DNA of 64,000 bases. Source: Arthrobacter wenxiniae. Lineage in GTDB: Bacteria; Actinomycetota; Actinomycetes; Actinomycetales; Micrococcaceae. Shown in pieces: positions 1-64,000 of the stretch. A model generated the notes under the pieces. It was not told where the DNA came from. It did not search any database and worked only from the letters and a program-made list of their open reading frames with translations. A program made the position numbers and the translations under genes. How positions within the stretch are numbered: the first letter of the stretch is position 1; the number at the start of each line of letters is the position of its first letter. Location of the stretch: positions 1 to 64,000 of the forward strand of contig NZ_JAAMFM010000008.1 of NCBI RefSeq assembly GCF_013376105.1, written 5' to 3'.

Positions 1-100
1 GGGCACGATCGACCCCGGCACACCCCGCCAGGCCGCCGAAAAATACGACCTGAACAACGTCAACGCCGGCACCACCGGCAACGCCGGAGGCGACAGCTAA
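1..100 (+). CDS. aceE: C-terminal end of probable pyruvate dehydrogenase E1 (partial)
   Basis: A reading frame enters from the left edge and stops at TAA 98-100, leaving 32 residues that end in NAGGDS. The tail contains KYDLNNVNAG, which resembles the end of the homodimeric pyruvate dehydrogenase E1 component of actinobacteria. In these organisms that gene often lies upstream of the FasR-fab cluster, which agrees with the next genes. AceE decarboxylates pyruvate and passes the acetyl group to the E2 subunit. The identification rests on a short tail and on context, so it is tentative. A strong hairpin follows directly. Confidence 0.55.
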   Translation, partial: GTIDPGTPRQAAEKYDLNNVNAGTTGNAGGDS

Positions 101-129
101 ACCCCAACACCTCCCGTTCGAGGCACATG

Positions 130-168
130 AAGGGGCCGGCGCAGGCAGATTGCCTGCGCCGGCCCCTT
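130..168 (+). terminator. Intrinsic terminator after aceE
   Basis: An 18-bp perfect inverted repeat (130-147 and 151-168) with a 3-nt loop is followed by a short T stretch. It lies 30 bp after the stop codon at 98-100 and separates the upstream gene from the fatty-acid regulator. Confidence 0.85.
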
Positions 169-274
169 TGCACGTCCCGGACAGCCGGCCGCCGGGCCGG
201 GCACATCCTTGCGTCCGCATTGTCGTATTCGCACAATTAGCGGTATTGGCCGCCGGAGGACATATCCTCGAGGA

Positions 275-1549
275 ATGGCAGTTACGAATTCCGGTGCGGG
301 GGCCGTCCCCGCCGCAGCCTCCAAACTGACTCCGCAGGACCGTGTCCCGCAACAGGCCCGGCGGGCCAACGGCACCTCGGAGACCCTCAAGCGTCTGCGC
401 GCCAACATCGGCCCGCTGTCGACCACCATGCTGCGCGAACTTGAAAGCACGCTGCCCTGGTACCGGCGCCTCAGCGCCGATGAGCGGTCGTCACTGGGCC
501 TGGTGGCGCAAAACGGGATCTCGGCGTTTGTGTCCTGGTATGAACACCCGTCCTCGCCGAGCTGGGTGCTTTCCGATGTCTTTGGCACGGCCCCCACCGA
601 GCTCACGCGCTCCATCAGCCTGCAGCGGGCGCTGCAGCTCATCCGCACGGTGGTGCAGGTCGTGGAGGACCGCGTCCCCGAACTGGCCAGCGCCACGGAG
701 CAGGTTGCCCTCCGCGAGGCAGTGCTGCGGTACTCGCGGGAAGTGGCGTTCGCCGCCGCCGACGTCTACGCCCGGGCGGCGGAGAACCGCGGCGCCTGGG
801 ACACGCGGCTGGAGGCACTGGCCGTTGACGGGATCCTGCGCGGGGAGAATCCGGACGCCCTGCAGTCGCGCATCTCGGCCTTGGGCTGGACCTCGCACAA
901 CCGCTTCACCATCATGGTGGGACCGGCCCCCGCCGAGGCGGACGCCACCTTCCTGGCGACGTTGCGCCGGGCCGCCGGCCGCTTTGCCGCGGATGCCATG
1001 GTGGGCATCCAGGGCGACCGGCTGATCCTGGTGCTCGGCAGCGTCGCCGACCCCGAAACCGCCTACCTGCGCCTGAGCGAGCTGTTCGCGCCCGGTCCGG
1101 TGGTCTATGGCCCGCTGGCCGCCACCCTGGCGGACGCCACGGCGTCTGCCCTGGCAGCGTTCGCGGGCATGGCCGCGGCCAAGGGCTGGACGGGCGCGCC
1201 GCGTCCCGTGTCGGCTGAGGACCTTTGGCCTGAGCGGGTCATGGGGGGCGACGACTCCGCCCGGCGGGCGCTGGTCTCAAACATTTATCGGCCGCTGGTC
1301 ACGGCTTCCAACGGACTCATTGAAACGCTCAACAGCTACCTGCAGCTGGGGCACTCCCTCGAGGCTGCGGCCAGGGACCTGTTTGTCCACTCCAACACTG
1401 TCCGCTACCGGCTGCGGCGGGTCTGCGACGTCACCGGCTGGGATCCGCTGATCCCCCGCGAGGCCTTTGTGCTCCAGACGGCACTGGTGGTGGGACGGCT
1501 GGCCACCACGCCCAAGCAGGCGCCCGACCGTCCGGCCGCACGCGGCTGA
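275..1549 (+). CDS. fasR: PucR-family transcriptional regulator of fatty-acid synthesis (FasR-like)
   Basis: 424 residues. The C-terminal 60 residues form the PucR helix-turn-helix (core FVHSNTVRYRLRRV); the middle holds a GGDEF-like regulator domain. A PucR-type activator upstream of fabD-fabH-acpP-fabF is the arrangement described for Streptomyces FasR, which activates that operon, so the role follows from both family and position. ATG 275 is chosen because AGGA lies just upstream; an earlier in-frame start at 209 would only add Arg-rich residues unlike the family. A 153-bp gap separates it from fabD and holds a candidate binding palindrome. A mycobacterial or corynebacterial TetR-type FasR is a different protein. 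Confidence 0.85.
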   Translation: MAVTNSGAGAVPAAASKLTPQDRVPQQARRANGTSETLKRLRANIGPLSTTMLRELESTLPWYRRLSADERSSLGLVAQNGISAFVSWYEHPSSPSWVLSDVFGTAPTELTRSISLQRALQLIRTVVQVVEDRVPELASATEQVALREAVLRYSREVAFAAADVYARAAENRGAWDTRLEALAVDGILRGENPDALQSRISALGWTSHNRFTIMVGPAPAEADATFLATLRRAAGRFAADAMVGIQGDRLILVLGSVADPETAYLRLSELFAPGPVVYGPLAATLADATASALAAFAGMAAAKGWTGAPRPVSAEDLWPERVMGGDDSARRALVSNIYRPLVTASNGLIETLNSYLQLGHSLEAAARDLFVHSNTVRYRLRRVCDVTGWDPLIPREAFVLQTALVVGRLATTPKQAPDRPAARG

Positions 1550-1617
1550 GCCCGTCCCGCAACGCCGCCGCCGGGCCCTCCAGGGCATCGCGGCGGCGCC
1601 TCGGCACGGCCCCGATA

Positions 1618-1634
1618 TTGTAGACTTCCTACAA
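1618..1634 (+). promoter_or_regulatory. Palindrome upstream of fabD, candidate regulator site
   Basis: TTGTAG and CTACAA form perfect 6-bp arms around a 5-bp spacer, about 70 bp before the fabD start. A weaker TGCAC/GTGCA dyad lies close by at about 1652-1671. The position between a PucR regulator and its presumed target operon suggests an operator, but no binding consensus was available for comparison. Confidence 0.4.
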
Positions 1635-1702
1635 ATCAACCTCGTGAGCTTGGTGCACGCAAACACCGTGCAAAGACCCTTAAGTTTGGAAAGCTGGTAA
1701 AT

Positions 1703-2644
1703 GTGCTTGCAATAGTCTGCCCTGGTCAGGGTTCCCAAACGCCCGGCTTCCTTTCGCCCTGGCTCGAACGTCCCGGCGTCGAGGAAAGATTGGCGTCCCT
1801 CAGCGAGGCCGCGGGCATCGACCTGCTGGCCCACGGCACCACCTCGGATGCTGAAACCATCAAGGACACCGCCGTGGCCCAGCCCTTGATCGTCGCCGCC
1901 GGGCTGGTGGCGGCCGAAGCCCTGCTGGACGTCCCCCTGGAATCCCTGCAGGTGGTGGTTGCCGGGCACTCCGTCGGGGAGATCACCGCGGCGGCCCTGA
2001 CCGGCACCCTGTCCAGCCAGGACGCCATGGCGTTTGTGCGGGTGCGCGCCAACACGATGGCCGACGCCGCCGCCGCCACCCCCACCGGCATGGCCGCCGT
2101 GGTGGGTGGGGACCCGGAGGAAGTCCTGGCGGCGATTGCCGCCGCCGGGCTGGCACCGGCCAACATGAACTCCAAGGGACAGACGGTTGCCGCCGGAACC
2201 ATGGAGCAGATCGCCGCGCTCGTGGCCGCCCCGCCAGCGAAGGCCCGCGTCATCCCGCTGCAGGTTGCCGGCGCTTTCCACACCCACCACATGGCCCCGG
2301 CCGTCTCGGCCCTCGAGGCCCTGGCCCCGTCACTGTCCCCGCACGCACCCAAGGTGCCGCTGCTCTCCAACTACGACGGCGCCGTCGTACCTTCCGGAAA
2401 AGCGGCACTGGAGTCGCTCATCGCCCAGGTGTCGCGGCCCGTCCGCTGGGATCTGTGCATGGAGACCATGTCCGCCATGGGCGTGACCGGCCTGATCGAA
2501 CTTACGCCGGCCGGGACCCTGACCGGCCTGGCCAAGCGCGGCATGAGCGGTGTTGCTACCGTTGCAGTGAAAACACCGGACGATTTGGAAGCCGCCAAGC
2601 GATTGCTGTCAGGGCACGCGCAGCAGACAGAGGACAGCAAATGA
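1703..2644 (+). CDS. fabD: Malonyl-CoA:ACP transacylase
   Basis: 313 residues; moves malonyl from CoA to acyl carrier protein for chain elongation in the cytoplasm. The family's GQGSQ motif is at the N-terminus, the nucleophile serine is in GHSVGE (about residue 91), and a histidine-rich segment (FHTHHM, about residue 191) holds the catalytic histidine. The GTG at 1703 follows GGAAAG at 1688. Its stop overlaps the fabH ATG by 4 bp, so the two genes are translationally coupled. Confidence 0.95.
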   Translation: MLAIVCPGQGSQTPGFLSPWLERPGVEERLASLSEAAGIDLLAHGTTSDAETIKDTAVAQPLIVAAGLVAAEALLDVPLESLQVVVAGHSVGEITAAALTGTLSSQDAMAFVRVRANTMADAAAATPTGMAAVVGGDPEEVLAAIAAAGLAPANMNSKGQTVAAGTMEQIAALVAAPPAKARVIPLQVAGAFHTHHMAPAVSALEALAPSLSPHAPKVPLLSNYDGAVVPSGKAALESLIAQVSRPVRWDLCMETMSAMGVTGLIELTPAGTLTGLAKRGMSGVATVAVKTPDDLEAAKRLLSGHAQQTEDSK

Positions 2645-3702
2645 GCACACCCACGCTGAAACAGCACACAGCCCGCACCGGGGCCCGCATTTTGGGGATC
2701 GGTGCCTTCCGCCCCGACGTGATTGTCACGAACGACGACGTCTGCCAGTGGATCGACTCCTCCGACGAGTGGATCCGCCAGCGCACCGGCATCGTGACCC
2801 GCCACCGCGCCCCCCGCGATGTCTCAGTCGTCGACATGGCGGTGGCGGCCGGGGCCGAGGCCATCAGGAGCGCCGGGATCGAACCGTCACAGATCGGCAC
2901 GGTGCTGGTCTCGACCGTCACGCACCCCTACGCCACGCCGTCGGCCGCCGCGCTGATCGCCGACCGGCTCGGCGCCACGCCGGCCCCGGCCTACGACATC
3001 TCCGCGGCCTGCGCCGGCTACTGCTACGGCATCGCCCAGGCTGATGCGCTGGTGCGGGCCGGCACCGCCGAATACGTGCTGGTCATTGGGGTCGAAAAGC
3101 TCTCCGACGTCATCGACAACCACGAACGCACCATCTCGTTCCTGCTCGGCGACGGCGCCGGCGCCGTGGTGATCGGACCCTCGGACGAGCCCGGCATCAG
3201 CCCCAGCGTCTGGGGGTCCGACGGCGGCAGGTGGGACACCATCGGCATGACGCACTCCCTCATCGAGGTGCGCGACTTCAGCGACCAGGCCATGAAGGCC
3301 GACGACATTGAATCCGCCGCGGCCGACGAGGCCCATGCAACCCTGTGGCCCACCCTGCGCCAGGACGGCCAGACGGTGTTCCGCTGGGCCGTGTGGGAAA
3401 TGGCCAAGGTGGCCAAGAAGGCGCTCGACGACGCAGGCATCACCGCCGCCGACCTGGGCGCGTTCGTCCCGCACCAGGCAAACATGCGCATCATCGACGA
3501 GCTCGCCAAGCAGCTCCGGCTGCCCGCGCACGTGATCATCGGCCGCGACATTGCCGACGCCGGCAACACCTCCGCGGCGTCCATTCCGCTGGCCACGCAC
3601 CGCCTGCTGGCGGAGAATCCCGAACTTTCCGGTAAACTCTCGCTTCAGATCGGCTTTGGTGCCGGACTGGTGTTCGGCGCCCAGGTGGTCCGCCTCCCCT
3701 AG
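2641..3702 (+). CDS. fabH: 3-oxoacyl-ACP synthase III
   Basis: 353 residues; condenses an acyl-CoA primer with malonyl-ACP and so decides whether straight or branched chains are started. The catalytic triad is visible: Cys in AACAGYC, His in PHQANMRI and Asn in AGNTSAAS. The ATG at 2641 overlaps the end of fabD (ATGA). A thiolase-fold relative, OleA, occurs at 56.3 kb and uses finished acyl-CoAs. The 101-bp gap to acpP contains a good ribosome binding site for acpP. Confidence 0.95.
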   Translation: MSTPTLKQHTARTGARILGIGAFRPDVIVTNDDVCQWIDSSDEWIRQRTGIVTRHRAPRDVSVVDMAVAAGAEAIRSAGIEPSQIGTVLVSTVTHPYATPSAAALIADRLGATPAPAYDISAACAGYCYGIAQADALVRAGTAEYVLVIGVEKLSDVIDNHERTISFLLGDGAGAVVIGPSDEPGISPSVWGSDGGRWDTIGMTHSLIEVRDFSDQAMKADDIESAAADEAHATLWPTLRQDGQTVFRWAVWEMAKVAKKALDDAGITAADLGAFVPHQANMRIIDELAKQLRLPAHVIIGRDIADAGNTSAASIPLATHRLLAENPELSGKLSLQIGFGAGLVFGAQVVRLP

Positions 3703-3803
3703 ATTCAGATAGCAGGTCGGGCCGCAAACGTGGTTTGATCAACACTGCCTGAAAAGATCAAAGCCCTTGATCACAGCGAAAACAACAAACGAAGGAGCCG
3801 TCA

Positions 3804-4049
3804 ATGGCTAGCAACGAAGAAATCCTGGCCGGCTTGGCTGAAATCGTCAATGAAGAGACCGGCCTGGCGCCCGAGGCGGTTGAGCTGGACAAGTCCTTCA
3901 CGGACGACCTGGACATCGACTCGATTTCCATGATGACCATCGTCGTCAACGCCGAAGAGAAGTTCGACGTCAAGATCCCCGACGAGGAAGTCAAGAACCT
4001 CAAGACCGTCGGTGACGCAGTCAGCTTCATCGCCGGCGCACAGGCGTAA
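3804..4049 (+). CDS. acpP: Acyl carrier protein
   Basis: 81 acidic residues, the usual length of an acyl carrier protein. The phosphopantetheine attachment serine lies in DIDSISM; most ACPs have DSLD/DSLE here, so the leucine-to-isoleucine change is a mild variation. It carries the growing chain between FabD, FabH and FabF. GAAGGAG at 3790-3796 lies 7 bp before the ATG. A long hairpin follows the gene, so it may be transcribed at a higher level than fabF. Confidence 0.95.
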   Translation: MASNEEILAGLAEIVNEETGLAPEAVELDKSFTDDLDIDSISMMTIVVNAEEKFDVKIPDEEVKNLKTVGDAVSFIAGAQA

Positions 4050-4097
4050 TTCATCGCCCTTGCTGCCCTCCTCCGCTAGTGCGATACGGGGCATTCG

Positions 4098-4130
4098 TGG
4101 GTGGCCGGCACGTTACGTGCCGGCCACCCA
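4098..4130 (+). terminator. Hairpin between acpP and fabF
   Basis: A near-perfect 15-bp inverted repeat around a TTA loop, with no T run after it. It could be an attenuator or an RNA-stability hairpin that raises acpP relative to fabF instead of a full terminator. Confidence 0.5.
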
Positions 4131-4182
4131 CAGCAGTAATTGAGTATGTCCTGTACATTTTTCTTTTTCAGAGAGTTGAACC

Positions 4183-5442
4183 ATGGCCCGCAAAGTAGTC
4201 ATCACTGGACTCGGAGCAACCACGCCGATCGGCGGCGACGTCCCCACAACGTGGAGGAACGCGCTGAAGGGTGTATCCGGCACTCACACCCTGACCGACG
4301 AATGGGTGGAGAAGTACGACCTCCCGGTACATTTCGCGGCCCGGGTCACGACTCCCGCCTCCGAGACCCTCAGCCGCGTGGAAGCCAAGCGCATGGATCC
4401 CTCAACCCAATTTGCCGTGGTGGCCGCCCGCGAGGCCTGGAAGGATTCGGGCCTGGCGGAGATTGACCACGACCGCCTGGCCGTCGCCTTCGCAACCGGG
4501 ATCGGAGGGGTCTGGACGCTGCTGGACGCCTGGGACACGCTGCGTGAAAAGGGCCCGCGCCGGGTGCTCCCCATGACCGTTCCCATGCTCATGCCCAACG
4601 GCCCCGCCGCCGCGGTGAGCCTCGACCTGGGTGCCCGCGCCGGAGCCCACACGCCGGTGTCCGCCTGCGCCTCCGGCACCGAGGCCCTGCACATCGGCCT
4701 GGAGTTGATCCGTTCGGGCAAGGCCGACATCGTCATGGCCGGTGGCGCCGAGGCTGCCATCCACCCGCTGCCCATGGCCGCCTTCGCCGCCATGCAGGCC
4801 CTTTCGAAGCGCAACGACGACCCAGAACATGCCTCGCGGCCCTACGACCTCAACCGTGACGGCTTTGTCATGGGCGAGGGTGCCGGCGCCCTGGTCCTCG
4901 AGGCCGAGGAACACGCCCTGGCCCGCGGCGCCCGCATTTACGGCGAGCTGGCCGGCACGTCCGTCACGGCGGACGCCTACCACATCACCGCCCCGGATCC
5001 GGAGGGCCTCGGCGCCACCCGCGCCCTGAAGGCCGCCTTGTTCGACGCGCGCGCCCAGGCGACCGACGTGGTCCACGTAAACGCCCACGCCACCTCCACG
5101 CCGGTGGGCGACCGCCCCGAATACATCGCACTGCGTGCCGCCCTGGGCGACCACGTGGACAATGTGTGCGTCTCCGCCACCAAGTCCCAGATGGGGCACC
5201 TGCTGGGCGCCTCGGGGGCCGTTGAGTCGGTGCTGACAGTCCTGGCCGTCTACCACCGCCTGGCGCCCGTCACGATCAACCTCGAAAACCAGGATCCGGA
5301 AATCCCCCTCGACGTTGTCACCGGCACGCCGCGTGAACTGCCCGAGGGACAGGTGATGGCCCTGAACAACTCGTTTGGCTTCGGCGGCCACAACGCCGTG
5401 GTGGCCATCCGCAGCACCGGCCCCAAGGTCGAGCTGGCCTAG
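4183..5442 (+). CDS. fabF: 3-oxoacyl-ACP synthase II
   Basis: 419 residues; the elongating condensing enzyme of type II fatty-acid synthesis. The catalytic Cys is in SACASGTEA and the two active-site histidines are in NAHATSTPVGD and KSQMGHLLGASGAVE; the C-terminus carries the FGFGGHNA glycine-rich loop of the family. It is the last gene of the fab cluster, 133 bp after acpP with the hairpin between. The ATG is preceded by AGAGAG. Confidence 0.95.
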   Translation: MARKVVITGLGATTPIGGDVPTTWRNALKGVSGTHTLTDEWVEKYDLPVHFAARVTTPASETLSRVEAKRMDPSTQFAVVAAREAWKDSGLAEIDHDRLAVAFATGIGGVWTLLDAWDTLREKGPRRVLPMTVPMLMPNGPAAAVSLDLGARAGAHTPVSACASGTEALHIGLELIRSGKADIVMAGGAEAAIHPLPMAAFAAMQALSKRNDDPEHASRPYDLNRDGFVMGEGAGALVLEAEEHALARGARIYGELAGTSVTADAYHITAPDPEGLGATRALKAALFDARAQATDVVHVNAHATSTPVGDRPEYIALRAALGDHVDNVCVSATKSQMGHLLGASGAVESVLTVLAVYHRLAPVTINLENQDPEIPLDVVTGTPRELPEGQVMALNNSFGFGGHNAVVAIRSTGPKVELA

Positions 5443-5601
5443 GCATTCCTGGAAGCCTTCGGCGCGATGGCGGCTCCGACCTTTCGAGGTGGGCGCCGCC
5501 TTTCCGTTAAGGTTGGCGATGATGACGCCCCGCTGCGTTGGAGATAATGACGCCCCAACGGCCCCGGAGTGGGACTTGTCGCGAACCTCGAACGCCGCGT
5601 G

Positions 5602-6105
5602 TCAGCCGACGTGGTGGAGCCAGCGCACCGGGGCCCCGGCCGCCGCGTGGCGGAACGGTTCAAGTTCCTCGTCCCAGGCCTCGCCCAAGGCCAGCGAAAG
5701 CTCCTGGTAGACGGCAGACGGTTCGCCCTTGCCTGCCTCGTACGCGTAACGGATGCGGTCCTCGGAGACCATGATGTTGCCGTGGACGTCGGTGACGGCG
5801 TGGAAGATGCCCAGTTCCGGGGTGTGCGACCAGCGGGAGCCGTCGCAGCCGGCGCTGGGCTCCTCGGTAACCTCGTAGCGGACGTTGGCCCAGCCGCGCA
5901 GCGCGGAAGCAAGGCGCGCACCGGTGCCGGCGGGGCCGTACCACACGTACTCCGTACGCATGACATTGGGCGCCGCGGGCTGTGGCGTCCACTGCAGCCC
6001 CGTGCGCTGGTCCATCACACCCGCGATGGATGATTCGATATGTGGGCACATGACAGCCGGGGCTGAGTGCACAAACAAGACACCGCGCGTCATTACGACG
6101 TTCAT
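5602..6105 (-). CDS. DUF3145 family protein
   Basis: 167 residues. This conserved actinobacterial family is repeatedly found beside the fab operon; its function is not established. It begins MTRGVLFVHSAP and contains a stretch rich in aromatic residues (YVWYG, then RWSHTPELGIFHA). The start at 6105 is chosen because GGAGG lies 5 bp upstream; the alternative ATG at 6093 lacks one. It converges with fabF across 159 bp. No membrane segment or signal peptide is visible, so it is probably cytoplasmic. Confidence 0.8.
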   Translation of the reverse strand: MNVVMTRGVLFVHSAPAVMCPHIESSIAGVMDQRTGLQWTPQPAAPNVMRTEYVWYGPAGTGARLASALRGWANVRYEVTEEPSAGCDGSRWSHTPELGIFHAVTDVHGNIMVSEDRIRYAYEAGKGEPSAVYQELSLALGEAWDEELEPFRHAAAGAPVRWLHHVG

Positions 6106-6354
6106 TCCATCCTCCATTGCAGTAGGTGCGTCTTCCCCAACGACCTTCAAACGGATGGAACCTGACGTTGCACGGAGCCGGATGTGACCGACCCTAAACT
6201 GCCGAAACCTCTTTTTCCCCGTGGGTTGGGCCGGAAAACCGCCGTCCGCCCCATGGCTCCCTCCCATTGTGCCGTAGCCGCGTCAAATGCGCCACCACAA
6301 GCGGCATGGTGTCGCACGGGCCCCGCCCGCGCCCTCGCTTGCCCACCCCACGGT

Positions 6355-7293
6355 TCAGGCCCTGGGGTGCGCCTGCCGGTAGCCGTCGCGGAGCCGTTCA
6401 ACCGACACATGGGTGTACAACTGCGTCGTCGCGAGGGAACTGTGGCCCAGGATTTCCTGCACGGTCCGCAGGTCGGCGCCCCCGTCGAGCAGGTGCGTGG
6501 CCGCTGAATGCCGGAGCGTGTGCGGCCCGGTGGCGGAGGTGTCTCCCAGCGCGGCAAAGACACGTCCGACGACGGTGCGCACTGTCCGCTGGTCGATCCG
6601 CCCTCCCCTTTGGCCCAGGAAGAGCGCATGGCCGCTGTGGTCCCCGGCCAGCGCCTGCCTTCCCCTGGCCAGCCACTTGTCAACGGCAGTGCCTGCCGGC
6701 AGCCCGTATGGCACCACCCGTTCCTTGTTGCCCTTGCCCAGGACGCGGAGGGTGCGCCGTTCCCGGTTGACGTCGTCAATGTCGGTGCCTGCAAGTTCGC
6801 CGACACGGATGCCGGTGGCATACAGGAGCTCCACCATGGCATGGTCGCGGAGGGCTGTTGCGTCGCCGCCCGCTGCGGCGTCCGCAAGGCCCGCCATGAG
6901 CCGCTGGATTTGCTGCTGCTGCAGCACGGCCGGGAGTGCGTGGTCCTGTTTGGGGGCCTTCAGCCGCAGTGCCGGGTCGACGTCCAGAAGCTCCTCGCGG
7001 AGGGCCCAGGCGGTAAAGCTGCGCGCCGTCGCGGCGCGGCGGGCCAGCGTGGAGCGCGACATGCCCGCGGCGCTTTGCTCACCGAGCCAGCGTCGCAGCA
7101 GTGGCAGCCCCAGCCCGTCCAGTGTGGCAACCCCCTCGGTGACCGCGTGGATGAGCAGCGCGTCGACGTCGCCGCGGTAGGCACGGACAGTGTGCGCCGA
7201 CCTCCCCCGTTCCGCGGCCAGGTATCGCTCAAAGCCCTCGGCTGCCTTGGCCAGTGGTTCGGGCAGGCGGGCGCGTTCTTCATGGTCCACCAT
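6355..7293 (-). CDS. xerC: Chromosome dimer-resolving tyrosine recombinase XerC
   Basis: 312 residues from ATG 7293. An N-terminal SAM-like core-binding domain (AHTVRAYRGDVDAL) is followed by the catalytic domain. All active-site residues are visible: Arg in ATGIRVGEL, Lys in GKGNKERVV, HTLRH, LGHSS and the nucleophile Tyr in QLYTHV. Position after comM-dprA is typical of actinobacterial xerC, which acts with XerD at dif. It differs clearly from the element-encoded tyrosine recombinase at 10.9 kb. The exact start is uncertain because no strong ribosome binding site is seen; TTG 7353 would add 20 residues. Confidence 0.85.
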   Translation of the reverse strand: MVDHEERARLPEPLAKAAEGFERYLAAERGRSAHTVRAYRGDVDALLIHAVTEGVATLDGLGLPLLRRWLGEQSAAGMSRSTLARRAATARSFTAWALREELLDVDPALRLKAPKQDHALPAVLQQQQIQRLMAGLADAAAGGDATALRDHAMVELLYATGIRVGELAGTDIDDVNRERRTLRVLGKGNKERVVPYGLPAGTAVDKWLARGRQALAGDHSGHALFLGQRGGRIDQRTVRTVVGRVFAALGDTSATGPHTLRHSAATHLLDGGADLRTVQEILGHSSLATTQLYTHVSVERLRDGYRQAHPRA

Positions 7294-7349
7294 CCCACTG
7301 TGCGCCGTCCGGCCCGCCCGGGCAAGCTGACCCGCCGGTGCGCCCCGGG

Positions 7350-7904
7350 TCAATCCACGGCGCCTCGGAACGCCCGCGCCATGTTTTCCGCGAACGCCAC
7401 GAGAACCACGGACTCCGGCATCCTCGGCACACGGCGGCCTGCAGCATTGGGCCCGGCGGCCGCCAGGCCTGCCGCCGCTGCCGCCAGGCCTGCCACCGCT
7501 GCCGCTGCGACGTCTTCCGCGGCCCAGCCGTACACTCCCCCGCCGATCGCCGGAAACGCCACGGACCGGGCGCCAAGATCCGCGGCCACCTCACAGCTCC
7601 GCCTGAAGCAGTTTTCGAGCAGCTTCGGGTCCACCTGGCCCGCCCGCCTGTTGGGTCCCACCGTATGGATCACCCAACGGGCAGGAAGCCGGCCCGCCCC
7701 GGTGGCAGCGGCTTCCCCCACGGGCAGGCCCCCAGGAAAGCGGGTGCGCCGAAGTTCCCGGCATTCGGCGAGCAATTCGGGACCCGCAGCTCGGTGGATG
7801 GCGCCGTCCACCCCGCCTCCGCCCAGCAGCCCGGAGTTAGCCGCGTTGACGATGGCGTCCACCTCCAGCCGGGTGATGTCCGCCTGCAGAACCGTGATGT
7901 CCAT
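7350..7904 (-). CDS. Macro-domain protein, probable O-acetyl-ADP-ribose deacetylase
   Basis: 184 residues forming a single macro domain. The ADP-ribose loops are clear: VNAANSGLLGGGGVDGAIH near the N-terminus and FPAIGGGVYG in the middle. Members of this subgroup hydrolyse O-acetyl-ADP-ribose or remove ADP-ribose from proteins. The last 60 residues include an Ala/Gly-rich stretch (AAAAAGLAAAGPNAAG) longer than usual. The gene sits between dprA and xerC, which are commonly adjacent, so it looks like a lineage-specific addition. The start at ATG 7904 gives the normal MDITVL beginning. Confidence 0.85.
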   Translation of the reverse strand: MDITVLQADITRLEVDAIVNAANSGLLGGGGVDGAIHRAAGPELLAECRELRRTRFPGGLPVGEAAATGAGRLPARWVIHTVGPNRRAGQVDPKLLENCFRRSCEVAADLGARSVAFPAIGGGVYGWAAEDVAAAAVAGLAAAAAGLAAAGPNAAGRRVPRMPESVVLVAFAENMARAFRGAVD

Positions 7905-8041
7905 GGCGTCCACGCTATCAATCGAGCCGGCATGGGCGGCCGTTGGGCACGCAACCGCACCCGGCGGCAGCCCCGTGACCGGGCAAGGCCGCCGCATCAA
8001 GCAAGCGCCGGCCTGCGCCGGGCTCGGGCCTCGGCCTCGGC

Positions 8042-9325
8042 TCAACCGCCGCGTTTCCAGCCCGTGTCCAGCCGCCGGGCCAGACCCAGCAGTTCCAACC
8101 GGCCCAGCCCCGCCAGCACCGACGCGGTCCCGAGGCCGGCCACGACGCTGAGCTTGTCCACAGAGGTGGCCGAATGAAGTGGAAGCGCGTCCAGGAGCAG
8201 GAGGTCCTCCACCCCGAGCCCGTCGTGCAGGGCCGGTGCCCCACGTTGTTCGGGTACCAGGTTGGAGCCTGCCTCGCCCGCGAGCTCGGCAATGTCCGCG
8301 GCGTCAGTGACGCACACTGCCGCCCCTTCGCGAAGCAGCCGGTGGCAGCCGGCCGAATTTGCCGAATACACCGAGCCCGGCACCGCGCCCACGGAACGGC
8401 TGAGGCCCGCTGCGTGGTGTGCCGTGTTCAGCGCGCCGGAGCGCCACCGCGCCTCCACCACCACCGTCACCTCGCACAGTGCGGCGATGAGCCTGTTCCG
8501 TTGCAGGAAGCGGTAGCGGGTCGGGTTGGTGCCCGGCGGAACCTCGGCGACGATGGCACCCTGCTCGGTGACGGTGCGCAGCAGTTCCTCATTTCCGGAC
8601 GGGTAGAACCTGTCCACGCCGCCGGCCATGACCGCCAGAGTGGGCGGCTGCGCCACGCCCCCGGCACCGGAGCCGGCCCCGGTACGGCCCTGTGGCACCG
8701 AACCCCAGTAGGAGGGGTCCTGCCTGGCCGCCGCAAGCGCGCCCCGGTGGGCACTTGCGTCGATGCCGTATGCGCCGCCGCTGACCACCGTGTAGCCGCG
8801 CTGTACAAGCGCTGCTGCCATCTCCCCCGTGGCATTGGCGCCGTAGCTGGTGCTGTCCCGCGAGCCGACCAGGGCAATGCAGCGCCGTTGTTCCGGCAGG
8901 TGAAGCACGCGTCCGCGCATCCACAGGGCAATCGGCTCCGCCAGTTGCAGGTCCGCCAGGGCGGGCGGCCACGCCGGGTCCTCCGGAATCAGCAGCCCCC
9001 CGCCGTACCGCTCCACCACGGCCAGGTCGCGTTCCGGAGCCAGATCCGCAAGCCGCGGCCTCCACCGCCCCAGCGCATCCGCCAGGCCCGGCCACCGGCC
9101 AGCTCCGGTCTCCGCCAGCACGGCCGTCATTTCCTGTTCCAGCACGGCGCTTGACTCCGCTCCGCTGCGGATGAGGGCCAGCGCATCCACCGGGCCGGCC
9201 ACCGAAATGAGTGCCAGTCCGGCCAGGTCGGACGGTTCCATGAGCCGGGTCAGCGCCGCCCGGGCGAGCCGGACGTCGGCATTGCCCCGATTCAGGGTGC
9301 CCGGGTCCACAGTGGTGGCGTTCAT
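8042..9325 (-). CDS. dprA: DNA-processing protein DprA
   Basis: 427 residues. DprA binds incoming single-stranded DNA in natural transformation and loads RecA. The Rossmann-fold core is evident: VGSRDSTSYG, VSGGAYGIDASAHRGAL and MAGGVDRFYP, followed by a C-terminal winged-helix region. Its ATG overlaps the comM stop (ATGA), so it is translationally coupled to the interrupted comM. With the element in place the operon promoter upstream of yraN/comM is more than 9 kb away, so dprA expression may depend on transcription starting within or near the left end of the element. Confidence 0.92.
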   Translation of the reverse strand: MNATTVDPGTLNRGNADVRLARAALTRLMEPSDLAGLALISVAGPVDALALIRSGAESSAVLEQEMTAVLAETGAGRWPGLADALGRWRPRLADLAPERDLAVVERYGGGLLIPEDPAWPPALADLQLAEPIALWMRGRVLHLPEQRRCIALVGSRDSTSYGANATGEMAAALVQRGYTVVSGGAYGIDASAHRGALAAARQDPSYWGSVPQGRTGAGSGAGGVAQPPTLAVMAGGVDRFYPSGNEELLRTVTEQGAIVAEVPPGTNPTRYRFLQRNRLIAALCEVTVVVEARWRSGALNTAHHAAGLSRSVGAVPGSVYSANSAGCHRLLREGAAVCVTDAADIAELAGEAGSNLVPEQRGAPALHDGLGVEDLLLLDALPLHSATSVDKLSVVAGLGTASVLAGLGRLELLGLARRLDTGWKRGG

Positions 9326-10653
9326 AGTCCTTCTCCTCGTTGTCGCAATGTCAGGGCCAGGCCCACGTCGTCGGCGCAGGGCCGGGGCCGCCCCTGCAGA
9401 TCGGCCACCGTCCAGGCCAGGCGCAGCACGCGGTCGTAGCCGCGGGCGGACAGGCTGCCCTGGCCCATGGCACGGTCCAGCAGCGCCGTGTCCGCCGACG
9501 GCAGGCGGAGCGGGCCGCGCAGGATCCTGCCGGTGAGGTCGGCGTTGTGAACCAGTCCGAAGGGGCGCAGGCGCTCCCGGGCGGTATCCCGCGCCAGTTT
9601 CACGCGGACAGCCACCTGGTCGGTGCTCTCCCGCGGGCCGGCATCGGAGAGCTGGGCAAGTTGTACACGGTTGACCTGCAACTGGATGTCCACCCGGTCC
9701 AGCAGCGGGCCGGACAGGCGTCCGAAATAGCGCCTCCGCGCCATGGGCGTGCATTCGCAGCTGATCCCCTTGCCCGCGGCCTTGCCGCAGGGGCAGGGGT
9801 TCGCGGCCAGCACCAGCTGAAAGCGCGCAGGGTAGGCCGCCGTTCCCGCCGAACGGTGCAGTACCAGTTCGCCGCTCTCGAGGGGCTGGCGCAGGGCATC
9901 CAGGACCCGCTTGTCGAATTCCGGTGCCTCGTCGAGGAAGAGCACGCCCCGGTGGGCGCGGGAAGCGGCCCCGGGCCGCGGGATGCCGGTGCCGCCGCCA
10001 ATGATGGACGCGGTGCTGGCCGAGTGGTGCGGGCGCTCGTAGGGCGGGCGGCGGATCAGCGCGTTGGAGCCGCGGCGCACCTGGTCCAGGGAATGGATGG
10101 CCGTGACTTCCAGGGCCTCCTCGTCGCTGAGTGCGGGCAGCAGTCCGGGCAGGCGCTCGGCGAGCATGGTCTTGCCCGAACCCGGCGGCCCCACCATCAT
10201 CAGGTGGTGCCCGCCGGCGGCCGCGATTTCCAAGGCCAGGCGAGCCTCCGCCTGACCGGCCACCTCGGAGAGGTCCGGCGGGGCCTGCTCCCCGGCGGAC
10301 GCGCCGTCGTCGTCGGACCCGGCGGCAGCGGGCGGGCCGTCCGGCACGGCAAGCACCAGGTCCTGGGGGTCGGCGTCGAAGTCGGCGACCACTTGCGCGA
10401 GCGAGCCGTAGCCGCGCACCTTCGCACCAGCCACCAGCTCCGCCTCGGCGAGGTTGGGCTCCGCCACGACGAATTCCTTCCAGCCCGCCTTGATGGCTGC
10501 CAGGACGGCGGGCAGCACGCCGCGGACCGCCCGCAGCCGACCGTCCAGGCCCAGCTCGGCTATGAAGACCGTCCCCCCGGTCCGGCGCACGTCCCCGGCC
10601 GCCTCCAGCGCCGCCATGACGATGGCCAGGTCGAAGAACAAGCTTTGACACAC
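9322..10653 (-). pseudogene. comM: comM (YifB), 3' part, separated from its 5' end by the integrated element
   Basis: 434 host-derived residues (9322-10636) carry the AAA+ part of ComM: Walker A GPPGSGKTM, Walker B VLFLDEAPEF, a four-Cys segment NPCPCGKAAGKGISCEC and LLDRVDIQ. ComM is a hexameric helicase that drives branch migration of transforming DNA. The frame extends past the 9-bp attachment core into the element and meets a GTG at 10653, giving the leader MCQSLF, so a truncated protein lacking the first 80 residues could be made. Whether it is stable or active is unknown. Excision would rejoin it to the 5' part. Confidence 0.92.
10628..10636 (+). repeat. Left attachment core (AGGTCGAAG)
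   Basis: Nine bases identical to 19783-19791. On the minus strand they encode the FDL of ComM, just after the KKGSG segment. The bases differ immediately outside the core. An exchange within the core by the serine integrase explains the junction. Confidence 0.85.
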
Positions 10654-10669
10654 TTACCTAGGAGTCATC

Positions 10670-10927
10670 ATGGGCACCACGCGCACCACACCACCGGCCG
10701 GTTGGGAACTGCAGGCCGTCCCGGCGGACGTCGACCCCGCCGGCTGGGCCGACGTCTACGAATCCCGCCACCAGACCAAGGACGGGTCCACGTTCGTCTA
10801 CGGCTCCTGGTGTGACGGCATCCTGGAAATCGTGGTCGAGCAGGACGGGAGCGAGATTTCCCTGCCGTCCGGGTGGGCGGCCCGGCAGCTGGCCGAACTG
10901 CTCTATGACCTGGCGAGCCGGTCATGA
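10670..10927 (+). CDS. Small unknown protein coupled to the element's tyrosine recombinase
   Basis: 85 residues, acidic, with no family I recognise. It contains WADVYESRHQTKDG and ends in a predicted helix (WAARQLAELLYDLASRS). AGGAG lies 5 bp before the ATG, and its stop overlaps the ATG of the recombinase, so the two are co-translated. Such small partners often help a recombinase choose direction or site, but nothing in the sequence proves this. It is transcribed away from comM; a TTGACA at 10645-10650 may be part of a promoter, though no good -10 follows at the right distance. Confidence 0.65.
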   Translation: MGTTRTTPPAGWELQAVPADVDPAGWADVYESRHQTKDGSTFVYGSWCDGILEIVVEQDGSEISLPSGWAARQLAELLYDLASRS

Positions 10928-11808
10928 GCGCGGCGCCCAGGGCCCCGCTCCGGCACCCGCCCATGCCGGCGGCCACCGAAGCCCATGCCGGGGAGCTCGC
11001 GGCCGTGCTGGCCGGGTGGCGGCTCTGGCAGGAGTCCGTCAGCGCGTCGGAACGGACCATAGCGGACCGGGCCCGCACCATCAAAAACCTTGTCGGTTTC
11101 GCCGGGTGTGGGCCGCTGGAAATCACGCCCGCGCACATTATCGGTTTCATGACCAGGCCGGGACTCACGCCCGGCACGCGCCTGACCTACCATGGCGCAA
11201 TCAGCGCGTACTCCGCGTACCTGGTGGCGGCGGGGTTGCGTGAGGATGACCCCGTGGGCCGGGTGCCGAAGCCGCGCCGCCGCGCCGGCCTCCCACGCCC
11301 CATCAGCGAGGCACAGCTGCAGGCCGTGCTGGCGGCGGCGAACCGGCGCACCACCCGCATGATGATCCTCCTCGCCGCCTTTGAGGGGCTGCGCGTGCAC
11401 GAGATCGCCAAGATCAGGGGTGATGACTTCGACCTCGACGCGGGGCTGCTGTACGTGGTCGGCAAGGGTGCGAAGGAGGCCACCCTGCCGGTGCACCCGC
11501 TCGTTCTGGCCGGGGCCGCCGGCTTCCCGGCGGACGGCTGGTGGTTCCCGTCCCCCAGGAACGACGGACCCATCCACCGCACCGCGGTAGGCAAGACGAT
11601 CCACGACACCCTGGCCCGTGCCGGCGTGCACGCCACCCCGCACCAGCTGCGCCACTACTACGGCACGGCGCTGCTCCGCAACGGTGCCAACCTCCGCGTG
11701 GTCCAGGAGCTCATGCGGCATTCGTCCGTGGCCACCACTGCCCTGTACACCGAGGTTTCGGACGTGCAGCGGCGGGACGCCATCGCCGGGCTGTTCGCGG
11801 GGGTCTGA
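10924..11808 (+). CDS. Tyrosine recombinase of the element
   Basis: 294 residues. The catalytic set is complete: Arg in EGLRVHEI, Lys in GKGAKEATL, HQLRH, RHSSVAT and Tyr in ALYTEV. An N-terminal SAM-like domain (SERTIADRARTIKNL) precedes it. It is a short XerC/D-like enzyme without an arm-binding domain. The element already has a serine integrase whose location at the comM junction explains integration, so this second recombinase may resolve multimers, act at another site such as dif, or be a relic of another element. It runs opposite to most element genes and is followed by a hairpin. Confidence 0.88.
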   Translation: MSAAPRAPLRHPPMPAATEAHAGELAAVLAGWRLWQESVSASERTIADRARTIKNLVGFAGCGPLEITPAHIIGFMTRPGLTPGTRLTYHGAISAYSAYLVAAGLREDDPVGRVPKPRRRAGLPRPISEAQLQAVLAAANRRTTRMMILLAAFEGLRVHEIAKIRGDDFDLDAGLLYVVGKGAKEATLPVHPLVLAGAAGFPADGWWFPSPRNDGPIHRTAVGKTIHDTLARAGVHATPHQLRHYYGTALLRNGANLRVVQELMRHSSVATTALYTEVSDVQRRDAIAGLFAGV

Positions 11809-11814
11809 CGTGAA

Positions 11815-11846
11815 GGAGCCCCGCACCAGCACTGGTGCGGGGCTTC
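11815..11846 (+). terminator. Terminator after the tyrosine recombinase
   Basis: A 13-bp perfect inverted repeat (11817-11829 and 11832-11844) begins 8 bp after the recombinase stop codon. No long T run follows. It lies between convergent transcription units and may serve both. Confidence 0.65.
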
Positions 11847-11948
11847 CTGTGTGGCGCTGGCCGGGTCACCGGCCCCTGAAAAAGAGCCTCGCCGGCCATC
11901 GTTCCCCTTGCCCGTGAACAGCTCATAAAGAGTGGGCTGGGGTGGCGT

Positions 11949-12170
11949 TCACGCCACAGTCTCGGGGTCCATCCTGGGCCGCCCCGCAGCCTCCCACGCG
12001 GCGGCCCAGGCGGCCGGGCTGTTGAACCAGTCCGGGATGCGTTCACCAGGGCAGAAAACAACCTCCGTGGCCGTGGCCGGGTGCACGTGGTGCGCGTAGT
12101 CGGTGAAAACTTCCGGCACGCCCTGCCCGTCGAGCGGCGCCAGTGTCAGCGGCTCCTGGTTGTGCAACAT
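11949..12170 (-). CDS. Small unknown element protein
   Basis: 73 residues of unknown function, the last gene of the rightmost-to-leftmost operon. It has a Pro- and Trp-rich C-terminal half (ERIPDWFNSPAAWAAAWEAAG). AGGAAAA lies about 7 bp before the ATG. It shares a pattern with the gene before it: both have a segment of the form VxFxPGExxPxW, so the two may be related small proteins. Its position after the capsid gene suggests a virion or packaging role, but that is only context. Confidence 0.6.
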   Translation of the reverse strand: MLHNQEPLTLAPLDGQGVPEVFTDYAHHVHPATATEVVFCPGERIPDWFNSPAAWAAAWEAAGRPRMDPETVA

Positions 12171-12179
12171 GCTGTTTTC

Positions 12180-12437
12180 CTATCTGTAAGGCAAAGCCCA
12201 CGCCGGCAGGGTCTCGCCGGGAACAAACGTGACCAGCTGGCCCGTGACCGGGGACAGGAGCGTCATGATGTGGGTGCAGTTCGTGGGCGGGACCGGGACC
12301 GGCGGCGCCCCATCCGGTTCCCGCCTATCACTGGCCCACTCATACAACGGGGAGTTGAGCGTGATTTCTGGGACGGTGGGACGCCAGGACGGATTCTTGA
12401 CCCACCCCGGCGTTCCCTGCCCCGCACCAAGAACCAT
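12180..12437 (-). CDS. Small unknown protein coupled to the capsid gene
   Basis: 85 residues. The ATG overlaps the capsid stop codon (TAATG), so its translation depends on the capsid gene. The C-terminal segment VTFVPGETLPAWALP resembles VVFCPGERIPDWF of the next gene. The sequence is Pro-rich with no membrane segment. In phages the gene after the major capsid protein is often a head decoration or connector protein, but this one is too short and divergent to assign. Confidence 0.6.
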   Translation of the reverse strand: MVLGAGQGTPGWVKNPSWRPTVPEITLNSPLYEWASDRREPDGAPPVPVPPTNCTHIMTLLSPVTGQLVTFVPGETLPAWALPYR

Positions 12438-13867
12438 TACAGCCCGTTCAGGTACCGGTATACGCCGAACGCGGACGGCCGGGCCGGCTGAATGTCTCCG
12501 CGCCAGGTGATCACAAACGCGGTCTGTCCGAGGTCGGCGTAACGCTCCGTCAACACCTGCACGGTCATCTCGAGGCGCTGCCCGATCAGGAGCTCTTCCC
12601 AGTTGCCGATGAACGCGTCAGCCGCGGTGCTGCTGGTGCCCTTCGTCATGCCCTTAGCCACCTGGTTGGAGACGTACACCGGCAGGTCGTTCAAGTCGTC
12701 CGGCTTCCGCAACGGCTGGCCCAACGTGTCCACGAGGCCGGCGTACTTTTGCATGAGCCGGGACGGGACAATCAGCCCTGTGGGCGTTTCGTTCAGGTTC
12801 TCCAGCGTGTAGTCCAGGGCCAGCCATTCCGCGTAGTTCGTGGGCGTGGTGCCGTTGGTTGCGGAGCCGCCTAACACGTTGGCGGGCAGTACCGCGTTCA
12901 GCGCGGCCAGGACGCCGCGCGGGTTGGGCGGAACAGGGAAGTTCGCGCCTGACGGGTCACCGGTCAGGATGCCGCCATACAGGGCCAAGCGGTCCAGCGC
13001 CAGGCCCATTGACCTTCCCATTGCGTTCTTGACCAGGTCTTCCGCGTTTTCCGCGTCCTGCAGCCACTCGTTGGTGACGACGACCATGCAATTCATCGTC
13101 TTGGCAACCAGGGTGACCATGTCGAAGCTTGGATCGCTGGCCGTGATCGCGGAACCCTCAGTGCGGAATGCCGAGGTGGGGTCCGCCGTCAGCCTTCCGA
13201 TATTGACTGTTTGCGTGCCCATCGGGACCAGGCTGGCGCCGGCCTTGAACACGGCCGCGTTGTTCCGGGCCAGGTCGATAAGCTCCGAAGACCAGGACAC
13301 CGGCACGACAGCCGAGGCGCCCGAGGTGGTCAGGGACCGCAGCAGGTTTGTGATGCCGCCGTGCATCGCCGTGGTGGCCTGCTCACGGGCAGCGTCAGCA
13401 GCCCTGGCCCGCTGCACCGCCGGATGATCCGCGAACCGCTGCCCGGCCACCACGGCCGCCGGATCCTGCGAACCGCGGACGGTGAACTTCTGGCCCGCCG
13501 AACGGGCACCGGCACCGGCACGGCCCACAGGCTGCACCGCCTCCGCGTCCCGGCCGCGTTCCAGCGGGGCGCCGTGACTGTCATACAAGGGGCCGGCCCC
13601 CGCACGGGCCACGGCATCATCCTGCGCCTGCTCCCGCTCAAGCTCCGCAATGCGGGCATCGAACGCCTTGATTTCCTCGTCAAGGCTGGCCCGCGACTTC
13701 CACAAACTGTCGTAGGAACGCGCCTGCTCCGGCGTAAACGAGACACGCCCGGAACTTTCCTCCCGAATGGCCCGCAGCTTGTCAAAATCCGCCTGGGTGT
13801 CGTTGAACTCACGAACCTTTACGGCCCGGTTTTCCTGAACCCGCCTAATAAGTTCTGCAATGGTCAT
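12437..13867 (-). CDS. HK97-type major capsid protein
   Basis: 476 residues. The first 70 are charged and helical (KSRASLDEEIKAFDARIAEL), like the delta or scaffold domain of HK97 capsid proteins. The fold domain follows from about residue 150, with PVSWSSELIDLARNNAAVF and the typical end WEELLIGQRLEMTVQVL then a Phe-rich strand and RGDIQPARPSAFGVYRYL. GGAGG lies 8 bp before the ATG. No protease or portal gene is next to it, unlike in normal head modules. A capsid gene in a small element suggests it builds or redirects heads, as capsid-forming satellites do; that part is inference. The 240 bp upstream hold no convincing gene. Confidence 0.9.
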   Translation of the reverse strand: MTIAELIRRVQENRAVKVREFNDTQADFDKLRAIREESSGRVSFTPEQARSYDSLWKSRASLDEEIKAFDARIAELEREQAQDDAVARAGAGPLYDSHGAPLERGRDAEAVQPVGRAGAGARSAGQKFTVRGSQDPAAVVAGQRFADHPAVQRARAADAAREQATTAMHGGITNLLRSLTTSGASAVVPVSWSSELIDLARNNAAVFKAGASLVPMGTQTVNIGRLTADPTSAFRTEGSAITASDPSFDMVTLVAKTMNCMVVVTNEWLQDAENAEDLVKNAMGRSMGLALDRLALYGGILTGDPSGANFPVPPNPRGVLAALNAVLPANVLGGSATNGTTPTNYAEWLALDYTLENLNETPTGLIVPSRLMQKYAGLVDTLGQPLRKPDDLNDLPVYVSNQVAKGMTKGTSSTAADAFIGNWEELLIGQRLEMTVQVLTERYADLGQTAFVITWRGDIQPARPSAFGVYRYLNGL

Positions 13868-14109
13868 GATTTCGCCCTCCTGGGCTTGGGCCTGTGGCCC
13901 GAAAAAGTAATGGGATCATGCGCCACAAGGGCGTCTTGTCGTCTCGCGTTGCCTGGCAGGCCGTGGCGGTCAGGAAATCTGCGTCAACTGGCGGCCCACC
14001 ATTTCGCCGGGCCAGGTTGCCGGGCTGGCCGTGGCGGGCCGGGCAAACTGGAACCGATGGTAAAACCGTTGCCCGCATTCTACGCCCGAATCACAGCCGT
14101 GTCATTCAC

Positions 14110-14523
14110 TCACAAGTCCCCAGCCCACGCCGCCCACTCCGCCGTGTCCTCCGGACCCCGCGGCGCCCCCGCCACGAGCCGGTCAATGACGTTGGCCAGG
14201 CGGCTTTGCATCGTCGAAACGATATTGTGTTCGCCGGTGGCCACGGCCCGGTCAATGAGCCGCGCATCATACAGGGCAAGCTCCCGCCACACGGGGCCCC
14301 AGAACCCGCCCGCGCCGGGCGGCAGCTTCCCCAACTCGGCCATGACGGACAACTCGATGGGGCCGGGACCGGCCGGCACATCCGCAGGCGGCGCGGGCGG
14401 GCCAGCCCTGCGCCGCCGCGCTGCCGCCGCGTGGGCCGCCCGGCACCCGGCGCAGCGGCAGCCCTTCCGGTAAGCGTTGTCACTGGCCGCGCCCGGCGCG
14501 TGTGTTCGGTTTTGTTCAGTCAC
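14110..14523 (-). CDS. Possible small terminase subunit
   Basis: 137 residues. It starts with a Cys-rich motif (RKGCRCAGCRAAH) seen in many small actinophage proteins, then has a Pro-rich linker and a helical domain (ELALYDARLIDRAVATGEHNIVSTMQSRLANVIDRLV). The helical part and the position one gene before the capsid protein are compatible with a small terminase that recognises packaging sites. I cannot exclude another DNA-binding role. The GTG start has AGGAG 8 bp upstream. There is no large terminase in the element, so packaging would need a helper. Confidence 0.5.
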   Translation of the reverse strand: MTEQNRTHAPGAASDNAYRKGCRCAGCRAAHAAAARRRRAGPPAPPADVPAGPGPIELSVMAELGKLPPGAGGFWGPVWRELALYDARLIDRAVATGEHNIVSTMQSRLANVIDRLVAGAPRGPEDTAEWAAWAGDL

Positions 14524-14742
14524 GGCGTTGTCTCCTGCCCATGGTGCCCCACCGGCCGTTCGTCGGGGGGAGAAAAAAATGGAAATGGCGCGGTCGCCCG
14601 CATATCGCCCGGTAGAAAAAAACCTGCCCTGTGCGGCCCTGTGTGCCCCGCTGAGCGCCCCGCACCCCCCGGGTGGCTCCCGGTACCGGCAAGGGCGTTC
14701 CGTTTGATTTGGGACGTCATGGCGTGTCTGTCGTCGTGTCCT

Positions 14743-14858
14743 GCTGTCGTGTCGTCACGCTGTCGTGTCGTCACGTCGTCACGACAGCGGCGTGTGTGGT
14801 GGTGCTGTGCCTGTGTGCCACGCACACACAGGCAGGGCGTGGTGCTGTGCCTGTGTGG
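14743..14858. repeat. Iteron-like and inverted repeats in a 360-bp non-coding stretch
   Basis: The gap 14524-14886 holds no gene. It contains a 16-bp unit, GCTGTCGTGTCGTCAC, at 14743-14758 and 14759-14774 with a partial third copy to 14782. The arms GCTGTCGTG (14759-14767) and CACGACAGC (14780-14788) form a 9-bp dyad. GTGGTGCTGTGCCTGTGTG occurs twice further on (14801-14860 area). Such arrays serve as replication origins, packaging sites or regulator targets; which one applies here is not visible. Confidence 0.6.
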
Positions 14859-14886
14859 GTGGCGTGGCGTGTGCATGGCATGGCGC

Positions 14887-15207
14887 CTAGTCCTTGCCGT
14901 CGTCGCTGGGTGGTGTGGTGGTGTCGTTGACGGCGGACTCGAAGTTCAGGGCGCCGCGCCCGATGGCTGCGCGTGCGCCCTCCTGTGTGCCGTGCAGGTC
15001 CAGGAGCAGGTCTCCCAGGTTCATCACGAGGCAGCGGCAGAGTTCGGCGGCGTAGGACAGGCGCAGGTGTTCGGGCTGGGCCATGACCAACGCACGGACG
15101 TTCAGCTTGGGGTCTGCGTTGGTGTTGACCTGGGCGGTGGCGAGGGCGAACACGTCACGGCTGACGTTGAGCATGAATTGTTCCTGGGTGGCTGGGGTGG
15201 CGTTCAT
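14887..15207 (-). CDS. Unknown element protein
   Basis: 106 residues without a recognised family. It is mostly helical, with ALVMAQPEHLRLSYAAELCRCLVMNL in the middle and an acidic end. AGGAG lies 7 bp before the ATG at 15207, and that ATG overlaps the stop codon of the preceding gene (15204). It is the last of three small coupled genes downstream of the repeat-rich region at 15.8 kb. Confidence 0.6.
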   Translation of the reverse strand: MNATPATQEQFMLNVSRDVFALATAQVNTNADPKLNVRALVMAQPEHLRLSYAAELCRCLVMNLGDLLLDLHGTQEGARAAIGRGALNFESAVNDTTTPPSDDGKD

Positions 15208-15416
15208 TCGGTGTCTCCTGGCGGGTTGCGGTTTGTTGTTTCGATTTGGTCTGCGAGGTCGTGCAGCCGGTCGGCCATGGTGCGGGCCTGTGCCGGTGTC
15301 AGGTGGGCTTGCAGGATGTTGTTGGTGAACAGGCCGATGCCTGGCAGTTCGGTTCCGTCCGGGTAGCGCCACGCCCAGCAGCGGGCGCGTGCACGGGGGC
15401 GTGGGCTGTTGCTCAT
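15204..15416 (-). CDS. Unknown small element protein
   Basis: 70 residues. The C-terminal half (LTPAQARTMADRLHDLADQIE) is a helical segment common among small actinophage proteins of unknown function. It overlaps the next gene by 4 bp (ATGA) and starts 2 bp after the stop of the gene before it, so the three genes 15763-14887 form one translated block. Confidence 0.6.
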   Translation of the reverse strand: MSNSPRPRARARCWAWRYPDGTELPGIGLFTNNILQAHLTPAQARTMADRLHDLADQIETTNRNPPGDTE

Positions 15417-15418
15417 GG

Positions 15419-15763
15419 CTAGTTCTCTGCTATCCAGTCGAGCGGTGCGCGGTATCCCTTGGCGGCGGCCTTGGCGGCGCGGCGGGCCTGGTTGGCGTCG
15501 GCGGTGTCCACACCGGGGCTGCGGTAAAGATGGGTGATACTGGCCAGCGCGGCCTTGGCGGTGGCACAGTCCGGCGGGAATCCGATGAAGACGGCCCAGC
15601 GTTCGGCGTCGGCCCGGACGAGGGCGGCGTGGCCGGGGCTGTCGTCATCCCATATTGAGGCCCAGTCGGTGACGAGGCAGGGCGTCCCGTCTGGCAGGTG
15701 GCCCGTGATGAATCCGGCGTCGGTTGGGTTGTTCTGCGTGCCAGTGCTGGGGCTGGTTGTCAT
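15419..15763 (-). CDS. Unknown element protein
   Basis: 114 residues, no known family recognised. It has a Trp/Asp-rich middle (TDWASIWDDDSPGHAAL) and an Ala-rich helix near the end (NQARRAAKAAAKGY). AAGGA lies about 9 bp before the ATG. It is the first gene after the inverted-repeat region 15791-15890 and is tightly packed with the next two genes. Confidence 0.6.
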   Translation of the reverse strand: MTTSPSTGTQNNPTDAGFITGHLPDGTPCLVTDWASIWDDDSPGHAALVRADAERWAVFIGFPPDCATAKAALASITHLYRSPGVDTADANQARRAAKAAAKGYRAPLDWIAEN

Positions 15764-15790
15764 GATGCTTTTTCCTTGTCTGTTTCGCTG

Positions 15791-15890
15791 GGTGTGTCAG
15801 TGTGTCTCGGGTGTGTCTCGGGTGTGTCTTAACACGGTGTCTGTGTGTGTGTCTCCCCCACTTTCTTAAGGGGAGACACACTGACACACC
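15791..15890. repeat. Nested inverted repeats between the ATPase gene and the small-gene block
   Basis: An 18-bp perfect inverted repeat has arms at 15791-15808 and 15873-15890. Inside it lie a second 12-bp inverted repeat (15847-15858 and 15870-15881) and an 11-bp unit, TGTGTCTCGGG, repeated at 15801 and 15812 with a degenerate third copy. On the minus-strand transcript these fold into a large hairpin just after the ATPase gene. It could be a terminator, an attenuator or an origin-like site. Confidence 0.65.
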
Positions 15891-15903
15891 TGAAAACGGC
15901 TAT

Positions 15904-17388
15904 TTATGGGTACTTTTTCAGGTGGTGGTGTGTCTGCGAATTATTGGTTCCGTTTTGGATTCTGATGTAGCCCTCGGCCGCCAGTAATGCGATGGCTGCA
16001 ATCTTCCGTGGCCGGCCTCCGCGCACGTTGTCCAGGATGGTTCGGAGCGACGGAGGTTTGGGTGCCTGTTCGATGAGTTCGGCCACCTTGGTCAGGGTTT
16101 CCTCGTCCCGGTCGTCGGGCGGCATCGGTTCGCCTTGCGGCTCGAGCGTGTAGTCAATGTGCCCGGGCGTGGTGGAGTCGATGACGGCCACGGCTATTTC
16201 CTGGGTCCTGTTGGTTTTGCTCCACGCGCCGGCCTTGGGTCGCACCTGGCCGGGGCGGTCCTTGCCGACGCGCAGGCCGAGCCGGCCCACCAGGCCCACG
16301 CCCAGGGGTGCAATGACTTCGACCATGTAGGAGGCGCCGGACAGGTAGGACATTTTGGCTTGGGCGCCGATGGCGTACCGGCCGCGGCCGTCCGCTGATT
16401 TGGTGACGTGGTCGACGACGACGACGGCGGCGCCGGTCCTCCTGGCAATGACGCGGGGCACGGCCCGGCCCCATTTGGTGACTTCGTCGTTGTCAATGGA
16501 TTTGACGCCGAACACGGCGAACGCCTCGGTCACGCCGTCGATGACAACCAGGGCGTAGCGGTTGTTGAGCAGGCTCTCCCAGGCGCCGAGTTCTTTTGTC
16601 ATGCCGAAGGGGTGGCATTCGGGGCTGATGTAGTGGAGGTGGGCGGCGATGTTTTCCGGTTTGGCGCCCAGCTGTTTCTGCAGGTTCACCGCGGTTGTTT
16701 GTGTGTCTTCAAAGTCGATGATGAGGACGTCTTGGCCGGCGTTGAGGAGCCGGGCGGTTTCGGCGTGCATGAGCATGGATTTCCCGGATTCGGACTCTCC
16801 TTGCAGGGAGTGGACCTTGCCGGGGTAGAGCAGGAACACGCCGTCTGTGCGGGGCATGATGGTGGGCAGCAGCGGCTTGTATGTGCCGTTGATGGCGGCC
16901 GTCAGGTCTTGGGGCGCCCATGAGGCCGGCTCTTCTCCCGCGTCTGGCACGGGTTCCCCACCCGCTGTGCCCGGGGCCGGCGCGGGTGCTGTGCCGGTGG
17001 CGGGCCAGCCGTTCATCCATTCGTTCACGTCGGCCAGTGGTTTTATGACCCTTGGCTGGACTGCACCGGCCGGCAGCGCACTGCTGAGGGTCTGTTTGAT
17101 CTCCGCGTCCTCCAGGCCGGCAAGGCGTGCGGCGGCGGTAAGCTCCTGCACCACCAGGTTGCCGGGTAGTTCCCCGCCGGCCACCAGCTGGGCGAGGTTG
17201 AAACCGGCCCGGTTTAGTGTGTGGTTGCGGGTGCCTTCGGGTGCGTTTTGAACTGCCGCGCATTCCTCGGCCAACGCCTTGGCGGCGCCGGGGTTGATTG
17301 TGCCGGCGTAGGCCGCCGGCGGGGTGTAGGCCGTGGGTGCTGTTTTTGGGTGGTTCATCGCTTCCCGCAGGACGCGTGTGTCGACCAT
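15904..17388 (-). CDS. RecA/DnaB-like AAA ATPase, probable replication protein
   Basis: 494 residues. The N-terminal 150 residues have a helical segment like those after primase domains (LNRAGFNLAQLVAGGELP). Residues about 190-400 form a RecA-like ATPase with Walker A GESESGKSM, Walker B VLIIDFED, VVIDGVTEAF and VVVVDHVTKS. A winged-helix-like end (LRTILDNVRGGRPRKIAAIALLAAEGYI) may bind DNA. RepA/DnaB-like ATPases of this type serve replication in phage satellites and plasmids. ATG 17388 overlaps the previous stop codon (TGATG). It is the largest gene of the early operon xis-52aa-99aa-ATPase. Confidence 0.82.
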   Translation of the reverse strand: MVDTRVLREAMNHPKTAPTAYTPPAAYAGTINPGAAKALAEECAAVQNAPEGTRNHTLNRAGFNLAQLVAGGELPGNLVVQELTAAARLAGLEDAEIKQTLSSALPAGAVQPRVIKPLADVNEWMNGWPATGTAPAPAPGTAGGEPVPDAGEEPASWAPQDLTAAINGTYKPLLPTIMPRTDGVFLLYPGKVHSLQGESESGKSMLMHAETARLLNAGQDVLIIDFEDTQTTAVNLQKQLGAKPENIAAHLHYISPECHPFGMTKELGAWESLLNNRYALVVIDGVTEAFAVFGVKSIDNDEVTKWGRAVPRVIARRTGAAVVVVDHVTKSADGRGRYAIGAQAKMSYLSGASYMVEVIAPLGVGLVGRLGLRVGKDRPGQVRPKAGAWSKTNRTQEIAVAVIDSTTPGHIDYTLEPQGEPMPPDDRDEETLTKVAELIEQAPKPPSLRTILDNVRGGRPRKIAAIALLAAEGYIRIQNGTNNSQTHHHLKKYP

Positions 17389-17687
17389 CAGAGGTCCCCG
17401 CCCGTCTCTTCGCGCAGCCGGGCCAGGTTGGGCAGGACGTGTTTGAACGCGTTGGCCAGGGCGCAGGCTTGCTCGTAGTCGAGAAAGAGCACGTCCTCGC
17501 GTGCGTAGGTGCCGAAGCCTCGCACGGCAACGCCGCAGGCGCCTTCGGCCCATATGGCGTGGATGATGAGTCCGTGCGTGTGGATTTGCGGGCCGGTGTA
17601 TGCGTCGGCCCCGAGCCGTGCGGACAGTGCCGGGGACAGTTCAAAGTCCGTGTCTGCGGTCATTCGGGGCATGCGTGTTTCGCTCAT
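17388..17687 (-). CDS. Unknown element protein upstream of the ATPase
   Basis: 99 residues. The C-terminal part (FLDYEQACALANAFKHVLPNLARLREETG) is helical and resembles small proteins common in actinophage early regions; no function is known to me. Its ATG overlaps the stop of the 52-residue gene and its stop overlaps the ATPase start, so it is coupled on both sides. Confidence 0.65.
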   Translation of the reverse strand: MSETRMPRMTADTDFELSPALSARLGADAYTGPQIHTHGLIIHAIWAEGACGVAVRGFGTYAREDVLFLDYEQACALANAFKHVLPNLARLREETGGDL

Positions 17688-17842
17688 GATTCACCGCCGA
17701 GCAGGACGGCCAGGGTGTCGAGCTGGGCCGCGGTGAGGGGCGGCATGCTGGCGACAATTCGCGCGGCCCGTGCCAAAATGGGATCATCAGCAGATCGCGG
17801 CGCCGCCTGGGCAGGGCGGCGTTTGCTGTCTCCGGGGTTCAT
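17684..17842 (-). CDS. Very small element protein between xis and the 99-residue gene
   Basis: 52 residues, starting MNPGDSKRRPAQ and ending LDTLAVLLGGES. The ATG overlaps the stop of the excisionase-like gene and the TGA overlaps the next ATG, which supports real translation of this short frame. The C-terminal helix (MPPLTAAQLDTLAVLL) is a common motif in actinobacterial element proteins. Confidence 0.6.
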   Translation of the reverse strand: MNPGDSKRRPAQAAPRSADDPILARAARIVASMPPLTAAQLDTLAVLLGGES

Positions 17843-18036
17843 CGTGCGCCGGCTTCGCGGTTGGACGTGTCCGCGTGGATCATTTCGTCAAGTTCATTGA
17901 GGTCGAAGCGGACCAGGCGCGGGCTGATGCGGTAGCGGGTGATTAGGCCGAGTTTGGCCCACCGCCAAATTGTGCCTTCGCTAACCTGCTTGTATGTTGC
18001 AGCGTCTGGGGCGCTTGCGAGCCGCCGTGTGGACAT
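17839..18036 (-). CDS. Excisionase-like helix-turn-helix protein
   Basis: 65 residues with a MerR/AlpA-type helix-turn-helix: YKQVSEGTIWRWAKLGLITRYRI followed by RFDLNELDEMI. Proteins of this size and type bind att sites as excisionases or act as early regulators. ATG 18036 is chosen since GGAGG lies 8 bp upstream; the GTG at 18045 overlaps that ribosome binding site. It is the first gene of the leftward early operon, with the promoter/operator region upstream. Confidence 0.75.
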   Translation of the reverse strand: MSTRRLASAPDAATYKQVSEGTIWRWAKLGLITRYRISPRLVRFDLNELDEMIHADTSNREAGAR

Positions 18037-18233
18037 TTTGGACACCTCCGAAGAATCGTTCTCTTCGGTGTGGCACCGTAAGCGCTAACCCCCACGAAGC
18101 GGTCAGTTACGGCTTCACCTTTGTTGCCTCTGCATCTGCGTAATAGGTGCCGTTCTCGTGGAATACAAACGGCTTTTGGTGGTGAACCAATACCTCAATC
18201 ATAAACCCTTATCGGCGGCTATGTGAGTAAAGA

Positions 18234-18249
18234 TGACAAGTTTTGTCAA
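18234..18249 (-). promoter_or_regulatory. Early promoter -35 box inside a palindromic operator
   Basis: On the minus strand TTGACA (18244-18249) is a perfect -35 hexamer. It overlaps the dyad TGACAA-AAC-TTGTCA (18234-18248). A poor -10 match follows at the expected distance. It lies about 200 bp before the excisionase-like gene. The overlap suggests repression by a bound dimer. No separate repressor gene was recognised in the element. Confidence 0.5.
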
Positions 18250-18251
18250 CC

Positions 18252-18348
18252 AATTTACGCGCTGGGGGAGTATTTTATGCGCTGTACGTATTGTTTAGGA
18301 TAATTCACACGCTGGGCGCGTACTTTATGCGCCGTACGCATTGTTTAG
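18252..18348. repeat. Two imperfect 47-bp direct repeats next to the integrase stop codon
   Basis: Copies at 18252-18298 and 18302-18348 share GCTGGG, TTTATGCGC, GTACG and TTGTTTAG at the same spacing. The second covers the stop codon of the integrase. The region 18046-18344 is visibly richer in A and T than its surroundings and holds no gene. The repeats may bind a recombination or replication protein. Confidence 0.65.
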
Positions 18349-19757
18349 CCCTCCCGCAGTTCCACGGTGACGGATTCGGTGTCAAAGTACGGTTCCCCGC
18401 CGCGCCAGCCCTTGGTGCGGCCCTTCGCCTGGGGGTGGATGGTGACTACCGCAAGGGCGGCCAGCACGGCGCGCTGGCGGCCGACGGCGGCGTCCAGAAA
18501 TACCTGCGCCGGGTCGGGCGCGGAGGCGAGCCCCGCCATGGATGCGGCCATGCCCACCGCCCCGAGCCGGGCCTCCACGTCCCGGATTTTCCCGTCAAGG
18601 TTCGCCGTCGCTATGCGCACCTGCGCCCCGGTCAGGTCGCCGTTGGCGTAGTCGACGGCCAGCAGGTCGCGGCGGGTGCGCAGGGCGGCGGCCTCGGCCC
18701 GCAGCGGTGCCACCGTGTCGGGCCGGGCGGTGGTGAAGCGGGCCAGCGTCTCGGGCCTGCGCAGCAGGCCGGCAATGACGCCGCGGACCAGCTTGTCCGT
18801 CTGCGCCTGGTCGCGGGTCACGTGGGCGCCGGACTTGCACCGGTAGACGCGCCGCCCGCCGGTCGCTGCAGCGGCCCGGACGGTGCCACCGCACACCGCG
18901 CACAGGTACAGCCCGGAGCCGAGCCACCGGCCCGTGTTGCCCGTCGTCGTGGTGCGGGCGGGGTCTTTGAGTTTTGCGGTGACGGCGCGCCAGGTTTCCT
19001 CGGGCAGGATGCCGGGCCAGTTCGCCGGCCCGGTAATCTCGCCCCGGTTTTCCATCCAGCCGGCGTTTCGCGGGCGTAGCAGGATGCGGCGGAGCGCTAT
19101 TTCATCCATGGGGTGTGCGCCGGCCGAGGATGTGGTGATGCCGTCCGCGGCCATGTCGCGTGCCACGCTGCGCAGGGACTGGCCCGCAATGAACTTGTCC
19201 GCCGCCCGCACCAGCGCGGCGGCTTCGGCGGCCCGCGGCGTCACCCCGTCCGGTTCATAGCCGAACGGGCGCGGCCCGCCCCGCCACTTGCCCATGTCGG
19301 CGGCCTGGGCCTTGGCCCGGATCATGCGCTCCCGCATGTGCTCTATCTCGTGCTGTGCGAGGACACCGCCCATGCGGGCCACCATGCGCCCCTGTGACGT
19401 GGCAAGGTCCAGCGGCCCGCCCTGCACGGTTTGCACCTCCACGCCCCGCGGCTCAATCACGTCAATGAATCCCTCGAGTTCGGCCGTGCGGCGGTGCAGC
19501 CGGTCGGTGTGCCAGGCAAGAATGGCGTCAATCGTCCCGGCCTCCACGTCGGCCAACAGGGCCTTGTATCCTTTACGGACGCGGCGGCGCTGATAGGCGC
19601 TAATGTCGTTGTCCACGTAGACGGCGGCAACGGTCCAGCCCAGGCGGGCCGCCAGCGTCCTACAGTCCTCTTCCTGGCGTGCCACGCCAAGTCCGGCGCC
19701 CTCGTGGTCGTGGCTGATGCGTACATAGATTCCGGCGGCTCTGCCATTGCTTTTCAT
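18345..19757 (-). CDS. Large serine recombinase (integrase)
   Basis: 470 residues. The resolvase domain has the nucleophile Ser in GIYVRIS and the conserved WHTDRLHR; a recombinase domain (RGGPRPFGYEPDG) and a zinc ribbon (YLCAVCGG then RCKSGAH) follow, with a C-terminal coiled region. Large serine integrases join attP and attB without host factors. It sits at the comM junction. No ribosome binding site precedes its own ATG at 19757. The frame is open upstream, so in the integrated state translation can enter from comM and give a 561-residue ComM-integrase fusion. Confidence 0.92.
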   Translation of the reverse strand: MKSNGRAAGIYVRISHDHEGAGLGVARQEEDCRTLAARLGWTVAAVYVDNDISAYQRRRVRKGYKALLADVEAGTIDAILAWHTDRLHRRTAELEGFIDVIEPRGVEVQTVQGGPLDLATSQGRMVARMGGVLAQHEIEHMRERMIRAKAQAADMGKWRGGPRPFGYEPDGVTPRAAEAAALVRAADKFIAGQSLRSVARDMAADGITTSSAGAHPMDEIALRRILLRPRNAGWMENRGEITGPANWPGILPEETWRAVTAKLKDPARTTTTGNTGRWLGSGLYLCAVCGGTVRAAAATGGRRVYRCKSGAHVTRDQAQTDKLVRGVIAGLLRRPETLARFTTARPDTVAPLRAEAAALRTRRDLLAVDYANGDLTGAQVRIATANLDGKIRDVEARLGAVGMAASMAGLASAPDPAQVFLDAAVGRQRAVLAALAVVTIHPQAKGRTKGWRGGEPYFDTESVTVELREG

Positions 19758-19781
19758 AGTGTGTCTATCATAGACTTTCGA

Positions 19782-20030
19782 AAGGTCGAAGCCGGAGCCT
19801 TTCTTGGGCAGCGAGGCGGGGACCAGGTTGACGGTGATCTTGCGCCGGCTCAGGGGAATGCCCGAGTTCTGGGCGGCCGAACGGATGCGTTCGCGGGCCT
19901 CACTCAGGGCGGCGTCCGGAAGCCCCAGGAGCACAAAGCTGGGCAGCGTCTGCCCGATGTCGGCCTCGACCTCGATGACGTGGCCGTTGAGCCCCACGAG
20001 GGCCACCGCCAGCGCCCTGCCCATCCCCAC
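19782..20030 (-). pseudogene. comM: comM (YifB), 5' part
   Basis: 83 codons from GTG 20030 to the attachment core, holding the start of the Lon-protease-like domain of ComM (GLPDAALSEARERIRSA, KITVNLVPASLPKKGSGFDL). The frame does not end at the junction; it continues into the integrase. The start codon lies directly after the yraN stop. An ATG at 20024 is an alternative. With the 434 residues at 9322-10636 the intact protein would be 517 residues, the normal size for YifB/ComM. Confidence 0.92.
19783..19791 (+). repeat. Right attachment core (AGGTCGAAG)
   Basis: Nine bases identical to 10628-10636. They fall in the comM codons for FDL, 26 bp upstream of the integrase ATG. Joining the host sequence right of this copy with the host sequence left of the other copy gives an uninterrupted comM. 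Confidence 0.85.
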
Positions 20031-20387
20031 TCAGGCCACGCCCTTGAGGTGGTCAATGCTGGGCGCCGACCGTCCATCCATGATGATTCCCACGGCGTCA
20101 ATGCGCAGCGCGCCGATGACATGCCGGTGTTCACGCGCCCAAAGGACCGCCAGGGTCCTCAGCCGGCGCAGCTTGGCCGCCGTCACGGCCTCCAGCGGGT
20201 CGCCGTAACGGCGCGACTGCCGTGTCTTGACCTCCACGATCACCAGCTCGGAACCGTCAAGCGCCACCAGGTCAATCTCCCCGGACGGGCAGCGCCAGTT
20301 GCTGTCGATGACCCGGATTCCCTTATCCTCCAGGTAGTCCGCCGCGACCCTTTCGCCGCTCCGGCCCAACGTGTCTTTCGCTCTCAT
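20031..20387 (-). CDS. yraN: YraN/UPF0102 endonuclease-like protein
   Basis: 118 residues of the UPF0102 family, a restriction-endonuclease-like fold. The active-site pattern is present: GEIDLVALDG followed by LVIVEVKTRQ. Its function is not settled; it is often next to comM, dprA and rnhB. GGAGG lies 5 bp before the ATG. The gene is immediately followed by the comM start, which indicates one operon. Confidence 0.9.
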   Translation of the reverse strand: MRAKDTLGRSGERVAADYLEDKGIRVIDSNWRCPSGEIDLVALDGSELVIVEVKTRQSRRYGDPLEAVTAAKLRRLRTLAVLWAREHRHVIGALRIDAVGIIMDGRSAPSIDHLKGVA

Positions 20388-20475
20388 GGCAACCTCCACT
20401 GCCAGAGTGGCGGAAAATTCCACGCCGCGGCAGGGGCAGCTGCCCGAATGTGGACGGCACGCGCCCGGACTCCCC

Positions 20476-20520
20476 CTGTGGAGGAACAAACTGTGGAGGA
20501 ACAAACTGTGGAGGAACAAA
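20476..20520. repeat. 15-bp unit repeated three times
   Basis: Three exact copies of CTGTGGAGGAACAAA in the 221-bp gap between DUF2469 and yraN. No gene covers it. It could affect the transcript between the two genes, but no other role is visible. Confidence 0.85.
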
Positions 20521-20608
20521 AAGGCGGGGACGACGCCGGAACCCCCATTCCGCCGTCGTCCCCGCCCACGTGGGGCGGCCCCTTGCCGGGGTCCTGCGGC
20601 CGGAGCCG

Positions 20609-20941
20609 TCAGCCGAGCGGGCCCAGCTGGCCGTCCTTGGGGATTTGAAGGTCGTCGGTCTTGATCAGTTCCTCGACATTGACGTCCTTGAAGGTGATGA
20701 CGCGGACGTTCTTGACGAAGCGGGCCGTGCGGTAGACGTCCCACACCCACGCGTCCTGCAGGGTCAGGTCGAAGTAGACCTCGCCGTCGGCCGAGCGCGC
20801 CTGCAGGTCAACGTGGTTGGCCAGATAGAAGCGGCGCTCGGTCTCCACCACATAGCTGAAGAGGTTCACCACGTCCCGGTACTCGCGGTAGAGCTGCAGC
20901 TCCATGTCGGTTTCGTAGTTCTCCAGGTCCTCAGCGCTCAT
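20609..20941 (-). CDS. DUF2469 family protein
   Basis: 110 residues of a conserved actinobacterial family. The sequence MSAEDLENYETDMELQLYREYRDVV and the DLTLQDAWVWDVYR segment are characteristic. Its function is unknown to me; it is regularly located next to rnhB and yraN. ATG 20941 gives the usual N-terminus. It is acidic and soluble with no signal peptide. Confidence 0.88.
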   Translation of the reverse strand: MSAEDLENYETDMELQLYREYRDVVNLFSYVVETERRFYLANHVDLQARSADGEVYFDLTLQDAWVWDVYRTARFVKNVRVITFKDVNVEELIKTDDLQIPKDGQLGPLG

Positions 20942-21004
20942 GCTTCCATCATCCATCACCGGGGGCACTGCGGACGAACGCGGCCATACGCCGGCGGCGA
21001 AACG

Positions 21005-21679
21005 CTAGGTGAGCCGCCAGGTCCTGCGGTGGAAGCCGGTGGGTCCGTGCCCGGCGATGGCGGCCCGGTGCGCGGCCGTGGCGTAGCCCTTGTTGCCGTC
21101 CCAACCGAACTGCGGGAACTCCTGCGCCAGCTCCACCATCATGGCGTCTCGCTCCACCTTGGCGAGGACGCTGGCGGCGGCCACGGACAGGCAGGTCAGG
21201 TCCGCCTTGATGCGGGTCCGTACGGTCATCGACGCGCCGGAATCCGCTCCCGCAGGAGTGCCGGCAAAAACGAGTTCCGGCTGCACGGGCACGGAGAGCC
21301 AGTCGTGGTTCCCGTCCAGGATGACGTAGCCCGGCAGCAGTTCGGCGGCCACCGCGGCCAGGGCGCGCGTCCCCGCCAATCGCAGGGCGGCCATCAGGCC
21401 GACCGCGTCGATCTCCGCCGCGGACGCGTGTCCCACGGCATGCGCCTGCGCCCACGCCTGGATCGCCGGCACCAGGGCCTGGCGCACCGGCCCGCGCAGC
21501 AGCTTGCTGTCCTTCACGCCGGGCAGCTCGGCGGCGGTTGCGGCGTTGATGACCACCAGGCCCACGCTGACGGGTCCGGCCAGCGCGCCCCTGCCCACCT
21601 CGTCGCAGCCGCCCACCAGCGTGTAGCCCTGGGCCGCCAGTTCACGTTCCCACTCCAGGGTGGGCGGCAGCGCTGCCAC
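21005..21679 (-). CDS. rnhB: Ribonuclease HII
   Basis: 224 residues; removes ribonucleotides and RNA primers from DNA. The acidic active site is visible in GCDEVGRGALAGPV (Asp, Glu) and VILDGNHDWL (Asp). GTG 21679 shares a base with the upstream lepB stop codon (TAGTG), so translation is coupled. The C-terminus GFHRRTW is typical. Confidence 0.93.
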   Translation of the reverse strand: MAALPPTLEWERELAAQGYTLVGGCDEVGRGALAGPVSVGLVVINAATAAELPGVKDSKLLRGPVRQALVPAIQAWAQAHAVGHASAAEIDAVGLMAALRLAGTRALAAVAAELLPGYVILDGNHDWLSVPVQPELVFAGTPAGADSGASMTVRTRIKADLTCLSVAAASVLAKVERDAMMVELAQEFPQFGWDGNKGYATAAHRAAIAGHGPTGFHRRTWRLT

Positions 21680-22527
21680 TATTTTCCCGTGGGGACGACG
21701 CCCGACGACGTCCCCTTGGTGACGCCGGCCGGTTCCGGCACATTGGCGAAAACCTTCGGGTAGTTCCCCAGGATGCCCACGTGGTTCAGCGGCCAGGCGA
21801 TGACGATGGCGCGGCCCTCCACTGCGGAGATCGGCACGAAGCCGGTGCCGCTGTCCCTCTGGTGCGCGCGCGAGTCCTCGGAATTGTTCCGGTGGTCGCC
21901 CATGACCCAGATGTGTCCGGCCGGGACGGTCACGTCGAAGGTGGTGTCGGACGGCGAAGCCCCCGGAAACAGGTACGGTTCGGTGAGGGCCGCGCCGTTC
22001 ACTGTCATTTTGCCGGCCGCGTCGCAGCACTTCACGTGGTCCCCCGGCAGGCCGATGACGCGCTTGACCAGGTGCTGCTGCGAGCTGTCCGGGGCCAGGC
22101 CGACAAAGGTGGCGACGTCGCCAATCCAGCTGAACGGGCCCGTCTTCGCCTGTTCCGGCGGAAGCCAGCCCAGGGTGTCCTTAAAGACGACGACGTCCCC
22201 CCGCTTGAGCGCAAACGGCTCCGGCACCAGCAGGTTCACGAAGATCCTGTCGTCGATGCGCAGGGTGTTTTCCATGGATCCGGAGGGGATGTAGAAGGCC
22301 CGGAACAGGAACGTCTTGATGAGGAAGGAAAGGACCAGGGCAATGGCGAGGATGGTGATGATTTCCTTCCCCCAGGACCAGACGCCACTGCTGAAGCGCT
22401 CCAGCGCCGTGGCCTCGGGCGCGTGCGCGCCGTGCCCACCGTGCGCGCCGGCGCCGTGCGCGCCGTCCGTTGCACCGCCGTCGTCCGGGTGGGACTGGCC
22501 GGGCTCGCCGGGCACGTTCTGCTCCAT
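21679..22527 (-). CDS. lepB: Signal peptidase I
   Basis: 282 residues. A His/Gly-rich cytoplasmic N-terminus of about 45 residues (HGAGAHGGHGAHAP) precedes one membrane segment (IITILAIALVLSFLIKTFLF). The catalytic Ser is in YIPSGSMENTL and the Lys in LVKRVIGLPGD; GDHRNNSEDSR is the box E. It cleaves Sec and Tat signal peptides outside the membrane. It is one of two adjacent copies; the His-rich tail is missing from the other. Confidence 0.93.
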   Translation of the reverse strand: MEQNVPGEPGQSHPDDGGATDGAHGAGAHGGHGAHAPEATALERFSSGVWSWGKEIITILAIALVLSFLIKTFLFRAFYIPSGSMENTLRIDDRIFVNLLVPEPFALKRGDVVVFKDTLGWLPPEQAKTGPFSWIGDVATFVGLAPDSSQQHLVKRVIGLPGDHVKCCDAAGKMTVNGAALTEPYLFPGASPSDTTFDVTVPAGHIWVMGDHRNNSEDSRAHQRDSGTGFVPISAVEGRAIVIAWPLNHVGILGNYPKVFANVPEPAGVTKGTSSGVVPTGK

Positions 22528-22575
22528 GGGGCTGGTTCCTTAAGTTTGTCGTTCAACAGGGGTGGGACGGGCGCG

Positions 22576-23232
22576 CTAGGGGGTGGCGGCGTCGTTCTTG
22601 AGCACGTGGACGCGCCCCAGCGGCCACACCGTGGCCCACGGGCGGCCGATCACCTTGCCCGTGGAGATGAGGCCGCCGCCGGGCATGCCCAGCAGGGACC
22701 GCGAGTCCGCTGAGATGCTCCGGTGGTCGCCCATGAGCCACAATTTACCCTGCGGGACGGTGACGTCGAACCTCAACTCGCTGGGCTTGTCGCCGGGATA
22801 CAGGTAGCTCTCAGTGACGGGAACCCCGTTGACCTCCAGCAGGCCGGCGGCGGTGCAGCACTTCACGGTGTCCCCCGCCACCCCCAGCACCCGCTTGACG
22901 TAAATGTTGTTGTTGGGGACCAGGCCCAGCCACTGCCCGGCGCCGACGGCCGCGTCAGTGAGCGGGTCCCGGCCCGACTGCCACGGTGTGAACGACCCCC
23001 GGCCGTCAAAGACCACCACGTCGCCACGCTTGATGGGCGTAAGCGCAAAATCGGTGCGCGAAACCAGCACGCGGTCCCCGGTCACCAGCAGCGGCTCCAT
23101 GGACCCGGACGGGATGTAGTAGACATCCGTCCAGACATTGCGCACCACGGCGGTCAGCAGGAACATCACCACCAAGGCAAGAACAACAAAACGCCAGCCC
23201 AGTTTCCTGGACTGGCGTTTCGCTTGGGGCAA
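22576..23232 (-). CDS. lepB: Signal peptidase I, second copy
   Basis: 218 residues from TTG 23232, which follows GGGAA and lies 13 bp after the rplS stop. One N-terminal membrane segment (FVVLALVVMFLLTAVV), Ser in YIPSGSMEPLL, Lys in YVKRVLGVAGD, and GDHRSISADSR. It is clearly homologous to the next gene, so tandem duplication is likely. The start codon is uncertain: there is no ATG or GTG at the right place, and the frame is open further upstream across rplS. Confidence 0.88.
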   Translation of the reverse strand: MPQAKRQSRKLGWRFVVLALVVMFLLTAVVRNVWTDVYYIPSGSMEPLLVTGDRVLVSRTDFALTPIKRGDVVVFDGRGSFTPWQSGRDPLTDAAVGAGQWLGLVPNNNIYVKRVLGVAGDTVKCCTAAGLLEVNGVPVTESYLYPGDKPSELRFDVTVPQGKLWLMGDHRSISADSRSLLGMPGGGLISTGKVIGRPWATVWPLGRVHVLKNDAATP

Positions 23233-23245
23233 AGTGCGATTCCCG

Positions 23246-23605
23246 TTACTTGGCGGGAACGGCGTCGCGCTTTTCCTTGATCTTGGCAGCCTTGCCGCGC
23301 AGGTTGCGCATGTAGTAGAGCTTGGCACGGCGGACGTCACCCTTGGTGACAACCTCAATCTTGTCGATGACCGGCGAGTGCACCGGGAAGGTACGCTCCA
23401 CGCCGACACCGAAGGAGACCTTGCGGACCGTGAAGGTCTCGCGGACGCCGTCGCCCTGGCGGCCAAGGACGAAGCCCTTGAACACCTGGACACGCGCGCG
23501 GGAGCCTTCAATGATGTTCACGTGGACGTTGAGGGTGTCACCGGCCCGGAAGGCGGGGATGTCGCTGCGCAGGCTGGCTGCGTCAACAGAATCGAGAATC
23601 TGCAT
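23246..23605 (-). CDS. rplS: Ribosomal protein L19
   Basis: 119 residues, normal for bL19, with [16 protein letters not shown] and [11 protein letters not shown]-like [21 protein letters not shown]. It sits at the interface of the ribosomal subunits. GGAGTG lies about 5 bp before the ATG at 23605. It is usually next to trmD; here a sugar transport operon separates them. A 282-bp gap upstream must contain its own promoter. Confidence 0.97.
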
Positions 23606-23887
23606 TTTTCTCACTCCAGGCAAACGCCACAGGTCATTTGCTTTATGTCACGGATCCCGTGGACGGCGCAGGCCAGTCACGGAAAGCGAAAGTTTTTTAG
23701 CCCGGGGTATCAAGGGTGAATCCCGGTGTGCCGCCTGTTGGCGGACGGTCCCCCTGTGGCAGGAGCCCGCCCAGCCGGCACGTCCCCCATTTTGCCATAC
23801 CGGGCGGCACAACAACTAATTGCCCGTGCCGCCGGCGCACGACGCCGGGCCCCGGCCCAGGTGTCAGGGCCCCCGCCCCGCTGTGGC

Positions 23888-24781
23888 TCACCCTTTCACG
23901 GCACCCTCGGTGGTGTTCATGATCCGGCGTTGGAAGATGAAGAACATGACGGCGACCGGTACGGTCATCAGCGCGGCGGCGGCAAGCTTGAGCGGATACT
24001 GGGTGGGCCCTCCCAGCTGTCCGCTGGCGAGCGAGGCCACCCCCTTCGTGAGGGTGGTCAGCGCGGGCGACTGGGTGGAGACGATGAAGTGTGAGAGCTC
24101 GTTCCAGGACCCCTGGAAGGAGAGGATGATGATGGTCATCAGGGCCGGCCTGGACATGGGCAGGACGATCGACCAGAACACCCGGAACGTGCCGGCGCCG
24201 TCGATCCGGGCCTGCTCCTCGACGCTGATCGGGACGGATTCAAAGAAGTTCTTCATGATGAACACACCGGCCGCGTCGGTGAGCAGGGGCACGATCATCC
24301 CGGTGTACGAGTCGTAGATGCCGACCTGGTTGAGCACCAGGAACTTGGGGATGAGCAGGACGACGCCGGGCACGCTCATCACGGCGATGAGGCCGGCGTA
24401 GATGACGCCCCTGCCGCGGAAGTGCAGGCGGGCCAGGGCGTAGCCGGCGAGCGAGTCGAAGAACACGCGGCCGAGGGTGACGCAGACGGTGACGATGGCC
24501 GAGTTCTTGAACCAGACAGGGAAGTCCGAGTGGGCGAACAACCCCCGGTAGGCCGCCGTCGTCCACACCTGCGGCACAAGCGAAACCGGGCTCTGCGCCG
24601 CTTCAGTCTCCGATTTGAACGACGTCGCCACCTGCACAAGGAACGGGAAGATGTAGACGATGGCCAGCGCGATGAGGACCGCGTAAAGCACGGACGTGGC
24701 GGCCATGGTGCCGTTGCGGTCCCGGCGGCGCACGAGGTCCTGTTTCGTGCCGGCCGTGTCTGTCGACTGGGTGATGCTCAT
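23888..24781 (-). CDS. Sugar ABC transporter permease (MalG-type)
   Basis: 297 residues, six membrane segments beginning SVLYAVLIALAIVYIFPFLVQVA. The permease loop that docks to the ATPase is EEQARIDGAGTFRVFWSIVLPMSRPA. It overlaps the upstream permease by 4 bp (ATGA). Together they form the channel of a carbohydrate-uptake (CUT1) transporter. No ATPase gene accompanies the set, so a shared MsmK/MsiK-like ATPase elsewhere is probably used. Confidence 0.9.
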   Translation of the reverse strand: MSITQSTDTAGTKQDLVRRRDRNGTMAATSVLYAVLIALAIVYIFPFLVQVATSFKSETEAAQSPVSLVPQVWTTAAYRGLFAHSDFPVWFKNSAIVTVCVTLGRVFFDSLAGYALARLHFRGRGVIYAGLIAVMSVPGVVLLIPKFLVLNQVGIYDSYTGMIVPLLTDAAGVFIMKNFFESVPISVEEQARIDGAGTFRVFWSIVLPMSRPALMTIIILSFQGSWNELSHFIVSTQSPALTTLTKGVASLASGQLGGPTQYPLKLAAAALMTVPVAVMFFIFQRRIMNTTEGAVKG

Positions 24782-25923
24782 TGGCGTTCTCCGTCCGGCG
24801 CCGGTGGTTGCCCCGCGGCCGCGGCGCCGGCCGGGACGCCGCTGCTGCCTGTGCCCACGGACAGGTAGGGCCGCATCTTGCGCCGGGAGACCTTGCGTTC
24901 GCGCAGCACCCAGCGCTGGAAGAGCGTGAAGAAGACGATGATCACGAACAGGATGAAGGCGATCGCGGCGCCTTGCCCCCAGCCCTGATCCTGGAAGGCG
25001 GCCTGGTAGGACAGGTAGGCCGGGGTGAGCGTCGTCTTGTCGGGGGCGCCCTGGGTTCCGGTGTAGATCTGGTCGAAGACCTGCCAACAACCGATCAGGC
25101 CAAGCGTGAGCACGGTGAACAGGGTGGGGCGCAGCTGCGGCAGTGTCACCTGCCAAAAGCGCTGCCAGCCGTTGGCGCCGTCGACCATGGCCGCTTCGGT
25201 GACGTCGCGGTCGAGGTTTTGCAGGGCGGCGATGAACAACAGCATGAAGGTCCCGCTGGTGGTGAAGATCCCCATGATGATGTAGGCGCTCATCGCCACC
25301 GACGGGCCGGCCAGCCAGTCCCACCACGAAATCCCGAGGAAGGTGCCCCCGGTGAGGAAGGCCGGGCCGTTCTGCACGCCAAACACGCCGAGGAGGTCGT
25401 GCAGGATGCCGCTGGGTTCGTTGAACCAGTTCGGTCCGGTGATGCCGATGTAGGAGAGCAGCTTGTTGACACTGCCGGTCGAGCTGAACAGGAAAAGCCA
25501 CAGGACGGTGATGGCCACTGAGCTGGTGACGGAGGGGAAGTAGAACGCCGTGCGGAAGAAGCCGCGGCCGCGCAGGACCGCCCGGTTGACCAGTACGGCA
25601 AGGAAGAGGGACAGCGCAGTCTGCAATGGCACCACGAGAACCACGTACCAGGCGTTGTTGCGCAACGAGGTCCCGAAGTCCTGCTCCGCCAGTCCGCCGC
25701 CGGCGAGCAGCTTGGAGTAGTTGTCGAAACCGATGAAGTGCACGCCGGCCGAGAACGGGCTGCCGCGGCCGCCCCAGTCGGAGAAACTCACCCACAGGGC
25801 CATCAGGACGGGGATCACCAGGAACAGGCCGAGCAGGAAGAGCACCGGGCCGGTGAACAGCCACCCGGAGGCGGTCTCATGGCCGTGGATGCCCGAGCGG
25901 GACCGCACGGCGTTGGCGGACAC
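24778..25923 (-). CDS. Sugar ABC transporter permease (MalF-type)
   Basis: 381 residues. A cytoplasmic N-terminus is followed by a first membrane segment (GPVLFLLGLFLVIPVLMALWV), then five more. The docking loop is EAAMVDGANGWQRFWQVTLPQLRPT. The C-terminal tail of about 60 residues (after FQRWVLRERKV) is Gly/Ala/Pro-rich and longer than usual. It lies 2 bp after the binding-protein gene and overlaps the next permease. Confidence 0.9.
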   Translation of the reverse strand: MSANAVRSRSGIHGHETASGWLFTGPVLFLLGLFLVIPVLMALWVSFSDWGGRGSPFSAGVHFIGFDNYSKLLAGGGLAEQDFGTSLRNNAWYVVLVVPLQTALSLFLAVLVNRAVLRGRGFFRTAFYFPSVTSSVAITVLWLFLFSSTGSVNKLLSYIGITGPNWFNEPSGILHDLLGVFGVQNGPAFLTGGTFLGISWWDWLAGPSVAMSAYIIMGIFTTSGTFMLLFIAALQNLDRDVTEAAMVDGANGWQRFWQVTLPQLRPTLFTVLTLGLIGCWQVFDQIYTGTQGAPDKTTLTPAYLSYQAAFQDQGWGQGAAIAFILFVIIVFFTLFQRWVLRERKVSRRKMRPYLSVGTGSSGVPAGAAAAGQPPAPDGERQ

Positions 25924-25925
25924 GG

Positions 25926-27227
25926 CTACTTCAGCAGGGCCTGGAGGTTTTTCTGCGTCTCATCCAGCAGTGTTTTGGGGTCGCTCTTGGCCAGGCTTCC
26001 CAGCTTTGAATCGAGGTCGCTGACGACGGCGGCGGAACCCTTGGCGGCTGGCACGCCCTGGGCGTAGGCGGCCGCGTCCATGAACGGGGCGAGCTGCGGA
26101 TACGCCTGCTTCCAGGAGTCTGCCGCGGACTGGATCGAGGGCATGACCCCAAAGGCCTTCGCGAAGCCGAGCTGGTCGCTCTTGGTGGTCAGCTGCTCCA
26201 CCAGCTTCAGTGCGGCGGCCTGGTTGGGGCTGTCGGCCGCAATGCCCCAGCAGTTGGTGAACTCCAGCGTGCCTTGGCCCTTCGGTCCGGACGGCAGCGG
26301 GACTACCTTGTACTTGATGTTCGGGTAGTCGGACTGCATGCCGCCCGTGATCCAGTTGCCTTCAATGGTCATCGCGGCCAGGCCCTTGCCCAGCGCCTCG
26401 CCGCCCCAGCTGGCGCCGGTGTCCGCAGCGAACTTCATGGCGCCGTCGGTCAGGAGCTTCTTGGCGTACGTGAGCGCCTGGACGTTCGCTGCGCTGTTGG
26501 CAGTGGCCTGCGTGCTGTCGGCGTTCATAAGGTTCCCGCCGGCCTCGACCATGAAGGCCCCGAGCCGCTCATACTGGCCGCTGACCACCAGGCCGGTCTG
26601 CTTTCCGGTGGTCAGCTTCTTGCTGACCGCCTCCAGCTGGTCCCAGGTCTTTGGATAGTCGGAGTCGGTGAGACCGGCGGCCTTCCACATATCGGTGTTG
26701 ATGACCAGCTGCAGGGTGGAGAAATCCTTGGGTGCGCAATAGAGCTTGTTGTTGTAGGTGAACGACTTCACCAGGGTGGGATAAAAGTCCGAGGTGTCCT
26801 TCAGCTGGTCGCCGTAGGCCAGCAGCGAGCCGTTGGCGGCGTACCCGGCGAGCGAGCCGGTGGAGAGGTAGAAGACGTCGGCAGGCTTTTTGGCGGCGAA
26901 CCCCTGGGCCAGCTGCTGGTCAAGGTTGCTGGCCGCGATAACCGTGGCCTTCGTTCCGGAGGACTTCGACCAGTCGGCCACGGCGCTCTTCACCGCATTG
27001 GTTTCAGCATTGCCGCTGGAACCGATCATGACCGTCAGGGCGGACGAGGACGACGTCAGTCCGCCGCCTCCCCCTGCCGTACCGGAGCCTGTCGAGGTCG
27101 CGTTTCCGCCGAAGCCGGAACCGCAGGCACTCAAGGCCAGCACCGTGGTGAATGCGGCTGCACCGCTGAGGATCCGGACGGCTAAGCCTTTTTGCATGGT
27201 GTCTTTTTGCATGGTGTCTTTTTGCAT
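25926..27227 (-). CDS. Sugar ABC transporter substrate-binding lipoprotein
   Basis: 433 residues of the extracellular solute-binding family 1. The lipobox is LALSACGSG, so it is anchored outside the membrane by Cys. Three in-frame ATGs (27227, 27212, 27197) lie in a triplicated 15-bp unit; only the first has a ribosome binding site (GGGGAGAG, 4 bp upstream), so the mature mRNA should start there and the signal peptide begins MQKDTMQKDTMQKG. The substrate is unknown. A good promoter and a LacI-type dyad lie upstream. Confidence 0.9.
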   Translation of the reverse strand: MQKDTMQKDTMQKGLAVRILSGAAAFTTVLALSACGSGFGGNATSTGSGTAGGGGGLTSSSSALTVMIGSSGNAETNAVKSAVADWSKSSGTKATVIAASNLDQQLAQGFAAKKPADVFYLSTGSLAGYAANGSLLAYGDQLKDTSDFYPTLVKSFTYNNKLYCAPKDFSTLQLVINTDMWKAAGLTDSDYPKTWDQLEAVSKKLTTGKQTGLVVSGQYERLGAFMVEAGGNLMNADSTQATANSAANVQALTYAKKLLTDGAMKFAADTGASWGGEALGKGLAAMTIEGNWITGGMQSDYPNIKYKVVPLPSGPKGQGTLEFTNCWGIAADSPNQAAALKLVEQLTTKSDQLGFAKAFGVMPSIQSAADSWKQAYPQLAPFMDAAAYAQGVPAAKGSAAVVSDLDSKLGSLAKSDPKTLLDETQKNLQALLK

Positions 27228-27230
27228 GGT
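27193..27230. repeat. Triplicated start-codon unit of the sugar-binding protein
   Basis: The unit ATGCAAAAAGACACC (minus strand) occurs at 27227 and 27212, and a third, diverged copy begins at 27197. Each carries an in-frame ATG, lengthening the N-terminus of the signal peptide by ten residues. Replication slippage is the likely cause. Confidence 0.8.
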
Positions 27231-27324
27231 GCTCTCCCCAGCGTTCCGCGGCGTCTGCCGCATCGGTCGGACCGCTGGCCCCGGCGCCCCACGCTGCTGC
27301 ATCCTGCCGGCACGACTGCCACGG

Positions 27325-27377
27325 ATTGACCGCTCCAATGTTGCCCTCAACGTAGGCCTGTGGCGGGAAGCTGTCAA
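27325..27377 (-). promoter_or_regulatory. Promoter and LacI-type operator of the sugar transporter
   Basis: On the minus strand TTGACA (27372-27377), a 17-bp spacer and TACGTT (27349-27354) form a good vegetative promoter. A dyad with ATTG and CAAT arms around GACCGCT-like bases (27325-27339) lies just downstream of the -10, where a LacI-family repressor would block transcription. No LacI gene is adjacent. Confidence 0.6.
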
Positions 27378-27412
27378 GGGCCGGGGACCTCCGGCAGCTG
27401 CGGTTGGAACCC

Positions 27413-28249
27413 TTACTTCCCGGTCCGGCGCACCGCCCTGCCGTCGACGACGGCGTACCCGAGTTCCCACAGCACGTTGCGTTCCGTCTTGCTGAAGTTG
27501 GAGACATCCAGCTTGTCGAGCAGGTCGGGGCGCCGGGCCGCGGTGCGGCGCAGCTGGTGTTCGCGGCGGAACTTGGCAATCTTGCCGTGGTTGCCGCTGA
27601 GCAGCACCTCCGGCACGTCCCGGTCCCGCCAGCTCGAAGGCTTGGTGTAGACGGGATACTCCAGGAGTCCGTCGGAATGCGATTCCTCCACGAGGGATTC
27701 CGGATTGCCGACCACGCCGGGAATGAGCCGGCCGATGGCCTCCACCATGGCCAGGACGGCCACTTCCCCGCCGTTGAGCACGTAGTCGCCGAGGCTGACG
27801 GATCGCACCGTGTACTGTTCCGCGGCCCATTCCAGGACACGTTCGTCAATGCCCTCGTAGCGGCCGCAGGCAAACACCAGGTGGTCCTCCCCGGCCAGCT
27901 CGTAGGCGAGCTGCTGGGTGAAGACCTCTCCGGCCGGGGAGGGGACGATGAGGGTGGGCTTCTTCCGTGCCGGCGCTGCGCCCGGGGAGGGTGCCGCCGC
28001 CTTGTCCGGCGCGGGCGGTGCCGCCGCGGCGATGTCTTCCAGGGCCTGCGCCCAGGGTTCGGGCTTCATGACCATCCCGGCGCCGCCGCCGTACGGGGTG
28101 TCGTCCACTGTCCGGTGGCGGTCCTGTGTGTAGCTGCGCAGGTCGTGGACGGCCAGTTCCAGCAGGCCGTCGGTGCGGGCCTTGCCGATCAGGCTCAGTT
28201 CCAGGGGGGCCAGGTATTCCGGGAAGATGCTGACCACGTCAAAGCGCAT
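27413..28249 (-). CDS. trmD: tRNA (guanine-N1)-methyltransferase
   Basis: 278 residues; methylates G37 of tRNAs using S-adenosylmethionine and so prevents frameshifting. The SPOUT knot is evident: [26 protein letters not shown] and [13 protein letters not shown]. An Ala/Pro-rich insert of about 30 residues (near residues 85-115) lengthens the protein compared with the usual 230-250. ATG 28249 overlaps the rimM stop (TGATG). Confidence 0.96.
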
Positions 28250-28809
28250 CAGTCCTGCTGGCTTTCCGTGTCCGCGGCCCCGCCGGTCTCGTCGTTGTCC
28301 GTGATGTCCTTGTTCACCGTGAACAGTCCGTCCGGGGGCGTGAGCAGGACGTAGCCTTCCTCGATGTTGACCTCCGGGACGATCTCGTCCACGAACGGGA
28401 CCAGGACTTCGTCGCCGTCGTTGTCCTCGACGATCAGCAGGTCCTGGACGGGCAGGGTGCGCAGGCCCGTGACCTTGCCCACGGTCCGGGTGCCGACCCG
28501 CACCTCAAGGTTCACCAGTTCGTGTTCGTACCACGCGTCGTCGTCGCCGTCTTCGTCGGATTCGAAAAACAATGTGGTGCCGCGCAACAGTTCTGCGTCG
28601 TTGCGGGTGTCCACGCCCTCAAAGCCAAGGAGCAGGATGTCCTTGTTCCAGCGCGAACTGCGCACGGTGAGCGTGCCGATCGTCGCCGGCTCCGCGGCAA
28701 ATTCGGTTCCGACGGAAAAACGGGAATCGGGGGCGTCGGTGAGGACAAGCACCGTCACTTCGCCGCGAATGCCGTGGGGCTTGCCAATCCGGGCAACCTG
28801 AACCTGCAT
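28249..28809 (-). CDS. rimM: Ribosome maturation factor RimM
   Basis: 186 residues; assists assembly of the 30S head. N-terminal RimM domain ([15 protein letters not shown]) and C-terminal PRC barrel ([14 protein letters not shown]). An acidic insert ([10 protein letters not shown]) sits between them. AAGGAG lies 5 bp before the ATG. A strong hairpin lies between it and the KH gene, so rimM-trmD may be transcribed less than rpsP. Confidence 0.95.
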
Positions 28810-28852
28810 GTGAACTCCTTGGGGCGTGTGTCATGGGGGCCTCGCGGCCGGG

Positions 28853-28894
28853 AAAAAATTTGGCCCCGACACCATTATGGTGCCGGGGCCAAAC
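28853..28894 (-). terminator. Terminator between the KH gene and rimM
   Basis: On the minus strand a stem of about 13 bp (TTTGGCCCCG with its complement, one mismatch) is followed by TTTTTT. It would end or reduce transcription from rpsP and the KH gene into rimM-trmD. Confidence 0.8.
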
Positions 28895-28960
28895 GCACGG
28901 CTTTACTGCTGAAGACTTTTGCCGCACCGCTTGCACGGTGCAAGGGTCTTTTGCGGCGGC

Positions 28961-29203
28961 TTAGCGGCGTCGGTCGGTGTCGACGACGTCAACACGCACC
29001 GGCTCGCCGTGGGCCAGGGCCGCAACCACCGTGCGCAGTGCGCGGGCGGTGCGCCCCTGCCGGCCGATAACCCGGCCAAGGTCGTCCTGGTGAACGCGCA
29101 CCTCGAGTGCTTCCCCGCGGCGGTTGTTGTTGACGCTCACCTTGACGTCCTCGGGAGAGTCAACAATCCCGCGGACCAAGTGCCCCAGCGCTTCAGCCAG
29201 CAA
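28961..29203 (-). CDS. khpA: KH-domain RNA-binding protein
   Basis: 80 residues with the KH signature VIGRQGRTARALRTVV. This small protein (KhpA/YlqC) follows rpsP in most Gram-positive bacteria and binds RNA. The TTG start at 29203 lies one base after the rpsP stop; it gives the conserved N-terminus LAEALGHLVRGIVD. There is no ATG nearby, so translation is probably coupled to rpsP. Confidence 0.92.
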   Translation of the reverse strand: MLAEALGHLVRGIVDSPEDVKVSVNNNRRGEALEVRVHQDDLGRVIGRQGRTARALRTVVAALAHGEPVRVDVVDTDRRR

Positions 29204-29204
29204 G

Positions 29205-29612
29205 TTACTCGGCCTCGGTGCTCTCAGCAGCCACAGCCTCGTCAGCCTTGGCGGCCTTCTTGGTGATGGCTTCCTTGACAACAACGTTCTTGGCCTCGGG
29301 AGCCACGAACGCAACCTTGGCTTCCTTGGTCTTCAAGGTGCCCTCGGCGCCCTTGATGCCCTTGAACTTCTGCCAGTCACCGGTGATCTTCAGGATCTTG
29401 GCGACCTGCTCGGACGGCTGGGCGCCAACGCCGAGCCAGTACTGTGCACGGTCAGACTTCACTTCGATGAAGGAAGGCTGCTCGGTGGGATGGTACTTGC
29501 CGATCTCCTCGATGGCACGGCCGTCACGCTTGGCGCGTGCGTCCATGACGACGATGCGGTAGTACGGTGCGCGCATCTTGCCGAAGCGCTTAAGGCGAAT
29601 CTTTACGGCCAC
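29205..29612 (-). CDS. rpsP: Ribosomal protein S16
   Basis: 135 residues, starting at GTG 29612 with AGGAG 11 bp upstream. The core [21 protein letters not shown] is highly conserved. The last 50 residues form an Ala/Lys/Glu-rich tail ([13 protein letters not shown]), an extension common in actinobacterial S16. First gene of the rpsP-khpA-rimM-trmD operon; a CATAAT preceded by TG (minus strand, around 29746-29751) is a possible extended -10 promoter box. Confidence 0.97.
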
Positions 29613-29859
29613 TTTTGTGGTTACTCCTGGTTCGAAAAGGGGCGAATTCCACATCTCACGCTCCCGTGGGGCGGGCCGATCTTGCGGAATCCTAAGGACA
29701 GGACCACGAGCGGAGAGAGGGGCCGCGCGGATCGAGTACCCGTCCATTATGCCAGACAAATATGTGCCCGCGCGACGCGTGCCATGCGTTCTCCGTCACC
29801 GGGGCCGGGCGGCACGTGAAAAGGGACGCCGCCTGCGGGAAGGGACGAGGCCGACGTGG

Positions 29860-29943
29860 TGGGCCCCCGCACCCGAGGGGCCCCGGCCGAGGCCGACGTG
29901 GAGGGCGAAGTGGGCCCCCGCACCCGAGGGGCCCCGGCCGAGG
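29860..29943. repeat. 33-bp direct repeat in a 356-bp non-coding region
   Basis: Exact copies at 29860-29892 and 29911-29943, with CCGACGTGG also repeated around them. The unit contains GGGGCCCC and can fold on itself. The region 29613-29968 otherwise holds only the rpsP promoter area. The repeat lies just downstream of the 150-residue gene, where it could end transcription. Confidence 0.85.
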
Positions 29944-29968
29944 AACGAGGCTGGGGAGGGCGTGGGGA

Positions 29969-30421
29969 CTACGGGGCGGAAAAGAAGAACAGCCCCATCT
30001 TCGCGTTGTCCTCGGCGGCGGCCACCGCGGCGACGGCCATTGCCGTCAGGGCGCGCAGCAGCGGCTCGGTGACCTCGGGGGTGGACTCCATCTCCTCGGC
30101 TGCCGCCCACGCGGCCGCCAGCTCCACCACGTCGTCCGGTTCTTCCGGCGAGTCAAGTTCGGCAAACACTTCCAGCAGCGCGTCCGGGACGGCGTAGAGC
30201 GTGTCCAACTCGATGTCGACCAGGCTGAGCTCGGCGCCAACTCCGGTGGCGTGGACCTTCTTCACCGCCAGCTCCCCCAGCACTTCGATTTCAAGATCGC
30301 CCAGCCCCGGGGTGGGCAGGACGGGGACGTCGACGGCCGGCGATTTTCCGGCTTCGCGGGCCTTGGCCCGGGCAACGGCCTGGTGGTGGTCGGCAATGAA
30401 GAACTCGGAGTAAAGGGCCAC
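29969..30421 (-). CDS. Unknown acidic protein
   Basis: 150 residues, strongly acidic, starting MALYSEFFIADHHQAVARA. I recognise no family. The sequence looks like two parts: an N-terminal segment with LEIEVLGELAVKKVHATG and a helical C-terminal half (ELAAAWAAAEEMESTPEVTEPLLRALTAMAVAAVAAAEDN). No signal peptide. The pattern, in which a residence-time or immunity-like protein would be acidic, is not enough to assign a function. AAGG lies upstream of the ATG. It is downstream of the VOC gene on the same strand, 38 bp away. Confidence 0.7.
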   Translation of the reverse strand: MALYSEFFIADHHQAVARAKAREAGKSPAVDVPVLPTPGLGDLEIEVLGELAVKKVHATGVGAELSLVDIELDTLYAVPDALLEVFAELDSPEEPDDVVELAAAWAAAEEMESTPEVTEPLLRALTAMAVAAVAAAEDNAKMGLFFFSAP

Positions 30422-30459
30422 GCAGGTGCCTTTCGCGAAGGAGTGGTGCCGGGTCAGCG

Positions 30460-31344
30460 CTAAGCTGCGGCGGGTGCAGTCTCCACACTAACGCGGATCC
30501 GGTTTTTCCACGGGTCGTCAAAGACGATTTCGGCGCCGGTGTTGGCGACGGCAAGCCCGGCGTGGGCCAGCCGCCCGGCGAGCGCGCCGACGTCGTCCGT
30601 GCCGGGCAGCTTGATGAGGACCTCGCCCAGGCCCAGGGTGTCCCTGCGCGGCCCCGCACCGCGGCTGTTCCACACGTTCATGGCCATGTGGTGGTGGTAC
30701 CCGCCGGCCGAGACGAACAGGGCCTGCCCGTGCCAGCCCGCCGTGCGCTCAAAGCCCAGGGTGTCCACGTAGAACTTCTCCGCGGTCGCCACGTCGCCCA
30801 CCTGCAGGTGGACATGCCCGACGCCGGCACTCGCGTCGCGCTGCCCGCTCACCGACGCCTCGGTCAGGTGCCGGGTGAGGTAGTGCTGGGGCGGCAGGGC
30901 CAGCGACGCCATTTCCACGGTGCCGTTGTTCCACGACCACTCCGTGCGGGGGCGGTCCCAGTACAGCTCGATCCCGTTGCCTTCGGGGTCGGTGAAGTAA
31001 AAGGCCTCGGAGACCAGGTGGTCGGCGCTGCCGGCAAACAACTGCGGGTCGTACTGGGCGGCGCTGGCCACGGTGGCCGCCAGGGCCGCCTGGTCGTCGA
31101 AGAGCAGGGCCGTGTGGAACAGGCCGGCCTCGCCGCGGCCGGGGATGTGCAGGCCTCCGGCGGGCTGCAGGTGGACCAGCGGCGTGGTGCCGCGGCCCAG
31201 GTATTGGCCGCCGTCGGCCTCGGCCACAACATCCAGGCCGAGGGCCCTTTGGTAGTAGCCGCTCATCAGTTTCATGTCCCCCACCTTGAGCATCACCGTG
31301 CCCATCTGCAGCTCGGCGGAGAGGAGGTCTTGCTGGGTGTTCAT
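30460..31344 (-). CDS. VOC-family dioxygenase or glyoxalase with two domains
   Basis: 294 residues holding two VOC modules (MGTVMLKVGDMKLMSGYYQRAL near the start, GHVHLQVGDVATAEKFYVDTLG in the second half). The layout resembles catechol-2,3-dioxygenase-like enzymes; likely metal ligands are His at GHVHLQ and Glu in NGIELYWD. The true substrate is not visible. ATG 31344 has GGAG 5 bp upstream. A perfect palindrome covers the promoter region (31385-31400), suggesting induction by a small molecule. Confidence 0.82.
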   Translation of the reverse strand: MNTQQDLLSAELQMGTVMLKVGDMKLMSGYYQRALGLDVVAEADGGQYLGRGTTPLVHLQPAGGLHIPGRGEAGLFHTALLFDDQAALAATVASAAQYDPQLFAGSADHLVSEAFYFTDPEGNGIELYWDRPRTEWSWNNGTVEMASLALPPQHYLTRHLTEASVSGQRDASAGVGHVHLQVGDVATAEKFYVDTLGFERTAGWHGQALFVSAGGYHHHMAMNVWNSRGAGPRRDTLGLGEVLIKLPGTDDVGALAGRLAHAGLAVANTGAEIVFDDPWKNRIRVSVETAPAAA

Positions 31345-31384
31345 GGTTGCTCCAAAGTTTGTCGTGGTCATATCCTAGCAAACT

Positions 31385-31400
31385 ACTTGAAGCTTCAAGT
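31385..31400 (-). promoter_or_regulatory. 16-bp perfect palindrome in the promoter of the VOC gene
   Basis: ACTTGAAGCTTCAAGT is a perfect palindrome about 40 bp before the VOC start. On the minus strand TTGAAG can serve as -35, and TAGGAT after TTTGC as -10, so the palindrome covers the -35. This is the arrangement used by MarR-type repressors. It also touches the stop codon of the upstream gene. Confidence 0.6.
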
Positions 31401-33076
31401 TATTCCCCTGCGGCGCTCCCTGCGCGGTTCCGGTCCCACAATCCGTGGTCCAGGGCGAAGAGGGTGGCTGAAACACGGTTGGCGGCGCCGGTCTTCTCAT
31501 ATATGTGCTCCACATGGTTGCGCGCGGTCTTCGGCGCGATGAACAGGGCGGCCGCAATGTCCTTGTTGTTCATGCCCCGGCACAGCAGCGCAAGCACCTC
31601 GAGCTCCCGGGCCGTCAACCCGGCAGGCGCGCCGCGGCGCCGGGCGTCCCTCCGGCCCCCGCCAAGGACCGCATCATCATTCCGGCCCCCGCCGGCAAGG
31701 ACCGCATTGACGGCGAGCGCGTCCAGCCGGCCCGCGAGGACGTCGGCGTGCAACCTGGCGGCAGCTTCCGCAGGCTCTGCGGCCGGGCGGTGCGGGCGCG
31801 GTTCCAGGCTGGTCTGGTAGGCGTCGGCGGCAGCCAGGATCCGCTGCCCGGCATCCAGCGCGGTGTCGCTGAGCCCGCGCGGATAGCCGGACCCGTCAAG
31901 CCGTTCCCGGTGCGCGCCGGCGAGCCCGGCCACGCGCCGCAGGCCGGGAACCCGCCCCAGGATGCGCTCGCTGAGGAACGGGTACATCTGCAGCCGTTCG
32001 CGGTCCATGGAGGACAGCTCCGATTTTTTGTCCCAGATCGCGTTGGAAACGCCCATCCGGCCCAGGTCGTGGACCCAGCCGGCACGTCGGAGCAGGTCCA
32101 CCTCGGCGGGCGGCAGGGCGCACTCCCGCGCGGCGGCCGCCGCCAATGAGGCCACCGCCCGGGAATGTCCGGCCGTCCACGGGGATTTCAGGTCGGCAAA
32201 GTCGCCCATGGCGGCCAGCACGGCATCCAGCTCCGTCTCCGTCAGGGAGTCGTCGAGGGGGGCTGCCGCAAGGGCGGCCGGCCACGGATCGCCCTCCAGC
32301 AGACCCGCAGCCAGGTCTGCCGCCCGCGCACAAAACAGGTCCGCCAGCTCCGGGTCGAATTGCGTTCCGCGGCGCTGGCGGACCATGGCCACCGCGGCCG
32401 CCAGGCCGGCGGTCCGCAGGAACACCTCGGCCGTGTCCGCCAGTTGGGCTATGCGCATTTCCAGGGGAATTTCGACGCCGGACCTCCCCGCCGGAAGCCC
32501 CTTGCCGTCCCAGCGCTCAAAGGCATGGCCCAGGATCGCGGGCATGCCCGGGTCCAGCCCCACCCTGTTGGCCAGCTGGCCGGCGGACAGGCAGTGCGAA
32601 CGGATCAGGTTCCTGACCGCTGTGCCCGCTGTCGCCGCGAAGCGCGACTGCCGGGCGGCGCGCCGCAGCGCCGGCAGCTCCGTGCCGGTGCGGTGCAGCA
32701 TCAGCGAAAGCATGGGCAGCCCGTGCGCGTCGATGAGGTAGTAGTCGGCGCGGAAGGCGATGTCGTCCCCGAACAGGGCCGCCAGCTCAAAGGAGTCGGC
32801 GTGGCAGCCGATCCAGGCCAGCAGGTTCGCGTAGTAGGTCCGCTCCCGTGCTTCCTGCCCGATGCCCAGCTGTTCGGCCATCCGCGTCCCCAGCACCATG
32901 GCGCGCAACATGTGCTCCATGGGTTGGCCGAGCCCCAAATCAATGGCCAGGGACAAGGCCGCCAACAGTTCGGCACGCCGGGCGGTGGTGGGAGGCCGCG
33001 GCTTCATTCCCGCAGACCCGGGGGCCGTGGGAGACCGGAGGGAGTCGCCAAAATCCTGCGCCGCCACACCCCCCAT
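31400..33076 (-). CDS. HD-GYP-like protein with a LuxR helix-turn-helix
   Basis: 558 residues. The C-terminal half of the body carries HD-GYP signatures: GHSRAVASLAAAAA, VHDLGRMGV and HRERLDGSGYPRG. An earlier copy of the fold lies around residues 60-230 (ERWDGKGLPAG). Residues about 485-550 are a LuxR-type DNA-binding domain (GLTARELEVLALLCRGMNNKDIAAALFIAPKTARNHVEHIYEKTG). HD-GYP domains usually hydrolyse cyclic di-GMP; here the enzyme would be tied to a transcription factor. The start is uncertain: GTG (residue 4) and ATG 33007 are alternatives. Confidence 0.82.
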   Translation of the reverse strand: MGGVAAQDFGDSLRSPTAPGSAGMKPRPPTTARRAELLAALSLAIDLGLGQPMEHMLRAMVLGTRMAEQLGIGQEARERTYYANLLAWIGCHADSFELAALFGDDIAFRADYYLIDAHGLPMLSLMLHRTGTELPALRRAARQSRFAATAGTAVRNLIRSHCLSAGQLANRVGLDPGMPAILGHAFERWDGKGLPAGRSGVEIPLEMRIAQLADTAEVFLRTAGLAAAVAMVRQRRGTQFDPELADLFCARAADLAAGLLEGDPWPAALAAAPLDDSLTETELDAVLAAMGDFADLKSPWTAGHSRAVASLAAAAARECALPPAEVDLLRRAGWVHDLGRMGVSNAIWDKKSELSSMDRERLQMYPFLSERILGRVPGLRRVAGLAGAHRERLDGSGYPRGLSDTALDAGQRILAAADAYQTSLEPRPHRPAAEPAEAAARLHADVLAGRLDALAVNAVLAGGGRNDDAVLGGGRRDARRRGAPAGLTARELEVLALLCRGMNNKDIAAALFIAPKTARNHVEHIYEKTGAANRVSATLFALDHGLWDRNRAGSAAGE

Positions 33077-33117
33077 TGTACGGCCGGGCCCGGGACCCGG
33101 CCCAGCCGCCGGCCGGC

Positions 33118-33726
33118 TCAGCCGCCGGCCGGCGGGCGCGCAGGGTCCGCCGCTCCGCCCACGGGTGCCAGGAGGGCGTCCTGCATCTCGGGGCCCAGCC
33201 CGGGAGGCACATCAACGTCCACGGCCAGCGCGTGCAGCGCCCTGCTGAAATAGTTGCGGGCCGCGGCGGCCAGCGCGATGTCAACGATCTCCCTGTCGCT
33301 GAAGCCGGCGTCGCGCAGGGACTGGGAATCGCCGTCGTCCATGGCTGCGGATCCGGTGCTGAGCTTGACGGCAAAGTCCATCATGGCCACCTCGTCCGCG
33401 GGGAGGCCGGCGGAGCGGTAGTCACGGGCCACGCGTTCCAGCTGGTCCTCCGGCATGAATTTCAGCGCCTTCTTGCCGTGGGCCAGCAGGCAGGCCGCCG
33501 AACCGATGCCGCGCGCGGCGGCCAGCGTCACCAGCTCGTAGCGGCGCAGGCCCAGCGAGCCGGCGATGGCCGTCTGCAGCGCCCGCCATGCAAAGAGCGC
33601 CTCGGGATTCAGGGCCATGGCCCGCGTGTGGCTGGGCACGTAGCCCATCGCTTGGAGGTCGTCGGCGTATATCCGTGCAACGGGCCCTTCGGCAGCCGAT
33701 TCGGCGATGGTTTCAATGATGCTCAT
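33118..33726 (-). CDS. Carboxymuconolactone decarboxylase/AhpD-family protein
   Basis: 202 residues with the AhpD-like helix-bundle pattern: RRYELVTLAAARGIGSAACLLAHGKKAL. Typical AhpD peroxidases have two cysteines (CxxC) before the His; here only the second Cys remains (SAACLLAH), so classical disulfide chemistry is unlikely. Members of this type are often annotated as peroxidase-related enzymes. Start ATG 33726 overlaps the end of the upstream gene by 14 bp, so the two are co-expressed. Confidence 0.82.
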   Translation of the reverse strand: MSIIETIAESAAEGPVARIYADDLQAMGYVPSHTRAMALNPEALFAWRALQTAIAGSLGLRRYELVTLAAARGIGSAACLLAHGKKALKFMPEDQLERVARDYRSAGLPADEVAMMDFAVKLSTGSAAMDDGDSQSLRDAGFSDREIVDIALAAAARNYFSRALHALAVDVDVPPGLGPEMQDALLAPVGGAADPARPPAGG

Positions 33727-34474
33727 GGTGCTGTGCGGTCCTTTCGTGATCCGGAGTGAATTCTTCCCAGCCCGGGGCCGTGGACGGATACCTGATGCTC
33801 ACGTCCGCCACGAACAGGCCCCGTTGCGGCAGCCAAAAATCGGCCAGGTGGTCCTGCACGGGGAGCGCCCGCGGGGTGCCCGCGTCCTCGCCGTCGATGG
33901 CGGCCCGGCTGTTCGTGACGGTCCAGACGCGCAGCGGCTTGGCCTGGAACCGCTGGCCGTTGGGCGCCAGCCCGGCAAATGCCAGCCGTCCCGCACCCAG
34001 CGCCGGTCCCATCACGCGGCCCATGGCGTTGACCACGCCGTCACGGCGCCACAGGGCGGACGGAAGGCGCAGGGCCATCGCCGTGGCGGCGGCCGTGGCC
34101 CAGGTTGTCCCCAGATCCAGTTCCCAACGCACGACGCCGGGCACGCTCACCGACAGTGACCCGGGGCCGGTCCACTCGGCGTCGACCGGCCCGGTCCTGG
34201 CCCCCGCCAGGGCGGCGCCCATGTATCTGGCGCAGCTCAGCTCCGGTGGGACGTCGGCGTGGACTGTCCACTGCCCGCCAGGGGTGCGCAGCCACACGGC
34301 GTGGTAGCCGGGGCCGATCGAACTGGACGGGAAGCGTCGGAAGGCCAGGTAGTGGCCGGAACTGAACGGCACGCCCATGACCGCGTAGCCGGCGAAGTGT
34401 TCAGCATCGTCTTGCGGGAGGTTTGTTGCTGACTCGGCCCTGGCCGCGCATTCCCGCGGTGTTGTGGTTGCCAT
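33713..34474 (-). CDS. Unknown protein co-expressed with the AhpD-like gene
   Basis: 253 residues, no family recognised. It looks soluble, with many Trp and Gly (HYLAFRRFPSSSIGPGYHAVWLRTPGGQWTVHAD) and a mainly beta-strand pattern. ATG 34474 has AGGAG 6 bp upstream; an earlier start would add basic residues. It overlaps the AhpD-like gene. The WELDLGTTWATAAATAMALRLP segment could be hydrophobic or amphipathic, but there is no signal peptide. Confidence 0.75.
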   Translation of the reverse strand: MATTTPRECAARAESATNLPQDDAEHFAGYAVMGVPFSSGHYLAFRRFPSSSIGPGYHAVWLRTPGGQWTVHADVPPELSCARYMGAALAGARTGPVDAEWTGPGSLSVSVPGVVRWELDLGTTWATAAATAMALRLPSALWRRDGVVNAMGRVMGPALGAGRLAFAGLAPNGQRFQAKPLRVWTVTNSRAAIDGEDAGTPRALPVQDHLADFWLPQRGLFVADVSIRYPSTAPGWEEFTPDHERTAQHHEHH

Positions 34475-34591
34475 CTTGCGGCTCCTTTTCACGCTGGTGT
34501 GACGAGCGTAGTGCCGCGGCCGTCCAAAAGCATGGGGCAGATGACCCATTAATGCCCGGCACCATTCGGGCAGGTCCCGGCCGGCGGCGTG

Positions 34592-35095
34592 TCAGCGCAG
34601 CGCGGCGGACATGGCCGCGCGCCGGCCCATGGTGTCGAGCCCAAGCGCAGCTTCCTCGCGGCGCAGGCCGCGCAATTCGGGCGTCAGCGATTCCTCCGGG
34701 AGCTCGACAAAGCCGCAGCTGGCGTAAAACGGGCCATTGAAGGGCACCTCGGTGAAGGTGCACAGCGTCATGACGTGGAAGCCGGCCTCCAGCGCCCAGG
34801 CCTTCGCCGCCATGACCAGGGCCCGGCCAATTCCCTGCCGGGCATGTTCGGGGCTGACGGCCAGCTGTCCCAGGTGCGCCTGTCGGTCCACGATTTCCAG
34901 CCGTGCGAAGCCCACGGGCGGCCGTCCGGCAACCATGATGTGGAATGCCCCGGCGTAGGATTCCGCGGTGCCGGGCGGTGGAAAATTGCCGTGGGGGAAG
35001 GGCGGGTCCAGGGCGGCAAACGCCTGATCCGCCTCCGCCTCCAGGGAAGGCAAAAGCGAGAATTCACTCAAGGCCGCGGGACGGATTTCCAGCAT
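34592..35095 (-). CDS. GNAT-family N-acetyltransferase
   Basis: 167 residues with the acetyl-CoA binding motif QLAVSPEHARQGIGRALVMAA and the following FYASCGFVEL. The substrate is not predictable. ATG 35095 gives the usual MLEIRPA beginning; a start at 35179 would add unrelated residues. It stands alone with 117 bp before the next gene. Confidence 0.88.
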   Translation of the reverse strand: MLEIRPAALSEFSLLPSLEAEADQAFAALDPPFPHGNFPPPGTAESYAGAFHIMVAGRPPVGFARLEIVDRQAHLGQLAVSPEHARQGIGRALVMAAKAWALEAGFHVMTLCTFTEVPFNGPFYASCGFVELPEESLTPELRGLRREEAALGLDTMGRRAAMSAALR

Positions 35096-35138
35096 GGCTT
35101 CGATCCTACGGCTTGACACCGGCCCCCGGTGTTCATAG

Positions 35139-36144
<1,006 letters not shown>

Positions 36145-36233
36145 TCAAGCAGGGTACCGGACGCGCCTGACAAGGCCGGGGGCAACCGGGCGGCCGGGCG
36201 CCCGCCACGGGGGCCACCCGGCGCGTGCACCGG

Positions 36234-36272
36234 GCGCCTGTCCCGCGCGCCTGTCCCGCGCGCCTGTCCCGC
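36234..36272. repeat. 13-bp unit repeated three times
   Basis: Three exact copies of GCGCCTGTCCCGC in the 135-bp gap between the hydrolase-like gene and the ABC ATPase gene. It lies just after the ATPase stop codon on the minus strand. Confidence 0.85.
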
Positions 36273-36279
36273 CAGGCAG

Positions 36280-38601
36280 CTACGCGCCCGGTGTCAGCGT
36301 CCCCTTGACCAGGGTGTCCGCGGCGGCGTGCCCGTTGATGGGGAAGTGGCAGGCGGTCATGTGCGGGATGGTCCCGGCCGCGGCGGCGGCAGCCGTCGCG
36401 GCCGCCAGCTCGGCAGCCGGCATGGGAACGGATCCCCCGCCCGGCTGCAGCGGCGGCACCACCTTCGCGCAAATCTCCTGCGCCACGGGGCAGCGGGTGC
36501 GGAAGCGGCAGCCGCTGGGCGGGTTCATGGCGGACGGCAGCTCCCCGCGCACGCCCAGCTTCGCCTTTTGCCGCTCCACGATGGGGTCCGGAACCGGTAT
36601 GGTGTCGATCAGCCCGCGCGTGTAGTGGTGCCGCGGGTGCGAATACACCGCCGCGGCCGGCCCCACCTCCACCATCTTGCCCAGGTACATGACCGCGATG
36701 ACGTCGGAGAGGTAGCGGACCACGGACAGGTCGTGGCTGATGAAAAGGTACGTCAGTTCGCGGTCGCGCTGGAGCTCCTTCATCAGGTTCAGCACCTGCG
36801 CCTGGATCGAGACGTCCAGCGCCGAGACGGGCTCGTCCGCCACAATCAGCCCGGGCTGCAGGGCCAGCGCCCGTGCCAGGCCGATGCGCTGGCGCTGGCC
36901 GCCGGAAAATTCGTGCGGATACCTCTCCGCCGCCCGGGCCGGAAGCCCGACGGCGGCCAGCAGCTCGTCGACGCGCTCGTTGCGGTCGCGCGGGGAGCCC
37001 ACATGCTGGATGTCCAGGGGCTCACGCAGGATGGAGCGCACGCGCATGCGCGGGTCCAGTGACGCATACGAGTCCTGGAACATGAACTGCACGTTCCGCC
37101 TGCCCTCCTTCGCCTCCTTGCCGCGCAGCTGCGAAATCCTGCGCCCGCGGAACAGGATCTTCCCTGCCGTGGGCACGTCCAGCCCCACCACCAGCCGCCC
37201 CAGCGTGGTCTTCCCGCAGCCCGATTCCCCCACGAGCCCCAGCGTGGTGCCGCGCGGGATGGACACGGTGACGTCGGCCACGGCGCTGATGTCCCCCACG
37301 TGCCGGCGCAGGATGGCCCCTGCCGTGACGGGGAAGTCCTTCACCGCGCCCTGCACCTGCAGGAGCGGGATGCCGTCGGCCGGGATGAAAGTGGTGGGTG
37401 CCACCCAGCCGCGCGCGTCCGACCCCGCCCCCTCCCCCGGCGCTACCGCCGCCCGGTGGGCGGCGCCCTGGGTGACGGGCGCTCCCGCGCGGGGTCCGGC
37501 GTCGTGCCTCACACCGGTGTCCCCCACCTCGGAGAGGTCCATTCCGGCCTCCAGCTCGGCGGCCTCGACCCGCGCGGCCTCGGGCACGGTGGTGCGCAGG
37601 TCCACGGGTTCGGGCACCTTCAGCGGCGTGGTGCGCGGGACAAAACAGGCATATTCCTGGGGACCGTACGGGGTGGCGATGGTGGTCATGGGCGGCACCC
37701 GGGCGCGGCAGGATTCGACGGCGAAGCGGCAGCGCGGCGCGAACCGGCAGGCCGGCGGCGGCTCCACCAGGTCCGGCGGGAGGCCCGGGATCGAGTACAG
37801 CCGCTCGCCCGTGCCGGCCGCGCGCTCGGGCAGCGCCTCGAACAGGGCGTCGGTGTAGCGGTGCCTGGGCGCGGCAAACAAGGTGTGCACGTCCGCCATC
37901 TCGGCCACCTTTCCGGCGTACATGACCACCACGCGGTCGGCGCTGCCGGCGATCACCCCGAGATCGTGGGTGACCAGGATCATGGCCATGTGGAACTCCT
38001 GGCGCAGCCTGTCCACCAGTTCCAGGATCTGCTTTTGCACCGTCACGTCCAGGGCGGTGGTCGGCTCGTCGGCGATGAGCAGCTTGGGCTGGCAGATCAG
38101 CGCCATGGCGATCATGACGCGCTGGCGCTGGCCGCCGGAGAGCTGGTGCGGGAAGTCCCGGGTGCGCTGGACGGGGCTGGGAATGCCCACCAGCCCGAAC
38201 ATCTCCACCACCTCCTTCATCGCCTCCCGCTTGGACAGGCCGCGGTGGAGCAGGAGCGGTTCCGCCACCTGGTCGCCGATGGGGATGACGGGGTTCAGGG
38301 AGGTCATGGGGTCCTGGAAGATCATGCCGATGTCCCCGCCGCGGATCTCCCGCAGCCGCGGCTCCTCCAGCTGCACCAGGTCCTCGCCGTCGAACAGGAT
38401 TTCACCGTTCGTGATGTGGCCCCCGGGCGGGAGCAGCCGCTCAATGGACATGGCCGTCATGGTCTTGCCGCTGCCCGACTCCCCCACCAGCCCCAGCGTT
38501 TCCCCGGCGTCCACGTGCAGGCTGACATGGTCAAGGGCGTGCACCACCGACTTGCTCAGCTGGATGTCCGTGCTGAGGTCCGTGATCTGCAGGAGTGCCA
38601 T
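36280..38601 (-). CDS. Fused dual ATPase of a peptide/nickel-type ABC transporter (DppD-DppF)
   Basis: 773 residues with two complete ATPase halves. First: VGESGSGKTMTAM, LSGGQRQRVMI, LLIADEPTTALDVT. Second: VGESGCGKTTLGRL, FSGGQRQRIGL, LIVADEPVSALDVS. Each is followed by an oligopeptide-type cysteine tail (CRFAPRCRFAVESC; CRFRTRCPVAQEIC). A linker of about 100 residues joins them. It powers uptake by the two permeases and the binding protein transcribed upstream. ATG 38601 is chosen because GGGAAAGG lies 8 bp upstream; the GTG at 38610 has no ribosome binding site. Confidence 0.93.
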   Translation of the reverse strand: MALLQITDLSTDIQLSKSVVHALDHVSLHVDAGETLGLVGESGSGKTMTAMSIERLLPPGGHITNGEILFDGEDLVQLEEPRLREIRGGDIGMIFQDPMTSLNPVIPIGDQVAEPLLLHRGLSKREAMKEVVEMFGLVGIPSPVQRTRDFPHQLSGGQRQRVMIAMALICQPKLLIADEPTTALDVTVQKQILELVDRLRQEFHMAMILVTHDLGVIAGSADRVVVMYAGKVAEMADVHTLFAAPRHRYTDALFEALPERAAGTGERLYSIPGLPPDLVEPPPACRFAPRCRFAVESCRARVPPMTTIATPYGPQEYACFVPRTTPLKVPEPVDLRTTVPEAARVEAAELEAGMDLSEVGDTGVRHDAGPRAGAPVTQGAAHRAAVAPGEGAGSDARGWVAPTTFIPADGIPLLQVQGAVKDFPVTAGAILRRHVGDISAVADVTVSIPRGTTLGLVGESGCGKTTLGRLVVGLDVPTAGKILFRGRRISQLRGKEAKEGRRNVQFMFQDSYASLDPRMRVRSILREPLDIQHVGSPRDRNERVDELLAAVGLPARAAERYPHEFSGGQRQRIGLARALALQPGLIVADEPVSALDVSIQAQVLNLMKELQRDRELTYLFISHDLSVVRYLSDVIAVMYLGKMVEVGPAAAVYSHPRHHYTRGLIDTIPVPDPIVERQKAKLGVRGELPSAMNPPSGCRFRTRCPVAQEICAKVVPPLQPGGGSVPMPAAELAAATAAAAAAGTIPHMTACHFPINGHAAADTLVKGTLTPGA

Positions 38602-38619
38602 GGTGCGCACCTTTCCCTT

Positions 38620-38673
38620 GTTTGCCTGATGTACGACGTTTGCCTCATGTACGACGTGTGTCTCATGTACGAC
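38620..38673. repeat. 18-bp unit repeated three times
   Basis: Three near-exact copies, each ending in ATGTACGAC, in the 91-bp gap between permease and ATPase genes. Position within the operon suggests an effect on transcript processing; nothing further is visible. Confidence 0.8.
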
Positions 38674-38701
38674 GCCGGCGGGCCCGGTGGCGCCAGCCCC
38701 T

Positions 38702-39643
38702 TCAGCGCCGCTGGAGCCGCACCTCCACCGAGTCGCGCAGGCCGTCGCCCACCAGGTTCACGGCCACCACCACCACGATGATCAGGATCCCCGGAGGATA
38801 AATGAGCCACCAGTAGTTGGGGAAAATGAACGCGGTGCCGTTGCTGAGCATGCCGCCCCAGTCCGTGGCCGGGGGCGAAATGCCCAGGCCCAGGTAGCCC
38901 AGATAGGCGATGAGCAGGATGGCGTCCGCCACCTGGAACGTGGCGTTGACAATGACGGTGCCGACCACGTTGGGCATGATGTGCCGGAGCACCGAATGCC
39001 AGGACGAGCCGCCCATGACCCGCACGGCCTGGACGAATTCGCGCACCCGCAGCGTGAGTGACTCCCCGCGGACCAGGCGGGCCGGGACCAGCCAGGCGGT
39101 CAGGCCCAGGACGAAGATCATGACCGGGACGCTCGGGCGCACGATGGTCACGATGAACAGGAGCAGGAACAGGATCGGGATGGAGAGGATGGCGTCCACG
39201 ATGCGCATCATGACGGCGTCCACCAGTCCGCCGAAGAAGCCGGCGATGGCGCCCCACACGGTGCCGACAATCGTGGCGATGATGGCCGCGGCGAAGCCTA
39301 TGGCCAGGGACACCTGGCCGCCCACCATCAGCCTGCCGAGCTGGTCATAGCCCGTCTCGTCGGTGCCCAGCGGATGGCCCGGGCCCGGGGGCAGGTTGGT
39401 CTCCAGCAGGTTCACTGTCACCTGGTCCGTGCGGTAGAACAGCGGGGCCACAAAGCAGAACAGCGCGGCCAGGGCCAGCACCACGATCCCCACAATGGCC
39501 AGCCTGTTTTGGATGAAGACCTCAAGGCCGAGCCGGAACATGCTCTTGGCCCTGCCCGCGGGCAGGCCGGAGACGGCGACCGGCACCGGGCCGGACGGCA
39601 CCTCGCCGGAAACTTCCACCTCTGCCCGGCCCGGATCACTCAC
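38702..39643 (-). CDS. Peptide/nickel ABC transporter permease (DppC-type)
   Basis: 313 residues with an N-terminal OppC domain (GLEVFIQNRLAIVGIVVLALAALFCF) and six membrane segments. The docking loop is EFVQAVRVMGGSSWHSVLRHIMPNV. It overlaps the DppB gene by 4 bp. Its C-terminus (LVGDGLRDSVEVRLQRR) is typical of the family. Confidence 0.93.
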   Translation of the reverse strand: MSDPGRAEVEVSGEVPSGPVPVAVSGLPAGRAKSMFRLGLEVFIQNRLAIVGIVVLALAALFCFVAPLFYRTDQVTVNLLETNLPPGPGHPLGTDETGYDQLGRLMVGGQVSLAIGFAAAIIATIVGTVWGAIAGFFGGLVDAVMMRIVDAILSIPILFLLLFIVTIVRPSVPVMIFVLGLTAWLVPARLVRGESLTLRVREFVQAVRVMGGSSWHSVLRHIMPNVVGTVIVNATFQVADAILLIAYLGYLGLGISPPATDWGGMLSNGTAFIFPNYWWLIYPPGILIIVVVVAVNLVGDGLRDSVEVRLQRR

Positions 39644-40584
39644 AGCTTCACCCTCGGATCGATGACGGCCAGCGAGACGTCCGCCAGCAGGTTCCCGGCA
39701 ACGGTGGCAAAGGCGGTGATGATCACCACGCCGAGCTCAACAGGGTAGTCGGAGGACTGGGCCGCCTGCCAGAACAGGAGCCCCATGCCGGGAAAGTTGA
39801 AGATGGACTCGGTCACCAGGGCCCCGGCAAACAGCGCCGGAAGAGAGAGGCCCAGCAGGGTGATGATCGGGATCAGCGCGTTGCGCAGCACGTGGTGGTA
39901 CAGCACGCGGCGGGGCGAGGCCCCCTTGGCCTGCGCGGTGCGCACGTAGTCCTGGTCAATGTTGTCCAGCACGGAGGAACGCATGTAGCGGGAGAACCCG
40001 GCAATGCTCAGCAGCGCCAGGGTGACAATGGGCAGGACCATGGCGTCAAACTGTTCGAATATGGGTCCGATGCCGTTGGATTGCGGCGCCTCCGGTGGGA
40101 ACCAGCCAAGGTTTTGGGAAAAGACCTCGATCATGATGATGCCGATGAAGAACGTGGGCGCCGCGTAGAAGATGAAGGAAAAGCCGGTGGCGATGTAGTC
40201 AAAGGACCGGTTGCGCCGGACGGCCTGGTAGATGCCCAGCGGCACCGCCACGATGACGGTGAGGATGAGCGAAAGCAGGCTGAGGATGATGGTCTTCGGC
40301 AGTCGCTGCACCAGGAGGGAGCTGACCGATTGGTTCAGCTTGATGGAAAAGCCGAAGTTGCCGGTGAACCATTCGCCCAGCTGCCGGAAGTACTGGACCA
40401 ACAGGGGCTGGTCGTAGCCGTTGGCGGCATTGAACTGGGCCACCTGGAGCGCGGTTGCCCGCGGCCCCAGGATGGCGCGGGCCGCACCGCCGGGAAGCTG
40501 GTGGAGCAGGATGAAGACAATGATGGTCACCACCAGGACCACCAGGATGGATTGGGCGAGGCGGCGCAGGATGTAGCCGATCAT
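39640..40584 (-). CDS. Peptide/nickel ABC transporter permease (DppB-type)
   Basis: 314 residues starting MIGYILRRLAQSILVVLVVTIIVFILLH, the standard DppB beginning. The docking loop DYVRTAQAKGASPRRVLYHHVLRNAL is clear. Together with DppC it forms the channel. 113 bp separate it from the binding-protein gene. Confidence 0.95.
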   Translation of the reverse strand: MIGYILRRLAQSILVVLVVTIIVFILLHQLPGGAARAILGPRATALQVAQFNAANGYDQPLLVQYFRQLGEWFTGNFGFSIKLNQSVSSLLVQRLPKTIILSLLSLILTVIVAVPLGIYQAVRRNRSFDYIATGFSFIFYAAPTFFIGIIMIEVFSQNLGWFPPEAPQSNGIGPIFEQFDAMVLPIVTLALLSIAGFSRYMRSSVLDNIDQDYVRTAQAKGASPRRVLYHHVLRNALIPIITLLGLSLPALFAGALVTESIFNFPGMGLLFWQAAQSSDYPVELGVVIITAFATVAGNLLADVSLAVIDPRVKL

Positions 40585-40697
40585 GGTGCCGCGCTCCTTG
40601 CCGGCACGCTGCCCGCCACAGCTTCTGCGCCCGCCATGCCCAATGCGCCCCGTCCCTGCAACTCGTTATTTCCTGTGGTGCTTGTCCCGCGGATGGC

Positions 40698-42566
40698 TCA
40701 GTAGTGCCATTCCTCGGGGTTGATGGCGCTGTACGGGTTTTGCACCGTGGCGCCCTGGAGGCCGTTCGCCACCTCGGTCAGGCTGTAGGTGTAGTTCGGC
40801 TGCCAGATGACCGGCAGGTCCTTGGCCAGCGCATCCTCGTAGGCCTGCATGACGGCCGTGCCACTTTGGGTGGTTGTGTCGAGAATGAGCTTGTCGATGG
40901 CCGGGTTGGAGTAGCTGCCGCTGTTGGATCCCGCCCCGGTTTCCCAGAGCACCTCACCCGTGGGGTAGTAGTCGGGTGCGTACACCCAGCCCCCTCCCCA
41001 GTTGCCCATCTGCCACGTGCAGGTCTTGCCGGAGCAGGGGATGGCGGTTCCGGTCACCGTGTTGAACGGGGCCGGGGTGATGTTCAGCGTGATGCCGACC
41101 TGGGCCGCGTTGGACTTCAGCGACTGCATGGCCGTCGTGATTGTCTGGTTGCCGCTGGCGTACTGCAGGTTGAAGTCCATCTTCGCCCCGGCGGCAATGC
41201 CGGCGCCGCACTCGCCGGCACTGCTGCCCGGCTTGGCGCAAACGCTGGTGCCGCCCGCGTTGACGGTCCAGCCGTTGTCGGTGAGGTACTTCTTGGCGTT
41301 GGCAATGCTGAACGGGTAGGGATTGTTCCTCTCGGTCTGGGAGATCAGCGGGCTGTCCGGATACAGCGGGACGGGCCCGGTGGTTTCCACCCCGTAGTTC
41401 TTCGCGGCGGAGCTCAGGATCCCCGGCTGGTCAACCACCGACTGCAGCGCCTGGCGGAAGTACAGCTGCTTGAAGATCGGCCCCACGGTGGGGTTGTTGA
41501 AGTTGATCGGGAAGTAGTTGACGCCGTAAAGGAACCACGGGGCCAGCGTGTAGTTTGCACTCAGCGGGTTTGGCCCTGCCTCGGCGGGTCCCGTGTTGGC
41601 CGGCTTCGCGGCCGTCAGGTCCTGCGTGGGGAGGTAGCCGACGTCGATCGTGCTTCCGCCGCGCAATACTTGGAATTCGGCGTCGTCCGTGGTGAACGGA
41701 ACCTCAATGAACTCCTTCAAGGAGGCCTTGACCGGTCCGGAATACGTGGGGTTCGGGACAAAGGTCAGGTGTCCGTCAGCATTGAACTTCGTCAGCTTGA
41801 ACGGCCCGTCCACCACCTGCCACAGCGGGTTGGTGGCGTACGTCGGTAGGTCCTTCGACTGCGAAATCAGGTACTTGTAGACTGCGGCACACCCGGACTC
41901 GTTGGTGGCACAGTCGCCCTTCGCCGTGGCCGAGGTCATGTCCCAGGCGTCAGGCATTGGGGTGATGGTGCTCAGCTGGTTGTAGAGGAACCATTGCTGG
42001 CTGTAGGCCTTGTCCGTGGTGAACACGATGGTCTTTGCATCCGGCGTGGACACGGAAACAATGTTGTCCGGGAACTGGCCCGGCGTGTACGCCGCGTAGT
42101 TCGTCTTCTCCGCCTTCAGCATGTTGTACCAGAACATTACGTTCTGGGCCGTCACGCTGGTGCCGTTGGACCACTTGTAGTCCTTGAGCTTGATGGTGAC
42201 CGTCTTGCCGCCATTGCTGTAGACCGGCTCCGCAGCCATGCTCAGGGAGTCACTGATCTGCGCCTTGCCGTTGTCGCCAAACCAGTACATCGGGCGGAAC
42301 AGCAGGTACTGCAGGTAGGAGGAGTTTGAAACCGAAAAATCAGCGAGTGGTGAGAACGGCCAAATCCAGTTTGGTACAGTGTTGGGTGGTTCCGCAAAGG
42401 TGGCGGTGTCAGCGGCCTTGCCGGGGGCATTTCCTGAGGTGGCCGTGGGGCTCGTGTTCCCGCTTCCGGACGAGCAGCCCGTCAATGCCAGCAATACCAC
42501 TGCAATACTTCCAAATATCCGGAAGATCGGCTTCCGGATCCCCCCATGAGTTCGCAACTTTTCCAT
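40698..42566 (-). CDS. Peptide/nickel ABC transporter substrate-binding lipoprotein
   Basis: 622 residues, family 5 solute-binding protein. Signal peptide with the lipobox LLALTGCSS. Typical segments are TIKLKDYKWSNGTSVTAQNVMFWYNML and PLYFRQALQSVVDQ-like LYFRQALQSVVD. It probably binds oligopeptides or similar molecules; the sequence does not say which. The first gene of the transport operon, so the promoter should lie in 42567-42885. Confidence 0.92.
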   Translation of the reverse strand: MEKLRTHGGIRKPIFRIFGSIAVVLLALTGCSSGSGNTSPTATSGNAPGKAADTATFAEPPNTVPNWIWPFSPLADFSVSNSSYLQYLLFRPMYWFGDNGKAQISDSLSMAAEPVYSNGGKTVTIKLKDYKWSNGTSVTAQNVMFWYNMLKAEKTNYAAYTPGQFPDNIVSVSTPDAKTIVFTTDKAYSQQWFLYNQLSTITPMPDAWDMTSATAKGDCATNESGCAAVYKYLISQSKDLPTYATNPLWQVVDGPFKLTKFNADGHLTFVPNPTYSGPVKASLKEFIEVPFTTDDAEFQVLRGGSTIDVGYLPTQDLTAAKPANTGPAEAGPNPLSANYTLAPWFLYGVNYFPINFNNPTVGPIFKQLYFRQALQSVVDQPGILSSAAKNYGVETTGPVPLYPDSPLISQTERNNPYPFSIANAKKYLTDNGWTVNAGGTSVCAKPGSSAGECGAGIAAGAKMDFNLQYASGNQTITTAMQSLKSNAAQVGITLNITPAPFNTVTGTAIPCSGKTCTWQMGNWGGGWVYAPDYYPTGEVLWETGAGSNSGSYSNPAIDKLILDTTTQSGTAVMQAYEDALAKDLPVIWQPNYTYSLTEVANGLQGATVQNPYSAINPEEWHY

Positions 42567-42856
42567 TATGCGCCTCCATGGCAGAGCCCGACGGTGGATC
42601 TGTCTGGTTCACGACAGGGCTCTTAAGGCAGATTCTAAACCCGCTCCGCCCGTCCTGTCAGGCGGCCATGTGGCAACATATTGCCCTCAATGGGCACCAA
42701 AACGCCTCGCACGGACCGGCCGCGGCGCGTCCTCCCGGCAAACTCCGGGCCACATGGTGGTTTCTGACAGCTTCCTGCCAGTTTGCCGCCAATTGCCCGG
42801 AAGCGTGCAGGGTCGGCGCGGCGGTCCAGTCGACAAGGCCGCCCGTTCATCCCCTG

Positions 42857-42885
42857 TTGACCTAAAGGAAGCGTGAGGTTCTACT
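42857..42885 (+). promoter_or_regulatory. Promoter of the MFS gene, possibly leaderless
   Basis: TTGACC (42857-42862), a 17-bp spacer and TCTACT (42880-42885). The GTG at 42895 falls about where transcription should start, so the mRNA may lack a leader. The rest of the 318-bp gap 42567-42885 shows no gene. Confidence 0.5.
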
Positions 42886-42894
42886 GTGGGATGT

Positions 42895-44316
42895 GTGAGT
42901 GTCGAGGAAGAGAATTCCGGCGCGCGGGTTGGGGACGCAGCGCCCGGCGGGGCAGCGCCCGGCGGCATTCTCGGCCGCGGCCACCGCACGGTCACGCTGG
43001 GGATCTGTTCGCTCATCGTGCTCTCCGCCTTCGAGGCGCTGGCCGTCACCACAGTGATGCCAACCATCAGCGCCGCGCTCAACGGCGCGTCCCTCTATGC
43101 CCTGGCCTTCGCCGGACCACTGGCGACCGGCGTCGTCGGCATGGTGCTGGCCGGAAACTGGTGCGATCGCGCGGGACCGCGCGGCTCCCTGTATGGCTCC
43201 GTCGTCCTGTTCGTAGCCGGCCTCGCGGTGGTGGGCACGGCACCGGCCATGGCCGTTTTTCTGTCGGGACGGCTCATCGAGGGGTTTGGCAGCGGGGCGC
43301 TGACCGTGGCACTCTACGTTGTGGTGGCGCGCGCCTACCCGCCGCAGCTCCACCCGCAGATCTTTGCCGCGTTCGCTGCCTCCTGGGTGGTGCCGTCGCT
43401 CGTGGGTCCGCTGGTCGCCGGGCTGATTGCGCAGACGCTCGGGTGGCGCTGGGTGTTCCTGGGCGTCATCGGGCTGGTGGCGGCGGCCCTGGCCATGGTC
43501 ATCCCCGCCATGGCCAGGCTCCACGGACCCGGCGGACACCCCACCATGCCCTGGGACCTGGGCCGCCTCGGCTGGTCGCTGCTGGCGGCCTGTGCCGTGC
43601 TGGCCCTCAACCTGCTGGCGGACGCCAAGGGCCCCCTGCTGTGGACAGGCCCGGCGGCGGCCGCCGCCATCGCCGTGGTCGCGTTGCGCCCGCTGCTTCC
43701 CCGGCGCACCTTCGTGTCCGGCGCCGGCCTCCCCAGCGTGATTCTCAGCCGCGGACTGGCGGCAGCTGCATTCTTCGGGGCGGACGTCTACATCCCTTAC
43801 CTGCTGACCGTGCGGTACGGCTTTCCACCCCTGGCGGCCGGGCTGTCAGTGACCGCCTCCGGCGTGTTCTGGGCCACCGGGTCATGGCTGCAGAGCAGGC
43901 TGTCCACGCACCTCAGCCATGCGCGCAGCGTCCAGCTCGGCGCGCTTGCCCTCTTCCTGGCCATCGCCGCTGCGTGTGCGACGGCGGCGCTGGCCCTCCC
44001 GGCCGCCGTCGCCATCGCCGGCTGGGCGCTGGGCGGCTTCGGCATGGGCCTGATGTATCCGCGGACCGGCGTCGCCACCCTGGAGTACTCCACGGTGGAA
44101 AACCAGGGCTTCAACAGTTCCGCGCTCAGCATCGCCGACTCCATCGGTGCGTCCATGTCCCTGGCGGCGACGGCGATCGTCTTTGCCGCGCTTGCGGGAC
44201 TTGGCGGGCCCTGGCCGTTCGCGGGGTGCTTCGCGCTGACGGCGCTTCCCGCCCTGGCGGCGCTGGTGCTGGCCCCGCGCATCCGCCGCCCGCACGGCGC
44301 CAAGGCGCCTACTTGA
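42895..44316 (+). CDS. MFS transporter
   Basis: 473 residues with about 12 to 14 membrane segments. The loop after the second segment has NWCDRAGPRGSLYG, the conserved MFS motif A region. The sequence suggests a drug-efflux type. GTG 42895 is favoured by the promoter distance; GTG 42886 would add three residues. The end overlaps that of ffh by 8 bp on opposite strands. Substrate unknown. Confidence 0.85.
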   Translation: MSVEEENSGARVGDAAPGGAAPGGILGRGHRTVTLGICSLIVLSAFEALAVTTVMPTISAALNGASLYALAFAGPLATGVVGMVLAGNWCDRAGPRGSLYGSVVLFVAGLAVVGTAPAMAVFLSGRLIEGFGSGALTVALYVVVARAYPPQLHPQIFAAFAASWVVPSLVGPLVAGLIAQTLGWRWVFLGVIGLVAAALAMVIPAMARLHGPGGHPTMPWDLGRLGWSLLAACAVLALNLLADAKGPLLWTGPAAAAAIAVVALRPLLPRRTFVSGAGLPSVILSRGLAAAAFFGADVYIPYLLTVRYGFPPLAAGLSVTASGVFWATGSWLQSRLSTHLSHARSVQLGALALFLAIAAACATAALALPAAVAIAGWALGGFGMGLMYPRTGVATLEYSTVENQGFNSSALSIADSIGASMSLAATAIVFAALAGLGGPWPFAGCFALTALPALAALVLAPRIRRPHGAKAPT

Positions 44317-45880
44317 GGAACTTCTCGAAGCCCTTGGGCAGGTTCAGGCTGGCGGGGTCGAAGTCCTCGTTGCCGGCGCCAAAGGCCGCGCCCGTGGGCA
44401 GGGCCTTGGGGGCGTTCGCCTTCTCCTGGGCGGCGCGCAGCTCGGCGGCGGCCTTGGCCGGGTTGCCCGAGCGGGCCTTTTTCTTGGGCGCCTGCTTGCC
44501 CTTGCGGGCACCCTTGAAGCCGCCCGGCCCCGGCATCCCCGGCATGCCGGGGATGCCGCCGCCCTGGGCCATCTTCTTCATCATCTTCTGGGCCTGCCCG
44601 AACCGCTCCAGCAGGCCGTTGACCTCGGAGACGTGAACACCGGAGCCGCGGGCGATGCGGGCGCGGCGGGAGCCGTTGATGATCTTGGGGGCCACGCGCT
44701 CGTGCGGGGTCATGGACCGGACAATGGCTTCCACGCGGTCAATCTCGCGCTCGTCGAAGTTTTCCAGCTGCTGGCGGATGTTGGCCGCGCCGGGCATCAT
44801 CATCAGCATTTTCTTCATGGAGCCCATTTTGCGGATCTGCTGCATCTGGGACAGGAAGTCGTCCAGGGTGAAGTCTTCCTGGTCGGCGAACTTCCTCGCC
44901 ATGCGCTCCGCTTCGCCGCGGTCCCAGTTCTTCTCCGCCTGCTCAATGAGCGTCAGGACGTCGCCCATGTCGAGGATGCGGCTGGCCATCCGGTCCGGGT
45001 GGAACAGTTCAAAGTCGTCCAGCGACTCGCCCGTGGAGGCGAACATGACCGGCTTGCCGGTGACCGACGCGACGGAGAGGGCCGCGCCGCCGCGGGCATC
45101 GCCGTCGAGCTTGGCGAGGACCACGCCGGTGAAGTTGACGCCGTCGTCGAAGGCCTTGGCCGTGGTGACCGCGTCCTGGCCGATCATGGCGTCAATGACG
45201 AAGAGGACTTCGTCGGGGTTGATGGCGGCGCGGATGTTCGCTGCCTGAGCCATCAGTTCGGCGTCGATGCCGAGGCGGCCGGCGGTGTCGACAATGACGA
45301 CGTCGTACAGCTTGGCCTTGGCCTCGGCCACCCCGGCCAGGGCCACGGCCACGGGATCGCCGCTGGCGGATTCGAACTCGCTGCTGACGCCCGGGTGCGG
45401 GGCGAACACGGGCACGCCGGCGCGCTCACCGTTGACCTGGAGCTGCTTGACGGCGTTGGGGCGCTGGAGGTCGGCGGCGACCAGGAGGGGGCTGTGTCCC
45501 TGGCCCTTCAGCCACTTGGACAGCTTTCCGGCCAGCGTGGTCTTGCCGGCACCCTGGAGGCCGGCAAGCATGATGACGGTGGGCGGGTTCTTCGCCAGGT
45601 TGAGGCGCCGGGTCTCCCCGCCCAGGATCGCCACGAGCTCCTCGTTGACAATCTTGACGATCTGCTGCGCCGGGTTCAGGGCCTCATTGACCTCGGCGCC
45701 GAGTGCACGCTCGCGGACCTTTGCGGTGAACTCGCGGACCACGGGCACGGCAACGTCGGCGTCGAGCAGGGCGCGGCGGATCTCCCGGACGGTGGCGTCG
45801 ACGTCGGCTTCGCTGAGCCGGCCCTTGCCGCGCAGGTTCTTGAAAGTTGCTGTCAGCCGGTCAGATAGGGAGTTGAACAC
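44309..45880 (-). CDS. ffh: Signal recognition particle protein Ffh
   Basis: 523 residues. N domain, then a GTPase domain with GLQGAGKTTLAGKL (G1), VDTAGRLGID (G3) and TKLDGDARGG (G4-like), and an M domain (QMQQIRKMGSMKKMLMMMPG, RIARGSGVHVSEVNGLL). It binds signal sequences and 4.5S RNA and works with FtsY, encoded 4 kb away. The C-terminal Lys/Ala-rich tail is longer than in E. coli. The 282 bp to zwf hold divergent promoters. Confidence 0.97.
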   Translation of the reverse strand: MFNSLSDRLTATFKNLRGKGRLSEADVDATVREIRRALLDADVAVPVVREFTAKVRERALGAEVNEALNPAQQIVKIVNEELVAILGGETRRLNLAKNPPTVIMLAGLQGAGKTTLAGKLSKWLKGQGHSPLLVAADLQRPNAVKQLQVNGERAGVPVFAPHPGVSSEFESASGDPVAVALAGVAEAKAKLYDVVIVDTAGRLGIDAELMAQAANIRAAINPDEVLFVIDAMIGQDAVTTAKAFDDGVNFTGVVLAKLDGDARGGAALSVASVTGKPVMFASTGESLDDFELFHPDRMASRILDMGDVLTLIEQAEKNWDRGEAERMARKFADQEDFTLDDFLSQMQQIRKMGSMKKMLMMMPGAANIRQQLENFDEREIDRVEAIVRSMTPHERVAPKIINGSRRARIARGSGVHVSEVNGLLERFGQAQKMMKKMAQGGGIPGMPGMPGPGGFKGARKGKQAPKKKARSGNPAKAAAELRAAQEKANAPKALPTGAAFGAGNEDFDPASLNLPKGFEKFLK

Positions 45881-46165
45881 GCGCCGTGTACTTCTTTCGT
45901 CTGGGGTTCAGCCGGCACCCGCGCGGCCCCGCCAAGGCGGCCGGGCCGCGAACGGCGGGTACGGCGATTCGAATATGCAGGATGAGAACGGCGGGCGGCC
46001 GGCAAGCCTGCTGCCCGCTCCCTTTCCTGTAGGACTCAACTATCAAGGGTATCAAGTGCCGGGCCGGTTCGCTGCACGTTTTCGCCGCGCGCGGCTCCGG
46101 CTCCGGCGCAACACGGCCGGCCCGGGGGAAAGGAAATTCCCAGGACAAAGTGGCATGCTGGTTTG

Positions 46166-47716
46166 GTGACCAAAACCACAAGAGTGACCCGCAGCCCCCA
46201 GTCCGCCACCACGTCCGCCGCGCCGCGTGGTTCCTCGGCCGCCGGGTCCCCGGCCGCGGGGGCGTCCCCGGCGTCGAGCGGGGCTCCGGCCGGCGGCGCT
46301 TCCGCCGGCGAACGCATCAGGACGCTTGTCATCCTGGGCGCCTCGGGCGACCTGACAGGCAGGCTGCTGCTGCCCGGCGTCGGACGCCTCATCGCGTCGG
46401 GGCGCGCCCCCGGCATCACCCTGGTGGGCGCCGGCAATGACGACTGGAACGCCCAGCAGTGGCAGGGCCGGCTGGCGGAAAGCTTTGCGGACGCCCTGGC
46501 GCCGGGCGGTGCGTCCACCAAGGACGGCATCAAGGAACTGAAGTCCGTCCAGAAGGACAGCAGCTACCAGCAGCTCGACGTGACGGCCAAGGGTGCCCTG
46601 GGCAAACTGCTGGCCACGGTGGAAGGCCCCGTGGCGCTGTACTTCGCGCTGCCGCCGGCCATCAGCCAGAAGGCCTGCGAGGTCCTGACGAAGAAGGATC
46701 TGCCGGCCGGCACGCGGCTGGTCATGGAGAAGCCCTTCGGCTCCAGCGCCTCGTCCGCCCACGCCCTCAACGCCACGCTGGAACGCCTGGTGCCCGAGGA
46801 CCACATCCACCGCGTGGACCATTTCCGCGGCAAGTCCACGGTGCTGAACATCATGGGCCTGCGCTTTGCCAACCGCCTCCTGGAGCCCCTGTGGAATGGC
46901 GTGCACATCGAAAAGGTGGAGATCATCTTTGACGAGGACCTGACCCTGGAAAACCGTGCCCGCTACTACGACCATGCCGGCGCCGGCAGGGACATGATCC
47001 AAAGCCACCTGCTGCAGGTCATGGCCATCATGGCCATGGAGCCGCCGGCCACCCTGGGCCAGGAGGACGTCCGCTCCAGCATTGCGGCGGTGCTGCGGTG
47101 CAGCACCATTGGCCACCCGGAGAAGCCCGACCTTGCCGAATCCACCCGCCGCGCCCGCTACACCAAGGGCAGCATCGGCAAGCGGAAGGTGCCCGACTAT
47201 GTGGCCGAGGAGGGCGTGGACCCCGCCAACGACACCGAGACGCTGGCCGAGGTTGAGGTCTACGTCAACAACTGGCGCTGGGCCGGCGTGCCGTTCGTGC
47301 TGCGCTCGGGCAAGGCGCTGGGCCGGGCCCGCAAGGAGGCCGTGGTGACCTACAAGCCGGTGCCGCACCTGCCCGCGGGCTTCACCGGGACAGACTCCCC
47401 CACCCGCCTGCACATCGGCTTCGGACCCGACACGCTCACGCTGGACCTGGACGTCAACGGCCCGGGCGACCTCTTCACCCTGGACCGCGTGCAGCTTGAG
47501 ACGGCACTGGCCAGCGACCCCCTGCTGCCCTACGGCGAAGTCCTGGAGGGCGTGCTCACCGGCGACGCCCTGCTTTCCGTCCGCGGCGACACGGCCGAGG
47601 ACTGCTGGCGGATCGTGGAGCCCGCCTTCGCCGCGTGGAAGGACGGGGCCGTCCCCATGGAGGAATACACGGCGGGCTCCGCCGGCCCCGCCGACTGGAC
47701 CACCAGCAACGACTGA
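46166..47716 (+). CDS. zwf: Glucose-6-phosphate dehydrogenase, divergent copy
   Basis: 516 residues. A low-complexity Ser/Ala/Pro/Gly leader of about 50 residues precedes the enzyme. NADP-binding segment VILGASGDLTGRLLLPG; the substrate motif RVDHFRGKS replaces the usual RIDHYLGKE. The later RDMIQSHLLQVMAIMAMEPP matches the family. It is not next to tal, pgl or opcA, so it is probably a paralogue with its own use. The start lies in a near-perfect dyad (46159-46178); GTG 46166 or TTG 46163 are both possible and no ribosome binding site is seen. Confidence 0.85.
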   Translation: MTKTTRVTRSPQSATTSAAPRGSSAAGSPAAGASPASSGAPAGGASAGERIRTLVILGASGDLTGRLLLPGVGRLIASGRAPGITLVGAGNDDWNAQQWQGRLAESFADALAPGGASTKDGIKELKSVQKDSSYQQLDVTAKGALGKLLATVEGPVALYFALPPAISQKACEVLTKKDLPAGTRLVMEKPFGSSASSAHALNATLERLVPEDHIHRVDHFRGKSTVLNIMGLRFANRLLEPLWNGVHIEKVEIIFDEDLTLENRARYYDHAGAGRDMIQSHLLQVMAIMAMEPPATLGQEDVRSSIAAVLRCSTIGHPEKPDLAESTRRARYTKGSIGKRKVPDYVAEEGVDPANDTETLAEVEVYVNNWRWAGVPFVLRSGKALGRARKEAVVTYKPVPHLPAGFTGTDSPTRLHIGFGPDTLTLDLDVNGPGDLFTLDRVQLETALASDPLLPYGEVLEGVLTGDALLSVRGDTAEDCWRIVEPAFAAWKDGAVPMEEYTAGSAGPADWTTSND

Positions 47717-47736
47717 CGCCCCCCTCCAGTAGAGAG

Positions 47737-47855
47737 GTTGGAGACAACCACGCAAGGGCCGCTTGCCCAGCGGTGGTTGTCTCCAACGTCAACGCGGCCA
47801 GCACGACGCCGGCACCCGGGTGGGGTTCACAGCCCACCCGGGTGCCGGCGTCGTC
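47737..47855. terminator. Two strong hairpins between convergent zwf and glnK
   Basis: The first is a 15-bp perfect inverted repeat (47737-47751 and 47773-47787). The second is a 22-bp perfect inverted repeat (47804-47825 and 47834-47855). They lie between two genes that end facing each other, so they probably end transcription from both sides. Confidence 0.75.
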
Positions 47856-47886
47856 CCGGGTCTCCCCGGGGCTCGAGCACCCTGGG

Positions 47887-48225
47887 TCAGATGGCGGCCA
47901 CGCCCCGCTCGCCGGTGCGGACGCGGACGGCCTCATAGACCTCGACCATCCAGACCTTGCCGTCGCCGGCGGTGCCGGTGTTGGAACTGGCCACGATGAT
48001 GTCCATGAGGTCCCAGGCGCGGTCGTCGGAGGTGAGGACCTCGATGCGGACCTTGGGGTGGAGGTCCACGGTGTACTCGGCGCCCCGGTAAACCTCGGTG
48101 TGCCCGCGCTGGCGGCCGTAGCCGTGGGCCCCGCTGACGGTCAGGCCCTGGACGCCGTAGCCTTCCAGGCCGCTGCGGACCTCGTCCAGCTGTTCGGGCC
48201 GGATGATGGCGGTGATCAGTTTCAT
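47887..48225 (-). CDS. glnK: PII nitrogen-signalling protein GlnK
   Basis: 112 residues, normal for PII. MKLITAIIRPEQLDEVRSGL at the start, T-loop with Tyr in RGAEYTVDL (the residue that is adenylylated in actinobacteria), and the ATP/2-oxoglutarate site GDGKVWM. It blocks AmtB when nitrogen is plentiful. The ATG overlaps the amtB stop codon (ATGA), the standard coupled pair. Confidence 0.96.
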   Translation of the reverse strand: MKLITAIIRPEQLDEVRSGLEGYGVQGLTVSGAHGYGRQRGHTEVYRGAEYTVDLHPKVRIEVLTSDDRAWDLMDIIVASSNTGTAGDGKVWMVEVYEAVRVRTGERGVAAI

Positions 48226-49577
48226 GCGTCAACCTTTGAGTCGGTGCGGGCGGGGGCGGCCTGGTGCCAGCCGGAGCTCTCATCCAGCGGGTGGAAGCTG
48301 CCGGAGGCGCGGCCGCCGAGGTCATAGGCGGATTCGGCGTGCACGGAGATGTCGATGCCGGCGGACTCGTGGGCCGAGGAGATGCGGAAGCCCATGGTCT
48401 TGTTGATGATCCAGCCGATGGCGTAGGCCAGGACGAAGGAGTACAGCATCACGGCGAAGGCGCCGATGGCCTGCTTGCCCAGCAGTTCCAGGCCGCCGCC
48501 GTAGAACAGGCCCTGCCCGGCGGCCGGGGAGTTGGGGTCAGCGGCCAGGCCGATGAACAGCGTCCCGATGATGCCGCCCACCAGGTGGACGCCGACGACG
48601 TCGAGCGAGTCGTCAAAGCCGAGGCGGAACTTCAAGCCCACGGCCATGGCGCAGACCACCCCGGCCAGCAGGCCCAGGCCCATGGCCCACATCGGGGTGA
48701 TGGCGGAGCACGCGGGGGTGATGGCGACCAGGCCGGCGACGGCGCCCGAAGCGGCACCCAGCGACGTGGCGTGTCCGTCGCGCAGCTTTTCCACCAGGAG
48801 CCAGCCGAGGATGGCGGCGCACGGGGCGGCGAGCGTGTTGATCCAGGCGTACCCGGCAATGGCGTTGGCCCCCAGGGCCGAGCCGGCGTTGAAGCCGAAC
48901 CAGCCGAACCAGAGCAGGCCGGCGCCGAGCATCACGAACGGCATGTTGTGCGGGCGGTGGCTCGGGTCCTTCCCGAAGCCCTTCCGCTTGCCCAGGATCA
49001 GGCAGAGCGCCAGGGCGGCGGCGCCTGCGTTGATGTGCACGGCCGTGCCGCCGGCAAAGTCGATGACGCCCAGGCCCTGGCCGAGCCAGCCGCCGGTGTT
49101 GTTGCCGTTGGCGTCCTTGTTGAAGTCAAACACCCAGTGCGCCACGGGGAAGTAGACCACCGTCACCCAGACGGCGGCGAACACCATCCAGGCGCCGAAC
49201 TTGGCCCGGTCCGCGATGGCCCCGCTGATGAGGGCCACCGTGATGATGGCGAACACCGCCTGGAAGCCGACAAAGGCGATTTCGGGGATGGTGCCGACCA
49301 GCGGCATGGTCTTGCCGGTGTCGAGCACGCCCGTCAGGCCAAGCTTGGCGAACGGGTTGCCAAGAAGCCCGCCTCCGGCGTCCTTCCCGAACGACGCCGA
49401 GTAGCCAAACAAGACCCAGAGGACGCCGACGACGGCGATGGCGCCGAAGCTCATCATCATCATGTTCAGCACGCCCTTGGCCCGGGTCATGCCGCCGTAG
49501 AAAAATGCCAGGCCCGGGGTCATCAGCAGCACCAGGGCTGCGGAGACAAGGACCCACGCGGTATCGCCAGTATTCAT
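48222..49577 (-). CDS. amtB: Ammonium transporter AmtB
   Basis: 451 residues with 11 predicted membrane segments. Conserved AmtB segments are visible: WVLVSAALVLLMTPGLAFFYGG, WVFDFNKDANG, DFAGGTAVHINAG (His of the pore twin) and GVHLVGGIIG. It is the first gene of amtB-glnK. The leader 49578-49778 contains no gene. Nitrogen control is likely but no clear GlnR or AmtR site is visible. Confidence 0.96.
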   Translation of the reverse strand: MNTGDTAWVLVSAALVLLMTPGLAFFYGGMTRAKGVLNMMMMSFGAIAVVGVLWVLFGYSASFGKDAGGGLLGNPFAKLGLTGVLDTGKTMPLVGTIPEIAFVGFQAVFAIITVALISGAIADRAKFGAWMVFAAVWVTVVYFPVAHWVFDFNKDANGNNTGGWLGQGLGVIDFAGGTAVHINAGAAALALCLILGKRKGFGKDPSHRPHNMPFVMLGAGLLWFGWFGFNAGSALGANAIAGYAWINTLAAPCAAILGWLLVEKLRDGHATSLGAASGAVAGLVAITPACSAITPMWAMGLGLLAGVVCAMAVGLKFRLGFDDSLDVVGVHLVGGIIGTLFIGLAADPNSPAAGQGLFYGGGLELLGKQAIGAFAVMLYSFVLAYAIGWIINKTMGFRISSAHESAGIDISVHAESAYDLGGRASGSFHPLDESSGWHQAAPARTDSKVDA

Positions 49578-49778
49578 CGTCGCTGGCCTTTCGTTGCAAG
49601 TGTTTTATGCCGGCCTCGTCTTTGGGGCTGGTGCAATCTGGACACTTACAACTGTTCCTTGGGCGTGTTTCACCCGCGCGCGGCAATGATTGCCGGGGTG
49701 TTACAAAAAGCGGCGGCAGGTTAATTCCTGTCGACGCCCATGTTTCAGGCAGGTTACGCGCCTTCGGGCGGGGATGCG

Positions 49779-50981
49779 CTAGGACAGCAGCGCGTCCACG
49801 AAGCTTTCGGCGTCGAACGGCGCGAGGTCGTCGGCGCCTTCGCCCAGGCCCACGAGCTTCACCGGTACGCCCAGCGACTTCTGGATGGCCACCACAATCC
49901 CGCCCTTCGCCGTGCCGTCCAGCTTGGTCAGCACGATGCCGGTGATGTTCACAACGTCGGAGAACACCTTGGCCTGTGTGAGCCCGTTCTGCCCGGTGGT
50001 GGCGTCCAGCACCAGCAGCACCTCGTCCACGGTGGCCTGCTTTTCAATGACGCGCTTGACCTTGCCAAGCTCGTCCATCAGGCCGACCTTGTTCTGCAGG
50101 CGGCCCGCGGTGTCCACCATGACAACATCCACTTCCTGCTCGATGCCCGCCTTCACCGCCTCAAAGGCGACGGAGGCGGGGTCGGCGCCGTCGACGTCGG
50201 ACTTCACGGTGGGCACGCCCACGCGCGCGCCCCAGGTGGCCAGCTGTTCGGCGGCGGCGGCGCGGAACGTGTCCGCGGCGCCCAGCAGGACGTCCTTGTC
50301 CTCGGCCACGAACACGCGGGCCAGCTTGCCAACCGTGGTGGTCTTGCCGACGCCGTTGACGCCCACCACCATGAGCACGGCGGGGCGGCCGTCGTGGCGG
50401 TCGATGTTCAGGCTGCGGTCCATGGTGGGATCCACCAGCTTGATGAGTTCCTCACGCAGCATGGCCTGGACGTGCTCGGGGCTGCGGGTGCCCAGCACCT
50501 TGACGCGTTCGCGCAGCGTGTCCACCAGCTCCATGGTGGACTCGGTGCCGATGTCCGCCAGCAGCAGGGTCTCCTCCACCTCGTCCCACACGTTTTCGTC
50601 AATGTTGTCGCTCGAAAGCAGTGCCAGCAGGCCCTTGCCGAGGGCGCTGTTGGACTTCGCCAGCCGGGCGCGCAGCCGGACCAGCCGGCCCTCCACCGGG
50701 AGCGGGGTTTCCAGCGCCGGCGCCGTTTCCGTCGGGGCCGCCGTTTCCACGTTCGACGCCGGGCCCTGGGTTTCCGGGCGTTCCTCCACCAGGGTGCCGC
50801 CCGCCTGGGCGTCGGGCCGCGCGCCTGGATCGGCCGGGACTGCGGGCGCGGGATCGTTGGCGTCGCGCGGGCCCGTGTGGTTTTGGCTGCTGCGGCGGGC
50901 CTTCAGGAAGACAGGGACGAGGGCGCCGATGACGGCGAGCCCAATGACGATGTACAGGATGATGGCAAGAGTCTGGTTCAC
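49779..50981 (-). CDS. ftsY: SRP receptor FtsY
   Basis: 400 residues. A single membrane segment at the start (TLAIILYIVIGLAVIGALVPVFL) anchors it, followed by an acidic Pro-rich region and the NG domain: VNGVGKTTTVGKLA, DTFRAAAAEQL, VDTAGRLQNK and TKLDGTAKGG. It receives Ffh-ribosome complexes. The membrane anchor is the typical actinobacterial form. Confidence 0.97.
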   Translation of the reverse strand: MNQTLAIILYIVIGLAVIGALVPVFLKARRSSQNHTGPRDANDPAPAVPADPGARPDAQAGGTLVEERPETQGPASNVETAAPTETAPALETPLPVEGRLVRLRARLAKSNSALGKGLLALLSSDNIDENVWDEVEETLLLADIGTESTMELVDTLRERVKVLGTRSPEHVQAMLREELIKLVDPTMDRSLNIDRHDGRPAVLMVVGVNGVGKTTTVGKLARVFVAEDKDVLLGAADTFRAAAAEQLATWGARVGVPTVKSDVDGADPASVAFEAVKAGIEQEVDVVMVDTAGRLQNKVGLMDELGKVKRVIEKQATVDEVLLVLDATTGQNGLTQAKVFSDVVNITGIVLTKLDGTAKGGIVVAIQKSLGVPVKLVGLGEGADDLAPFDAESFVDALLS

Positions 50982-51050
50982 CGTCCCAGTCTCTCACGGG
51001 GCCCCCGGGCCCTTCGAAGGCGCGTCCGGGGCCGGGCTGTGGCAAACTCA

Positions 51051-52367
51051 ATGCTGATGTCCAAGCCCAGCCCCTCCCCCATTGCCGCCACGGCCGCCGC
51101 GGTCAAGCTCCCGCGCGAGATCAAGGTCCTGGTTGCGGCCGCGTTCCTGATTGCCATCGGCTTCGGGATCGTGGCGCCCGTGCTGCCGCAATTCGCGCAA
51201 AGTTTCCATGTCAGCGTGGGCGCCGCGGCCGTAGTGGTCAGCGTCTTCGCCTTCACCCGGCTGGTCTTTGCCCCACTCAGCGGCGTCCTCGTGGAGCGGC
51301 TGGGCGAGCGGCGCACCTACATCCTGGGGATCCTGATCGTGGCCGCATCCTCCGCCGCGTGCGCCTTTGGGCAGAACTACTGGCAGCTGCTGCTGTTCCG
51401 CGGCCTGGGCGGGATCGGCTCGACCATGTTCACGGTTTCCGCCATGGGGCTGCTGATCAGGCTCGCTCCCGCGCAGGCCCGCGGCAAGGTCTCCAGCCTC
51501 TACGCGGGCTCCTTCCTGCTGGGCAACATCACGGGCCCGGCGGCGGGCGGACTCCTGGCCGGGTTCGGCCTGCAGCTGCCCTTCCTCGTTTATGCCGGCG
51601 CGCTGGTGCTCGTGGCCTTGCTCGTGGCCACGCAGCTGCCCGCCGCCGTGCCTTCCCTGGCCAGGGCTGCCGCGCCGGCAGGCGTCCAGGCCGCCGCGCA
51701 GGGCCCCGGCACGGACGGGACGACGGCGGCTGCCACCCTCCCAGCGCAAGACGGCGGCCCGTCGTCGAACCTGGTTCGGCAGGAGCCGCTGCTGCTGCGC
51801 GCCGCGCTGGCCATCCCCGCGTACCGGGCGGTGCTCGTCTCGGGCTTCGCAAACGGGTGGTCCGCGTTTGGGATCCGCATGGCGCTCGTGCCGCTGTTCG
51901 CCACGGCGGCCCTGGGTGCCGGGCCCGAGGTGGCCGGGATCTCGCTGGCCGTCTTCGCGATCGGCACCGGGGCGGCACTGGCGTTTTCCGGCAGGCTCGC
52001 CGACTCCTGGGGCCGCAAGCCCATGATCCTGCTGGGCCTGCTGGTCAACGGCGTGGGCATGGGCGTCCTCGGCTTCACGGGCGATGTGTTCTGGTTCTTT
52101 GCGGTCTCCCTGGTGGCAGGCCTGGGCAGCGGGCTCATGGGGCCGGCCCAGCAGGCCACCGTCGCGGATGTGATCGGCAATGAGCGCTCCGGCGGAAAGG
52201 TGCTGGCCACCTTCCAGATGTGCTCCGACCTCGGCGCCATCATCGGGCCGATCGCCGCCGGCTACCTCGTGGACCTGTTCTCCTTTGGGGTGGCCTTTTC
52301 AATGGCCACCGCGGTGGCCCTGGTGGCCGTGGTGTTCTGGCTGCCGGCGGCGGAGACCCAGCGCTGA
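51051..52367 (+). CDS. MFS transporter (drug efflux type)
   Basis: 438 residues with 12 predicted membrane segments. The start MLMSKPSPSP leads to LVAAAFLIAIGFGIVAPVLPQFA. Motif A is present as GVLVERLGERRTYI and again in the second half as GRLADSWGRKPMIL. A 40-residue cytoplasmic loop (PAGVQAAAQGPGTDGTT) joins the halves. It probably exports small molecules. Two ATGs six bases apart (51051, 51057) are both possible. It faces the end of smc. Confidence 0.86.
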   Translation: MLMSKPSPSPIAATAAAVKLPREIKVLVAAAFLIAIGFGIVAPVLPQFAQSFHVSVGAAAVVVSVFAFTRLVFAPLSGVLVERLGERRTYILGILIVAASSAACAFGQNYWQLLLFRGLGGIGSTMFTVSAMGLLIRLAPAQARGKVSSLYAGSFLLGNITGPAAGGLLAGFGLQLPFLVYAGALVLVALLVATQLPAAVPSLARAAAPAGVQAAAQGPGTDGTTAAATLPAQDGGPSSNLVRQEPLLLRAALAIPAYRAVLVSGFANGWSAFGIRMALVPLFATAALGAGPEVAGISLAVFAIGTGAALAFSGRLADSWGRKPMILLGLLVNGVGMGVLGFTGDVFWFFAVSLVAGLGSGLMGPAQQATVADVIGNERSGGKVLATFQMCSDLGAIIGPIAAGYLVDLFSFGVAFSMATAVALVAVVFWLPAAETQR

Positions 52368-52406
52368 CCTGAACCGGACCGGTTTCGAGCCGCGCGGCTC
52401 CCATCC

Positions 52407-52459
52407 GTGACGCACGTGTTGCCAAGAATGCGGCGCGAAAATGGCAACTGCCGCGTCAC
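52407..52459. terminator. Shared hairpin between MFS gene and smc
   Basis: Arms GTGACGC (52407-52413) and GCGTCAC (52453-52459), with TTGCCA and TGGCAA inside. It covers the smc stop codon and lies after the MFS stop, so it may end both convergent transcripts. Confidence 0.55.
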
Positions 52460-55400
52460 AGTTGGGCCGGGGCGCGGTCGATCCGCTGGCTGATGACCGT
52501 GGAGACGCCGTCGCCCCTCATGGACACGCCGTAGAGGGCGTCCGCCACCTCCATGGTGCGCTTCTGGTGCGTGATGATGATCAGCTGGCTGGACTCGCGC
52601 AGTTCCTCGAAAATGGTGATGAGCCGGCCCAGGTTGGTGTCGTCCAGGGCCGCCTCCACCTCGTCCATGACATAGAACGGTGACGGGCGGGCCTTGAAAA
52701 TGGCCACGAGCAGCGCCACGGCCGTCAGCGAGCGCTCCCCTCCGGAGAGCAGCGAGAGCCGCTTGATCTTCTTGCCGGCAGGCCGGGCCTCCACCTCGAT
52801 GCCCGTGGTCAGCATGTCTGTCGGGTCGGTCAGCACCAGCTTGCCCTCGCCCCCCGGGAACAGCCGGCCAAAGACGCGCTCAAACTGCACGGCGGTGTCG
52901 GCGTAGGCGGCCGTGAACACCTCCTCGACCCGCTGGTCCACTTCCTTGATGATGTCCATGAGGTCCTTGCGGCTGGACTTGAGGTCCTCCAGCTGCGTGG
53001 ACAGGAACTGGTGGCGTTCCTCCAGCGCGGCAAACTCCTCCAGGGCCAGGGGGTTGACCCTGCCGAGGGCTGCCAGGTCCCGTTCGGCGCGCTTAAGCCG
53101 CTTTTCCTGCTCGTCGCGCACAAACGGCATGCCCTCGGGGACTTCCTCCCCGGAGTCGTCCACGGCCACGCGCAGCGCGGCCCACTTGTCCGCCGATTCC
53201 CCGGGGCTGTGCGGCACCAGGGTCTCCGGGCCGTATTCGGTGATGAGGTGGTCCACCGTCAGGCCCAGTTCCTCGATCGCCTTGTTTTCCAGCGACTCGA
53301 TCCGCAGGCGCTGCGCGGCCCGGGCCAGCTCGTCGCGGTGGACGGAGTCGGTCAGCTTGGCCAGCTCCACCTCCAGTTCCAGGGTGGCGGAGCGGACGGC
53401 CATGAGCTCCACCTCGCGCTGGGCCCGCAGCTCCTCCGCCGCGTCCCGCTCCCGTTCCGCCAGCTCGATGGAGACCTCCACCTGCCGCAGCAGCTGCTCC
53501 ACGCCGGCCGCGACCGCCGCGGCCTTCCGGGCCTGGAAGCGCCGCCGCCGGGCCCGCTGGGCGGCCTGCTCGCGGGCTGCCCGCTCCGTCGCGGCGGCCC
53601 GTTCCAGCGCGGCTGCCCGGTTGCGGACGGCGTTCAGCTGCTCCTCGGTGCTGCGCAGCGCGAGCCGTGACTCCATTTCAACGGCCCGCGCCGCCGTGGC
53701 CTGCGCGGCAAGGGCGTCCCGGTCTTCCATGGACGGGTCCGCCTCGGCCGGGGCTTCCTGGGCCCGCGCCAGCCGGGCGGCGATCTCCGCCAGCGCGCCC
53801 TGCTCCTTCGCCAGGTTGGCGCCCGCCACGGAAAGCGCCAGCTCGTGCCGCTCCGACTCCCCCGCCGCGGACCGCAGCGTGGCGCCCAGCGACCCGAGCC
53901 TCTCGGCCACGGCTGCCAGCCGGGCATCGGATTCGTGCAGCGCCGCCAGCGTGGCGGCCTCGGCCTCGGCCGCCGCGGCCCGCCGTGCCTTCGCCGCGGC
54001 AAGCGCAAACCGCGCCCGCTCCCCCTCGGCGGTGGCCTCGCGCAGCCTGGCGTCCGTCTCGTCGACGGCGGCCTGCAGCTCCAGCAGCGACGGCGCCGTG
54101 GCCGAGCCTCCCCGCACGGAAAACGCTGCCAGCACGTCGCCGTCGGCCGTCACAGCGGTCAGCGCCGGAAACTGCTCCAGCACGGCGCGCGCCCCGGCCA
54201 GGTCCGGCGCCAGGACCACGCCGTCCAGCAGCGCGTCCAGCACAGGGTCCAGCTCCGCCGGTCCGCGCACCTGTGAACGTGCGACGCCGGCCCCCGCCAC
54301 CGCGGCCGCGGCGGCTTCCGCGTCGGCCGCCAGCGGTACGGCCGGCCGGGTGCCTCCCGCTTGGGCGCCACCCGGCAGGGCGCCGCCGGCCACGACAAGG
54401 GTGACCCGTCCGCCGTCGTCCGCCTTGACTCGCTCCAGCGCGGCCACGGCCGCCTCCGCCGAGTCCACGGCCACCCCTTCGGCGGCCGCTCCCAGCGCCG
54501 CGGCGATGGCGGTCTCGTGCCCCGGGGCCACCGTGAGCAGCTCCGCCACGGCGCTGAGCACCCCCGGCAGCCCGGCCGCAAGGAGGTGCGCCGAGCCGTC
54601 CTTGCGCAGCAGGCCCACGGCCAGGGCCTCGCGCCGGGCGGCCAGGGATTCGCGTTCACGGTCCGCGGCGAGCTGGGCGGCCGTGAGCCCCTCGATCTGA
54701 GCGTCAATTTCCGCGAGGGCGGCCGCGGCCTCCTCGTAGTCGGCGTCGAGGCGTTCCTCGCCCTCCTCCACGCCGGCCACCTGCGATTCCAGGGCGGCAA
54801 ACTCGCGGGCGGCCTCGCTGTGCCGTTCGGTGCCGGCGGCCCTGCCCTGGTGCAGGCGGCCGATCTCCGCCTCGGCCGACTCCACCCGCGACCGGGCGGC
54901 CGCCACCTGCCCGGCGAGCCTGGCCAGGCCCTCGCGCCGGTCCGCCGCGGCACGCAGGAGCTCGCGGACGCGCTGTTCCTCGGCACGGACGGCGGCCTCC
55001 ACGTCCTCCTTGATTTCCATGGCGGTCTCCAGCCCGATCCGCCGTTCCTCCAGCGCCAGGTCCAGCCCGGCCTCCTCGGCTCGCAGCCGCTGCGCCTGCT
55101 CCGCGAGCCGGTCTGGGTCGCGGCTGGGGTCCGGGACGGACTCGGCGGCACCCAGGTGTCGCTGCCGTTCGGCGGCCAGCACACCCAACGACTTCAGCTT
55201 CTCCCGCGTGGCGGACAGCTGGTACCAGGTGTCGCGGGCGGCGTTGAGCACGGGGGTGGCGGCCGCCGACTGCTGTTCCAGCTCGGCCTGCCGGGCGCGC
55301 CCCCGGGCCAGCTCGGCCTCCACCTGTTCGCGCCGGGACTTGAGGGCCTGTTCGGCCGCCTCGTCACGTTCGACGGCGGTGCTGAGGGTGACGATGTCGT

Positions 55401-56094
55401 CGGCCAGCAGGCGGGCGCGGGCGTCCCGGACGTCGAACTGCACGGCCTGGGCGCGCCGGGCCACGGCGGCCTGCTTGCCCAGCGGCGTGAGCTGCCTGCG
55501 GATCTCGCCGGTGAGGTCGCTGAGGCGTGCCAGGTTCGCGGACATGGCGTCCAGCTTGCGCAGCGTCTTTTCCTTGCGGCGGCGGTGCTTGAGGATGCCG
55601 GCCGCCTCCTCGATGAAGCCGCGGCGGTCCTCCGCCGTGGCATGCAGCACCTTGTCCAGCTGGCCCTGCCCCACAATGACGTGCATTTCCTTGCCCAGGC
55701 CGGAATCTGAGAGCAGCTCCTGGATGTCAAGCAGCCGGCAGCCGGTGCCGTTGATGGCATACTCCGAGCCTCCCGTGCGGAACAGGGTCCGGGAGATGGT
55801 GACCTCGGAGTATTCGATCGGCAGGGCGCCGTCGGCGTTGTCAATGGTCAGCGCCACATGGGCACGGCCCAGCGGCGGGCGCCCGGCCGTGCCGGCAAAG
55901 ATGACGTCCTCCATCTTGCCGCCGCGCAACGTCTTGGCGCCCTGCTCGCCCATGACCCAGGCCAGGGCGTCAACCACATTGGACTTGCCGGAACCGTTGG
56001 GGCCCACCACGGCCGTGACCCCCGGTTCAAAGTCAAAGGTGGTGGCCGAGGCGAACGACTTGAATCCGCGCACGGTCAAGCTTTTTAGATGCAA
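52456..56094 (-). CDS. smc: Chromosome segregation protein SMC
   Basis: 1212 residues. N-terminal ATPase half VVGPNGSGKSNVVDAL, two long coiled coils (about 170-500 and 660-1010) around a hinge (about 510-650), and the C-terminal half LSGGERSLTAVALLVAIF with FYVMDEVEAALDD. It compacts and aligns the chromosome with ScpA and ScpB. TTG 56094 gives the conserved LHLKSLTVRGFKSF beginning and has AGGAG about 11 bp upstream; the longer open frame upstream has no matching sequence. Confidence 0.97.
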   Translation of the reverse strand: MHLKSLTVRGFKSFASATTFDFEPGVTAVVGPNGSGKSNVVDALAWVMGEQGAKTLRGGKMEDVIFAGTAGRPPLGRAHVALTIDNADGALPIEYSEVTISRTLFRTGGSEYAINGTGCRLLDIQELLSDSGLGKEMHVIVGQGQLDKVLHATAEDRRGFIEEAAGILKHRRRKEKTLRKLDAMSANLARLSDLTGEIRRQLTPLGKQAAVARRAQAVQFDVRDARARLLADDIVTLSTAVERDEAAEQALKSRREQVEAELARGRARQAELEQQSAAATPVLNAARDTWYQLSATREKLKSLGVLAAERQRHLGAAESVPDPSRDPDRLAEQAQRLRAEEAGLDLALEERRIGLETAMEIKEDVEAAVRAEEQRVRELLRAAADRREGLARLAGQVAAARSRVESAEAEIGRLHQGRAAGTERHSEAAREFAALESQVAGVEEGEERLDADYEEAAAALAEIDAQIEGLTAAQLAADRERESLAARREALAVGLLRKDGSAHLLAAGLPGVLSAVAELLTVAPGHETAIAAALGAAAEGVAVDSAEAAVAALERVKADDGGRVTLVVAGGALPGGAQAGGTRPAVPLAADAEAAAAAVAGAGVARSQVRGPAELDPVLDALLDGVVLAPDLAGARAVLEQFPALTAVTADGDVLAAFSVRGGSATAPSLLELQAAVDETDARLREATAEGERARFALAAAKARRAAAAEAEAATLAALHESDARLAAVAERLGSLGATLRSAAGESERHELALSVAGANLAKEQGALAEIAARLARAQEAPAEADPSMEDRDALAAQATAARAVEMESRLALRSTEEQLNAVRNRAAALERAAATERAAREQAAQRARRRRFQARKAAAVAAGVEQLLRQVEVSIELAERERDAAEELRAQREVELMAVRSATLELEVELAKLTDSVHRDELARAAQRLRIESLENKAIEELGLTVDHLITEYGPETLVPHSPGESADKWAALRVAVDDSGEEVPEGMPFVRDEQEKRLKRAERDLAALGRVNPLALEEFAALEERHQFLSTQLEDLKSSRKDLMDIIKEVDQRVEEVFTAAYADTAVQFERVFGRLFPGGEGKLVLTDPTDMLTTGIEVEARPAGKKIKRLSLLSGGERSLTAVALLVAIFKARPSPFYVMDEVEAALDDTNLGRLITIFEELRESSQLIIITHQKRTMEVADALYGVSMRGDGVSTVISQRIDRAPAQL

Positions 56095-56346
56095 AGTGTT
56101 TTCTACTCCTGCGCCGGGCCGGTTTTCACTAGCCAATCTACCGTGCCGCGGCCCGTTCCCGCGGAAGTTTCCCACATGTATGCACCGCGGTGCATGTGCG
56201 GGAAACACGCTCCAAGGTGCATAGTTAAGGTTGAGGCTTGACGTCGAGACGGGGACAGAGGCACGCGCACGCCCCGATCGCGACCGTGAACTATACGATA
56301 TTCGCTCCCCGGGCACCGTACGCACACAGAAGAAAAAGGCTGGAAT

Positions 56347-57372
56347 TTGATCGGCAACGCGACTTTTCACCACCACAACACCGCCTTACTCGCCGTCACC
56401 AGCGTGGAAGCCCCGGTGGTGGTCAGTTCCTCCGATTTTGACGAACGCCTTGCCCCCAGCCTCAAGCGCCTGCGGCTGTCCAAGCGGCTGTTGGAGCGCG
56501 TTGCCGGCGTGGAGGAGCGCCGCTGGTGGGCCCCCGGAACCGCCTTTGACGACGCCGCCATCGAGGCCGGCGCCAAGGCCCTTGCCGAGGCCGGCGTGGA
56601 GGCCGGGGAGATCGGCCTGCTCATCAACACCTCGGTGACCCGGCGCAACCTGGAGCCGTCGGTGGCCGTGAAGATCCACAACGCGCTGGGCCTGCCGTCG
56701 TCGGCCCTGAACTTTGACCTGGCCAACGCCTGCCTGGGCTTCGTCAACGGCATCACGCTGGCCGCCAACATGATCGACTCCGGCCAGATCAAGTACGCGC
56801 TGATCGTGGCCGGCGAGGACGCCCAGGCCACCCAGGAAACCACCTTCCGCCGCCTCAACGCCGAAACCTCCACGCGCGACGACTACTTGCGCGAGTTCGC
56901 CACCCTGACCCTGGGCTCCGGCGCCGCGGCCGCCGTGATCGGCCCGGCCGACACCCACCCCGGCGGCCACCGCATCCTCGGCGGCGTTTCCCGCGCCGGC
57001 ACCTCCCACCACGAGCTGTGCGTGGGCGGCCCTGACGGCATGTTCACCGACACCAAGGGTCTGCTGGACAACGGCCTGGAACTGGTCACCGACGCCTGGC
57101 ACGAGGCCCACGCAAACGGCTGGGACTGGCGCAGGATGGACCGCTACGTCACCCACCAGGTCTCCAACTCCTACACCAACGCCATCATCAAGGCCGTCAA
57201 CCTGGTCCGCAGCCGCGTGCCCATCACGTTCCCGAAGTGGGGCAACGTGGGCCCGGCGTCCCTGCCCATGACGCTGGCACAGGAGGCCCAGACCCTCAAC
57301 CCCGGCGACCGCGTGCTGTGCATGGGCGTCGGCTCCGGCCTGAACACGGCCATGATGGAGATTGCGTGGTAG
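56347..57372 (+). CDS. oleA: OleA, thiolase that joins two acyl chains head-to-head
   Basis: 341 residues, like OleA enzymes. The catalytic Cys is in LANACLGFVNG, the His in VTHQVSNS and the Asn in GNVGPAS. It condenses two acyl-CoAs to a beta-ketoacid, the first step of long-chain olefin synthesis. TTG 56347 is the likely start (AAGG about 9 bp upstream). It begins the oleA-oleBC-oleD operon. It should draw on acyl chains made by the FabDHF system of this window. Confidence 0.93.
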   Translation: MIGNATFHHHNTALLAVTSVEAPVVVSSSDFDERLAPSLKRLRLSKRLLERVAGVEERRWWAPGTAFDDAAIEAGAKALAEAGVEAGEIGLLINTSVTRRNLEPSVAVKIHNALGLPSSALNFDLANACLGFVNGITLAANMIDSGQIKYALIVAGEDAQATQETTFRRLNAETSTRDDYLREFATLTLGSGAAAAVIGPADTHPGGHRILGGVSRAGTSHHELCVGGPDGMFTDTKGLLDNGLELVTDAWHEAHANGWDWRRMDRYVTHQVSNSYTNAIIKAVNLVRSRVPITFPKWGNVGPASLPMTLAQEAQTLNPGDRVLCMGVGSGLNTAMMEIAW

Positions 57373-60212
57373 CTGGGACCTTGGCTGCCTCCCCCTCTTT
57401 TGCGGCCGGACCCTGGCCGGACTCTTTCGCGGCCGAACCCTGGCCGGGCGTGCGCGCGTCCTGGCGCCGCACCCTGGCCGTGCCGTCCACCGCGTCCGTG
57501 GACGCCCCCGGCACGTCGCGCCAGTGGCACTTCCTGGACAACGCCGGCGACGTCGCCGCCACCGGCATGGAACCCGCCGGCACCCTCCTGTGCGTGCACG
57601 GCAACCCGACGTGGTCCTACCTCTGGCGCACCTTCCTGGCCGGCGCCACCTCCCCCGCCGTGCTGGCCGCCGGCGGCCCGTGGCGCGTCATCGCCGTCGA
57701 CCAGCTGGACATGGGCTTCTCCGAACGCACCGGCACGTTCCGCCGGCTCGAGGACCGGATCACCGACCTTTCCGACTTGACCGCCGCCCTGGGCCTGGCC
57801 GGGCCCGTGGTCACGGCGGGGCACGACTGGGGCGGGCTCATCTCCCTCGGCTGGGCCACCCGCCACCGCGGGCAGCTGGCCGGCGTGGTCCTGACCAACA
57901 CGGCCGTCCACCCCGCGGGCTTTTCCCTCCCGCCCGCCCTGAAGCTGGCGCTCCACCCCGCCGTCCACAAGTGGGGCACGACGACGTCCGCCGCCTTTTT
58001 GCGCGTCACGCACGGGCTCGCGCAGCCCGCCCTCGCACCCGCCGTGCGGGACGCGTTCATGGCGCCGTACCGCACGGCCCTGCGCCGCGCCGGCGTGGGC
58101 AACTTCGTCGCCGACATCCCCGCCGATCCATCACACCCGTCCTGGGCGGCGCTGGATTCGGTGGCCTCCGGCATCCGCACGCTGGGCGTCCCCGCGCTGA
58201 TGATGTGGGGACCCAAGGACCCGGTGTTTTCGGACCGCTACCTGCGCGACCTGCTGGGGCGCCTGCCGCAGGCCGACGTCCACCGCTTCGAGGGCGCCAG
58301 CCATCTGGTCCAGGAAGACCGCGACACTGCCGCCCCCGCCTTCGACTGGCTCGCGAAAAACGTGATTGGCGGCGCTTTCGACGGTCGAACGGCGGGCCCC
58401 GCGAACGCGTCGAGACCCGGCCCCGGTCCCGGTGGTCGAGCAGCGAGCCCCGCGAGCGCGTCGAGACCCGGCTCCGACGCCGAACCATTCCGCCCGATGC
58501 TCGCCGAGCTGGACTCCCGGCGGGACGACCACTCGACCGCCATCGTGGACATGGTCCCCGCCGCCGGCAGTGCTCCATACGCTGGACGGCCTGCAGGCCC
58601 CGCGAGCGGCGGGACCGGCGGGGAATCGAACCCTGGTTTCCAGTCCGTGTCGTGGGCGCAACTGGCCCGCGACGTGGACGACCTCGCCGCCGGACTGGCC
58701 GACCTCGGCGTCCGCCGCGGCGACCGCGTCAGCCTGCTGGTCCCCCCCGGCATCACGCTGACAACGCTCATCTATGCCTGCCTTCGTTTAGGCGCGGTGA
58801 TGGTGGTGGCCGACGCAGGCCTGGGCACCCGGGGCATGAGCCGCGCCATCAGGGGCGCCGGACCCGCCTTCCTCATCGGCATTGAACGCGCCCTCGCCGG
58901 CGCCCGCCTGCACAACTGGCCGGGCGTAAGGGTCAGCGCGGGGGACTTCACACCGGCAACGGACGCGGCCAAGCGCAGGCTGCTCGGCGTCGCCGCCACC
59001 GTTCCGGAACTGCTGGCCAACGGCCGCGTCCTGCGGCTCTCGGAAGCCGCCCCCGCCTTTGAACCGGCGCAGCCGGACGAGGATGCCGCAGTGCTCTTCA
59101 CCTCCGGTTCCACGGGCCCGGCCAAGGGCGTCGTCTACACGCAGCGCCGGCTGGCCGCGATGCGCGACACCCTCAAGGCCACGTACAAGCTGGAGGCCGG
59201 CACGGCATTGGTGGCCGGCTTCGCGCCGTTCGCACTGCTGGGCCCGGCACTGGGCGCCACCTCCGTCACCCCCGACATGGACGTGACCGCCCCGCGGACC
59301 CTCACGGCCGCCGCCTTGGCGGACGCGGCCGCAGCCATCAACGCCACGGTGGTCTTTGCCTCTCCTGCCGCCCTGGTTAACGTGGTGGCAACCGCGGCGC
59401 AACTGACGGCCACCCACACGGCTGCACTGTCCGGCGTCGACCTTGTGCTTTCGGCGGGCGCTCCGCTGGGCGAGCCGCTGCTGGCCAAAGTCCAGGAGCT
59501 GGCCCCGCGCGCGGCACTGCACACGCCGTATGGCATGACCGAGGCGCTCCCCGTGACGGACATCAGCCTGGCCGGCATCCGCGAGGCCGGGGCCGGCAAC
59601 GGCGTGTGCGTCGGGGTGCCCGTCAGCGGCGCCTCCGTGGCCATTGCGCCGGTCAATCCGGATGGCAGCGTGGACCCGGTCCCCACCACGGACGCGGAGG
59701 TCACCGGCGAAATCCTGGTCCGCGCCCCGCACGTGAAGGAGCGCTACGACCGCCTGTGGATCACGCAGGAACACAGCACGTCCATCCCGGGCTGGCACCG
59801 CAGCGGCGACGTCGGCCACCTTGATGCCGAGGGGAGGCTCTGGGTTGAGGGCCGCATGGCGCACATCCTGGCCACGGCCGACGGCGTCCGGACCCCCGTG
59901 GCCGGAGAACTCACCGCGGAGCAGGTGCCCGGCGTGGCCCGGGCCGCCGTGGTGGGCGTGGGACCCGCCGGGGCGCAAGTTGCCGTGGCCGTCGTGGAGA
60001 CCACCCCGCCCGCGAAGCGCTCCGGGTTGGCCGGGCCTGCATTGGCCGCGCAGCTCCGTGCCGCCGCCTCCGGCGTTGGCCTGGAACTGGCAGCGGTGCT
60101 GGCCATTGACGCCATGCCCACGGACATCCGCCACAATTCCAAGGTGGACCGCGCGGCGCTGGCCGCCTGGGCGTCGCGCATGCTCGCGGGGCAGAAAGCG
60201 GGCCGGCCGTGA
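57366..60212 (+). CDS. oleBC: OleBC fusion: alpha/beta-hydrolase joined to AMP-forming beta-lactone synthetase
   Basis: 948 residues. About residues 15-330 are OleB: the nucleophile Asp in TAGHDWGGL is typical for OleB, which removes CO2 from the beta-lactone. Residues about 395-948 are OleC: LFTSGSTGPAKG, YGMTEALP and RSGDVGHLDAEGRLWVEG of AMP-forming enzymes; OleC makes the beta-lactone from the beta-hydroxy acid. A linker of about 65 residues contains Pro/Gly/Ala repeats from DNA repeats. GTG 57366 overlaps oleA by 7 bp and has GGAG 5 bp upstream. The fused form is known from Micrococcus-like actinobacteria. Confidence 0.92.
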   Translation: MVAGTLAASPSFAAGPWPDSFAAEPWPGVRASWRRTLAVPSTASVDAPGTSRQWHFLDNAGDVAATGMEPAGTLLCVHGNPTWSYLWRTFLAGATSPAVLAAGGPWRVIAVDQLDMGFSERTGTFRRLEDRITDLSDLTAALGLAGPVVTAGHDWGGLISLGWATRHRGQLAGVVLTNTAVHPAGFSLPPALKLALHPAVHKWGTTTSAAFLRVTHGLAQPALAPAVRDAFMAPYRTALRRAGVGNFVADIPADPSHPSWAALDSVASGIRTLGVPALMMWGPKDPVFSDRYLRDLLGRLPQADVHRFEGASHLVQEDRDTAAPAFDWLAKNVIGGAFDGRTAGPANASRPGPGPGGRAASPASASRPGSDAEPFRPMLAELDSRRDDHSTAIVDMVPAAGSAPYAGRPAGPASGGTGGESNPGFQSVSWAQLARDVDDLAAGLADLGVRRGDRVSLLVPPGITLTTLIYACLRLGAVMVVADAGLGTRGMSRAIRGAGPAFLIGIERALAGARLHNWPGVRVSAGDFTPATDAAKRRLLGVAATVPELLANGRVLRLSEAAPAFEPAQPDEDAAVLFTSGSTGPAKGVVYTQRRLAAMRDTLKATYKLEAGTALVAGFAPFALLGPALGATSVTPDMDVTAPRTLTAAALADAAAAINATVVFASPAALVNVVATAAQLTATHTAALSGVDLVLSAGAPLGEPLLAKVQELAPRAALHTPYGMTEALPVTDISLAGIREAGAGNGVCVGVPVSGASVAIAPVNPDGSVDPVPTTDAEVTGEILVRAPHVKERYDRLWITQEHSTSIPGWHRSGDVGHLDAEGRLWVEGRMAHILATADGVRTPVAGELTAEQVPGVARAAVVGVGPAGAQVAVAVVETTPPAKRSGLAGPALAAQLRAAASGVGLELAAVLAIDAMPTDIRHNSKVDRAALAAWASRMLAGQKAGRP
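58383..58471. repeat. Two 38-bp REP-like copies inside the oleBC linker
   Basis: Copies at 58383-58420 and 58434-58471 share 34 of 38 bases, ending CGCGTCGAGACCCGG. A weaker third copy lies near 58580-58620. The sequence GGTCGAG...GAGCCCCGCGAGCGCG...CGAGACC is of a kind that I recall as intergenic repeats in this group of bacteria. They are read in frame as linker protein. Confidence 0.75.
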
Positions 60213-61210
60213 GCACTCCGGCCCGTGACCGGGTCCTGGTGACGGGAACCAGCGGACTGCTGGGGCGGGCCGTGGCACAGCTTTTGCATGACCGCGGCTA
60301 CACGGTGCGGTCCCTGCAGCGCAGTGTGGTCCACGATCCGTGGGAATCGGTCCGGGGATCGGTGGCGGACCCCGACGTGGCGGCGCGCGCGGTGGCCGGG
60401 GTCGGCGCCGTCGTGCACCTGGCGGCGAAGGTGTCCTTCGCCGGCGAGTGGACGGAGTTTGTGGCCACCAACATTGTGGGCACGCGCCAGCTCGTGGCCG
60501 CGGCGAAGCATGCCGGCGTGCGCGACTTCGTGTTTGTCTCCTCCCCGTCGGTGGCGCACTTCGGCGCATCGATCGCGGGTGCCGGGGCCGGCACCGCGGA
60601 CCCTTCGCGGGCCCGCGGATTTTATGCCCGGTCCAAGGCCGCCGCGGAGGAGCTGGCCCTGGCCGAGGACTCCCCCGGGTTCCGCGTCGCGGCCATCCGC
60701 CCGCACATTGTCTGGGGTCCCGGCGACACCCAGCTGGTGGAGCGCGTGGTGGAACGTGCCAGGGCCGGGCGCCTTCCCCTGCTCGACGGCGGACGCGCCC
60801 TCATCGACTCCACGTACGTGAACAATGCAGCCGAGGCCATTGTGCGCGGGCTCGAGCGCATGGAGCACGCGCACGGACAGGCCCTGGTGGTGACCAACGG
60901 CGAGCCGCGGCCCGTTGGCGAGCTGATCGCCGGCATCTGCGCCGCCGCGGGCGTGCCCGCCCCGGCGTTCTCCGTCCCGGGCTGGCTGGCCCGCGGAGCC
61001 GGATCCGTCATTGAGAGGGCGTGGACCGCCGCCGGGACACGGGGCTGGGTCCATGACGAGCCACCCATGACCCGCTTTCTGGCCGAGCAGCTTTCCACGG
61101 CGCACTGGTTTGACCAGCGGCACACCCGGGCCGTGCTGGACTGGACGCCGTCCGTGTCCATTGACGAGGGCCTGGCCCGGCTGGCGGAGTACTACCGCGG
61201 CCGGTCCTGA
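60209..61210 (+). CDS. oleD: OleD, NAD(P)H-dependent beta-ketoacid reductase
   Basis: 333 residues of the extended short-chain dehydrogenase family. Rossmann motif GTSGLLGRAV at the N-terminus; Ser in SSPSV and YxxxK as FYARSKA. It reduces the OleA product to the beta-hydroxy acid used by OleC. The GTG start overlaps the oleBC stop by 4 bp (GTGA), so all three ole genes are coupled. A tandem repeat array follows it. Confidence 0.93.
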   Translation: MSTPARDRVLVTGTSGLLGRAVAQLLHDRGYTVRSLQRSVVHDPWESVRGSVADPDVAARAVAGVGAVVHLAAKVSFAGEWTEFVATNIVGTRQLVAAAKHAGVRDFVFVSSPSVAHFGASIAGAGAGTADPSRARGFYARSKAAAEELALAEDSPGFRVAAIRPHIVWGPGDTQLVERVVERARAGRLPLLDGGRALIDSTYVNNAAEAIVRGLERMEHAHGQALVVTNGEPRPVGELIAGICAAAGVPAPAFSVPGWLARGAGSVIERAWTAAGTRGWVHDEPPMTRFLAEQLSTAHWFDQRHTRAVLDWTPSVSIDEGLARLAEYYRGRS

Positions 61211-61250
61211 CCGGACGGTCCCGTCGGTCCCGAACCGTCACCAAACCTTC

Positions 61251-61430
61251 CCCCGCGGGTGCGTTTCAGCGGGGCTTAGCCACCGCGGGTGCGTTTCAGC
61301 GGGGGTTAGCCACAACGCCCACGTTTCAGCTGGGGTTAGCCACCGCGCCCACGTTTCAGCTGGGGTTAGCCACCGCGCCCACGTTTCAGCTGGGGTTAGC
61401 CACCGCGCCCACGTTTCAGCTGGGGTTAGC
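61251..61430. repeat. Six 30-bp tandem repeats after oleD
   Basis: Units of 30 bp in tandem, the last four nearly identical and the first two diverged, sharing CGTTTCAGC, GGGGTTAGC and CAC. After it, 61444-61473 carries an inverted partial copy (TCTAACCCCAG). There are no unique spacers, so it is not a CRISPR array. The gap 61211-61608 has no gene. Confidence 0.9.
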
Positions 61431-61504
61431 CACCGAAAGGGCGTTCTAACCCCAGTTCCAACGGCTAACGCACGTGCCATCGTCGCGGCTGCTGTGCGCC
61501 CCGG

Positions 61505-61555
61505 CGGCAAGCACTGAACCGCGGCAAGCATTGAACCGCGCCAAGCATTGAACCG
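61505..61555. repeat. 17-bp unit repeated three times
   Basis: Three near-exact copies of CGGCAAGCATTGAACCG (two with one or two changes) directly before the DUF559 gene's end. It belongs to the same 398-bp non-coding stretch as the 30-bp array. Confidence 0.85.
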
Positions 61556-61608
61556 CGCCAAGGCGGAGGAGCTTCAGCGGTGTGTGTGGAATCACGGCGG
61601 GTGCCGGA

Positions 61609-62583
61609 TCAGGCCGCCCGGGCTCCGACCGCTCGCTGGTAAGCGGCAAAAATCCTCGCGCAAACCTGTTCAGGGTTTTCCAGGTGCTTCCACTTAAGCC
61701 GGACGAAGGTCCAGCCCTGTTCCATCAGGGCGCTTTCGCGTTCACGCTCCTTAATGAGAGCGTCAGGCGTGGATGTGTAATCGAAGTACTTGCCGTTGCC
61801 GTCGAACTCCACAATGAGCTTGGCTTCGCGCCAGGCAAAGTCCGGGCGGTAATCATCACCATCAACGGTCAGCGTGATTTGAAGTTCGGGGGGAGGAATC
61901 GGCAGGTCAGCCATGATCAGACGAGTCCGGCTCTCCCCGGCAGATTCGGACAAGGCGTTCAGCGCCCGCACCACCTTCCGCGCCATCTTGACGCCTTTCC
62001 GCCCGCCCATGGCCATCAGCGCAGCATTCAACTGTTCCATGGTCAATCCGTGATGAAGTGCGGAATCTCCGATGACGACTGCCTGCGCAAAAGACGCCGT
62101 CATGGCGCAATCCAGAACCGTGCGGGCCAGGTCGGTGAACTGCGTAGTTCCAATTCCAGCAAAGAACTTGCGCACGATGTCGCCAGGCGGAATCTCGAAG
62201 TTGTGCAGCTTCACATCGGCGGAGGAGCCGCGCAGCGATGACTGGTAACCGGCATTGGCGTGGATGTCTGCCGGGCAATCCCAGGTATGCAGTCCGTGCA
62301 GGCGTGCCGCGCTGAAATGCGTGTACACCAACGCGCCGTGCGAGACGGCAATGTGGGCGGCCAGACGAATCTTGGCCTGCTGCCACGGCGGCTTGCCGGT
62401 CCACCTGTACCGCGGAACGTAAACGCCGCGCCGCAGCCGCACCAGGAGTCCCATTCGGACGCCGTCGGAAATGAACCGCGTTCCCAGGCCGGCTGCGTGC
62501 AACTGATCCGCAGTGGCCACCAGCCGGTCCGCCGGCCAGAGCCTGCGAAACATGGCCTCAACAATAGGTCTGTCCATGTCCAT
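61609..62583 (-). CDS. AbiEi-like HTH plus DUF559 endonuclease-fold protein
   Basis: 324 residues. The N-terminal 60 residues resemble the AbiEi antitoxin winged helix (VATADQLHAAGLGTRFISDGVRMGLLVRLRRGVYV). The C-terminal 110 residues carry the PD-(D/E)XK core of DUF559: DDYRPDFAW, IVEFDGNGKY and GWTFVRLKW. No toxin gene is adjacent, so it is not a complete toxin-antitoxin pair. This two-domain type is common in actinobacteria; its function is unknown. The start at 62583 (or 62577) gives MDRPIVEAMF. Confidence 0.8.
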   Translation of the reverse strand: MDMDRPIVEAMFRRLWPADRLVATADQLHAAGLGTRFISDGVRMGLLVRLRRGVYVPRYRWTGKPPWQQAKIRLAAHIAVSHGALVYTHFSAARLHGLHTWDCPADIHANAGYQSSLRGSSADVKLHNFEIPPGDIVRKFFAGIGTTQFTDLARTVLDCAMTASFAQAVVIGDSALHHGLTMEQLNAALMAMGGRKGVKMARKVVRALNALSESAGESRTRLIMADLPIPPPELQITLTVDGDDYRPDFAWREAKLIVEFDGNGKYFDYTSTPDALIKERERESALMEQGWTFVRLKWKHLENPEQVCARIFAAYQRAVGARAA

Positions 62584-62776
62584 GAGTCTGGAAAGTAAAT
62601 GGACCCGGCACAAGGTACGCACGCACGATTGTGGAAAAGACGCCGATGGTGCCGCGCAGGGCGCCCACAATTCTTGGACTTGGCTGCGTTGCCGGTGGTT
62701 CCAGCACCGCTTTGGTCCCCCAACGTCCAGCAGTCACGGGTGTCCCCGGGACTCCAGCGCTCCAGCGCCGCCGGGA

Positions 62777-63823
62777 CTACAGGCGGGCGTTGCGTGGTTT
62801 CGGCTGGCAGAAGGGACAGCTGTAGGAGGACCTGTTCATGAAGGTGTCGCGGCGGATGGTGGTGGACAGGCCGGCAGCGGCGCACCGCAGGCACGGCCGG
62901 CCCTCGCGGCCGTAGGCATTCAGCGACCGGGAGAAGTAGCCCGACGCTCCGTTGACGTTGACATACAGCGAGTCAAAGCTGGTGCCTCCGGCCTCGAGGG
63001 CCCGGGACATGACGTCCCGGGCAGCGTGGACAATCCGCTCCGTGTCCGGCCGGCGCATGGTGTCCGTAGGCCGGGCGTAGTGCATTTTCGCCGCCCAAAG
63101 GGCCTCGTCCGCGTAGATGTTGCCGATGCCCGATACCAGCGCCTGGTCCAGCAGTGCCCGCTTGAGTCCCGTTTTCCGGGCGCGGAGCCTGCGGTGCACG
63201 GCGTCGATGTCGAAGTAGGGGTCCAGCGGGTCGCGGCCAATGTGGGCGGCCTCGGAAGGGATCAGGGCCCGCCCAAGACCGGGCGCGCTTCCCTGTCCTT
63301 GCAGCCCGCTGCCGGCGGCATCGCGGGTTTGAATCCCCCACCCCCCGGGCAGGCCGTCCGCAGTGGGAACCAGCGAGGTGACGAACAGTCCGCCGAAAAT
63401 CCGCTGGTCGATGAAGCGCAGTTCCTCGGGCGCGTCGTGGCGGGGGGAGAAGGAGAACCGGACCTTCAGGTGCTTCTCGTACGGCTGGCCGGCGGATTCC
63501 ACCAGCAGCTGACCGCTCATGCCCAAGTGGGCAACGAGCGCGGTGTGCGGCGGCTCGGACCCATAGGCGGCGCCGGCGGCGGGCGCCCCGGCAGTGACTG
63601 CCGCCGCCGGCGGCGCATCCGTCAGCGGCATCCACAGGAACTTCCCGCGGCGCACCACGTCCAGAACGGTGGCACCCACCAGGTTTCCGGCAAAGTCCTC
63701 AACGCCGAGCGCATGGCGGCGGATGGAGCGGGGGTCCGGCACGGCGACAGCCGTAATGGTCCGCCCCGCGACCCAGCGTTCCAGGCCGCGGCGGACCACC
63801 TCGACTTCGGGCAGCTCCGGCAT
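62777..63823 (-). CDS. mutM: Formamidopyrimidine-DNA glycosylase
   Basis: 348 residues; removes oxidised guanine and cuts the DNA. N-terminus [14 protein letters not shown] with the catalytic Pro and Glu; zinc finger [15 protein letters not shown] plus CPFCQPKPR at the end. Two inserts (Ala-rich near residue 60; Gly-rich [12 protein letters not shown] near residue 170) make it longer than the usual 270-290 residues. The ATG is adjacent to the stop of the upstream gene. Confidence 0.95.
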
Positions 63824-64000
63824 TTACCCTGCAGCGCGCCCGGCGGCTGCATCCGGGCCGGCGGCAGCGGCATCCGCAGCCCCGGCAGGAGGGGCAGGCG
63901 GGGCCCCCGCGGAGGGGGCTCCGGCGTCGTACCCGGAAGGCCCCGCATGCTTCGAGCGAGAAAAGCGCTCCTGCAGCACCGTCCAGCCGTCGGCGGCGGC
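63824..64000 (-). CDS. rnc: C-terminal end of probable ribonuclease III (partial)
   Basis: 58 residues enter from the right edge and stop at TAA 63824-63826, adjacent to the mutM ATG. AAADGWTVLQERF fits the last helix of a double-stranded-RNA-binding domain; the rest is an Ala/Pro/Gly-rich tail. rnc-mutM is the usual actinobacterial order. The identification depends on order and a short segment. Confidence 0.6.
   Translation of the reverse strand, partial: AAADGWTVLQERFSRSKHAGPSGYDAGAPSAGAPPAPPAGAADAAAAGPDAAAGRAAG

Follow-up and report, generated by a model that had tools for sequence, protein, structure and literature searches.

The locus analysed here raises the question of why comM, a gene linked to natural transformation, is found in two pieces, what lies between them, and whether the interruption could be of use to the intervening DNA. 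The window, that is the whole stretch of 64,000 nt under study, had been described in a first-pass annotation as containing a 9-bp core on both sides of an integrated element, a reading frame restored upon joining, and a translationally coupled dprA gene downstream. These statements were borne out. Both copies of the 9-mer AGGTCGAAG were located exactly at the positions given (Table 1). When the outer sides are joined at the core, a frame of 517 residues with zero stops is obtained, and the FDL of KKGSGFDLAIV sits at the joint. The gene is broken at codon 83, the joined core corresponding to codons 80-83. The comM stop codon (TGA, 9322-9324) overlaps the dprA start codon (ATG, 9325-9323) in the sequence ATGA, so that the claim of coupling holds. 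The range of 9322-20030 reported before is right for comM plus element, while the element itself occupies 10637-19791, 9,155 bp with a single core copy counted. Membership of the target gene in the ComM/YifB family is indicated by the 3' part alone, which exceeds the cut-off of TIGR00368.

Table 1. Features of the comM locus and the inserted element (positions in the window)
Feature	Position	Strand	Remarks
dprA	8042..9325	-	TIGR00732 192.8 bits, cut-off 191.15 (scanned as 8042-9250); ATG overlaps comM stop
comM 3' part	9322..10636	-	residues ~80-517; AAA+ and C-terminal domains complete; PF01078, PF13335, part of PF13541
comM 3' part, curated family model			TIGR00368 385.7 bits, cut-off 362.4
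core copy, junction at comM 3' side	10628..10636	.	exact 9-mer
outer attP arm GACACACT	10647..10654	.	attP reconstruction
small ORF	10670..10927	+	no match in Pfam, PHROGs, NCBIfam, PADLOC
tyrosine recombinase, phage/plasmid integrase type	10924..11808	+	PF00589
small ORF	11949..12170	-	no match in Pfam, PHROGs, PADLOC
small ORF	12180..12437	-	no match in Pfam, PHROGs, PADLOC
HK97-fold major capsid protein	12437..13867	-	PF05065 90.2 bits; PHROG 10; TIGR01554 116.8 bits
ORF, function uncertain	14110..14523	-	weak PHROG HNH match, phrog_23251, E 0.0024; no Pfam match
hypothetical protein	15419..15763	-	no match in Pfam, PHROGs, PADLOC
AAA ATPase, primase/helicase-like, start codon uncertain	15904..17553	-	PF13481; PHROG 695
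small HTH protein, excisionase-like	17839..18045	-	PHROG 66, E 2e-9
large serine recombinase (LSR), probable integrase	18345..19757	-	PF00239, PF07508 over cut-off; PHROG 95; 561-aa frame open from comM
outer attP arm AGTGTGTC	19758..19765	.	attP reconstruction
core copy, junction at comM 5' side	19783..19791	.	exact 9-mer
comM 5' part	19783..20030	-	residues 1 to ~83; GTG start; PF13541 first half inside 561-aa frame

The 9-mer on its own was rejected as proof of the junction, since AGGTCGAAG recurs within the window, namely at 17900, at 20766 and, on the opposite strand, at 11427, whereas dinucleotide content predicts about 0.32 copies. The strong evidence for the split is instead the comparison with intact comM genes of congeners. 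A search of relatives for such genes, proposed in the first-pass annotation, detected comM in each of 23 genus genomes, the window's own among them, and in 21 of these as a single uninterrupted frame of 514 aa or more, with alignments extending from residue 1 to at least residue 499. The two not intact are the window's own gene, interrupted here, and that of genome G022, interrupted at another place. With the two nearest congeners, G010 and G021, the joined comM matches in 516 codons over 1,548 nt at 90% identity, the alignment thus being gapless. At the level of sequence, these comparisons confirmed a precise junction and a comM gene split by an integrated element. Intact comM lacking the 9-bp core in close relatives had been named beforehand as an observation that would speak against this reading. 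Nearly all congeners are of this kind, carrying at the core position variants such as CTTTGACCT with differences mostly at wobble positions (21 genes). The assignment to a serine integrase is unharmed by these variants, because such an enzyme requires a matching central dinucleotide rather than a 9-mer.

The LSR located beside the 5' junction is very probably the integrase. Its resolvase and recombinase domains are above cut-off (PF00239 102.6 bits, PF07508 36.5 bits); the zinc ribbon scores 18.9 bits against a cut-off of 25.3 (PF13408), and C286, C289, C307 and H312 are unchanged in all three relatives compared. The frame is continuous with the first 83 comM codons, and the gene has its own ATG at 19757. 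The in-frame fusion was considered as a conserved device and rejected, since a stop follows FDLS in the elements of genomes G066 and G098. Two kinds of evidence argue for the LSR as integrase: related LSRs are found at the same place of comM in nine other elements, and the attachment site is symmetric. When attP was rebuilt from the element-side halves, an inverted repeat centred on CT became apparent: of 26 pairs, 16 match in the window, 17 in G066 and 14 in G098. At random places means near 7 were obtained (P 0.0004, 0.0004 and 0.0022). Summed over the three elements the CT centre gave 38 of 60, and centres shifted by 1-6 bases gave 19 or less. When four further elements were scanned without a preset centre, CT shared the top score in G791 alone; GC was the best centre in G428 and G282 and TG in L064, so that in those three CT is no more than a putative crossover point.

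Alternatively, integration could be the work of the tyrosine recombinase, a complete phage-type gene near the other end of the element, with the LSR as a passenger. The tyrosine recombinase is 43-45% identical to integrases of Mycobacterium phages and shares 51% with an integrase encoded by a Paenarthrobacter plasmid. It was rejected as a candidate since the G066 and G098 elements have no counterpart, and in L051 the best match lies beyond the comM 3' part. Together with the LSRs at this site in the nine other elements and with a dyad symmetry that suits an LSR attP, this makes such an assignment highly improbable. The gene appears as an extra recombinase within an element probably integrated by its LSR.

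The nine other elements came from several searches. The nearest relative of the LSR, 61% identical, is encoded by Pseudarthrobacter oxydans CC185 (G098; one locus from 32 stretches in a scan of species genomes), whose comM is 67% identical to that of the window; on the strength of comM the host would belong near Pseudarthrobacter in the Micrococcaceae. Among 97 other relatives the best match, 52-53%, was in G066, which belongs to another family. In both cases comM residues 1 to about 84-86 precede the LSR, and the comM 3' part follows 42.5 kb (P. oxydans CC185) and 9.5 kb (G066) further on. Of 15 proteins of the window element the LSR is the sole one with a detectable homologue inside these two elements. 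Further LSRs at comM residues ~81-86 were found in G791, from a sample of the class (394 genomes), in G282, G428 and G106, from a sample of the family (395 genomes, in which the flanks of the window and of the nine next-best of 59 places were inspected), and in viral contigs L058, L069 and L064 (60 loci). L069 shows the 3' side of comM alone, and in L064 and G282 the LSR is on the 3' instead of the 5' side. Other LSRs adjoin comM near residue 315, at Walker B (G316, G251, G115, G337 and probably G809), or near residue 490 (G842, G973, G238 and a second LSR of G282). In a tree of 59 LSRs, those of the window's site can be explained by one change (98% of 200 bootstrap trees), and the three comM sites need two changes in all, which is the minimum; the residue-315 group by itself requires two, owing to a single row, L163, that is very divergent.

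The cargo of the element points to a phage satellite. Besides the LSR it specifies a capsid protein and an AAA ATPase, the latter matching an AAA protein encoded by L069 at 46% identity (residues 210-498). Among the element ORFs scanned, which took in the overlapping minor ORFs in part, neither PHROGs nor Pfam revealed a large terminase subunit, a portal or a tail gene. PADLOC recognised no defence gene in seven window proteins save one weak AAA match (0.0036). The gene order presumably resembles that of phiRv1. The small HTH protein, below the curated cut-offs (PF12728 24.8 bits with a cut-off of 27, TIGR01764 17.4 bits with 28.8), is a candidate for the directionality factor. LSR, AAA_25 and a capsid family are also combined in G066, G428, G282 and L069, in lengths of 7.9 to 10.1 kb, so that four other elements of the capsid-bearing plan occupy the comM site. 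In the 14.5-kb element of G791, primase and AAA genes were recognised; the four proteins scanned include no capsid protein. Of different character are two islands with the look of defence islands. One, of 42 kb, interrupts comM of P. oxydans CC185 at this codon (G098, C6 ~123470-165940, L054-L056) and carries restriction and SNF2/methylase genes, with Eco57I, SNF2, SIR2, KAP, Mrr and SRA-HNH domains; the other, in G106, has a type I restriction set. An integrase and a major capsid protein in a small island are what candidate mycobacterial PICIs are recognised by in the relevant part of PMC10654092, and since the window element has both, it is read as satellite-like, a satellite life cycle being suggested by this resemblance. 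The candidate actinobacterial PICIs treated there, phiRv1/phiRv2-type elements included, are likewise small, and some have a serine integrase and a helicase. Those shown in that source integrate in tRNA genes or elsewhere, in contrast to comM, and the extra tyrosine recombinase sets the window element apart from them.

Relatives of the capsid protein are almost absent from the collections searched. At 1e-10 it was detected in one of 297 genomes of the order, the window's own; ten phage records gave weak matches, and a scan of viral contigs yielded no relatives. A capsid nearly without relatives might suggest a dead remnant for which excision is no longer possible. This is unlikely, as the reading frames of integrase, capsid protein and AAA ATPase are all uninterrupted, and the scanned element proteins include no recognisable transposase.

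From these data we consider it likely, with a probability of roughly 0.85, that a satellite-like element has been integrated by its LSR at the CT in comM codon 83, is excisable in principle, and is protected by a weakened transformation of its host. The LSR would act at the CT dinucleotide in DNA coding for the conserved GSGFDLA stretch. Integration leaves 83 N-terminal residues, which run on in frame into the recombinase, and a C-terminal piece which keeps the AAA+ module and is devoid of a start; the latter piece may still be expressed. The split locus cannot yield full-length ComM, and the element would thereby disable a competence operon while present, as the first-pass annotation had proposed. 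With the help of its directionality factor, possibly the HTH protein, the LSR could cut the element out again and leave an exactly restored comM. The probable benefit would be that the element is less often lost by recombination with imported DNA when transformation is weaker.

Exact restoration of the frame could also be part of a regulated switch, in which DNA uptake or stress would trigger excision and bring back ComM. Such active lysogeny is represented by the comK prophage of Listeria, whose controlled excision restores comK. An excisionase-like gene is present, and transcription of the host gene could drive the LSR directly downstream of the comM 5' part in the same frame. On the other hand, that fusion is not conserved, and exact restoration is expected from ordinary serine-integrase excision anyway; a switch therefore appears rather improbable, and protection of the element by weakened transformation remains the preferred reading.

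The anatomy of the split is firm, and insertions of this kind are known. In a survey of LSRs, those inserting into a gene annotated as magnesium chelatase/ATP-dependent protease made up 12.4% of the predicted site-specific integrases (Durrant et al. 2022, PMC10083194). This gene is taken to be of the comM/YifB family, and the pairing of LSR and comM is in that sense an already published pattern. The LSRs reported in that paper are alike in the target gene; passages of it concerned with them describe neither cargo nor actinobacterial satellites, and neither pilus nor secretion system occurs as a term in its main text. In Proteobacteria, comM split by mobile elements has been proposed, in parts of PMC4774983 and PMC11472951, to be a defence against removal by transformation, and in Acinetobacter comM is often inactivated (22% of strains). 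The hosts are different there and so are the recombinases, an integrase like CF65_00446 and the Tn7-like AbaR. In agreement with the mechanism distinct from Acinetobacter islands that had been claimed for the window, no Tn7-type transposase was matched among the scanned element proteins. The Listeria comK prophage, named in PMC4774983, likewise interrupts a competence gene by a phage-type element. Phage WO sr1WO resides in a magnesium chelatase gene of Wolbachia, according to the relevant part of PMC9203015; it has in common a serine recombinase and a gene family that is the same by name, and differs in being a full prophage in an alphaproteobacterial endosymbiont. Among the literature matches listed, no paper was recognised as describing an actinobacterial satellite inserted in comM, and in the sources consulted no test of ComM in actinobacterial transformation was found.

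One more full LSR is encoded by the window's genome, on contig C17. It belongs to an island of ~58 kb (G000 C17:12095-70591; L175, L178-L180, L002) which splits a tadA-type pilus ATPase gene. The LSR follows directly after the TadA-type ATPase, which is cut behind HANSA, and the missing end is found ~58 kb away in a 126-aa ORF of the same direction (33%, E 1e-6, no Pfam match), followed downstream by two T2SSF genes, a TadE and a Tad gene (tadB/tadC/tadE-like). In the two nearest relatives the corresponding tadA-type gene is longer (profile 5-268 vs 5-252). An attP at a GA dinucleotide, picked to fit the frame, has 16 of 24 pairs (random-place P 0.0002). Of the host's genes for transformation, comEC, a comEA-like gene and dprA were found. 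In Micrococcus luteus, transformation is abolished when comEC is lost, and equally when any one tad ORF other than tadB is missing, as stated in part of PMC4322843.

The same two targets recurred among 57 LSR loci (55 distinct), a biased set fetched as best matches to the comM-site LSR with flanks of ~1.5 kb: within 113 bases, eight have comM and 18 a tad gene (17 tadA, one tadC), and 31 (29 distinct) lack all nine of the transformation proteins looked for. In a tree of 61 LSRs the starred branches force at least six label changes for comM and eight for tad, so that kinship fails to explain all cases. It is conceivable, with chances little short of even, that actinobacterial LSR islands, from satellites to islands of 58 kb, have converged on comM and tadA as a means against curing, some cells including this one being hit twice. 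The other possibility is a neutral landing site, conserved motif-coding DNA in a dispensable comM gene, with no selection against transformation involved. The insertion points do coincide with conserved stretches, namely FDLA (residue 83), the Walker B motif DEAP (~315) and the C-terminal end (~490), and several elements carry defence or restriction cargo, which requires no competence effect. Over 40 bases, conservation of the attB region somewhat exceeds that of the whole gene (0.859 vs 0.804); its rank of 260 among 1,514 windows is unremarkable, and DNA conservation was judged weak as a reason for site choice. In addition, a second transformation-linked family, tad, has been struck repeatedly by several LSR lineages, and competence genes are enriched among LSR targets in the relevant part of PMC10083194. 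A neutral site is accordingly regarded as possible and somewhat doubtful.

The element gains in interest from the double hit and from the recurrence of tad as a target. One genome harbours two islands in transformation-linked genes, and integrase, attP and attB come naturally mapped for a site within comM of Micrococcaceae-like hosts; the transformation model Micrococcus luteus belongs to the Micrococcaceae. The idea that elements disable transformation to avoid removal thus becomes directly testable in Actinobacteria.

Interruption of comM is not confined to the site of the window. In G022, the gene is split near residues 302-317 by ~18 kb (L053, C11:647500-667400); the insert contains ISL3/DDE transposases and a TIR-TM defence-like protein, and an integrase was absent from the ten ORFs scanned. 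For the family, the survey comprised the best 150 comM matches over 395 genomes, and short frames among the rest could escape it. Two comM matches were present in 24 genomes among the matches listed; 22 of these and three others were re-searched, G155 and G171 being left out as the listed best match is full length in both. In 12 of the 25 comM is in two pieces, on different contigs in five, some of which may be explained by contig breaks, and far apart on one contig in seven. Double insertions were also observed. In G282 (L168, C16:221500-241400), comM residues 81-490 are located between two different LSRs. In G428 (L165, C44), comM was struck twice, by an 8.5-kb element at codon 84 and by a break near residue 232 (Walker A), the remaining part of the gene lying ~192 kb away.
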